A DNA stretch of 36,144 nucleotides from Phycisphaerales bacterium (GTDB lineage Bacteria; Planctomycetota; Phycisphaerae; Phycisphaerales; SM1A02). Numbering within the stretch: position 1 is the first letter of the stretch; every line of letters starts with the position of its first letter. Positions 1 to 36,144 of this stretch are shown here, piece after piece. A program made the translations under genes and the position numbers. The notes beneath the pieces are model-generated. The model saw only the letters and a list, made by a program, of their open reading frames with translations, was not told the DNA's origin and ran no database searches. The stretch is from assembly GCA_022616475.1 (NCBI GenBank), contig JAKEEP010000142.1, positions 1 to 36,144 on the forward strand, given 5' to 3'.

Positions 1-378
1 CTGATCACCGACATCGAACTGCACAGCCATTGCGAACATCACATGGTGCCGTTCGTTGGCAAGGCACACGTGGGCTACATTCCCGATGGCCGTGTCGTCG
101 GCCTGTCGAAGCTTGCTCGAGTGGTTGATGCATTCGCCAAGCGATTGCAGGTGCAGGAGAAGCTCACGGCTCAGATTGCCGACACCATCAACAACTCGCT
201 GCGCCCACAAGGTGTCGCGGTGATTCTCCAGTGCCAGCACTTCTGCATGTGCTATCGAGGGGTTAAGAAGCCGCACAGTTGGACGACCACCAGCAAGCTC
301 CACGGCTGTTTCCTCAAGAATGCCGCTTCACGGATGGAGCTGTTTACGCTGATCGGGATGCAGAAGCCAATCGGATAA
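1..378 (+). CDS. folE: GTP cyclohydrolase I, C-terminal part (gene runs off the left edge)
   Basis: Catalyses GTP to 7,8-dihydroneopterin triphosphate, the first step of folate and pterin synthesis, in the cytosol. The window opens inside the gene; reading from base 1 in frame gives LITDIELHSHCEHHMVPF, the conserved zinc-site motif (Cys of CEHH plus the following His), then the QHFCMCYRGVKKP block that carries the third zinc-ligand Cys and the conserved RGV. About 125 residues are visible, roughly the last two thirds of a family that is usually near 180-220 residues. The stop TAA ends at 378. The N-terminus and promoter lie outside the window, so operon context is unknown. The motif match is strong; only the missing 5' end limits the call. 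Confidence 0.93.
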   Translation: MITDIELHSHCEHHMVPFVGKAHVGYIPDGRVVGLSKLARVVDAFAKRLQVQEKLTAQIADTINNSLRPQGVAVILQCQHFCMCYRGVKKPHSWTTTSKLHGCFLKNAASRMELFTLIGMQKPIG

Positions 379-401
379 CAGTCGCACAGGCGTGTCTGTG
401 C

Positions 402-527
402 ATTTACGATTTGCGATTTACGGTTTACGATTGCGTTAGGCGCGACTCAACGAGTCGCGCAGGACCGTCGATTGAGCACTGTTGCGGATGATTGGGAGTC
501 GTAAATCGCAAATCCGAAATCGCAAAT
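402..527. repeat. Heptamer-built inverted repeat with a perfect internal hairpin, abutting a start codon
   Basis: The left arm (402-430) is four tandem heptamers of the form RTTTRCG. The right arm (499-527) is its imperfect reverse complement; I count 24 of 29 positions matching. Between them lies a perfect 9-bp stem (440-448 with 452-460) around a 3-base loop. The right arm runs into the ATG at 526 of the next gene, so the repeat replaces the place where a ribosome-binding site would be. No transposase is nearby. It resembles a MITE- or REP-like dispersed element, but identity across the genome cannot be tested here. Confidence 0.7.
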
Positions 528-1356
528 GTCCTTGACTTCTTCCATCTTCGGACGCGATAAGGCCCTGATCGGAATGATCCACGTCTCGGCGCTGCCGGGC
601 ACAACGCGGCACTCCATGCCGATGCCCAAGATCGTCGATCAGGCCGCCGACGAGGCAAAGCTTCTGATGGATTGTGGTTTCGATGCGATCATCATCGAGA
701 ACATGCATGATGCGCCGTACCTGCGTCGCGATGTGGGGCCGGAGATCACTGCCGCGATGACCATGATCGGCTGCGCCGTGCGGGAACAGATGAGCGAAAG
801 ACCGTTGGGGGTGCAGATTCTGGCCGGCGCCAACTGCGCCGCGCTGGCGGTCGCGCACGCCTGCGGCGGCGAATTCATTCGAGCTGAAGGCTTCGTGTTC
901 GCCTCCATCGCCGACGAAGGTCTTCTCGATTCGGCCGACGCCGGGCCGCTTTTGCGGTATCGAAAACTGATCGGGGCCGATGGCGCCAACGGCGACCCGC
1001 CCGTGAAGGTCCTGGCCGACATCAAGAAAAAGCACAGCTCTCACGCCATCACCGCTGACCTCGATATCGGCGAGTCGGCCAAGGCCGCGCAGTTTTTCGG
1101 CGCCGACGGTGTCATCGTCACCGGCATCGCCACCGGCCAAGCCATCAAGGTCAACGACCTCGGCTCGGCACGGGTCGCGACCACACTACCGCTGATCGTC
1201 GGCTCAGGCGTGACGCCCGACTCGGTCAAAGACCTTTTTGCCTACGCCGACGCGCTTATTGTCGGAAGCTGGTACAAGCGCGATGGCCTGTGGTCGAACC
1301 CGCCCGACAAGAAACGCGCATCTGAACTCATCAAAGCCGTCAACGCGGCGCGATAG
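526..1356 (+). CDS. BtpA/SgcQ-family TIM-barrel protein
   Basis: 276 residues. The N-terminal stretch FGRDKALIGMIHVSALPGT is the family's opening beta-strand motif, and later blocks (DAIIIENMHDAPY, QILAGANCAALAVAHACGG, EGFVFASIADEG, DGVIVTGIATG and the closing LIVGSGVTPDS...ALIVGSWYKRDG) fit a phosphate-binding TIM barrel. BtpA was linked to photosystem I stability in cyanobacteria; in non-photosynthetic bacteria the members are of unknown function, possibly in sugar or nucleoside metabolism, so no reaction is assigned. The start is the first ATG, with no Shine-Dalgarno sequence because a repeat arm occupies the leader; leaderless or weak initiation is possible. It converges on kbl with a gap of only two bases between the stop codons. 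Confidence 0.85.
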   Translation: MSLTSSIFGRDKALIGMIHVSALPGTTRHSMPMPKIVDQAADEAKLLMDCGFDAIIIENMHDAPYLRRDVGPEITAAMTMIGCAVREQMSERPLGVQILAGANCAALAVAHACGGEFIRAEGFVFASIADEGLLDSADAGPLLRYRKLIGADGANGDPPVKVLADIKKKHSSHAITADLDIGESAKAAQFFGADGVIVTGIATGQAIKVNDLGSARVATTLPLIVGSGVTPDSVKDLFAYADALIVGSWYKRDGLWSNPPDKKRASELIKAVNAAR

Positions 1357-1358
1357 CG

Positions 1359-2597
1359 CTACACCTTCTTCAATGTCTTCAGGGCGCTAACGAGTTTGTC
1401 CACGTGTTCCCGAGCGTGCGCCGCGCTGATCTGCACTCGCAGCCGGGCGTGCCCCTCGGGCACGACCGGATAGCCGAAGCCGATCACGTACACCCCCAAC
1501 TCCAGCAACTTCTTGCTCATCGCGATCGCGCGCGCCGTGTCGTGTACGATGATCGGGCAGATCGCCGTGGGCGACTCAAGCACATCGAAACCCGCCTTCT
1601 TGATTTCCGCACGCGCGTACGCAACGTTCTCGCGGAGCCGGACCACGCGCCCTGCTTTCGGCTCTTGCATCAACAGCTCGATGGCCTTGTTCGCCGAGCA
1701 CGCCACGCTTACTGGCAGCGCGTTGGAAAACAGCGTCGGCCGCCCGCGCTGAATCAACAATTCGATCCCGTTCCGCGGGCCCGCAACATATCCGCCGGCC
1801 GCGCCGCCCAGCGCCTTGCCCAACGTGCCGGTGATGAAGTCGATCTGGGATCGCTTCATCCCGAAGTGCTCGTGAGTGCCGCGCCCGGTCTTGCCCATGA
1901 CGCCCGTGCCATGCGAATCGTCCACAACCAGCAGCGCGCCGAACTCATCGCACAACTTCCGCAATCCCGGCAAGTCTGCAATGTCGCCCTCCATGCTGAA
2001 CACGCCATCGGTCACCACCCAGATCGCCCCCGTCACCTCCGGATTGGCGCGGCTCGCCTCGAGCACACTGCGCAGCACCCCCAAATCGCTGTGCTTGAAC
2101 ACCGCCTTGTGCACGCCTTTCTTGATCGTCGTCATCAACCGGATCGAGTCGATGATCGAAGCATGATTCAACTCGTCGGAAATGACCAGGTCGCCCGGCT
2201 CGCACAGCGTCGGAAAGATCGCCTCATTCGCGTTCCAGCAGCTGGTAAACGTGTACGCCGCTTCAACTCCGTAGAACTTCGCAAGCGTTTTCTCAATCGT
2301 TTCGTGCGGCGTGAACGTTCCACCGATGAACCGCACCGAAGCCGTGCCCGCGCCATACTTCTTGATCCCCTCGATTCCGGCCGCATTGACCTCCGGATGA
2401 TTCGCCAGCCCCAGGTAATTGTTCGAACAAAAGCACACGACCTCGCCGTAGCCGCGCACGCGTACGTTGGCATCCATCGGGCCTTCGATCATCTGAAGCG
2501 TCTTGAGCTGCCCGCTCTGCTCTAGCTGCTTGATGATGGCAGCCGAACGCTCCTCAAACACCTCTATCCCTGACTGGCGCGAAGTTGTAGTCGTCAT
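1359..2597 (-). CDS. kbl: Glycine C-acetyltransferase (2-amino-3-ketobutyrate CoA ligase)
   Basis: PLP-dependent alpha-oxoamine synthase that cleaves 2-amino-3-ketobutyrate with CoA into glycine and acetyl-CoA, the second step of threonine breakdown after threonine dehydrogenase. 412 residues, close to the family's ~400. Visible family motifs: FCSNNYLGLANHP near 56-68, ISDELNHASIIDSIR near 139-153, TDGVFSMEGDIA near 196-207, VVDDSHGTG near 224-232 (D226 and H229 contact the cofactor) and ITGTLGKALGG with the Schiff-base lysine K261. Biotin-pathway BioF is a relative, but the NHASIIDGIR-like block and the SVRFIGGT block favour Kbl. An SDR-type threonine dehydrogenase lies 4.5 kb upstream on the same strand and a decayed tail of another copy is closer, which supports the threonine pathway role. 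The start is ATG at 2597. Confidence 0.88.
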   Translation of the reverse strand: MTTTTSRQSGIEVFEERSAAIIKQLEQSGQLKTLQMIEGPMDANVRVRGYGEVVCFCSNNYLGLANHPEVNAAGIEGIKKYGAGTASVRFIGGTFTPHETIEKTLAKFYGVEAAYTFTSCWNANEAIFPTLCEPGDLVISDELNHASIIDSIRLMTTIKKGVHKAVFKHSDLGVLRSVLEASRANPEVTGAIWVVTDGVFSMEGDIADLPGLRKLCDEFGALLVVDDSHGTGVMGKTGRGTHEHFGMKRSQIDFITGTLGKALGGAAGGYVAGPRNGIELLIQRGRPTLFSNALPVSVACSANKAIELLMQEPKAGRVVRLRENVAYARAEIKKAGFDVLESPTAICPIIVHDTARAIAMSKKLLELGVYVIGFGYPVVPEGHARLRVQISAAHAREHVDKLVSALKTLKKV

Positions 2598-2602
2598 GCC
2601 TC

Positions 2603-2617
2603 TAGTTTATAGTTTAC
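2603..2617. repeat. Short tandem heptamer repeat in front of kbl
   Basis: Two period-7 units (GTTTATA then GTTTACA on the + strand) sit 6-20 bases upstream of the kbl ATG. On the coding strand this reads as two TAAACTA units, AT-rich enough to act as part of a promoter. The period and the TTTA core resemble the larger heptamer element at 402-527, which also touches a start codon. Confidence 0.4.
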
Positions 2618-2641
2618 ACGCTTGGACCGCGCCGGTGTTCT

Positions 2642-3373
2642 CTATCGTGGTCTCACGCCGACAAACATCTCACCCACCTGCAGCTCGTTGACCGCCGGCT
2701 CCCTCGCGGCCTGGAAACCCGTTTCGCGCAACAATCGCACCCAGGTCGACCGAGAAAACAATCCGAGTCGATGCCGATCCTGCTCCACCCGAATCGCCCC
2801 ATCGCGATCGTAAAGCAAATAGGCAAAATCCACGGTGAAATGCGCATCGGCCGGATCGGGATCCCAGCAACGCTCCAGGTATCGCAACGACCGGCCATCA
2901 GCTCCGTCGTGCCCGCCATGATCAGTCGATGGCGTCCAAGTCTCGGTGGTGCAATCGGGCACGAACAATGCGGCGCCCCCGGGAGCACAGTGCGCAAACG
3001 CCGTCTCAACCGCTTGCCGCAAGTGATCCTCAGCGCACAGATACATGACTGCATCGTGCACGAATACCGCATCGAACTGTCGCGCCAGACGAAGCGATCG
3101 CATGTCTCCCTGAACGTGCTCGCATTCAGGATTCAGCTTGCAGCTGACACCCAACATTTCGGCTGAGAGATCAGTCAGCGTGAGCTTGCACTTGCGCTTG
3201 AGATGGACTGCATTGTTCCCGCCGCCGCACCCAAGCTCCAGCATCGTGCGAATCGGCCTCCGTGCGTGCTTGCACAGAACGTTCCAATAGTGGTCCGCTT
3301 CCTTCGCATAATCATCCGGCGAAGAGAGCAGCGGCCACCACTCGGCGAGCGTCGAGTACAGCTTCATCGACAT
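2642..3373 (-). CDS. Class I SAM-dependent methyltransferase, substrate unknown
   Basis: 243 residues with a Rossmann-type methyltransferase fold. Motif I is MLELGCGGGNN near 44-54 (SAM-binding glycine loop); LTDLSAEML follows as the acidic end of strand 2, and FDAVFVHDAVMYL is the post-motif block near 105-117. The C-terminal half (TVDFAYLLYDRDGAIRVEQDRHRLGLFSRSTWVRLLRETGF) is the layout common in small-molecule methyltransferases. A GAGG sequence 8 bases before the ATG at 3373 supports this start. It lies 44 bases upstream of kbl on the same strand and may be co-transcribed. The substrate cannot be named. Confidence 0.85.
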   Translation of the reverse strand: MSMKLYSTLAEWWPLLSSPDDYAKEADHYWNVLCKHARRPIRTMLELGCGGGNNAVHLKRKCKLTLTDLSAEMLGVSCKLNPECEHVQGDMRSLRLARQFDAVFVHDAVMYLCAEDHLRQAVETAFAHCAPGGAALFVPDCTTETWTPSTDHGGHDGADGRSLRYLERCWDPDPADAHFTVDFAYLLYDRDGAIRVEQDRHRLGLFSRSTWVRLLRETGFQAAREPAVNELQVGEMFVGVRPR

Positions 3374-3392
3374 CCGTGTGACCTCAAACTGA

Positions 3393-4127
3393 TCATACTG
3401 GCTTGGGCCTGGACCTTCGCAACTTGCGCCCGCATTCAGTGCACACCGGCGAGACGCCTATCGGATATCCGCACCCAACGCAGCGCGATCGCATGAAGCG
3501 CACGGCCCGGCGCAGCCCAACCCAAGCCCCAACCATCCCTGCAAAGCACGCCGAGTAGAACAGCGTGTTCATCGCAAATCCAAGCCAAAGCGGCCGAAAC
3601 GGCAACATCACCGGCATCGTCATGCGATATACCGTGATCGGCGTCTTGGTGGTCACGATCGCCCACGATGACCGCGCCGGCGCTGGGGTGGGCGCGCGCG
3701 AGGCATCAAAATCCAGCCGGCCCTCCAACGTCATGCATGGCCACCCCGACCGCACCAGTGCAATCATCGGATACGGACCGTTGATCGCGTCTCTCGCGAC
3801 TGAAGGCGACGTGATTTCGATCATCATGAATTGCGCACCGCGCGGTGAAGACACCATGTCCACAAAATGCTGCTGCTGTGGCGTGTCTCGCGCAAAGAAC
3901 TCGCGGCGCAGCTTCGCCAGCAGGAGCGGGTCGAACGTCCCACCCGGCTTGGACCAATAGGCGCACACCCAACTCACGGCCACGTTCATCACCAGCCCGG
4001 CAGCGAGAAATCCAGCGATGAGGAGAATTCGACGCCACATGACGGATGCATTCAATGGAAGGAACGTCAAAGGAGCCCAACGGTTGCCCAAAGAGAATCG
4101 ATTTGGGGCCCCGGCCCGGCGCGTCAT
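3393..4127 (-). CDS. Membrane protein with C-terminal zinc ribbon, unknown function
   Basis: 244 residues if it starts at the ATG at 4127, which shares one base (TGATG) with the stop of the gene upstream, a translational-coupling arrangement. An internal ATG at 4040 (MWRRILLIAGFLAAG) would place the first membrane helix at the N-terminus and is an alternative. Visible features: a hydrophobic helix (ILLIAGFLAAGLVMNVAVSWVCAYW), a long soluble part, a second hydrophobic region (LWLGFAMNTLFYSACFAGMVGAWVGL) and a four-cysteine ribbon CVGCGYPIGVSPVCTECGRKL at the end. Short membrane proteins closing with such a CxxCGY...CxxCG ribbon are frequent in planctomycetes; their job is not known. Lies 19 bases upstream of the methyltransferase on the same strand. 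Confidence 0.7.
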   Translation of the reverse strand: MTRRAGAPNRFSLGNRWAPLTFLPLNASVMWRRILLIAGFLAAGLVMNVAVSWVCAYWSKPGGTFDPLLLAKLRREFFARDTPQQQHFVDMVSSPRGAQFMMIEITSPSVARDAINGPYPMIALVRSGWPCMTLEGRLDFDASRAPTPAPARSSWAIVTTKTPITVYRMTMPVMLPFRPLWLGFAMNTLFYSACFAGMVGAWVGLRRAVRFMRSRCVGCGYPIGVSPVCTECGRKLRRSRPKPV

Positions 4128-4507
4128 CAACGATCGTCAGGCGTTTGCGGCACATACCACTCGCGGCGGAGCAACGCCAGGCACGTCGCCGCTCCGACGA
4201 AAGCCACCACCCAAAGCGGAATTTGCACGATTCGAACCGGCCCCGTCACGTTGAACTCGAACCACCAATCCCAATCACGCTTCAAGAACCTGTCCAATCG
4301 CCAACCTGGCTGCGTGTTCGAGAGTATCGTTCCGCGTTCACCCCACACCCAGCGCCAACATCCGTGACGAATATTGAAATGCGTCTGCGAGCCATCGCTG
4401 GCGACCGGCAGCGTCCAACTCAGCGAACATCGGCTGCTGGCGCCCCAGGCGATGAATGCCGCCAGCGACAACGATCCGATCAACCAGCGCGCCGTTCGCA
4501 GAATCAT
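4127..4507 (-). CDS. Small membrane protein, unknown function
   Basis: 126 residues. An N-terminal hydrophobic segment (WLIGSLSLAAFIAWGAS) is followed by a Trp-rich soluble stretch (HGCWRWVWGERG, RDWDWWFEF) and a C-terminal hydrophobic segment (IPLWVVAFVGAATCLALL). This layout matches the first part of planctomycete proteins whose last part is a zinc ribbon; here the ribbon is absent, while the next gene has one. The ATG at 4507 overlaps the stop of the upstream threonine dehydrogenase remnant by four bases (ATGA), and its own stop shares a base with the start of the next gene. It therefore looks like an original member of a tdh-to-kbl operon. No function can be assigned. Confidence 0.65.
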   Translation of the reverse strand: MILRTARWLIGSLSLAAFIAWGASSRCSLSWTLPVASDGSQTHFNIRHGCWRWVWGERGTILSNTQPGWRLDRFLKRDWDWWFEFNVTGPVRIVQIPLWVVAFVGAATCLALLRREWYVPQTPDDR

Positions 4508-4640
4508 CTCACCTGAGCGTACCGCGCCCGAATGCCCGGCACCAAATACTCCTCAAATGCCCGCTGCAAGTCGTGGCGCGGGAGACCGGCAATCCCATAA
4601 CGGCTTGCCTGGGCCCGCCGAATGCACAATTCGCCTGGTG
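4504..4640 (-). pseudogene. Decayed 3' end of an L-threonine 3-dehydrogenase gene
   Basis: The last codons read PRHDLQRAFEEYLVPGIRARY, which differs at only 2 of 21 residues from the C-terminus of the intact tdh gene at 7143-8294. At DNA level 4531-4580 matches 7161-7210 at about 40 of 50 positions, with most changes silent, so the tail diverged while under protein-level selection. Further upstream similarity is weaker and needs gaps (shared GGGCC and CACAAT blocks near 4611-4630), implying frameshifts. Both tails finish in an ATGA overlap context, here with the start of the gene at 4507. The rest of the gene is missing. From 4641 to 4823 I see no convincing gene. Confidence 0.7.
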
Positions 4641-4823
4641 GCCCCCGAAAACTCAAGCTGACCTTCACCCGATGACGAGAACCCATGCGAACAAAGCCCT
4701 GGTTGGAGTACGACGGCATCGTCGCCGGATGTAACCGGAACTATTGTTTGCACATCAACGCTCCGCCTGGCCTACCGCAGATGCCGCTCGAATGGAATCC
4801 TTTTTAGTCAGTACAATCCGCCA

Positions 4824-5804
4824 GTGCTGAACGACCTCAAGGGTGTCAACATTCACGTGCTGAGCGATGATGATCCGAAGCATCATCGTTGCCCGCGCGC
4901 CGCTGCCGCAGACGATTTGTTCATCGTCAGCCATTTTGATCTGCTCGAACGTCTCGTGGAACGTGGCGTGCCGAGTCATCGCATCGCGATCGCTCCACCG
5001 GGTTTGAGCCGCGAATGGATCGATGGGCTCAAGGTGACGAACCCTCACACGGAAATCATTCCCCCTGCGCCGTATGAGTCGCAGTTTCGCACGCTGGTTG
5101 TCCTACCGACATACAACGAGCGCGCCAATCTCAGCGCCATGGTCGCCGCCATCCATGCGCATCTGGTCTGCGATGTGCTCATCGCCGATGACAATTCGCC
5201 CGACGGCACAGGTGCGATCGCCGACACTCTGAGCGCGGCGGACTCTCGCGTGCGCGTTCTGCACCGGCCGACCAAGGAAGGCCTCGGTCGCGCTTACATT
5301 GCCGGCTTTCGCTGGGCCATGGAGCGAGATTACCAGCGCGTCATCCAGATGGATTGCGATTTCAGCCACTCGCCTTGTGATTTGCCGCGCCTCGTGCACG
5401 CAAGCGCTTCCGCCGACCTGGTTATTGGCAGCAGATACGTGCGCGGTGGGCGGACTGATGGATGGAGCTGGATGCGTCGCCAAGTCTCTCGCGGGAACAC
5501 CTACACGCGCCTGCTACTTGGATTCTCCGTGCGCGATTGGACCGCCGGGTTTCGATGCTTGACCGTCAATCTTCTTCGGCGCCTCCATTTGGACGACATT
5601 GCCGCCAACGGCTTTGGATTTCAAGTCGAGATCGTCTGGAAGGCCAAGAACCTCGGCGCCGCCATTTGCGAGATCCCGATCAACTTCCGCCAGCGGCGAG
5701 CCGGAGCCAGCAAGATGAGTCGCTCGATCATTTTTGAAGCGCTTCGTCTCGTGCCGGCGATGCGCTTCTCAGCGCCATCGCGCGCCCTTGAAGCCGCCTC
5801 ATGA
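4824..5804 (+). CDS. GT2 glycosyltransferase, polyprenol-phosphate mannose synthase type
   Basis: Likely transfers a sugar from a nucleotide donor to polyprenyl phosphate, supplying a lipid-linked donor to membrane transferases such as the next gene. The GT2 domain starts near residue 88: TLVVLPTYNER, then LIADDNSPDGT, VIQMDCDFSHSP (the metal-binding DxD-type motif), VIGSRYVRGG, DWTAGFRCL and the closing GFGFQVEIVWKAKNLG...VPINF-type block ending RAGASKM. No C-terminal membrane helices, as in soluble DPM synthases. The first ~85 residues (IVSHFDLLERLVERGVPSHR and so on) are not part of the domain and look like a piece of another protein. GTG at 4824 gives the longest form; GTG at 5034 would give a normal-length enzyme. 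Its stop overlaps the next start (ATGA). Confidence 0.82.
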   Translation: MLNDLKGVNIHVLSDDDPKHHRCPRAAAADDLFIVSHFDLLERLVERGVPSHRIAIAPPGLSREWIDGLKVTNPHTEIIPPAPYESQFRTLVVLPTYNERANLSAMVAAIHAHLVCDVLIADDNSPDGTGAIADTLSAADSRVRVLHRPTKEGLGRAYIAGFRWAMERDYQRVIQMDCDFSHSPCDLPRLVHASASADLVIGSRYVRGGRTDGWSWMRRQVSRGNTYTRLLLGFSVRDWTAGFRCLTVNLLRRLHLDDIAANGFGFQVEIVWKAKNLGAAICEIPINFRQRRAGASKMSRSIIFEALRLVPAMRFSAPSRALEAAS

Positions 5805-7366
5805 ACCAAGCCGCTTCACGGGCATGTTCTTCCGGGCTTGTTCATCCGGACCACGGCGCGGGGTTGCATCAGGGCCGCCGCCTCCCTTGGCTCAAATGGG
5901 TGATTTTGGTCGTGTTCATCGCGGTGCCCTCTCTGCTCATTCCATATTTTCGTAGCAGTGGCGGAGATTTGGACGTGTTGCTGAAAGGCGGCCAGCGCCT
6001 CGTGCACGCCGAACCGCTCTATCAGGTGGGCAATCGGTTCACCTATCCGCCGTTTGCAGCCCTCCCGTTCGCGGTTTTGGCTGCCTTGCCAGAGTCGATC
6101 CAACGTGAGGTTTGGTACGCCGTCAACTTCACATGCATGGCGCTGATTCTCTCGATTCTCGCCAGACAGATTCGACCGGTTTTGCAGGGCCACAGCGCGC
6201 AGACCGGCGCACGAGTGAATCGCCTGTCAATGTGTACGTTCTGGAGCCTCTTCTTTCTTTTGGCGGCTCGTCATGTTCTGGCCCCTATCGAAAACCAGCA
6301 ATACGACCTCCTGGTCTTGTTGCTGGTTGTGCTGGCCATCGATTTTTCCTGTTCCGAAAGGCATTGGCGTGCTGGGGCTTTCGCTGGTCTGGCGGCCGCG
6401 TGTAAGGCCACACCGCTGCTCTTTCTCCCAACCATGCTTTGGCAGCGCCGATGGCTTGCGAGCATCACGTTCCTCATTGCTGCGGCCAGCGCAACGTTTC
6501 TACCTGACGTGTTGTTCCCAAGTGGGACGGACGAACTTTGGGTTCAGCAGTGGTTCACCACCTATGTTGCAAAAGCGAGCATCGGTGAAAGTCCAAACGT
6601 CGAAGGAGCATGGACCGACTGGAACATGCTGAACCAGAGCCTGGCGGGCACCTGGCATCGACTTTCGACACCTTCCCCAAAGAACTCCGGATCATTTGAC
6701 GTCCGCCTCTGGGCGCCATCGCCGAGGTTGAGCAAGTTCGGGTTGGTCGCGGCGCAAGTCGGCATCGTCGCCTGGCTCTGGTTGACCACGCGCCGATCAC
6801 TGGCCAACCGCGCGAATACGCTCGCACTGCCCTACCGCCGTTTGGGCGAGGGAAGCGCCGTTGTCAGCGCCATGCTCTTGCTTTCGCCCATGAGCAGCAA
6901 GGCACATTTCTGCGTGCTGCTCTTGCCAATAGCCTTCTGCCTGGCGGACTTTCTTCACCGACGCCGCGATTGGTTCGTTGGCTGCATGTTGGTTCTTCTG
7001 TTTGTGCTCGGCGCCGCCACCGCCAAAGGCATCGTCGGTCGTGAGCTCGGTTCGGCCTTTCTCGCTCGTGGGTCGGTCACTTGGTGCGCCCTGGCCAGCC
7101 TCCTCGGCACCGGCTGGATCCTCCTCCGCGCTGACCAGCCGATCATCGATACCTGGCGGAAATCCGCGGCACCAGGTACTCTTCAAAGGCTCGCTGCAAA
7201 TCATGCCGCGGCGCAAACCCCCAGTCCCGCCGCGCCGCCCCGTCGTCAACATTCTCGGGCCAACTATCCACAATCTGCTGACGCTGTTCATCCGGCTCGA
7301 ACCGGATCTTCGCGCGAGGAAAGCACTTCTTGGCCAAAGTTGCGAATTCCCCCGCGCTCGGATTGA
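5801..7366 (+). CDS. DUF2029/GT87-like polytopic mannosyltransferase, C-terminus probably lost
   Basis: 521 residues as read. Many hydrophobic segments (for example WVILVVFIAVPSLLIPYF, ALILSILA, LLVLLLVVLAIDF, SITFLIAAASATFL), the GGDLDVLLKGGQRLV...LYQVGNRFTYPPFAALPFA region and the AAACKATPLLFLP loop are typical of DUF2029 (GT87) polyprenol-phosphate-dependent mannosyltransferases of the cytoplasmic membrane. The preceding gene, which overlaps by 4 bases, would make its donor. The last helix ends near 7130; the following ~75 residues are Pro/Ala/Arg-rich and are simply the antisense of the tdh 3' end (overlap 7143-7366). This suggests the natural stop was lost at a recombination junction near 7143. 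Codon-level function of the extension is doubtful. Confidence 0.78.
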   Translation: MNQAASRACSSGLVHPDHGAGLHQGRRLPWLKWVILVVFIAVPSLLIPYFRSSGGDLDVLLKGGQRLVHAEPLYQVGNRFTYPPFAALPFAVLAALPESIQREVWYAVNFTCMALILSILARQIRPVLQGHSAQTGARVNRLSMCTFWSLFFLLAARHVLAPIENQQYDLLVLLLVVLAIDFSCSERHWRAGAFAGLAAACKATPLLFLPTMLWQRRWLASITFLIAAASATFLPDVLFPSGTDELWVQQWFTTYVAKASIGESPNVEGAWTDWNMLNQSLAGTWHRLSTPSPKNSGSFDVRLWAPSPRLSKFGLVAAQVGIVAWLWLTTRRSLANRANTLALPYRRLGEGSAVVSAMLLLSPMSSKAHFCVLLLPIAFCLADFLHRRRDWFVGCMLVLLFVLGAATAKGIVGRELGSAFLARGSVTWCALASLLGTGWILLRADQPIIDTWRKSAAPGTLQRLAANHAAAQTPSPAAPPRRQHSRANYPQSADAVHPARTGSSREESTSWPKLRIPPRSD

Positions 7367-8294
7367 AGCTCGTCACGTTGTACACGCACTGCCCCAGCCG
7401 CTTGCGTTCCACCTCCGCCAGCTTCAGCAGGGCGTCGATCGCATCGGGCATCGTCATAAAGGGAATTCGCGTGTCTGGCCGCACAAAACACGCGTATTCC
7501 TTGCCAGCTGCCGCCGCATGCAGCATCTCCGGCCCGTAATCACTGGTCCCGCCCGAAGGCAGCGTGTCGGCGCTGATCAGCCCAGGAAACCGAATCGAGC
7601 GGAAATCCAGCACGTCCGGCACGCGATCCTGCGCCAGCAAACGATAGTGATGCGAGTAATAACGCCCCAGGTGCTCGCAGTAGAGCTTGTTGCAGCCGTA
7701 CATCGTGATCGGCCGGCAAAACTCATCCTCCCCCACTGCCCCCGCTTCGCCTTTGATCTCCACGCTCGGCATGCCGTACACCGCAATTGAGCTGGGAAAA
7801 ATGAACTTCACTCGCTGCCCGTGCGAGCGAGCCTGCTCGGCCGCCAGCCGAAGCAAACTCACTGTGCCGTTTACATTCACTTCGTGAGCGGTTTCGGGCG
7901 TGAACTCCCCGCGCGTGCTCAAGAGCGCCGCCAGATGATAGATCTCCGTAATCTCGTACATCGCCAGCAATCGCTCCAGCAATGAGCGATCACAAATGTC
8001 GCCCACAAACGAATCCTGGCACATCGCGCGCTGCTTGGCATCCAGCTCGCGAATGTCGATAGCGACGATTTGCCGTCCACCCGACGCATGCAACGCGCCG
8101 ATCAAACCATGGCCGACCTCCCCTCCGGCCCCGGTGATGAGCACCGCCGCGCTTCGCCGCCCGCCGCGCTGGTGTTGCGAACCTGTCGAAGGCGATTTCA
8201 TGGTCGATGGTTCAGCGGTTGATGCTGGCTGGGAGTGTGGCTTGGTTACGCGATGAGCAGCGGCGCTCGCGCCGGATGCCGTCGGTGAGTTCAT
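7143..8294 (-). CDS. tdh: L-threonine 3-dehydrogenase, SDR (epimerase-like) type
   Basis: 383 residues from the ATG at 8294, chosen because GGAAAGG lies 9 bases upstream; an in-frame ATG at 8327 would add 11 residues. The N-terminal ~45 residues are low-complexity. The Rossmann motif TGAGGEVG is near 54-61, followed by VAIDIRE, then EITEIYHLAALLST, IFPSSIAVYG (catalytic Ser) and Y199xxxK203. RFPGLIS, GGTSDYGPEMLHAA, DTRIPFMTMPDAIDALL and the SFNPSAGEFA block are features of the UDP-galactose-epimerase-like threonine dehydrogenases that oxidise threonine to 2-amino-3-ketobutyrate with NAD. The product is the substrate of Kbl, encoded on the same strand. Its 3' end is duplicated at 4504-4640 and overlapped antisense by the gene at 5801. 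A general sugar epimerase is the alternative. Confidence 0.82.
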   Translation of the reverse strand: MNSPTASGASAAAHRVTKPHSQPASTAEPSTMKSPSTGSQHQRGGRRSAAVLITGAGGEVGHGLIGALHASGGRQIVAIDIRELDAKQRAMCQDSFVGDICDRSLLERLLAMYEITEIYHLAALLSTRGEFTPETAHEVNVNGTVSLLRLAAEQARSHGQRVKFIFPSSIAVYGMPSVEIKGEAGAVGEDEFCRPITMYGCNKLYCEHLGRYYSHHYRLLAQDRVPDVLDFRSIRFPGLISADTLPSGGTSDYGPEMLHAAAAGKEYACFVRPDTRIPFMTMPDAIDALLKLAEVERKRLGQCVYNVTSFNPSAGEFATLAKKCFPRAKIRFEPDEQRQQIVDSWPENVDDGAARRDWGFAPRHDLQRAFEEYLVPRISARYR

Positions 8295-8394
8295 GAACGA
8301 AGGCCTTTCCAAATCGATCGCCGGCATTGTAAGGCAAGAGGCTATCCCAGAACCCTCTCACTCTGAGGGCAAGGGGTTCGCGCGGGAACCTCCT

Positions 8395-8610
8395 CTACCT
8401 GTCCAGTTCGTCAATCCACGCCTGCTGAATCGCCTCCAGAATGCGCTCGTTGCACGGGTGGCCGGGTTGTTCCTTGAATCCCTGAAGCTGTTGAACCAGC
8501 GCTTTGAGCTTGGGAAAGCTGATGGTCAGCGGATCGATGTCCGGATGCTGCTCGCTCAGCTCAATCCCAATCGGCTCGATGTCCAACCAATGAAAGGTCT
8601 CATTCGCCAT
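8395..8610 (-). CDS. iscX: IscX (YfhJ) family iron-sulfur assembly protein
   Basis: 71 residues, close to the ~66 of the family. The order FHWLDIEPIGIELSEQHPDIDP, then SFPKLKALVQQL, then CNERILEAIQQAWIDE matches the IscX pattern W-D...I...L...P-D-D/I-D-P...L...L..F...P...NE.ILEAI...W.DE. IscX is a small acidic protein that binds IscS and iron and modulates the rate of Fe-S cluster assembly. It lies 87 bases downstream of the ferredoxin gene, the same pairing found at the end of isc operons, but iscS, iscU, iscA, hscA and hscB are not in the window. No good Shine-Dalgarno sequence is seen before the ATG at 8610. Confidence 0.85.
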   Translation of the reverse strand: MANETFHWLDIEPIGIELSEQHPDIDPLTISFPKLKALVQQLQGFKEQPGHPCNERILEAIQQAWIDELDR

Positions 8611-8697
8611 GGCAATTCAAGTGCGCTCCACTCGCGATACGGAGCCGGCAACACCGGAGGAAGACAACCGCTACTCCAGATGGTTGTTCCGCCCTTC

Positions 8698-9096
8698 CTA
8701 GTGCGGCACTTCCTTCACCGCGTTGCGGTTCCATGCCGGCACGCGAACCACGATCGGTCCGTCGCCTACAATATTGCATTGACAGCTCAGCCTGCTGTTT
8801 CGTTGAAGCCCGGGCGCTTCCTCGACGCGGTCTTCCTCAGCTTCTTCGGCCTCCGAAAGATGCTTCATTCCATCCTCGATGTACACATGGCATGTCGAGC
8901 AGGCGCAGACTGCGCCGCAGGCATGCTCGATGTTGATGCCGTGCTCCACCGCCGCCTCAAGAAGGTGCTCGCCCTTGCTCGCCATCACGTTCCACTCGGT
9001 CTGGTGCGTGTTGGTCAGGCTCTCGGGGTCTTCAAGAACGTACTTGACCGGCACCGTCGGCGGACCGTGTTCATGATCGGAGTGACGCAGATGCAT
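8698..9096 (-). CDS. fdx: ISC-type [2Fe-2S] ferredoxin
   Basis: 132 residues. Four cluster cysteines are visible as C60-x5-C66-x2-C69 (HACGAVCACSTCHVYIEDG) and C105 (SRLSCQCNIV), the spacing of the adrenodoxin-like Fdx of isc operons. The conserved GEHLLEAAVEHGINIEHACG lead-in and the acidic LSEAEEAEEDRVEEAPGL interaction loop are present. It supplies electrons for Fe-S cluster assembly or hydroxylation reactions in the cytosol. The first ~20 residues are a His-rich extension not found in E. coli Fdx. It is followed by iscX and is divergent from the GT2 gene at 9185, so the 88-bp gap should hold promoters for both directions. Confidence 0.88.
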   Translation of the reverse strand: MHLRHSDHEHGPPTVPVKYVLEDPESLTNTHQTEWNVMASKGEHLLEAAVEHGINIEHACGAVCACSTCHVYIEDGMKHLSEAEEAEEDRVEEAPGLQRNSRLSCQCNIVGDGPIVVRVPAWNRNAVKEVPH

Positions 9097-9184
9097 TCGC
9101 TAATTGATTTCCAGTCTCAATTGAACAGTATCCTAGCGGCGCCCACCAACCGAATCGAGTCGTCCGCACCCGCTGGAGGCTGAC

Positions 9185-10039
9185 ATGAGTTCCTCGACGA
9201 CTCCCATCGAACTTTCCATCGTGGCGCCGGCCCACAACGAGCAGGACAACCTCGGGCCCCTTGTTGCCGAGATCGTCGATGCCTTGGCCTTAACCCGCAT
9301 CGGCTACGAGATCATCATCGTCGATGATGGCTCGACCGACCGCACTCCATCGGTCTTGCGCTCTCTGCTCGACGAGTTCCCCCAACTGCACGCGGTAGGA
9401 ATGGCGGAGACACCCGCTGGGCGCGGCAATGGCCAGTCGGCTGCGTTTCACGCCGGTTTCCGTGCCAGTCGAGGCCGCCTGATCGCCATGATGGATGCCG
9501 ATTGCCAGAATGATCCGGGCGACCTGATTCCCATGCTCAAGATGATGCGCGCCACCGGCGCCGACATGGTTCAGGGCGACCGCACCGAATGCCGCTGCGA
9601 CGGCTTGGTGCGCCGCGTCAGCACCTGGGTCGGCTACGCCTTTCGCCGCACCCTGCTTGGAGATTCGATCCGCGACACGGGCTGTTCGCTGCGGCTTTTG
9701 CGCCGCGAAGTGGCCCTGGCCTTGCCCATGGAATACCGCGGAATGCACCGCTACATCCCCGTCACCGCCCGCCATCTGCGCTTCAGCGTCGTCGAAATGT
9801 CTGTGAATCATCGCCCGCGCACCGCCGGAAATACCAAGTACGGAATCTGGAATCGCGCCTTGCCCGGACTGTACGACTGCCTGTCGGTTCGTTGGATGCT
9901 CAAGCGGCGCCGGCCCGTGAACTTTCATCCGCTCAACGTCGTCCCGGACGCCCCGGACGCCCCGGAGATCGTCACCGTCGAGCGGTCAGTCCCAACGATT
10001 GCGCAGGCCGCGCTGGAGCCGACTGGGAGCAGCGCGTGA
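9185..10039 (+). CDS. GT2 glycosyltransferase, DPM1/GtrB-like
   Basis: 284 residues. The GT-A fold motifs are SIVAPAHNEQDNLGPLV, YEIIIVDDGSTDRTP, GQSAAFHAGFRASRGRLIAMMDADCQNDP (metal-binding DAD) and IRDTGCSLRLLRREVAL; the MHRYIPV and RTAGNTKYG blocks match polyprenyl-phosphate glycosyltransferases. No clear membrane helices follow the domain, and the last ~35 residues are Pro/Ala-rich. The stop overlaps the GTG of the following membrane protein (GTGA), so the two are co-translated. In Gram-negative bacteria such a pair is often part of lipid A or lipid-linked sugar modification. The exact donor and acceptor cannot be read from the sequence. Confidence 0.83.
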   Translation: MSSSTTPIELSIVAPAHNEQDNLGPLVAEIVDALALTRIGYEIIIVDDGSTDRTPSVLRSLLDEFPQLHAVGMAETPAGRGNGQSAAFHAGFRASRGRLIAMMDADCQNDPGDLIPMLKMMRATGADMVQGDRTECRCDGLVRRVSTWVGYAFRRTLLGDSIRDTGCSLRLLRREVALALPMEYRGMHRYIPVTARHLRFSVVEMSVNHRPRTAGNTKYGIWNRALPGLYDCLSVRWMLKRRRPVNFHPLNVVPDAPDAPEIVTVERSVPTIAQAALEPTGSSA

Positions 10040-10620
10040 AGCGCGTCGTGATCGCCTGGATCGTGGTGGCGCTACTGTTGGCAGGCGCGTGGTTTGGGCT
10101 CGCCTGGCTCAGCGACACGCCCGCCTCCGATCCGCACCACGCCGTGAACATCAAAGTGCAGTTGGAGGACGCGCGAGACCGCGCCAACCTCATCGAGAAT
10201 CCCGATGGCTCGCACAGCTACCTTCTCGAAGGCTTCGACGGCACGCCCGAAACACTCACCGCCGAGCAATTCGCCGCCCGCGTGTACCAGCAGCAACGCT
10301 CGCGCAGTCTTCTGGGAGTCCTGTTCAATATCTCCAGCCCCACCGGATTGATCTGGGTTTCCCTCGGCCTTCTCGGCCAGCTTCTGTTCACCGGACGCAT
10401 GATCGCACAATGGTTGATCAGCGAAAAAGAGCAGCAATCGGTCGTTCCCCCAATCTTCTGGTGGCTCAGCTTCGTTGGTGGATTGATGCTTCTGGCCTAT
10501 TTCCTCTGGCGCCGCGATATCGTCGGCGTGCTTGGCCAGGGTTTCGGCGTTGTCATTTATGCGCGAAACCTCTACTTCATTCACCATGGAGGCAACGCCC
10601 CTCAACCGCGGACCGCCTAG
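10036..10620 (+). CDS. Membrane protein with lipid-A-disaccharide synthase N-terminal (LAB_N) domain
   Basis: 194 residues from a GTG that overlaps the upstream stop. An N-terminal hydrophobic helix (VVIAWIVVALLLAGAWFGLAWL) anchors a ~90-residue extracytoplasmic segment. The C-terminal half has three helices with the family signature: WVSLGLLGQLLFTGRMIAQWLISEKE, PPIFWWLSFVGGLMLLAYFLWRRD and GFGVVIYARNLYFI. The LAB_N domain was named for the N-terminus of some LpxB proteins, but here no LpxB catalytic part is attached. Stand-alone members commonly sit beside a GT2, as here, and are thought to be small membrane partners in lipid-linked sugar transfer. The reaction is unproven. Confidence 0.8.
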   Translation: MKRVVIAWIVVALLLAGAWFGLAWLSDTPASDPHHAVNIKVQLEDARDRANLIENPDGSHSYLLEGFDGTPETLTAEQFAARVYQQQRSRSLLGVLFNISSPTGLIWVSLGLLGQLLFTGRMIAQWLISEKEQQSVVPPIFWWLSFVGGLMLLAYFLWRRDIVGVLGQGFGVVIYARNLYFIHHGGNAPQPRTA

Positions 10621-10634
10621 CGTCCTCAGGTCTC

Positions 10635-11681
10635 ATGCATGATCCGGCGAACATTCTCGCAATGACCAGCTGGCAGTTCACCGAGCAGGCCGCCGCGCGC
10701 GGCTTGGCGCGCAGCCATGCGCTTGAGCTCTATCGAACGGCCTTTCGCGAAGGCCGCTTCAACGATCTGGATTGGGTGCGTCTGGAGGCGGCGAGCATCG
10801 CCAACATCGTGCGCGAGTTCGATACCATCAAGTTCACTCAAGAGCTGCACGGGAGTCTCGAGACTGAGTCAGTCGTCCTGCCCCACTCGGGTAGCTCCGG
10901 CCGCGCGCGAAACACTCTGTGTGTCTCTTCGCAGATCGGCTGCGCCATGGGCTGCACATTTTGCGAGACGGCGCAGATGGGACTCATGAAGAACCTCAGC
11001 GCGGAGCAGATCGTGGGCCAATGGTTCGCAGCCCGCTTCATGCTCAACATCACCATCGACAACATCGTCTTCATGGGCATGGGCGAGCCGACCGACAACC
11101 TTGACCAGGTCATCCATGCCATCCGCATCCTTGCCGACCGCAACGGCCCGGCCATCGCACCCGCCCGCATCGCCGTTTCAACGGTTGGCCGCGCCGCCGG
11201 GATCGCGCGTTTGGCGGATTTCGCGCGCGAGGCCGGCTTTCACAAGCTCCGGCTCGCCGTTTCCATCAACGCACCCAACGATCGCATTCGTTCGGCCATC
11301 ATGCCGATCAACCGCGCCGAACCGATGGCCGCGCTCATGCAGGCGATGCTCACCTGGCCCGCGCACGGTCAGCGAATCTTGATCGAGTATGTGCTCATCC
11401 CCGGCGTCAACGACTCGGTTGAGCACGCGGCCGAGCTTTGCGAGTATCTCAGTCCGCTCCATTGCACCGTCAACGTCATCCCCTACAACCCCCGCCGCAA
11501 TTCGCCCTGGCCCGCTCCCGCCGAGGAATCCGTCGCCTCATTCACCAAGGCCATCGCCGCCAACGGCCAGTTCGTCAAGCGCCGCCAGACCCTCGGCCGC
11601 TCAGTGATGGCCGCCTGCGGCCAGCTGGGCAACCCAACCATCCGGCGCCGCCGTGCTATCCAATTGACAACCCCCGTTTAG
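10635..11681 (+). CDS. rlmN: Dual-specificity RNA methyltransferase RlmN
   Basis: Radical SAM enzyme that methylates C2 of adenosine 2503 in 23S rRNA and, in many bacteria, A37 in some tRNAs. 348 residues, normal for the family. The signature TLCVSSQIGCAMGCTFCETAQMG gives the three cluster cysteines C103, C107 and C110 and the upstream C96; the methyl-carrying cysteine is C328 in the MAACGQLG block. FMGMGEPTDN, RIAVSTVG, LAVSINAPNDRIRSAIMPINRA and VNVIPYNPR are further family motifs. The start ATG at 10635 lies 14 bases after the previous stop, so it is probably in the same transcript as the two glycan genes. A Cfr-type enzyme is the only close alternative; nothing here argues for it. Confidence 0.88.
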   Translation: MHDPANILAMTSWQFTEQAAARGLARSHALELYRTAFREGRFNDLDWVRLEAASIANIVREFDTIKFTQELHGSLETESVVLPHSGSSGRARNTLCVSSQIGCAMGCTFCETAQMGLMKNLSAEQIVGQWFAARFMLNITIDNIVFMGMGEPTDNLDQVIHAIRILADRNGPAIAPARIAVSTVGRAAGIARLADFAREAGFHKLRLAVSINAPNDRIRSAIMPINRAEPMAALMQAMLTWPAHGQRILIEYVLIPGVNDSVEHAAELCEYLSPLHCTVNVIPYNPRRNSPWPAPAEESVASFTKAIAANGQFVKRRQTLGRSVMAACGQLGNPTIRRRRAIQLTTPV

Positions 11682-11683
11682 TG

Positions 11684-11700
11684 GGCGGGCTTTGCCCGCC
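11684..11700. terminator. GC-rich hairpin between convergent genes
   Basis: A perfect 7-bp stem, GGCGGGC with GCCCGCC around a TTT loop, sits just 3 bases after the rlmN stop and 30 bases from the stop of the convergent secreted-protein gene. There is no T-tract on either side, so it may slow or end transcription from both directions in a factor-dependent way rather than act as a classical terminator. Confidence 0.5.
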
Positions 11701-11730
11701 GTTGTCCCCACGTGTCGAACGTCTCACGAC

Positions 11731-14616
11731 CTACGGCGACAGCAACCGTACCCAATAATTGTTCGCCCCGCCCGCGCACGGGTACCCCGTGAACACGTCC
11801 GTCGTCACAACCACCGCATAGTTCCCGGGCGCCAGATTCACCATCGGGCTGCTCATGGTTGTGCACGTCTGCGCGCTGGTCGTCGTCAACGAGCTGCCCG
11901 GCACCTGGAAGGTGCTGACGCACGATCCGCCCGGGCTCGGCACACCACCGAAAATCGCCACCTGCGCCGTGAACTGCGCGTTGATGTCAATGTGATACAT
12001 TCCTGCCACTGAGACCGTAAACTTGAACCAGTCGGTGTCGCGGAAATTCTGCGCGCCGCTGAGGAACGTCGAAACCGTCCCGCAAATCGTCGCGCCGTTG
12101 GGGGTGATCGTCCCGAAAACCGTCGGCGAACTGTTGCAGCCTCCGTTCACCGTATCCGGCAAGTTCGTCTGGCACGTTTCCCCTTCATTGACCGAGCCCG
12201 GCGGACACGTAAATGTGCACGGGGCGCCCTGCAGTCCGATCGTCAAGAGAAACGGCCCGGCCGGAGAGGTTCCCCAACTCCCGACCCGAATCAGGACCTG
12301 CTGGCCATTAGTGAGCGGCACGACCGATCTCGAGAGCGAATTGGTTGCGTCGCCGCACGAATCATCATCACAGGCAAGCTCAGTCAACGATCCGCAAGCT
12401 CCGCTGAGCACAGAGAGCACCGTATCGTCCACCTCGCTGCCGCTAGTGTCGCACGTACTGATGACGAAGACCCCGGTCGTCGTCGCCGTATACTTGAACC
12501 ACACATCGCGAGTGAAGTTGGTCGGATCGTTCTGGAATGCGCAACCCCCGCCTGGGATACCGGCGCTCGTGGTCGCCCCGGTGTTGTCGCCCAGGTTGAT
12601 CCCATTCACAACGGTGATCGCGCCGCTGCATTCATCGTTGAGCGGCGCGCACGGTGGCGGATTCGCGCAAGCAGTCCCGTCGCTTATCGTCAGCGTGTAG
12701 TTTCCGTCGGCTGGCGCACTGAACGTGTGAACAAGGATCCAATACGTCTGTTCGGCCAGCGAGCACCAGCTCACCGTCTCCTGCAAGAGGTTGCACGTAT
12801 TCGCATTGGCCGCGGTGACGCAGGTCAAGGCATCGCAGCTGGCGCCGCAGTAGACGCTCAATTGCCCGTTCCAGGTCTGCGAGGGCCCTGTGCACGTGCT
12901 CGCCGTCAGCGTGTGCCCGTTTCCGAGCACCGTGTACCAACGCCCAGCGGCGGCATCAACATTGTTGCAGACCGGCGCGACATCGAACCCAGCCGTCGCA
13001 AGCGTGCCGCTTGCTGAGCCTCCCACCGCCAGTGGAATCGCGTCGACGCACTCGTCGTTGTCCGGCGGCCCGCAGCCGATCGTCAGCAACATGGCTCCTG
13101 CAGGACTTGCCTGCCAGCTTCCCACGCGAATCTTCAGTTGCTGCCCGACCGTCACATTGACGGTGGCTTTCGATTTCAGATCGGGCGGGCCGACTCCGCC
13201 GCACGAATCATCATCGCACCCGACCAGCGTCAGCGCGGCGCATTCCCCACTATAGATCGCCATGACCGTATCGGTGACCGGCGCGCTGGTGGCGCACAGG
13301 TCAATGGTGACCACGCCAGCGCACGTCGCGGTGTAGTCGAACCACACATCGCGAGTGAAATTACCAGAGCCGCCGGATGTACACGGAACTCCCGGCGGGG
13401 CCGGATTGAACGAATTCGTCGCCCCCGCGTTGCTGACGGCATTCGCGCCGTCGTTGACCGTGATCGCGTTGGCGCATTCATCGTTGATCGGGAATGGATC
13501 GCACGTCACACCGCTGCATAGCGTCCCATTGCCCTGGTACACACCAACTGCGGCCGCGCATTGTGCGGCCGTCTGAGCTTCAACACACGAAGCGTCAAAC
13601 AGGCAACACGCTCCCGTCGGTTGCGGGCAGGCGCCCCACGTGCTGATCACCGCCAGCAAGTCGTTGATATTGACCAGGCAATCGCCGTTGGGAAGCGGCG
13701 CGCAGTCACCGGCTGGCCTCGGTCCGCTTGGATTGCCGTTCTGTCCCCACGTGCTGATCACCAGCAGCAGGTCGCTCACGTTCACCACACTGTCGCCTGT
13801 GACGTCGCCACGGCATGGCGGCAACGGCAGCGCGCACTCGTTGATCTCCGGCGAACCAACGTTGTCGAGCACGAACTGCGTGGTCGTTCCAACGTTTGAG
13901 TTGTAATTCCGCAGTTGGGTGATGCCCTCATCCGGATCGCCGGCCCCGCAAATCTGCGCAATGTCCAGCCCGCTGAAGATCATCGCCCCATCCTTGTAGA
14001 CCTTCACGCTGCCATCGACATCCACCTCAAACCCGATTCGCATCTTGATGTTCGGCGTCCAGGTGCCGCTAGTGACATTGAACGTGGTCGCCGTGCACGT
14101 GGGGTTGGTCTGCAACGCGGTGATCGTGCCGTTTGCCTCAAACTGAACCCTGGTATTGACAAAGCCGGTCGGGCCCGACAACGTGTTCACCGAGTAGAGC
14201 TGAAACACGCTCGCCGTATTTGAAATCACAACGTCGGCTTCAATGGGGTCATTGGTGAGCGCAAACACCGGCGTCTGCATCTCGCCGCTGATCGGGACCC
14301 CGCTTCCATTCGGCGTGTCGCGCGCTGAAAACGCGCCAAAGCCCACGATGCCGGAGTTCACGATGCTCCAGTTTGACGGCAGCGGACCGCAGAGCCAACC
14401 CTGCTGGTTGCAGCCCGAGCTGTAGATGAATCCCGATTCAAAATCCTCCTCGAAGACCCCGCCCGCGATGCCTCCGTCGACAATCGGGCTGCCCGGCTCA
14501 AGAGCGACCGAGTCCGGCGCATCACCGCCCCCGGGAACCGCATGGGCACTCAGCACCGCGCTCACAGCGATCGCCGCTGCCGCTATACCCGTTAGGAAGG
14601 ATCGCATGGAATTCAT
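11731..14616 (-). CDS. Secreted multidomain protein with paired dockerin-like repeats (961 aa)
   Basis: Predicted to be exported: a hydrophobic signal sequence spans residues 1-26, ending AHA before VPGG. Residues ~45-258 form a lectin-like beta-sandwich (FEEDFESGF... MRIGFEVDVDGSVKVYKDGAMIFSG). Two dockerin-like calcium-binding repeats follow, GDVTGDSVVNVSDLLLVISTWG (269-291) and GDCLVNINDLLAVISTWG (311-328). Next comes a cysteine motif TGACCLFDASCVEAQTAAQC near 334-353, then PPC-like beta-domains with NDEC...TRDVWF.YTAT...GCDDDSCG patterns near 379-515, 520-650 and 660-795, and a last related domain to 961. The start ATG at 14616 was chosen because it precedes the signal sequence. Its paralogue lies immediately upstream. 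Function is unknown; cell-surface or matrix attachment is an inference. Confidence 0.8.
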   Translation of the reverse strand: MNSMRSFLTGIAAAAIAVSAVLSAHAVPGGGDAPDSVALEPGSPIVDGGIAGGVFEEDFESGFIYSSGCNQQGWLCGPLPSNWSIVNSGIVGFGAFSARDTPNGSGVPISGEMQTPVFALTNDPIEADVVISNTASVFQLYSVNTLSGPTGFVNTRVQFEANGTITALQTNPTCTATTFNVTSGTWTPNIKMRIGFEVDVDGSVKVYKDGAMIFSGLDIAQICGAGDPDEGITQLRNYNSNVGTTTQFVLDNVGSPEINECALPLPPCRGDVTGDSVVNVSDLLLVISTWGQNGNPSGPRPAGDCAPLPNGDCLVNINDLLAVISTWGACPQPTGACCLFDASCVEAQTAAQCAAAVGVYQGNGTLCSGVTCDPFPINDECANAITVNDGANAVSNAGATNSFNPAPPGVPCTSGGSGNFTRDVWFDYTATCAGVVTIDLCATSAPVTDTVMAIYSGECAALTLVGCDDDSCGGVGPPDLKSKATVNVTVGQQLKIRVGSWQASPAGAMLLTIGCGPPDNDECVDAIPLAVGGSASGTLATAGFDVAPVCNNVDAAAGRWYTVLGNGHTLTASTCTGPSQTWNGQLSVYCGASCDALTCVTAANANTCNLLQETVSWCSLAEQTYWILVHTFSAPADGNYTLTISDGTACANPPPCAPLNDECSGAITVVNGINLGDNTGATTSAGIPGGGCAFQNDPTNFTRDVWFKYTATTTGVFVISTCDTSGSEVDDTVLSVLSGACGSLTELACDDDSCGDATNSLSRSVVPLTNGQQVLIRVGSWGTSPAGPFLLTIGLQGAPCTFTCPPGSVNEGETCQTNLPDTVNGGCNSSPTVFGTITPNGATICGTVSTFLSGAQNFRDTDWFKFTVSVAGMYHIDINAQFTAQVAIFGGVPSPGGSCVSTFQVPGSSLTTTSAQTCTTMSSPMVNLAPGNYAVVVTTDVFTGYPCAGGANNYWVRLLSP

Positions 14617-14942
14617 AGCGTTTTGATTCGGTTGGCGGGCCGCATCGGTCGCGGCCCGTAACAGACGCGCATGGTTCGGATCAACTTGAAGATGCAATAC
14701 CGTCTCTCTCCCGGCGAATTCGCGATCTTCCGCGGCGGCCGACTCCGGCATCCAGCTCACATCCAAAAACTCGCCCTGATTCATTATCCACATACGGCTG
14801 GGCCACGCAACAGGTTGTGGAATCTGACCGCTTTGGTTGCCTAAATTCCCGCATCTGGTGATGGTCAAGAAAAACCCCCGGCCCAATGAGCCGGGGGTAT
14901 GGATTCATCACTTCCTCAAAAGCACGACCTTGTTCGCGCGTA
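14617..14942. other. Gap of 326 bp between two paralogous secreted-protein genes
   Basis: It holds the terminator of the upstream gene at 14870-14897 and should hold the promoter of the gene that starts at 14616. A single perfect TTATCCACA (DnaA-box consensus) is at 14784-14792, but one box alone is likely chance. The leftward reading frame stays open through most of the gap, but I see no domain, Shine-Dalgarno sequence or signal sequence to support an upstream start. Confidence 0.6.
14870..14897 (-). terminator. Rho-independent terminator of the 840-aa secreted-protein gene
   Basis: On the minus strand an 8-bp GC stem (CCCCCGGC with GCCGGGGG, 14890-14897 and 14875-14882) closes a 7-base loop and is followed by TTTTTCTT. 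It lies about 46 bases after the stop at 14943, which separates the transcript of this gene from that of its paralogue. Confidence 0.85.
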
Positions 14943-17465
14943 TCAATTCTCAATCAGCCGGACCCAATACCGGTTGTTCTGATTGTTCAGCGTGCATGGA
15001 AATGCAGTGAATGCATTAGGAGCCGCGAACACCGCATACGTGCCCGGCGACAGCGCCACGGCCGTCGTCACCGACGGAGCGTCGCACGCGTTGCCGACCT
15101 CGACCACCGTGCTTCCCGCCACGAACGCCTGACCGGCGCCGCAAGCAGTGATGTCCAGCGCGGTGTTCTGGATGAGGCCAAACGCGCACAGGAATGTCGC
15201 GCTTCCCTCCAGAGAGTACGTGTGACCCTCTTCGGTCACAGTGAAGGTGAACCAGTCGGTGTCGCGCAGGCTGGCTTCGGTCGAGTTCAGGTAGGTCGAT
15301 CCAATACCGCAAATCGCGGCTCCGTTGGGCACGATCGCCCCGAACACGGGCGGTACGCTGTTGCAGCCGCCGTTGGACGTATCAACGTAGTTGAAGCCGG
15401 CGCAGGCTTCGGCACTGGTGATCGAACCCAGCGGGCATGCGAAGCATCCGCACGCCAGCGCCGGCGAACATGAACCACCATTCACAACCTTCAACGTGAA
15501 GTCGCCCTGTCCCGGGCTCAACCCCGAGTTGGTGTGAACCAATACCCAATACTTCTGTCCATTGGCCGAGCACCAGCTCACCGATTCCTGAGCGATGTCG
15601 CAGGTGTTGTTCGATGCTGAGCACACCACGCACGAGAGGTCGCCGCAATGTGCGCCGCAGTACACGGTGATGATTCCGTTGAATGATTCGAGCGGGTCGC
15701 CATCGCAGGTGTGCGCTGTCAGCGTGTTCCCGTTGCCGATGACGGTGTACCACTTTCCGGTCCCGGTCGGCACTTCGACTGGTCCGCCAGGCGTGTCCTC
15801 GAAGCATGAGTTGACGCCCACTTCGACATCGGCGCCAAATAGCGATGCGTTGACCGTCCCTCCGACTGCAATCGGAACGGCGAAATCGCACGGATCGTTA
15901 TCCTCGACCACGATGTTGAGCACGCCCGCGCCCTGAGGCGCCGTGGCCGGCCCAAAGCTGCTCACCCGAATCTTCAACTGTTGACCGTTGGTCACCGCGA
16001 CGCGCACTCGCGAGTCGTTGTCGAACGGCATCACCGCGGAAATATCGTCATTGCAAGCCAGCAAGGCGCCGGGCGTGCAACTCGAGCCATCGTACACCGC
16101 AAGCATGGTGTCGGTGTTGCCGGTCGAGCCGTCGGTGTCGATGATCACGCCGCCCGCCTGGGTCGCTGTGTAGTTGAACCAGATGTCGCGGCGCATGGCC
16201 TCATCGCACCCTACCCCCGGTGTTCCCAATGGGCCATCGGTCAACGCGTTGGTATTGTCCCAAGACGCTGCCGGGACTCCAGCCAGCACCGTTGTCGCGT
16301 TCGCGCACAGATCGTTCGGCGGACGCACCGGACACGAGAACGTCCCGCACGTCGTGCCGTCGCCCGCGTACGTGCTGTTGGCCACCGCCACGCACTGTGC
16401 GGGTGTCTGGTCGGCCACGCAGGTACCGTCGGGCCGGCAGCACGCGCCGGTCCCCCCGGCGCACGTGCCCCAACCGCCGATCACGCCCAGCAAGTCCTGG
16501 ATGTTCACCAGGCAGTCGCCGTTTGGAAGCGGCGCCACATCGCCTTGAGGCCGTGGGCCATTGGGGTTTCCATTCTGTGCCCACGTCGCAATGACCGTCA
16601 GCAGATCGCTGATGTTCACAACGCCGTCTCCTCCCAGCGGCGAAATGTCGGCGTTGCACGTCGGCAACGGCGTATCGCACGCGCCGAGTCCCGTTGGCGT
16701 GTTGCTCACGTTGTCGAGCGTGAACGTCGATGTGTACCCAACGTTGGTGTTGAAATTTCTAATCTGCGTAATGCCTTGCACCGCGGCCGGAGCGCAGAAA
16801 TTCGCAATGTCAACGCCGCTGAAAATCTGCACGCCGTCCTTGTAAACGTTCACGGTGCCATTGCCCGGAACTTCAAACGCAATGCGCATCTTGACGCCAG
16901 GCGTCCAGGTGCCGGTGGTGTTCACGAATACCCCCGGCTGCGCACAGTTGGGGACGGTCAATGCTCGGATCGTCCCGTTGGTCTCGAATTGCAATCGCAT
17001 GTTGAAAAAGCCCGCCACCGTGTTGACCGAGTTGAACTGCCAGGCGCTGTTGGCGTTGCTGATGACAATGTCTGCCGCGACGAACCCCGTCTCCGGCGCC
17101 GCCAGGGCCGGGCTGACGATGTCCTGAGTCCCCCCGAACGGATCAAACGCCTGGTCGCGGGCCGAAAACGATCCAAAGCCGCCGATGCCTGAATCCACAA
17201 GATCGAAGCCGGCGGGAACCGCGCCGCAGAGCCACCCGGCTTGGCCGCAGCCAGTCCCAAGAACAAATCCCGTCTCAAAATCGGCGCTCAACGTCACACC
17301 CGCGATGCCGCCATCGAACTTCAGGTCGTCGAGCACGCGAGGTTCGGTCGCCGATTGGTCGGGAGCGAACGTGTCGGCATTCGCCGCCACTGACAGAGCA
17401 CAGACCCCCAACGAGCTCAGAACATGCAACGACCTTTTCTTGATTGTCTCTTTGTATGAACTCAT
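14943..17465 (-). CDS. Secreted multidomain protein with paired dockerin-like repeats (840 aa)
   Basis: A paralogue of the downstream 961-aa protein with the same layout. A signal sequence spans residues 1-30 (ending ANA before DTFA). A lectin-like domain covers ~48-255 (GGIAGVTLSADFETGFV... MRIAFEVPGNGTVNVYKDGVQIFSGVDIA). Dockerin-like repeats are at 279-295 (GDGVVNISDLLTVIATW) and 316-333 (GDCLVNIQDLLGVIGGWG); the cysteine motif TGACCRPDGTCV is at 339-350, and PPC-like domains run from ~384 to the end. It has one PPC-like domain fewer than its paralogue. AGGAG 9 bases before the ATG at 17465 fixes the start. Tandem genes with shared architecture imply duplication. The role is unknown; display on or release from the cell surface is inferred from the signal sequence only. 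Confidence 0.82.
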   Translation of the reverse strand: MSSYKETIKKRSLHVLSSLGVCALSVAANADTFAPDQSATEPRVLDDLKFDGGIAGVTLSADFETGFVLGTGCGQAGWLCGAVPAGFDLVDSGIGGFGSFSARDQAFDPFGGTQDIVSPALAAPETGFVAADIVISNANSAWQFNSVNTVAGFFNMRLQFETNGTIRALTVPNCAQPGVFVNTTGTWTPGVKMRIAFEVPGNGTVNVYKDGVQIFSGVDIANFCAPAAVQGITQIRNFNTNVGYTSTFTLDNVSNTPTGLGACDTPLPTCNADISPLGGDGVVNISDLLTVIATWAQNGNPNGPRPQGDVAPLPNGDCLVNIQDLLGVIGGWGTCAGGTGACCRPDGTCVADQTPAQCVAVANSTYAGDGTTCGTFSCPVRPPNDLCANATTVLAGVPAASWDNTNALTDGPLGTPGVGCDEAMRRDIWFNYTATQAGGVIIDTDGSTGNTDTMLAVYDGSSCTPGALLACNDDISAVMPFDNDSRVRVAVTNGQQLKIRVSSFGPATAPQGAGVLNIVVEDNDPCDFAVPIAVGGTVNASLFGADVEVGVNSCFEDTPGGPVEVPTGTGKWYTVIGNGNTLTAHTCDGDPLESFNGIITVYCGAHCGDLSCVVCSASNNTCDIAQESVSWCSANGQKYWVLVHTNSGLSPGQGDFTLKVVNGGSCSPALACGCFACPLGSITSAEACAGFNYVDTSNGGCNSVPPVFGAIVPNGAAICGIGSTYLNSTEASLRDTDWFTFTVTEEGHTYSLEGSATFLCAFGLIQNTALDITACGAGQAFVAGSTVVEVGNACDAPSVTTAVALSPGTYAVFAAPNAFTAFPCTLNNQNNRYWVRLIEN

Positions 17466-18241
17466 CAGCTTCTACTCCTGTATGCGAGCAAAGAAAATCC
17501 ACGATCCGATGACCCAACTCTTTCGGCGCGGCGTTGTCGCCCTCCTGTTTGATCGCCAACAATCACTCCTGCTTTGCTTGTGTTCTTCCTCTTCCGAATG
17601 ATGCCTATCAGAACTGGACGGGTCTTTGGCGCGCAGCATCACCGCGCATACTCGTACGTCCTTGCTCGGAAATAGGATGCACCGGAAACATCATTCAGGC
17701 GGGATTTGTCATCGCTTGCGCGCCGATCCCGCTCAACCGTCGCGCAAACACACCCCAGACATCGAGAACGCGATGCCCCGGAAAGCACATGATCCCAGCC
17801 ACGCCAAAGCTTGCAACAAAATTCCTTGCAACAAAATTCCTTGCAACAAAAGTTCCACAGGTCCCAGCTAGGGAAATCCTCGCCGCGAGGCCCTAGTTTG
17901 CCCTCTGCGTCTTTTCCTCACAGCTCATGCTCTCGCAGCCGTTGGCATGTGTTGAGGGTTGAGGCCGTACCTTGGAGGTCCGCGGTGCTGAGGGCTGCAT
18001 GCGCAGTGCATTTGGCAGGAGCGGAATGCAATCGCCTGGCGGGCAGTGCGTATGGTTTGTGGGAGGGTATTTGGGGATTTGGATCACGTTCACGCTCGCC
18101 GCAAGGTTGCGGTGCAGCAGCCGCGTTGTTGGCGTTTGGCACGGTGGCGAATGTGGCGGTGACGTGGGTGATTGCCCGAATGGACAGGCGCATCGGGCGC
18201 GTTGCGCTTGAGATAGGTCGGCCAAGGGAGGGAGAAAACTG
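17466..18241. other. Gene-poor region of 776 bp
   Basis: It should contain the promoter of the leftward gene at 17465 and the downstream region of the leftward SulP gene ending at 18242. It holds three 15-bp tandem repeats (17810-17854) and period-7 GKGYTGA-like repeats near 17949-17964 and 17985-17998. A short rightward reading frame near 18105-18200 contains AFGTVANVAVTWVIARM, reminiscent of the first helix of the planctomycete zinc-ribbon membrane family (compare the gene at 3393), perhaps a gene fragment. Open frames across the region lack domains and start signals. The + strand base bias changes from C-rich to G-rich about here. Confidence 0.6.
17810..17854. repeat. Three tandem 15-bp repeats
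   Basis: The unit CTTGCAACAAAATTC occurs exactly at 17810-17824 and 17825-17839 and with one inserted base at 17840-17855. It is much more AT-rich than its surroundings and is followed by TTCCACA. Iteron-like protein-binding sites are one possibility; simple replication slippage is another. Confidence 0.85.
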
Positions 18242-20011
18242 TCACGCGGCGGCGGTGATGGGAGAGGGTTGGTGGAGGTCGTCGCCCAAAGCAAGGTGGA
18301 ATCTGGCCATGGTGACGGCTTCGTGGAGGGTGGGGCAGATGCCGATGCGGGAGTCGAGTTGTTCGAGGCGGGCCTTGGTGAGGACTTCCATGGGCTGGGG
18401 TCGGACGCCGCCGAGGATGATGAGGATGTGATCGGAATGGAGGCGCTTGATGGTGGACTGAAGGTTGACCAGGCCGGTGGCGTCCATGGCGGGTACGTCT
18501 TCCATATCGAGTATGACGAGCTTGACGCCATTGCCGACGGTGTGGAGGGAAGACATGGCTTTTTGGGCGGCACCGAAGAAGAGCGGGCCGTTGATCTCGT
18601 AGAGGAGCGCGCCCTTGGGGAGCGGCTCAGCAAGCTGAGGATGGTGGTCGCCGATGAGTTTCACATTGGAGACCTCGGCCATGCGGCGCATGAAGAGGAT
18701 GGCGGCGAGGACGATGCCGGCGCAGACGGCGATGACCATGTCGAAGACGACAGTGAGCGAGAAGCAGGTGAGCATGACCGTGACATCTGAGAGAGGGGCG
18801 ACGCGGATCATGTAGGCGAAGTGCTTGATGTCGGCCATGTTCTTGGCCACGATCAGGAGGAGCGCGGCGAGGGCGGCCATGGGGAGATAGCCCAGGAGGG
18901 GCGCCAGGCCGAGGACCGCGATGAGAAGGAAGGCGGCGTGGACGATGGCGGACACGGGTGAACGGCCGCCGGAGCGAATGTTCGTTGCGGTGCGGGCAAT
19001 GGCGCCGGTAGCGGCGAAGCCGCCGAAGAACGGGGCGACGATGTTGCCAACGCCCTGGGCGATGAGCTCGGAGTTTGGTTCGTGGGTGTAGCCGGTCATG
19101 CCATCGGCGACGACGGCGGAAAGGAGAGATTCGATGGCGCCGAGCATGGCGATGGCGAAGGCGGCGACCAGGAGGGCGCGGATAGTCGAGAAGTCGAAGG
19201 CGAGCGATTCACCGTTGGGTCCGGGAAACTGCCACGGCCATGCGAGGCTTGGCGCGGATTGTGGGATGCCATCGAAGCGGGAGTAGACGGTGGCAACGCT
19301 GAGGTCGGGGTTGATGGATGCGATGAGGAAGGCGGCGATGGCGGTGAGAGGGAGGGCGACCAGGGGCGCGGGAATCTTGCGAGTGATGCGCGGCCAGACG
19401 AGCAGGAGAGTAAGTGTGGCGATGCCGATGGCGAGATCGGGCCAGTGGAATGTGGGGAGCGCGCCGATGAGTGCGGCGACTTTTTCGATGAAGTGCTCGG
19501 GGAGTTGGCCGAGGTCCAGGCCGAGGAAGTCTTTGAGCTGCAGGGTGGAGATGACCACGGCGATGCCGGCGGTGAAGCCGGCAGTGACCGGATACGGGAT
19601 GAACTGGATGAACCGCCCGAAGCGGAGAAGCCCCATGAGCAGGAGCATGACGCCGGCGATCATTGAAGCGATGAGGAGGCCGGCAATGCCGAACTTGGCG
19701 GAGATCGGCGCGAGGATGACCACGAACGCGGCGGTTGGACCCGAGACCTGGACGCGCGAGCCGCCGAGCAGCGCGATGACGGCGCCGGCGATGATGGCGG
19801 TGTAAATGCCGTGTTGAGGCGGAACGCCGGAGGCGATGGCGAGGGCCATGGAGAGCGGGAGGGCGACGATGCCGACAACCAGGCCCGCGAGGATGTCGGC
19901 GCGGAGATTTGTTTTGGTGTAGCCCTCGGCGAGCGCCTGGCGCAGGGCGTAAGCGAGGCGAGGTCTGGGAGCGGTTGAGGGTTGGAGGTGGGCTTCGATC
20001 CGGGTGGGCAT
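18242..20011 (-). CDS. SulP family anion transporter with STAS domain
   Basis: 589 residues from the ATG at 20011; a TTG at 20089 would add 26 residues of unconvincing sequence. Ten or more hydrophobic helices carry SulP marks: LRADILAGLVVGIVALPLSMALAIASGVPP at the start of the membrane part, GSRVQVSGPTAAFVVIL, PYPVTAGFTAGIAVVI, AIESLLSAVVADGMTG and NSELIAQGVGNIVAPFFGGFAATGAIARTATNIRSGGRSP. The last ~110 residues form a STAS domain (GALLYEINGPLFFGAAQKA..., VILDMEDVPAMDATGLVNLQ). Family members carry sulfate, bicarbonate or dicarboxylates across the inner membrane; the ATGAIARTATNIRSG type resembles DauA/YchM-like proteins, but the substrate is not decided by sequence. It is divergent from the AAA+ gene at 20130. 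Confidence 0.9.
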   Translation of the reverse strand: MPTRIEAHLQPSTAPRPRLAYALRQALAEGYTKTNLRADILAGLVVGIVALPLSMALAIASGVPPQHGIYTAIIAGAVIALLGGSRVQVSGPTAAFVVILAPISAKFGIAGLLIASMIAGVMLLLMGLLRFGRFIQFIPYPVTAGFTAGIAVVISTLQLKDFLGLDLGQLPEHFIEKVAALIGALPTFHWPDLAIGIATLTLLLVWPRITRKIPAPLVALPLTAIAAFLIASINPDLSVATVYSRFDGIPQSAPSLAWPWQFPGPNGESLAFDFSTIRALLVAAFAIAMLGAIESLLSAVVADGMTGYTHEPNSELIAQGVGNIVAPFFGGFAATGAIARTATNIRSGGRSPVSAIVHAAFLLIAVLGLAPLLGYLPMAALAALLLIVAKNMADIKHFAYMIRVAPLSDVTVMLTCFSLTVVFDMVIAVCAGIVLAAILFMRRMAEVSNVKLIGDHHPQLAEPLPKGALLYEINGPLFFGAAQKAMSSLHTVGNGVKLVILDMEDVPAMDATGLVNLQSTIKRLHSDHILIILGGVRPQPMEVLTKARLEQLDSRIGICPTLHEAVTMARFHLALGDDLHQPSPITAAA

Positions 20012-20129
20012 GTGTTGTTTATCGTCGCTCAATCGTGGAGACCTGTAGGGAGCGGGTGTGAAAGCGCTGCGGGGCGCGCGAAGCCGCAAGCGGCGGGCAT
20101 AGGATAGAACTGCGATTTACTCAGGAGAG

Positions 20130-21590
20130 ATGCGGTTGGTTCATGTTGTGACAAAGCCAGGGAAGGTGAGGCCGGCGAATCTGAAGGATTTGCGGGCGAG
20201 CGGTTGGAAATCGCGCCCCGGAGGGGTGAAACAAGAGATCTATGAGAATTTCACTGCGGCGCTGGCGCGGGGCGAGGAGTTGTTTCCGGGGATTGTGGGG
20301 TATCAGGATACGGTAGTTCCGGAGATCGTGAACGCGATTTTGGCGCGGCACGACATGTTGTTTCTGGGCGAGAAGGGGCAAGCCAAGAGCCGGCTGATGC
20401 GAATGCTGACACGGTTTTTGGATGAGGAGATTCCGTACCTGGACATTCCGGGCTGCCCGGTGCACGAGGATCCGTTTCGGCCGATCACCAAGTGGGGAAA
20501 GGAGTTGGTGCAGAGCACGCCGGAGGATGAGGTGCCGATTGCCTGGTGGCCGCGCGAGAAGCGGTATGCAGAGCGCTTGGCGCCGGGGACGAAGTTCGCC
20601 GACATCATTGGGGAGATTGACCCCGCGAAACTGGCGGGCGGGGCGAGCATGTCAACGGAGGATGCGCTGCATTTTGGGTTGATTCCGCGCATGCATCGGG
20701 GGATTTTCGCGATGAACGAGTTGCCGGATTTGGATGACCTGGTGCAGGTTGGGTTGTTCAATATTCTGGAAGAGCGCGATGTGCAGATTCGGGGGTATCC
20801 GATCAGCTTTGACATCGATGTGCTGATTCTGTTCTCGGCAAACCCGACGACGTACAACCGCTCTGGCAAGGTGATTCCGCAATTGAAGGATCGAATCGGC
20901 TCGACGATTCAGACGCACTATCCGAGGCAGCGCGAGCTGGGGATTGCGATCATGAAGCAGGAGGCTGGAGTTCCTGCGATTCTGGATGGCGAGTTTCCGG
21001 TGCTGGTGCCCCCGTTCATGGAGGAGGTGATCGAGCAGATCTCGATCGCGGCGCGCAAGAGCAAGTATGTTGACCATCAATCGGGAGTGAGCGCGCGGTT
21101 CAGCATTGCGAATTATCGCACGATGATCGCGAACGCGCGGCAGAGGGGAATTCGCCTGCGTCCCCCAGAAAAGCCGGCCGTGCCGCGGATAAGCGATCTG
21201 GGGCATTTGTATTCGTCGTGCTTGGGGAAGTTGGAGCTGGACATGATGGGCAGCCACCAGATGAGCGAGAAGCAGGTGGTGGATGCGATCGTGGCCGAGG
21301 CGATCAAGACGGTGTTTCAGGAGTATGTGGATGAGCACGGGCTGAACGAAATCGCGGATATCTTCGCGAAGGGCGTGAAGATTGAAGTTGGCGACATGCT
21401 TCCGAGCGGCGCGTACGCCGAGCGATTGAAGCGGGTGCCGCCGGCGTGGGACAAGGCGTTTGAGGTGAACGCGGCCGAAAGCGCGGCGGTGCGCGCCAGC
21501 TGCGTGGAGTTTGTGTTGGCGGGTCTGTACGCGAGCGACCGGATCAGCCGCTCGCAGCACCATGGGCGGATTCAGTACGAGATCACATGA
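20130..21590 (+). CDS. AAA+ ATPase of the Mg-chelatase ChlI/MoxR type
   Basis: 486 residues. Walker A is GEKGQAKS (80-87), the acidic Walker-B region is [11 protein letters not shown] near 191-201, and sensor 1 is [23 protein letters not shown] near 244. These are placed as in the ChlI/MoxR clade, with the additional [33 protein letters not shown] insert of that clade. Such ATPases work with a VWA-domain partner to remodel or load metal into target proteins, as in BchI/BchD or NorQ/NorD pairs; the VWA gene is at 22271. AGGAGAG stops only one base before the ATG at 20130, so an in-frame TTG at 20136 may be the true start. The stop overlaps the next gene by four bases (ATGA). Confidence 0.85.
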
Positions 21591-22240
21591 TGGCGACGCC
21601 ACGAGCTTCCAACAGCCAAAGTATGATTCCGTATGAGCAGCAGCTTGATGCCAACCCATCATGGGCGCTCAACGAGGGCGGCATGCACTTTGAAAACGAA
21701 AGCGCCGTTCATAAGACATTGCGACGAATAGCGCGACGATTGGATGATCTCGAGATTCCATATGCCGTGGCGGGCGGCATGGCGTTGTTTTTTCATGGCT
21801 ATCGGCGCTTCACTGAGGACGTTGATATTCTCATTACACGCGAAGGAAAGGACATTGCACATCGCGCTCTTGAAGGGCTGGGCTACCTGCCGCCGTTTGC
21901 AGGAAGCAAGAACCTTCGTGATGCGGAGTCCGGCGTGCGAATCGAATTCCTGATCGCCGGGGATTATCCGGGCGATGGCAAGCCAAAACCAGTGAGATTT
22001 CCCGATCCGGCCCAGGTGGCAGTCTCAATCGACGGCGTGAAATTTCTCTCGCTTCCATCATTGATTGAACTCAAGCTGGCCTCGGGTCTGACCAATCCGC
22101 GCCGCGCCAAGGATCTTGTTGACGTGCAGGAATTGATCGATGTGCTTCGATTGACCGAGGATTTCGCGAATCAATTGAGCCCTTTCGTGCAGGCCAAGTA
22201 CCGCGAGCTGTGGCGAATCGTGCATGAGAACCCAGCGTAA
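21587..22240 (+). CDS. Nucleotidyltransferase-fold protein (AbiEii/MNT-like)
   Basis: 217 residues. The stretch [27 protein letters not shown] (59-83) is the GG...R.T.D.D motif of pol-beta-type minimal nucleotidyltransferases with the metal-binding D78 and D80, and [33 protein letters not shown] is the helical C-terminal block of AbiEii-like proteins. Members transfer NMPs to proteins or RNA in toxin-antitoxin systems, or are of unknown function. The ATG at 21587 overlaps the AAA+ stop; an internal ATG at 21683 fits the domain edge and is an alternative. It lies between the AAA+ and VWA genes, 30 bases before the latter. Its base composition looks less G-rich than the flanking genes, which could mean later arrival. 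No antitoxin-like partner is seen. Confidence 0.78.
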
Positions 22241-22270
22241 GCGGGCGGCGATCGGCGCATAGAATGCCAC

Positions 22271-24049
22271 GTGCATCGATCGATCAATGATCTCGGTGGA
22301 ATCATCCATACCTATCAGGGCTATGACCCCAAGAACTTTCCCCCGCCGTCGGCGCCGCCGCCCGACATGGTGAGCGGGGCTTTCGAGCATTTGATGATGT
22401 ATGGATCGATGCGGCAGCTCACTGAAGAGGAGCTGGCGCGGGCGGTGCGGATTGATCCGAGTCAGATCAAGGGGTTGGGGCCAAGCATCGATGCTCTGAT
22501 CGCAATGCTGCAAGAGCGCAAGCGGCGGATTCTCGAAACATATGAAGCCGAGACGGTTCAGGAGACGGCGAAGAAGCAGTATTACGACCAGGCGCGGCAG
22601 ATGCAGCCGCCGGATCGCATCGCCAAGAGCTTTGCCAAGGAAGTCGCGGCGGAGCAGCTTCGAGATTTGGAGGCGTTGTGGTATCGGGCGGGGAATGAGC
22701 AGTCGCTGTTTGCGCGGCAGCTGCTGAAATTGGTGGAGAGGCTCGGCGAGAAATACCAGGTTGCGCAACTGGCGGCGAAGTATGAGTTCACCGGGCGAAC
22801 CGAAATGAGCGTGCCCGAGGCCCTGGAAATCAAGGCCGAGCTCGAGATGATCGATCGGCTGCTCGAGCAGTTGCGGGAGGCGATGCGGACGGCCCAGATC
22901 GGCGTGATCGACATGGAAGCGCTGGCGGAGTTTGCCGAGCCGGGCGACATGCAGCAACTGAGCGCGCTGCAGCAACAGATTCAAGATTATCTGCGAGAGA
23001 TGGCGGCCCAGCAGGGCGTGGAGCACACCGCGGAGGGGTACAAGCTCACGCCGCAGGCGTTTCGGCTCTTTCAGGGACGGTTGCTGGATGAGATCTTCAG
23101 TGAATTAGAAGCTGCGCGGCACGGAAGGCACACCGGACCGATTGTGGGCGAAGGAGCGGTGGAGCTGCAGCGGACCAAGCCGTACGAGTTTGGCGACAGC
23201 GTGACGCACATGGATGTGCCTCAGTCGATGATGAACGCGCTCATCCGCGAACGCATAACACCCCCCTCTCCCACTGGGAGAGGGGTCGGGGGTGAGGGCA
23301 GGAGCCTTCCAGCACCGCGGGAGCCTCAACAGCGCCGAACGGTTCGCATGAAGCCCGAGGATATTGAGATTCATCACACGCGCAATACGCCCAAGTGCGC
23401 GACGGCCGTGATCATCGACATGTCGGGCTCAATGCGGCACGGCGGGCAGTACATCAATTGCAAGCGCATGGGGTTGGCCTTGGATGGTTTGATCCGGCGC
23501 GAGTATCCAGGCGATTATTTGCAGTTCATCGAGATGTACACGTTCGCCAAGCCGCGGCACATTTCGGAGATTCCGGCGCTGATGCCCAAGCCCGTGACGA
23601 TCTACAACCCGGTCGTGAAACTGCGGGCCGACATGAGCGATCCGCGAATGAGCGAGTTCGATGTGCCCCCCCACTTCACCAATATTCAACACGCGCTGCA
23701 TTTGGCACGGCAGCATTTGCTGCCGCAGGACACGCCGAATCGGCAAATCATTTTGATCACCGATGGTTTGCCGACGGCGCACTTTGAAGGACAGCAATTG
23801 TTTCTGCTCTATCCGGCAGATGCACGGACCGAGCAGGCGACGATGCGCGAGGCGATGATTTGCCGGCGCGAGGGCATCGTCATCAACATTTTCCTTCTGC
23901 CCAACTGGGGGCAGACGCACGACGACGTCCAATTTGCGCATCGCATGGTCGAAGCGACCAAGGGACGGGTGTTTTTCACCGGCGGTCGCGATTTGGATCG
24001 GTTTGTCGTGTGGGACTACGTCAAGCAGCGGCGCAAGATCATTGCGTAG
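22271..24049 (+). CDS. VWA-domain protein, partner of the AAA+ ATPase
   Basis: 592 residues from a GTG at 22271. Residues ~50-325 are largely charged and helical, with coiled-coil-like stretches (LEMIDRLLEQLREAMRT, QLSALQQQIQDYLREM). The VWA domain covers ~375-590: strand 1 and the MIDAS motif are AVIIDMSGSMRHGG (D383, S385, S387), followed by NIQHALHLARQHLL and QIILITDGLPT with the second metal-site Asp. The gene order and long N-terminal region resemble BchD/ViaA/NorD-type partners of MoxR/ChlI ATPases. Residues ~330-346 are encoded by an inserted palindromic repeat at 23261-23302, in frame, lying in the linker between the two halves. The last 11 bases overlap tail-to-tail with the gene at 24039. 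Confidence 0.84.
   Translation: MHRSINDLGGIIHTYQGYDPKNFPPPSAPPPDMVSGAFEHLMMYGSMRQLTEEELARAVRIDPSQIKGLGPSIDALIAMLQERKRRILETYEAETVQETAKKQYYDQARQMQPPDRIAKSFAKEVAAEQLRDLEALWYRAGNEQSLFARQLLKLVERLGEKYQVAQLAAKYEFTGRTEMSVPEALEIKAELEMIDRLLEQLREAMRTAQIGVIDMEALAEFAEPGDMQQLSALQQQIQDYLREMAAQQGVEHTAEGYKLTPQAFRLFQGRLLDEIFSELEAARHGRHTGPIVGEGAVELQRTKPYEFGDSVTHMDVPQSMMNALIRERITPPSPTGRGVGGEGRSLPAPREPQQRRTVRMKPEDIEIHHTRNTPKCATAVIIDMSGSMRHGGQYINCKRMGLALDGLIRREYPGDYLQFIEMYTFAKPRHISEIPALMPKPVTIYNPVVKLRADMSDPRMSEFDVPPHFTNIQHALHLARQHLLPQDTPNRQIILITDGLPTAHFEGQQLFLLYPADARTEQATMREAMICRREGIVINIFLLPNWGQTHDDVQFAHRMVEATKGRVFFTGGRDLDRFVVWDYVKQRRKIIA
23261..23302. repeat. Palindromic repeat inside the VWA gene
   Basis: A perfect 10-bp stem (23263-23272 with 23276-23285) with an ACT loop is followed by a G-rich tail (GTCGGGGGTGAGGGC). 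The same unit in the opposite orientation is at 30941-30979. It encodes a Pro/Gly/Arg linker here, without a frameshift. Confidence 0.85.
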
Positions 24050-24320
24050 CCGAGAAATCGTCGGCAAGGCGATCGGCGGCGATCGCGATCTTGTCGGGGG
24101 TGATGTAGGTTCCGGCGGCGATCTGGGCGCTGACACGCTCGACCAAGTCAACTCGCACATCCGAGGGGAACGCCAACTCGCTGATGCGGTTGGCGGCCGG
24201 CAACTCTTCTACAGCGGGTGGAGGCTTGGACGGGTTGCGTGCGATCATGGGCTGGTTCGCGCTGCGGAATTGCGCAATCCCAATCCTACCATTGAGACCG
24301 GCCAGCAAGGAAGTGAACAT
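24039..24320 (-). CDS. FlgM-like small protein (possible anti-sigma factor)
   Basis: 93 residues. The C-terminal half (RVDLVERVSAQIAAGTYITPDKIAIAADRLADDF) has the R.D.V..L...I..GTY....D.IA..L...L pattern of the FlgM anti-sigma-28 C-terminal region, which binds FliA. The N-terminal half is variable and Pro/Ala-rich, as in other FlgM proteins. AAAGGAG lies 7 bases before the ATG at 24320. No flagellar gene is in the window. A small protein of other function that shares the short pattern is possible. The end overlaps the VWA gene by 11 bases, tail to tail. Confidence 0.45.
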   Translation of the reverse strand: MFTSLLAGLNGRIGIAQFRSANQPMIARNPSKPPPAVEELPAANRISELAFPSDVRVDLVERVSAQIAAGTYITPDKIAIAADRLADDFSATQ

Positions 24321-24344
24321 TTTGGACTCCTTTCCAGTTCAGAA

Positions 24345-24359
24345 CCTGCATCATGCAGG
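24345..24359. promoter_or_regulatory. Palindrome upstream of the FlgM-like gene
   Basis: CCTGCAT-C-ATGCAGG is a perfect 7-bp inverted repeat around one central base. It lies 25-39 bases before the start codon at 24320, the position of an operator or of a promoter overlap. A longer, imperfect inverted repeat (ATTCC...GGAAT) follows near 24361-24388. No regulator is adjacent, so its use is unproven. Confidence 0.4.
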
Positions 24360-24453
24360 CATTCCGATGGGTGGTACCGTCATGGAATCGCGCAGGTGTG
24401 GGCGGCCAAATAGGAAAACGACCCTATTACGGGGGGGGTGGATGCCCTGCATT

Positions 24454-25554
24454 TCAGCGATTCTGCGATAGCAGGTTCATTGCCAGGTCGTGAAATTGTC
24501 CAGCCGCGGCCTGGAGGGAGTAGTTCCGATTGGCTCGGCGGAAAGCCAATTCGGCGAGGTTTGCGTGCAAATCGGGCTCGGTCCACACGCGATGGATGGC
24601 CGCAGTTAGGGCATCCTGATCGCCATGTGGGACGACCAAGCCATTCTCCTGGTCGACGACGTAGTCGCTCATCCCAAGACAGGCAGTCACAACGCTGGGC
24701 ACGCGCATGAACATGGCGTGGATGAGTGTCGTGAAAGCGCCGGGAAGGTCGGGTGTTTCGAAACACATCGCTGCAAACCTGGCGTGCTTGAGGTAGGTGA
24801 GGGACGTGTGCTTGTCGGCATCGGTGATGATGGCGGCGCCAAGGCGGGCAAGCTCATCGAGCGAGTCGCTGCGGTGCCAAGGGCGGGTGATGATCACCAG
24901 CGGTATGTTCAGGGCGTTGCAGGCCTGCGCGATAGGCGTGAATCTTCGATTGGGTGATCCGAGCGAGAGCACATAGGGTTGTTCGATCGGCCGCTCATCG
25001 GGATATTGGCGGTACTGATCGGATTCGTCGGTGTGTATGGGAATCAGGTGCACGCGATCAGGATTGAGTCGATAGCGGCGGACATAGAGCTGGCGCTCAT
25101 CCTCGGAGAAGACCGTTATGGCATCGCAACGCTGAAGCGCATTGGAGAGGCGGTCCATAGTTTTCTGCGACCAGGCCCCATCCTGCGTAAAGCCGACATA
25201 AATGCGCTTGGGGCGGCGCACGAACTGTGAAGGCCACGCGCTCATTCCCAGGCCGATATCGGTGCTGAAGAGAAAGACCAGGTCGGCGGAGGCGACCGCG
25301 CGCATGGCTTGCCAGTATTGCCAGCGAATGAAGAAGGAGGTGGCCTTGGGAATGCTCTTGAGAGTGTTGTCGATGTAAATGGCGTGAAAGCGATGTCGCC
25401 GCATTGGTCCGATCTGGGTGAGCCAAGGCCAGTTGGAGCCATCGGGATGGCGCGGCGCGACAAAGGCGAAGCGGCCCGGCGCGCTGGGCTCGACTTGGCG
25501 ATGTTTCATCGCCCGCAAGCCGTTGACTGCAGGGCTCGTCATGGTCTGGCCCAT
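24454..25554 (-). CDS. GT4-like glycosyltransferase
   Basis: 366 residues from the ATG at 25554; an ATG at 25542 is also possible. The GT-B layout is visible: an N-terminal domain beginning RFAFVAPRHPDGSNW, then the SADLVFLFSTDIGLGMSAW and CDAITVFSEDERQLYVRRYRLNPDRVHLIPIHTDES junction, and a C-terminal domain with PYVLSLGSPNRRF, IPLVIITRPW, FAAMCFETPDLPGAFTTLIHAMFMRVPSVVTACLGMSDYVVDQENGLVVPHGDQDALTAAI. The last block is the nucleotide-sugar-binding E-x7-E region in a variant form. It is last of a four-gene leftward set (sigma factor, unknown, CYTH), 19 bases after the CYTH stop. Donor and acceptor are unknown. Confidence 0.75.
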   Translation of the reverse strand: MGQTMTSPAVNGLRAMKHRQVEPSAPGRFAFVAPRHPDGSNWPWLTQIGPMRRHRFHAIYIDNTLKSIPKATSFFIRWQYWQAMRAVASADLVFLFSTDIGLGMSAWPSQFVRRPKRIYVGFTQDGAWSQKTMDRLSNALQRCDAITVFSEDERQLYVRRYRLNPDRVHLIPIHTDESDQYRQYPDERPIEQPYVLSLGSPNRRFTPIAQACNALNIPLVIITRPWHRSDSLDELARLGAAIITDADKHTSLTYLKHARFAAMCFETPDLPGAFTTLIHAMFMRVPSVVTACLGMSDYVVDQENGLVVPHGDQDALTAAIHRVWTEPDLHANLAELAFRRANRNYSLQAAAGQFHDLAMNLLSQNR

Positions 25555-25573
25555 GGGAAGCGGCCATGCTATG

Positions 25574-26122
25574 TCAGCGCCGCTGCATGATCCGTAGGGC
25601 GATATTCGCATTGGTGAACAGCGGGTCGTCGGTGACTTCCCGCAGAATGTGGGGCTTGAGCCAGGGTGGAATCGCCGCCGACGTTGTTGGCGAGGGCAAC
25701 TCGACTTCGGCAAGAACCAGATCAATGCCGTCGAAGACATCGATTTCCCAGATCAAGTCGCCTTCGCGCACGCGATAGCGGGTCTTGCTCAAGCGGCGAT
25801 CGCGCGTCCTTGGCCAGAGCCGCTCAAACTCACGCGGCGTGATCTCCTGCTCAATCTCCGATCGAACAAGGCCCGCGCCGTCTTTCATCGTGTGAGTGAA
25901 CACTTTCGAGCCGTCGGGAAGTTCAACGCATCGAATCCGGCCGTACGCGAAGGGCGATGACGCCGCAGATGAGCCCGAGGCTGAGGGATTGAGATACCCC
26001 TGGCGGATCTTCCAGATTTCGGCAGATTGAGGAATCGCAGGCTTAGTGCCAAGCAGGTATTTTCGTTCGATTTCGAGCGCGTGCGAGTGAGATTGATCGG
26101 CGCCCGGCCCGGCCCGGCTCAT
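25574..26122 (-). CDS. CYTH-domain (triphosphate tunnel) protein
   Basis: 182 residues. The N-terminal ExExK signature is E17-I-E19-R-K21 in LEIERKYLL; the later strands FTHTMKDGAG, RSEIEQEIT, KTRYRVREGDLIWEIDVFDGIDLVLAEVELPS carry the basic and acidic residues that line the tunnel (R..R near the triphosphate site, E.E near the metal site). CYTH proteins hydrolyse or bind inorganic triphosphate, thiamine triphosphate or make cAMP; bacterial ones of this length are usually tripolyphosphatases, but the substrate cannot be read. The start ATG overlaps the upstream stop (ATGA), so it is coupled to the unknown protein. Confidence 0.85.
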   Translation of the reverse strand: MSRAGPGADQSHSHALEIERKYLLGTKPAIPQSAEIWKIRQGYLNPSASGSSAASSPFAYGRIRCVELPDGSKVFTHTMKDGAGLVRSEIEQEITPREFERLWPRTRDRRLSKTRYRVREGDLIWEIDVFDGIDLVLAEVELPSPTTSAAIPPWLKPHILREVTDDPLFTNANIALRIMQRR

Positions 26123-26796
26123 GCCGACTTGCTCCTTGACTCAACCTGATTCTGGCGCCGTTGGTCGCTTTCCTTCAACGCGCACAGGGCCATTCCCGCC
26201 AGATCACGGAGAACCAATGGCATGCGGCGATCGTCAAGCAAGGACTGAAAGGCACGGGTGAGTGCGGGATTGGATTGAGTTGAAATGAGCCGGCCGTGCC
26301 GAACGAGGCCGGCGGCAATCGCGGCGGCATACATGCGCGCGCCGATGCGCCGGTCGGCAGACTTCTCCCCCACAATCCGCATGGTCTTGAACACCGCCTT
26401 GGCCTGGCGAACCTGCGCCAGCGTAATGCCAGGATTGGCGAGCATGTCGGCGGCGGTTGGCTGAGTCGGATCGATATCACGAGCCAGCCAGTCGGCCCAA
26501 GCCATGGCGGGTTGAGCTAAGGAATCCAGAGCCCAATGCAGTGCGCTGGCCACCGAATCGACCGCGGAATCGGCGGCGGTCGGTTGACCACTGCCAGCAG
26601 GCTGCGTGATCGGCTCATCCAACCGCGTTTCTTCATTGGCATCGACGTTTTCAAAGTTGATCGGATCATTCTGGGGGCGAAGCGCGCGAGCGCGAGGAAA
26701 TTTGCGACGCCGGCCGGCGACGTTGTGCGAGTCGCCCTGAGCAGGTTGACCGTTGAATTGAGGCGGCTGAGATGTCTGGCGTTCGGAAGAGTTCAT
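26119..26796 (-). CDS. Unknown protein coupled to an ECF sigma factor
   Basis: 225 residues, not recognised. The first ~75 residues are hydrophilic and Gln/Pro/Arg-rich and probably disordered. The remainder is helical (DSVASALHWALDSLAQPAMAWADWLARDI, ITLAQVRQAKAVFKTMRIVGEKSADRRIGARMYAAAIAAGLVRHG). No membrane helix, signal sequence or zinc motif is seen, so a classical membrane or ZAS anti-sigma factor is not supported. The start overlaps the sigma-factor stop by four bases (ATGA) and the stop overlaps the CYTH start in the same way. Tight coupling suggests a role with the sigma factor, but that is inference. Confidence 0.6.
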   Translation of the reverse strand: MNSSERQTSQPPQFNGQPAQGDSHNVAGRRRKFPRARALRPQNDPINFENVDANEETRLDEPITQPAGSGQPTAADSAVDSVASALHWALDSLAQPAMAWADWLARDIDPTQPTAADMLANPGITLAQVRQAKAVFKTMRIVGEKSADRRIGARMYAAAIAAGLVRHGRLISTQSNPALTRAFQSLLDDRRMPLVLRDLAGMALCALKESDQRRQNQVESRSKSA

Positions 26797-27572
26797 GACT
26801 GCAGCTCCAGATCGCGCAGGAGCGATCGGATTTCATCTTCAACTTGCATGGGGTCGCTCACGGTGCCGGTGATTTCGTCAAGCAGCGCCTGGACAAAGCG
26901 GCGCTTGACGGTGGTCATCATATTGGCAGCCTGGCCCGAATCGCTCAACTCCAGATGCTCGATCAGGCGCGAGTACGGCGCGCGTTTCTCTCCAAAGAGC
27001 ATCGGACGGACCACGCGTGCCTCAAACACGCTCCAATGGGCTTCCAAGCCCTTGGTCAGGCAATCGTTTCGAACCCGCTCGAGCACGCGCCGAACGAGCG
27101 TGGCGTTCCACTGAGCGATAAACGCCTGCTCGGGCGACAGGTCGGCGTGGGACTCGGCGGCTGCCAGTTGGGTATCGTCGAAATGAAGGGGTTTACGGCC
27201 GGACGTGCGCTTGGAGCGATTGTCGTGCCGATGGCGCTCCTGCAGATAGTTCTGCAGAGCGCTCAGAAGCAGCGTTCGGAAACGGCCGCGCTTGGGGTCG
27301 GCGTGCCGAAAAAGGTGGCGGCCCAGGATGACATCGCAGACAAAGCCCTGGGTGAGGTCGGCCGTTTCATGAACATCGCGACCACTGCGGCGAATGTAGG
27401 CGTAGACGGCAGGCCAGTACCGGCGAACCAGTTGCTCCAAGGCATCGGAAGCGTGCTGATCGCCGCCGCGTGCGGCATCGAAGATCATCGCCCAGTTGGT
27501 GCGCGACGACGAAGAGGAACCAGTTTCGGTTGGGGCCAACGTTGTGCTCCGCGCGGGCAGGGTGGACCACAT
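26793..27572 (-). CDS. ECF-type sigma-70 family factor (planctomycete type)
   Basis: 259 residues from the ATG at 27572, which has AGGA 7 bases upstream; a TTG at 27578 is the longer choice. Region 2 is visible as DALEQLVRRYWPAVYAYIRRSGRDVHETADLTQGFVCDVI...DPKRGRFRTLLLSALQNYLQERHRHDNRSKR, the pattern of divergent ECF factors abundant in planctomycetes. The C-terminal part (PYSRLIEHLELSDSGQAANMMTTVKRRFVQALLDEI) is a helix-turn-helix like region 4 that would bind the -35 element. It heads a coupled leftward set (unknown protein, CYTH, GT4). No promoter motif for self-control could be recognised. Confidence 0.8.
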   Translation of the reverse strand: MWSTLPARSTTLAPTETGSSSSSRTNWAMIFDAARGGDQHASDALEQLVRRYWPAVYAYIRRSGRDVHETADLTQGFVCDVILGRHLFRHADPKRGRFRTLLLSALQNYLQERHRHDNRSKRTSGRKPLHFDDTQLAAAESHADLSPEQAFIAQWNATLVRRVLERVRNDCLTKGLEAHWSVFEARVVRPMLFGEKRAPYSRLIEHLELSDSGQAANMMTTVKRRFVQALLDEITGTVSDPMQVEDEIRSLLRDLELQS

Positions 27573-27649
27573 GGTCAAATCCTAGCCCGGTTCGTAAACA
27601 GATACGCCGAATGCCCGGAGTTCTTGCGCGACGGGCAGAGAAAATTTCA

Positions 27650-28675
27650 TCAATCGGCAATGCCAGCCAGATCGGCTACCACGGGACGCAGGCCATCGAC
27701 CACACGGGCCATCCGGTCGTAATCGAGCTTATCGGGTGTGTCATGAATGCTGTGGTAGTGGGGATAACGGAAGGGAGCGGTGTCGGTGAGCATGATGGCG
27801 GGATATCCGGCCTGCCAGAAGGCCCAGTGATCGGACCAGCCGACGCCGGGAATCCAGCCGGGGAGGGCCCCGCCCTCTGAGGGAAATTGGGCATGTGCGC
27901 GGAAGGACTTGATGGCCTGGCGAACGAGTTTGCGCGAGTTGTAGTTGCCGACGAAGCCGATGAAGTTGCCGGTCGTCGGATAGACCCAGCCGATGGGCTT
28001 GATGGGGTAGGTTTGGCTGCCGGGAGCGTCGGAGTAGTAGCCGATGGTTTCGAGGCTGAGCATCGCGACGGTGTTTTCGCCACGCTCCCTGCACCGTTTG
28101 GCGTAGACCAGGCTGCCCATGTTCTCGGTTTGGAAATAAGGGGGCTCTTCGTTGGCAAAGAGGACGAAGCGAAGGGTTCGATCGGGCTTGGATTCTGCAA
28201 AAGCGCGGGCGAGGGCGAGCGTAGCGGCGACACCGGAGCCGTTGTCGTTGGCAGCCGGAGAGTCATCCACCGAGTCGTAATGAGCGCCGATGATGACGAT
28301 CTGGTCGGGTCGTTGGGATCCGACGATTTCGGCTTCGATATTGACGCACGGCGCCCCGTATGCCTCGAAGGTCTGCAGCTGAGGCGCGTAGCCCGCATCG
28401 GCCAGCGAGCGCTCGAGGAAGTCGGCGGCGGCTTGATAACCCTTGGGGTATTGGATGTTCCGCTTGCCAACGATGCCTGCAAGCATGTCGACATCGCGAT
28501 GCAGTTGAGTTGCCAGAGCGGCCTGCTCTTGCGAGAGAGCCGGGAGCGCACCGCTGAAGGATTTGCCTGGCATGCGGATCATGGCGAAGTAGAACCAGCC
28601 AAGAAGCACGGCCAAGATAAGGGCCACGGCAAGGAGGCGCTTCCAGGTGGCGGGGGTGGCGAGCTTCAGGCGCAT
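27650..28675 (-). CDS. M28-family metallopeptidase, membrane-anchored
   Basis: 341 residues from the ATG at 28675; a GTG at 28699 would add 8. An N-terminal helix (LLAVALILAVLLGWFYFAMI) anchors or exports the protein. The peptidase domain shows IIGAHYDSV (first zinc His), AANDNGSGVAATLALARAFAES (bridging Asp), LFANEEPPYF (catalytic Glu and Glu ligand), SLETIGYYS and TDTAPFRYPHYHSIHDTPDKLDYDRM (last zinc His). This is the set of two-zinc ligands of M28 aminopeptidases, which act outside the cytosol on peptides. The substrate is unknown. It ends 77 bases from the sigma-factor start and is divergent from the radical SAM gene at 28772. Confidence 0.87.
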   Translation of the reverse strand: MRLKLATPATWKRLLAVALILAVLLGWFYFAMIRMPGKSFSGALPALSQEQAALATQLHRDVDMLAGIVGKRNIQYPKGYQAAADFLERSLADAGYAPQLQTFEAYGAPCVNIEAEIVGSQRPDQIVIIGAHYDSVDDSPAANDNGSGVAATLALARAFAESKPDRTLRFVLFANEEPPYFQTENMGSLVYAKRCRERGENTVAMLSLETIGYYSDAPGSQTYPIKPIGWVYPTTGNFIGFVGNYNSRKLVRQAIKSFRAHAQFPSEGGALPGWIPGVGWSDHWAFWQAGYPAIMLTDTAPFRYPHYHSIHDTPDKLDYDRMARVVDGLRPVVADLAGIAD

Positions 28676-28738
28676 CGTTGGGACGGAGTGGAATCTCACA
28701 TGGCTTCGCAGTCGAGAGTCCAGGTGTTGCCTGGCTTG

Positions 28739-28761
28739 GGATATCGGTTAGGATATGGTTA
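28739..28761. repeat. Tandem 11-12-bp direct repeat in a divergent promoter region
   Basis: GGATATCGGTTA (28739-28750) is followed directly by GGATATGGTTA (28751-28761), 10 bases before the ATG of the radical SAM gene. Position and spacing would allow a regulator-binding site or a -10 element. Confidence 0.35.
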
Positions 28762-28771
28762 GGTATCACAG

Positions 28772-29929
28772 ATGAAAAGGGGCTACAACAAACAGGTTCG
28801 AACCAAGCCCTTCGAATACGTGGATTCGACAGCGCGCGGTGTCGCAGCGCGCGGGCGCGGGGCGGCCACGCTCAATCCGGGAAACCGCTTCGAGGATGTG
28901 CGGTTGCATGTGCTGGGCGAGCACCTAGATAATCAGCGCGCCGAGCATCCCGATGGAGTGCAGGTCGCCACGCAGGCCCTGCACGATCACTCCAAGACCA
29001 TCATCAACCACGTCGTCAACAGTCCGGACATCGGGTTCGAGTGGTCAATCAATCCATACCGCGGCTGCGAGCACGGCTGCATCTACTGCTATGCCCGGCC
29101 GACGCACGAAGAGCTCGGGATGAGCAGCGGATTGGACTTCGAAACCAAGATCATGGTGAAACACGATGCCCCCAAGCTCCTGCGCAAGGAGCTGGCGCAT
29201 CCCAAATGGAAAGGTGACACCATCGTCTTCTGCGGCGTGACCGATTGCTATCAGCCGCTTGAAGCGAAACTGAAGCTAACCCGCTCGCTGCTTGAAATCT
29301 GCGCTGAATGCCGCCAACCCGTTGGAATCATCACCAAAAACCATTTGGTCACGCGCGATGTTGACCTGTTGAGCGAACTGGCGAAGTTGGGCGCCGCCAG
29401 CGCTGCAGTAAGCATCACAACCCTTGATCCAAAACTCGCGGCAAAGATGGAGCCGCGCGCGAGCTCGCCGACCGATCGGTTGAAGGCGGTGCGAGAGCTA
29501 ACGAGGGCGGGGATACCGACGACGGTCATGGTGGCGCCGGTGATTCCTGGCCTGACCGACACGGAAATGCCCGCGATTCTAGAGGCGGCCGCGGAGCACG
29601 GCGCGCGAAGCGCCGGATGGGTTTTGTTGAGATTGCCGCATCAGATCAAGGCGCTTTTTTTGGATTGGCTGCAGCGGAACTACCCCCAGAAGGCCGCACG
29701 CGTCGAGCATTTGATCCGCGAGATGCGCGATGGCGCGCTCTATCAGTCCAAGTTCAAAATCCGCCAGCGAGGCACCGGCAAGCAAGCCGAGATCATCGCC
29801 AAGATGTTCAGGATGTATGCCAAGAGATTTGGGTTGGACAAGCCAGGGCGGGCATTGAGTTCAGCGCACTTTCGGCGGCCAATGTTGAATGGGCAGTTGG
29901 GGTTGTTTGCTGATCAATTCGGCGCCTGA
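28772..29929 (+). CDS. Radical SAM protein, PA0069/SplB-like
   Basis: 385 residues. The cluster motif is C-EHG-C-IY-C in INPYRGCEHGCIYCYARPTHE, the opening of the PA0069-type family. Later marks are GTDTIVFCGVTDCYQPLE-like text, ITKNHLVTRDVDLL, AAVSITTLDPKLAAKMEPRASSPTDRLKAVREL, VMVAPVIPGLTDTEM and the AGWVLLRLPHQIKALFLDWL block. Its N-terminal ~60 residues (NPGNRFED...) are typical of this group. The reaction is unknown; the similarity to spore photoproduct lyase has been noted for the family. It is followed by a methyltransferase gene 30 bases on and an SGNH-like gene, all on the same strand. Confidence 0.85.
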   Translation: MKRGYNKQVRTKPFEYVDSTARGVAARGRGAATLNPGNRFEDVRLHVLGEHLDNQRAEHPDGVQVATQALHDHSKTIINHVVNSPDIGFEWSINPYRGCEHGCIYCYARPTHEELGMSSGLDFETKIMVKHDAPKLLRKELAHPKWKGDTIVFCGVTDCYQPLEAKLKLTRSLLEICAECRQPVGIITKNHLVTRDVDLLSELAKLGAASAAVSITTLDPKLAAKMEPRASSPTDRLKAVRELTRAGIPTTVMVAPVIPGLTDTEMPAILEAAAEHGARSAGWVLLRLPHQIKALFLDWLQRNYPQKAARVEHLIREMRDGALYQSKFKIRQRGTGKQAEIIAKMFRMYAKRFGLDKPGRALSSAHFRRPMLNGQLGLFADQFGA

Positions 29930-29959
29930 TTGATCCATCGCCCTTACAATCAACGCGGA

Positions 29960-30679
29960 ATGGTCATCTCACCCGCGCTAAAACGAGAAGATCTCCCCAC
30001 CCGCGAAGGCTACGACCGCTGGGCTCCAACGTACGATGCCGATGACAATCCGCTGGTGGCCATCGAACAGCCGCACATGGATGCCCTGCTGGGCGACGTG
30101 CGCGGACTGCGCGTGGCTGACATTGGGTGCGGAACCGGGCGCTATGCGTTGCGGCTGGCGAGGGCGGGGGCGGCCGTGACGGCGCTTGATTTCTCCCAAG
30201 GAATGCTCAACCAAGCCCGCGCCAAGGCGGCGGAAATGGATGGCTCGATTAAGTTCATCGAGCACGACCTCTCCCAGCCATTCCCTCTCCCCGATCGATC
30301 GTTCGATCGCGTGCTCAGCGCGCTTGTGCTCGACCACATACCCGGACTTGACCCCTTCTTTGCCGAGTTGAAGCGCATTTGCAAGTCCGCTGAGAAGGGA
30401 GCGATTGTGGTCTCGGTCATGCATCCGGCCATGATGCTGCGTGGGACCCAAGCACGGTTCACCGATCCGGTCTCGGGCTGCGAAGTCCGCCCGCAAAGCT
30501 GCCCGCATCAAATCTCCGACTACATCATGGCGGCAAGCCGCGCAGGCCTCATGCTGGATCAGATGAGCGAACATCCGGTTGACGAGGCGCTCGCCTCCCG
30601 ATGCCCCCGCGCCCAAAAGTACTTGGGCTGGCCGATTCTCCTTCTCATGCGTTTGCGATCACCGATTAGGCTACAGTGA
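29960..30679 (+). CDS. Class I SAM-dependent methyltransferase
   Basis: 239 residues. Near the start is the EGYDRWAPTYDADDNPL signature common in UbiE/BioC-like enzymes. Motif I is VADIGCGTGRYALRLARAGAAVTALDFSQGML, motif II/III are DLSQPFPLPDRSFDRVLSALVLDHI and the C-terminal part follows the Methyltransf_11 layout. The ATG at 29960 begins the natural N-terminus; an in-frame TTG at 29930 directly after the previous stop is the longer form. The GTG of the next gene is 5 bases after its stop, so three genes are probably one transcript. The substrate is unknown. Confidence 0.83.
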   Translation: MVISPALKREDLPTREGYDRWAPTYDADDNPLVAIEQPHMDALLGDVRGLRVADIGCGTGRYALRLARAGAAVTALDFSQGMLNQARAKAAEMDGSIKFIEHDLSQPFPLPDRSFDRVLSALVLDHIPGLDPFFAELKRICKSAEKGAIVVSVMHPAMMLRGTQARFTDPVSGCEVRPQSCPHQISDYIMAASRAGLMLDQMSEHPVDEALASRCPRAQKYLGWPILLLMRLRSPIRLQ

Positions 30680-30683
30680 GTTG

Positions 30684-31541
30684 GTGAATCAGCACCGTGA
30701 AGAATTTCGGGCGCGGGTCGTACTACTGGGGGCCAGCAATGCGACCCGTGGGTTGTCGACCATCGTTGAGACATTGCGGCTTCGGCTCGGCTCGCCGTTG
30801 GACATCTTCGCGGCGATCGGCCATGGTCGCTCCTATGGCATGCACAGCCGGGTCTTTCTGCGGTCGTTGCCTGGGATTTTGGAGAGCGGTTTATGGAGCG
30901 CGCTGGCAGAAAGCAGAGGAGGGGCGACTGCTGATGGACCGGCCCTCACCCCCGCCCTCTCCCAGAGGGAGAGGGAGACAGAAAACGTGCCGACGCATGC
31001 CTTGTTGACCGACATCGGCAACGACATCATGTATGGAGCATCACCGCAAACGGTTGAGCGGTGGGTGGAGGAGTGCGTTGATCGATTAGACGCGCACGGC
31101 GCGCGAGTGGCCATCACCATGTTGCCCATCGACAGCATTCGATCGGTGAAACCCTGGCAGTACACGATCGTGAAATCGATCATGTTTCCGACACGGAAGA
31201 TCTCGTTTGTGCAGGCGATGAATCAAGCCGGTGAGTTGCATGAGCGGTTGAACCAGATGGCGGCACGGCGGGGCGTGACGCTGATCGAATGCCGGCGTGA
31301 CTGGTATGGGTTTGATCCGATCCACATCTTGCCCAGCCGATGGGCGCAAGCATGGAGCGACATGTTCTGTTCGTGCGCGCCAGAGGGCGAGAGCGATTGC
31401 TTGCTCGCCCGCCGGTCGTTCCTTCGTTGGCTGCGGGTCAGGTCGGTGACGCCCCAGCGCTGGTGGCTGGCGGGGATTCGGCTTTCCACATCCCAGCCGG
31501 CGGGCCGATTGAAAGACGGAACGACAATCAGCCTGTTCTAG
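30684..31541 (+). CDS. SGNH-hydrolase-like protein with an in-frame repeat insertion
   Basis: 285 residues from a GTG at 30684 (TTG at 30681 is equivalent). Possible catalytic blocks: VVLLGASNATRG (S18 in place of the GDS serine), TDIGNDIMYG (N113 as in GxND) and FDPIHILPSRW (Asp-x-x-His). With these it would be an esterase or acyl-hydrolase of the SGNH superfamily, though the block I glycine-aspartate is replaced. The C-terminal ~50 residues have no recognisable motif. Residues 86-98 (GPALTPALSQRER) are encoded by the palindromic repeat at 30941-30979, located between blocks I and III. It lies 5 bases after the methyltransferase stop. The function is unknown. Confidence 0.68.
   Translation: MNQHREEFRARVVLLGASNATRGLSTIVETLRLRLGSPLDIFAAIGHGRSYGMHSRVFLRSLPGILESGLWSALAESRGGATADGPALTPALSQRERETENVPTHALLTDIGNDIMYGASPQTVERWVEECVDRLDAHGARVAITMLPIDSIRSVKPWQYTIVKSIMFPTRKISFVQAMNQAGELHERLNQMAARRGVTLIECRRDWYGFDPIHILPSRWAQAWSDMFCSCAPEGESDCLLARRSFLRWLRVRSVTPQRWWLAGIRLSTSQPAGRLKDGTTISLF
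30941..30979. repeat. Palindromic repeat inside the SGNH-like gene
   Basis: The reverse-oriented copy of the unit at 23261-23302: a 9-bp perfect stem (30955-30963 with 30967-30975) around AGA, preceded by a C-rich arm that is the complement of the G-rich tail of the other copy. It is in frame and encodes ALTPALSQRERE-type sequence. Confidence 0.85.
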
Positions 31542-31618
31542 GCCTGCGCCGGGTCCGTGAACACGGCCTCAACCAGGCGGTTTGAACGGATTTGCCCTTT
31601 GAGAAGTGGTATTCTACA

Positions 31619-31642
31619 ATTCATCCGGATGAACGGATGAAT
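31619..31642 (+). promoter_or_regulatory. Hairpin in the ahcY leader
   Basis: ATTCATCCG (31619-31627) and CGGATGAAT (31634-31642) form a perfect 9-bp stem with a 6-base loop, 55 bases before the chosen ahcY start. I do not recognise the core of an SAH or SAM riboswitch in the 155-bp gap, so its role is unknown. Confidence 0.4.
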
Positions 31643-31696
31643 CCCGTTGCCTTTGGCCCGATTTTGAGTCATCGCACGTCTGGGAGACGCAGAAAA

Positions 31697-33265
31697 ATGA
31701 TCAGCCCCCCAACCCCCACCGCCCTCGGCAGCCGACCAACCTCTAAAGGAAAGGCCAGCGCAACCTTCATGGACACGAGCCTACCGCTGTTTGCCGACGG
31801 CAAGGGTTTGCCGTTCAAAGTGGCGGATTTGTCGCCCGCCACGGTGGCGTTCGGGCGCAAGGAAATCGAGTTGGCCGAGCACGAGATGCCGGGGCTCATG
31901 GCCCTGCGGCGACAGTATGCCGGCAAGAAGCCCCTGGCGGGCGCGCGGATCAGCGGTTCGCTTCACATGACGATCCAGACGGCGGTGTTGATCGAAACCC
32001 TGGTCGAGCTCGGCGCCAAGGTGCGATGGGCCAGCTGCAACATTTTCTCGACCCAGGATCATGCGGCGGCGGCCGTGGCGATCGGCCCGAAGGGAACGGT
32101 CAACAATCCACAAGGTGTGCCGGTATTTGCGTGGAAGGGCGAGACACTGCCCGAGTATTGGTGGTGCACGTTCCAGGCTTTGAACTGGGAGGATGGCAAC
32201 GGGCCCAGCCTGATTCTGGATGACGGCGGCGATGCGACGCTGCTCGTGCACAAGGGCTTGGAATTCAACCGTGCCGGCAGCGTTCCGAACCCCGCGACCG
32301 CCGAAAGTGAGGAGTTCCAGATCGTTCTGCAGTTGCTCAGCGACGTTCAGCAGGCGAATCCCCGATTCTGGGAACCGATCGCGCGCGAGATTCGCGGTGT
32401 AAGCGAGGAAACGACCACGGGCGTCAATCGCTTGTATCAGATGGCGCACGCGGGGACGCTGATGTTCCCGGCCATCAACGTCAACAACTCGGTCACCAAG
32501 TCCAAGTTCGACAACATTTACGGTTGCCGGCACTCGCTGGTCGACGGCATCATGCGCGCCACCGATGTCATGCTCGCAGGCAAGGTGGCCGTCATCTGCG
32601 GGTACGGTGATGTGGGCAAGGGATGTGCGCAGTCTCTCCGCGGGCAGCAGTGCCGGGTGGTCATCACGGAGATCGACCCCATCTGCGCGCTGCAGGCGTG
32701 CATGGATGGCTATCAAGTCGTCACGCTCGAAGATGTGGTTGAGACCGCTGACATCTTCGTCACCGCCACTGGCAACCTGAACATCATCACCGCCGAGCAC
32801 ATGAAGCGGATGAAGCACAACGCGATCGTGGGCAACATCGGGCACTTCGACAATGAGATCGACATGGCGGGTTTGGCGAAGGTTCCGGGCGTCAAGCGCG
32901 TGAACATCAAGCCACAGGTGGATGAGTGGCAGTTTGGCGACGACAAGGCCCGGGGGGTGAAAGCGCACAGCGTGATCGTGCTGGCCGAGGGCCGGCTGCT
33001 CAACCTGGGGTGCGCGACGGGGCATCCCAGCTTTGTGATGAGCTCCAGCTTCACGAACCAGGTTCTGGCGCAAATCGAGCTGCATCAGAATCACGACAAG
33101 TACGACAAAAAGGTGTACACGCTGCCCAAGAAGCTGGATGAGGATGTGGCGAGGCTGCACCTGGAAAAGCTTGGAGCGAAGCTGACCAAGCTCTCGCCCA
33201 AGCAGGCCGAGTACATCGGCGTGCCGGTGGAAGGGCCCTACAAGCCCGAGTATTACCGCTATTGA
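31697..33265 (+). CDS. ahcY: Adenosylhomocysteinase (S-adenosylhomocysteine hydrolase)
   Basis: Hydrolyses S-adenosylhomocysteine to adenosine and homocysteine, clearing the inhibitor left by methyltransferases; two methyltransferases are nearby. 522 residues if it starts at the ATG at 31697, which has GGGAG 10 bases upstream; the ATG at 31769 gives 498 and is closer to usual length. Visible: [139 protein letters not shown], the NAD motif [16 protein letters not shown], and [11 protein letters not shown]. The C-terminal KPEYYRY closes the family pattern. The cytosolic enzyme is a homotetramer in the family. Confidence 0.95.
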
Positions 33266-33365
33266 TCTGCGGGTGCGCTCCGAAATAGGTTGGCGTCCCT
33301 ACCCCGGTTCCCCACCAAATTGGTTTGATGGAACCTTCCACGGGGATCCATCGGAGGCGCAGTAC

Positions 33366-33959
33366 ATGAGCAATCGAACCCCGGATGGTCTGTTGGAAAA
33401 CCCAGACCATGAATGTCATGCAGCACACCTTTATTTGTATTTGGAGCCCGAATCGCTTGTAAGAGCGATCGCGATGTTCGTCGGCGGGGCCCTCGATCGC
33501 GGCGAAGCCGCCATCGTGGTCGCAACGGAACAGAACACCAAGGCAGTGATCGAGCGACTGCAACGTTCGGGCAAAGATTGCGATCGCTTGCGCGAATCCG
33601 GGCAGCTGACCTGTTACGACGCTGAGGTGCTGCTCAGTCAAATCATGGATGGTCGCATGCCGAATCATGCGGTGTTCCACCTTTTGGCCACCAATGCGAT
33701 CAAGCGGGCCCAAAGCGATTTCGGGCAAGTGTGCATCTACGGCGAGATGGTCAACCTGCTTTGGCAGCAGGACAACGCCGAAGCAGCGCGCGAGCTCGAG
33801 GATTGGTGGAACGTCCTGATCATGCAGTTCCGGTTCCCGCTGCTGTGCGGCTATCGGGCGAACGTTCTGGAGGACCGGTCCAAAATGGCCCGGGAGCTGT
33901 GCAAGACGCATTCGCACGTTCTGGCGGCCGAGCGAGGCCGGCTGCAGCTGGTGAGCTAG
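33366..33959 (+). CDS. MEDS-domain (DcmR-like) sensor protein
   Basis: 197 residues. HECHAAHLYLYLEPESLVRAIAMFVGGALDRGEAAIVVATEQNTKAVIERL, then SGQLTCYDAEVLLSQIMDGRMPN, then QVCIYGEMVNLLWQQDNAEAARELEDWWN and FPLLCGYRANVL match the MEDS domain (methanogen/methylotroph DcmR sensory). The domain is thought to bind an unknown ligand or act in signal transduction. GGAGG 8 bases before the ATG at 33366 supports the start. No kinase, DNA-binding or PAS domain is fused. It follows ahcY by 100 bases, so it may have its own promoter. Confidence 0.8.
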   Translation: MSNRTPDGLLENPDHECHAAHLYLYLEPESLVRAIAMFVGGALDRGEAAIVVATEQNTKAVIERLQRSGKDCDRLRESGQLTCYDAEVLLSQIMDGRMPNHAVFHLLATNAIKRAQSDFGQVCIYGEMVNLLWQQDNAEAARELEDWWNVLIMQFRFPLLCGYRANVLEDRSKMARELCKTHSHVLAAERGRLQLVS

Positions 33960-33997
33960 GGGCGCGGCCCCCCGCGGCGAGTGCGCGGCGCAGCCGC
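33959..33997. terminator. Two hairpins between convergent genes
   Basis: A 5-bp stem GGGGC/GCCCC (33959-33971) that starts in the stop codon of the MEDS gene, and a second GCGGC/GCCGC (33985-33997), both with 3-base loops. They could end transcription of the MEDS gene and of the convergent PPIase gene (stop at 34032). No T-tract, so strength is uncertain. Confidence 0.4.
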
Positions 33998-34031
33998 TTG
34001 CCCACAATCAGAATTGTTGTCGAACGCCTTC

Positions 34032-34802
34032 TTATTGCGATTGACTGGCGGATTCCTGGGCGTCGATGCGCTCTTTGGCCTGGTCGGGCGTCAGGCGCGT
34101 CACGGATTTGATGATCACCGGCTCAACCGGCACGTTCGCCAGGGGACGATTGGTTTCGGGTGAGAGCTTGGACGTGGTGGGAACGGCCTTAATGGCATCG
34201 ACGGTTTTCATGCCCGCGACCACCTTGCCAAAGACGGCATATGCGCCACCATCAGGCTGCGGCTGATCCAGATCTGGATTGTCGCCTACGTTGATGAAGA
34301 ATTGAGCGGTGGCTGAATCGACCCGGCTGGGGTTGGGCTGCCGGTCGCCAAGCCGGGCCATGGCGATCGTGCCGCGCGTGTTCTTGAGCCCGTTCTGCCA
34401 CTCGTTCTTGATCGGGGCGTCTGTTTTCTTCTGCGCCATGTCGGGAGTGAAGCCGCCGCCCTGGATCATGAAATCCTTCTTATTGGGAGTGTTCTCCTTG
34501 CCCATGACGCGATGGAAGATTGTGCCGTCGTAGAACTTCTTGTCGGTGTAATTGAGGAAGTTGGCAACGCTGATGGGGGCTTTTTCGCGGTTGAGCTCGA
34601 TGACGATGTCGCCCATGGATGTGCTCATGAGCACGTACTGGAGCTTGGCCTGAGCATCGGGGTCGGCGTCGGGCTTGGTTGCTGGTTGGCTGGGGGCGGG
34701 AGGTTGGGCCGGGCGCGTTTGAGGCGCCGCAGAGACGAGGAGCGCGACGGCGCCAAAGAGCAGCAAAGTGAATAGAAATACGTGAGTCTTGAGATTCTTC
34801 AT
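34032..34802 (-). CDS. Secreted cyclophilin-type peptidyl-prolyl cis-trans isomerase
   Basis: 256 residues from the ATG at 34802, which begins a signal sequence ([27 protein letters not shown]). A Pro/Ala-rich spacer follows to ~50. The cyclophilin domain shows [85 protein letters not shown] and [17 protein letters not shown]; the catalytic Arg in FHRV and the FxxQGG loop are present. Exported cyclophilins assist folding outside the cytosol. It is downstream of the unknown membrane-protein gene by 107 bases, same strand. Confidence 0.93.
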
Positions 34803-34909
34803 TTGAATGAGACACCTTTTGTGTTCTGGCACGGATTCTACACAAGAATGGGGATGGCGGCGCACAGATGGCGCGGGGACGATTGGGTCGGCCCGCGCAC
34901 GCCCCGGCG

Positions 34910-35785
34910 TCAAGTTGGACGGCGCTTGACCGCTCTCTTCTTGGCTTTCTTCTTGCGTTGCGCTTCGGCTTTCTCGATGGCAGCCATCTCAGATTCGTTC
35001 AGCTCAACGGTGCCGACAGCAAGCATCCAGGCATCGCAATCAAGGTAGTAGATTGCCCGGCCGTTGGCCAAAGTGACGCAGCCGTCGAGATAGCGCTGGC
35101 CGGGCGGGCTGTGGTCGTCTTCCGACTCGGGGCGATCGGGCCTCACGGTCACGAAGGCGTTGAGGATCTTGAGCAAATCGGCATATCGCTCGTTGGCCAG
35201 CTGCGGGTCGCCGCCATTCACCGGAAGGCCGAACACGCTGAGGCGAATCTCCGCCCTGTCGGCTCGAGCCTTGTCCAGAATCGCTTGCAGCAGCTTGGCG
35301 ATTCCACCCTCATATCGCATCTGCGCGGCGGTCAAGCCGCCGAAGTGCTCCTCCAGGCGCTCCCGATCCAACCCATCCAGCTCGTTGTAGCGCAGCGGAA
35401 AGTCCAATACGCGAAGAGTGACGACCGTGGTGCCGTCGTCGGCCTTGACCGCCGACCGCAAGCGCTTGGCGACCACGTCAACAAATGTGCCGCGCGATTC
35501 GGAAGTGTCTTCCAGGATGGCGTCGATCGAGTTGAGGTTCACATCGACGAAGACAGGCTCCATCCAGGGCTTGAGGTGTATGACCGCCAGCGTATTGGCG
35601 GTAAAGATGGCGGCGAGCATGATGGCCAAGACGGCGAGGATGATCTTGAAGTGCGGGGAGACGGGAGCATCGGGATCAGTCCACTGTAGTGGTGGTAGTG
35701 CCGACTTGGCGGGCGGAGCGCCGCGACGGTCGTAGCCACCAGGGCCGCAAAATGAAGACGAGCAGCGAACGGAATTGAATCGCAT
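34910..35785 (-). CDS. Unknown protein with one membrane helix
   Basis: 291 residues, not recognised. A single hydrophobic helix ([24 protein letters not shown]) near 48-71 follows a cysteine-containing N-terminus ([10 protein letters not shown]). The soluble part (~75-275) alternates acidic and hydrophobic segments ([36 protein letters not shown]) with no catalytic motif seen. The end is a strongly basic Lys/Arg tail. CGGAG 10 bases before the ATG at 35785 supports the start. It probably shares a transcript with the secreted PPIase downstream. Confidence 0.65.
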
Positions 35786-35970
35786 TGGGGGTTAACTCCG
35801 CCTTACCCGAGATGCCTCGCTCGACCCTTTAAAGTGCGAAGTGGAAGGGCCGCAAGCAAGCGCAACGTGGCGGCGCTGCGGCAAATGTTGCAACCGAAAT
35901 GAACGACTTGGCAAAGTCTGCCAAGACGGAATAGTTGGTAGAGTTTCCGCGCGGGGCGGCAGGGGGAGGG

Positions 35971-36010
35971 GGTGAGTGGGTGAACAGGTGAGCAGGTGAA
36001 GTGGTGAAGG
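35971..36010. repeat. Five tandem 8-bp repeats
   Basis: GGTGAGTG, GGTGAACA, GGTGAGCA, GGTGAAGT and GGTGAAGG follow each other exactly, with the first five bases constant and the last three variable. Confidence 0.85.
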
Positions 36011-36031
36011 TGTTGGAGGGATTCGTCTGCC

Positions 36032-36097
36032 CGCGCAGATTCTCCAGAAGGGGATTAGTTTTTGCGCGCAGAATTGTCAGAAGGGGATTAGTTTTTG
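36032..36097. repeat. Two tandem 33-bp repeats
   Basis: Units at 36032-36064 and 36065-36097 differ at 4 of 33 positions. A 22-bp core is identical (36045-36066 and 36078-36099). With only two units and no spacer diversity this is not a CRISPR array. Confidence 0.9.
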
Positions 36098-36113
36098 CGG
36101 GCGAAGAGCATGG

Positions 36114-36144
36114 GTGCTGAGTGCTGGGGGCTGAGTGCTGAGGC
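36114..36144. repeat. Heptamer tandem repeat at the window edge
   Basis: GTGCTGA, GTGCTGG, GGGCTGA, GTGCTGA, then GGC. Period 7 like the elements at 402-527 and 17949-17964. The block may continue past the window. Confidence 0.75.

Follow-up and report, generated by a model that had tools for sequence, protein, structure and literature searches.

A second 3' end of tdh and a private glycosyltransferase gene pair at the tdh-kbl locus of a Phycisphaerales bacterium

Genes between tdh and kbl

The window, that is, the whole stretch of DNA analysed here, is the complete contig C243 (36,144 bases) of a metagenome-type assembly comprising 331 contigs, with 88% completeness and 4.9% contamination. 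Its minus strand carries a complete tdh gene (7143-8294) encoding an SDR-type L-threonine 3-dehydrogenase, an assignment based on full-length matches to characterised enzymes (best PDB match 7cgv, an L-threonine 3-dehydrogenase, E 3.5e-61; 5k4t also matches), and this gene is up to 72-73% identical to tdh of same-family genomes. Also on the minus strand lies kbl, of the 2-amino-3-ketobutyrate CoA ligase type (1359-2597), the usual direct neighbour of tdh in relatives. Five genes separate the two in this genome, namely GT87, GT2, a gene for a 126-aa protein, a gene for a 245-aa protein and a methyltransferase gene.

The two glycan genes are read from the plus strand. GT2 (4824-5804) is of the polyprenyl-phosphate-mannose synthase type (PF00535, E 4.2e-26) and matched the dolichol monophosphate mannose synthase in PDB entry 5mlz with E 7.4e-30. 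Catalytic homology starts near position 5097, leaving about 90 residues before it unmatched, and homologues begin at residue 73-91. In the 400 bases before the GT2 domain (window 4686-5090) we noted protein-like frames, e.g. DDLFIVSHFDLLERLVERGVPSHRIAIAPPGL, for which no credible match was found and which are possibly a truncated neighbour gene. GT87 (DUF2029; 5801-7142 for the part with homologues) encodes a mannosyltransferase-like membrane protein, matching PF09594 with E 1e-25 and the PRK13375 mannosyltransferase with E 1.1e-11. Judged by these families, GT2 and GT87 would together produce lipid-linked mannose and use it in building a surface glycan. An alien composition of the pair was considered and rejected, as codon usage was normal: GT2, GT87 and tdh were all genome-typical, with z between -0.4 and +0.3 relative to 20 stretches of the genome. 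Plasmids yielded only short matches to the pair, in polyprenol monophosphomannose synthase genes, and no tdh was found on viral contigs.

The three genes on the kbl side are all on the minus strand. The 126-aa membrane-type protein (4127-4507) has weak matches only, in two relatives. The 245-aa membrane protein (3393-4130) ends in a C-terminal CxxC zinc ribbon and belongs to a large paralogous family with at least 23 matches in this genome; the member in the window has no Pfam or NCBIfam match. In this family the ribbon reads CxxCxYPxG...CTECG, members often stand in overlapping tandem arrays, and further sites occur at L174 (9294-11585), L177 (8591-10421) and L186 (4421-7332). The third gene encodes a SAM-dependent methyltransferase (2642-3373; PF13649, E 2.3e-14) whose matches lie only in another family of the order, in f6 genomes and not in other f1 genomes.

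Two ends of tdh compared

The 21 conserved C-terminal residues of tdh (PRHDLQRAFEEYLVPxIxARY) are repeated on the minus strand at 4519-4581, in frame to a stop at 4504. We refer to this second end (4504-4581; the 21 conserved codons, then AQVR and the stop) as tail A and to the end of the complete tdh as tail B. A codon-by-codon alignment of the two tails gave matches at 19 of 21 residues and at 47 of 63 bases (75%); 11 codons carried silent differences and 2 carried replacements, and two or fewer replacements from 16 base differences occurred in none of 20,000 random draws. The repeat is real and far above chance: its local DNA score was 52, whereas the maximum among 300 shuffles was 32. The longest identical run between the tails is 8 bases, and beyond the stop codons of both only 10 of 20 bases agree, which is near chance. 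The first-pass annotation had reported 19 identities in 21 residues, DNA about 80 percent identical and mostly silent changes, all of which the alignment bore out, the 80% applying to the best local stretch. It had placed the repeat at 4504-4590, a span of which we retain the homology at 4519-4581 together with the divergent four-codon end and the stop. It had also seen an ATGA overlap at both tails; this holds for tail A, whose stop (4504-4506) overlaps the ATG of the 126-aa gene, whereas at the complete tdh the ATGA leads only into the antisense GT87 frame, with no comparable gene beginning there.

When 98 distinct tdh ends were compared, tail A was closest to tail B and, with the same 47 of 63 bases, to that of L044 from another lineage, followed by G030 with 46 of 63; the next-best match of tail B after tail A reached 45 of 63. 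Tails A and B are thus mutual best matches, for tail A jointly with L044. The best DNA match to tail A in other genomes was the 3' end of the G030 tdh (81% over 62 bases). On this scale, the divergence between the tails is about that between tdh ends of different genera. Since 16 base changes with only 2 replacements were never equalled in the random draws, both tails evolved inside working tdh genes for most of the period since they diverged, and because an orphan of 21 codons would have drifted, tail A probably detached late from its gene. The comparison therefore supports the view that tail A belonged, as its 3' end, to a second tdh that was once functional.

No body of such a gene was recovered. 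A whole-genome tdh search returned the complete gene and one fragment (C243:4519-4596, minus strand, E 2.6e-5), the remaining matches being distant SDR proteins at 28-36%. In the stretch of roughly 240 bases that separates tail A from the GT2 frame (4582-4823, junction J1), neither frames nor DNA contained tdh sequence. J1 has no family match and looks non-homologous; a multi-copy element was considered there and discarded, as no second copy occurs elsewhere in the genome, and an RNA element was likewise rejected after no Rfam match was obtained in 4400-8600. These data bear on the possibility, raised in the first-pass annotation as tandem duplication with decay, that two tandem tdh paralogues existed, of which the downstream one decayed until only the final 21 codons were left, and that the GT pair came to lie between them. 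The shared orientation, the in-frame tail and the mutual best match of A and B (A jointly with L044) would agree with this, but no more decayed tdh sequence lies upstream of tail A, every relative with a match has a single one, and both copies would have had to remain functional over a genus-level divergence dominated by silent changes. We consider such a history improbable. The first-pass annotation had named as contrary patterns the glycan pair with both tdh ends in relatives, or a second tdh copy in relatives, and neither was found.

Neighbourhoods in relatives and the junction at the tdh stop

The surroundings of tdh were compared across 29 loci of the same family and order and 80 loci from the genome collection. 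In 19 of the 29, tdh is followed after 9 to 677 bases by kbl in the same orientation. The glycan pair, the 126-aa gene, the 245-aa gene and the methyltransferase gene were found near tdh in none of the 29 and none of the 80 at the threshold used, and the GT2-GT87 pair was absent from the tdh locus in all relatives searched. GT87 relatives occur in a few genomes of the same bacterial family, at 27-36% identity and away from this locus, and most of the better GT2 relatives belong to other families; both genes lay within the fetched flank only in L121, at 28-37% identity and with no tdh in that flank. Considering that tdh followed by kbl is common and that the others are absent beside tdh, the segment between tdh and kbl reads as a stack of five added genes. 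The proposal that the glycan pair is cargo thus stands insofar as the pair is private to this genome at the locus, but five genes rather than two separate tdh from kbl.

The same comparison lends no support to an older tdh-membrane-membrane-methyltransferase-kbl operon, as the first-pass annotation had it, since no relative has this order and the direct tdh-kbl arrangement is the common one; the three downstream genes would accordingly be additions too. An uninterrupted tdh followed by the 126-aa gene, which would have supported insertion, was likewise found in none, the 126-aa gene lying near tdh in no relative. Judging by the ATGA coupling, the ancestor of this genome may have had such an operon. 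In another planctomycete (L055, 9005-11358), tdh and kbl are separated by about 2.35 kb of other sequence, which was inserted independently at this junction.

At the other end of the pair, the GT87 frame lacks a stop codon at the position of the tdh stop and continues to 7366 on the plus strand, overlapping tdh on the opposite strand by 224 bases. The 74 residues thereby added (7143-7366) are absent from homologues, which end just past the final aligned block, roughly where tdh has its stop codon. The continuation is a probable by-product of a junction, J2, at the tdh stop, and the pattern fits the joining of a GT87 end to a tdh end; an old convergent overlap is a possible alternative.

In trees of tdh and kbl, this genome occupied the same position, on a branch between the same two groups, and this congruence gives no indication of a distant donor for tdh. 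One history consistent with it is that a native tdh with tail B (tdhB) and kbl were split by a single island of about 4.5 kb containing GT87, GT2, tail A, the 126-aa and 245-aa genes and the methyltransferase gene, with tail A as no more than the border of donor DNA where a tdh gene already stood ahead of the 126-aa gene. Besides the congruent trees, the predominance of direct tdh-kbl adjacency, the abutment of GT87 on the tdh stop and the independent insertion in L055 argue for it, whereas the donor order tdh-126aa-245aa-methyltransferase that it requires occurs in no genome and the GT pair is oppositely oriented, which suggests that acquisition took place more than once. We regard this island as possible, if rather unlikely.

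An assembly chimera would be conceivable in a genome as fragmented and incomplete as this one, with its contamination, but 8 identical bases in a row are too few to mislead an assembler and codon usage is uniform across the junctions, leaving this explanation barely credible.

A proposed gene replacement and comparison with known systems

Our tentative preference is for homology-anchored illegitimate recombination, in which a diverged tdh arriving with GT2 and GT87 replaced an older tdh and left its tail behind. Tail A would be the leftover 3' end of the older tdh (tdhA), whose stop overlapped the start of the 126-aa gene. The incoming fragment would have derived from a related bacterium and carried a diverged tdh and, in convergent orientation, GT2 and GT87; one of its ends would have been anchored by homology, within or upstream of tdh, and the other joined without homology some 21-25 codons before the old stop. 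The incoming tdh would thereby have taken the place of the old copy, so that the cell retained one complete tdh, gained two genes for lipid-linked mannose and had the old tail pushed 2.5 kb downstream. The analysis directly shows two tails that differ mostly at silent positions, only one complete tdh, a locus private to this genome and a GT87 frame that extends into tdh. The donor, both crossovers and the role of tdh, rather than of the downstream genes, as the newcomer are inferred.

We favour replacement because both tails bear the mark of coding selection and no tdhA body is left in the genome, and because the contig carries no tyrosine integrase and no tRNA, the tails share no long identical core and the GT pair is absent from this locus in all relatives searched. 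Against it, tdh and kbl share one place in the trees with no sign of a foreign tdh, the codon usage of GT2, GT87 and tdh is genome-typical, and the end of GT87 at the tdh stop suggests a second non-homologous junction there. Such trees would not reveal a donor belonging to the same genus or a neighbouring one, so that origin fits equally well, as does an unmoved tdhB followed by an island.

In e14-type islands, a replacement tail that differs mainly by silent changes keeps icd complete, and the old tail lies at the far end. The complete tdh tail with its mostly silent differences and the old tail at the far end resemble this, and to that extent the comparison with icd islands drawn in the first-pass annotation is apt; unlike those islands, the present case has no tyrosine integrase on the contig and no long identical core, and its cargo is not a prophage. 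The insertion site of e14-type islands is the icd 3' end (PMC3032704). A corresponding history here would be site-specific integration at the tdh 3' end of a circular element with a replacement tail, its integrase lost or supplied in trans. The geometry would be exact, with a complete gene, cargo and an in-frame 3' fragment in the same orientation differing mostly at silent positions. However, a recombinase search restricted to tyrosine integrases (PF00589) gave 7 matches in the genome and none on C243, the longest identical run is the 8 bases noted above and the cargo is only 2.5 kb. Among 116 tdh-bearing loci, moreover, the only other credible tdh-tail repeat was a short one in L115 (Anaerolineaceae), which hints that the gene end can be duplicated elsewhere. 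We therefore hold site-specific integration to be unlikely. The broader idea that the tdh 3' end is an unrecognised attachment site for small integrase-less elements with a replacement tail, in planctomycetes and other phyla, is very doubtful, the other-phyla part following from the hint in L115. In that locus (8993-9230), the last 38 bases of tdh are repeated just downstream with 36 of 38 matching, and a hairpin-like CCCTCTCC...GGAGAGGG stands between the two copies.

The preferred reading, replacement, has parallels in the type VI secretion clusters of Vibrio cholerae, where displaced effector 3' ends have been described and homology-facilitated illegitimate recombination was proposed, and in orphan Rhs 3' regions (PMC5361080). 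As in those systems, a complete new gene version and new cargo precede an old 3' end downstream, with no recombinase, and one complete version stands with the remnant of a diverged one; unlike them, the gene encodes a metabolic enzyme, the cargo concerns mannosyl transfer and only this genome shows the event. It also resembles xenologous gene displacement in situ, in which an operon gene is replaced by a diverged orthologue, but here a remnant of the old gene is visible and the tdh tree gives no foreign signal.

The case is thus likely the scar of ordinary horizontal transfer by a known process rather than a new system. As such, it would be a legible record of gene replacement and cargo gain in an uncultured bacterial lineage, in which a remnant of 21 codons, differing mostly at silent positions, identifies the two tdh versions as working genes that had long been separate. 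The locus also presents the tdh-kbl junction as a site of gene accumulation, in an otherwise ordinary course of genome evolution.
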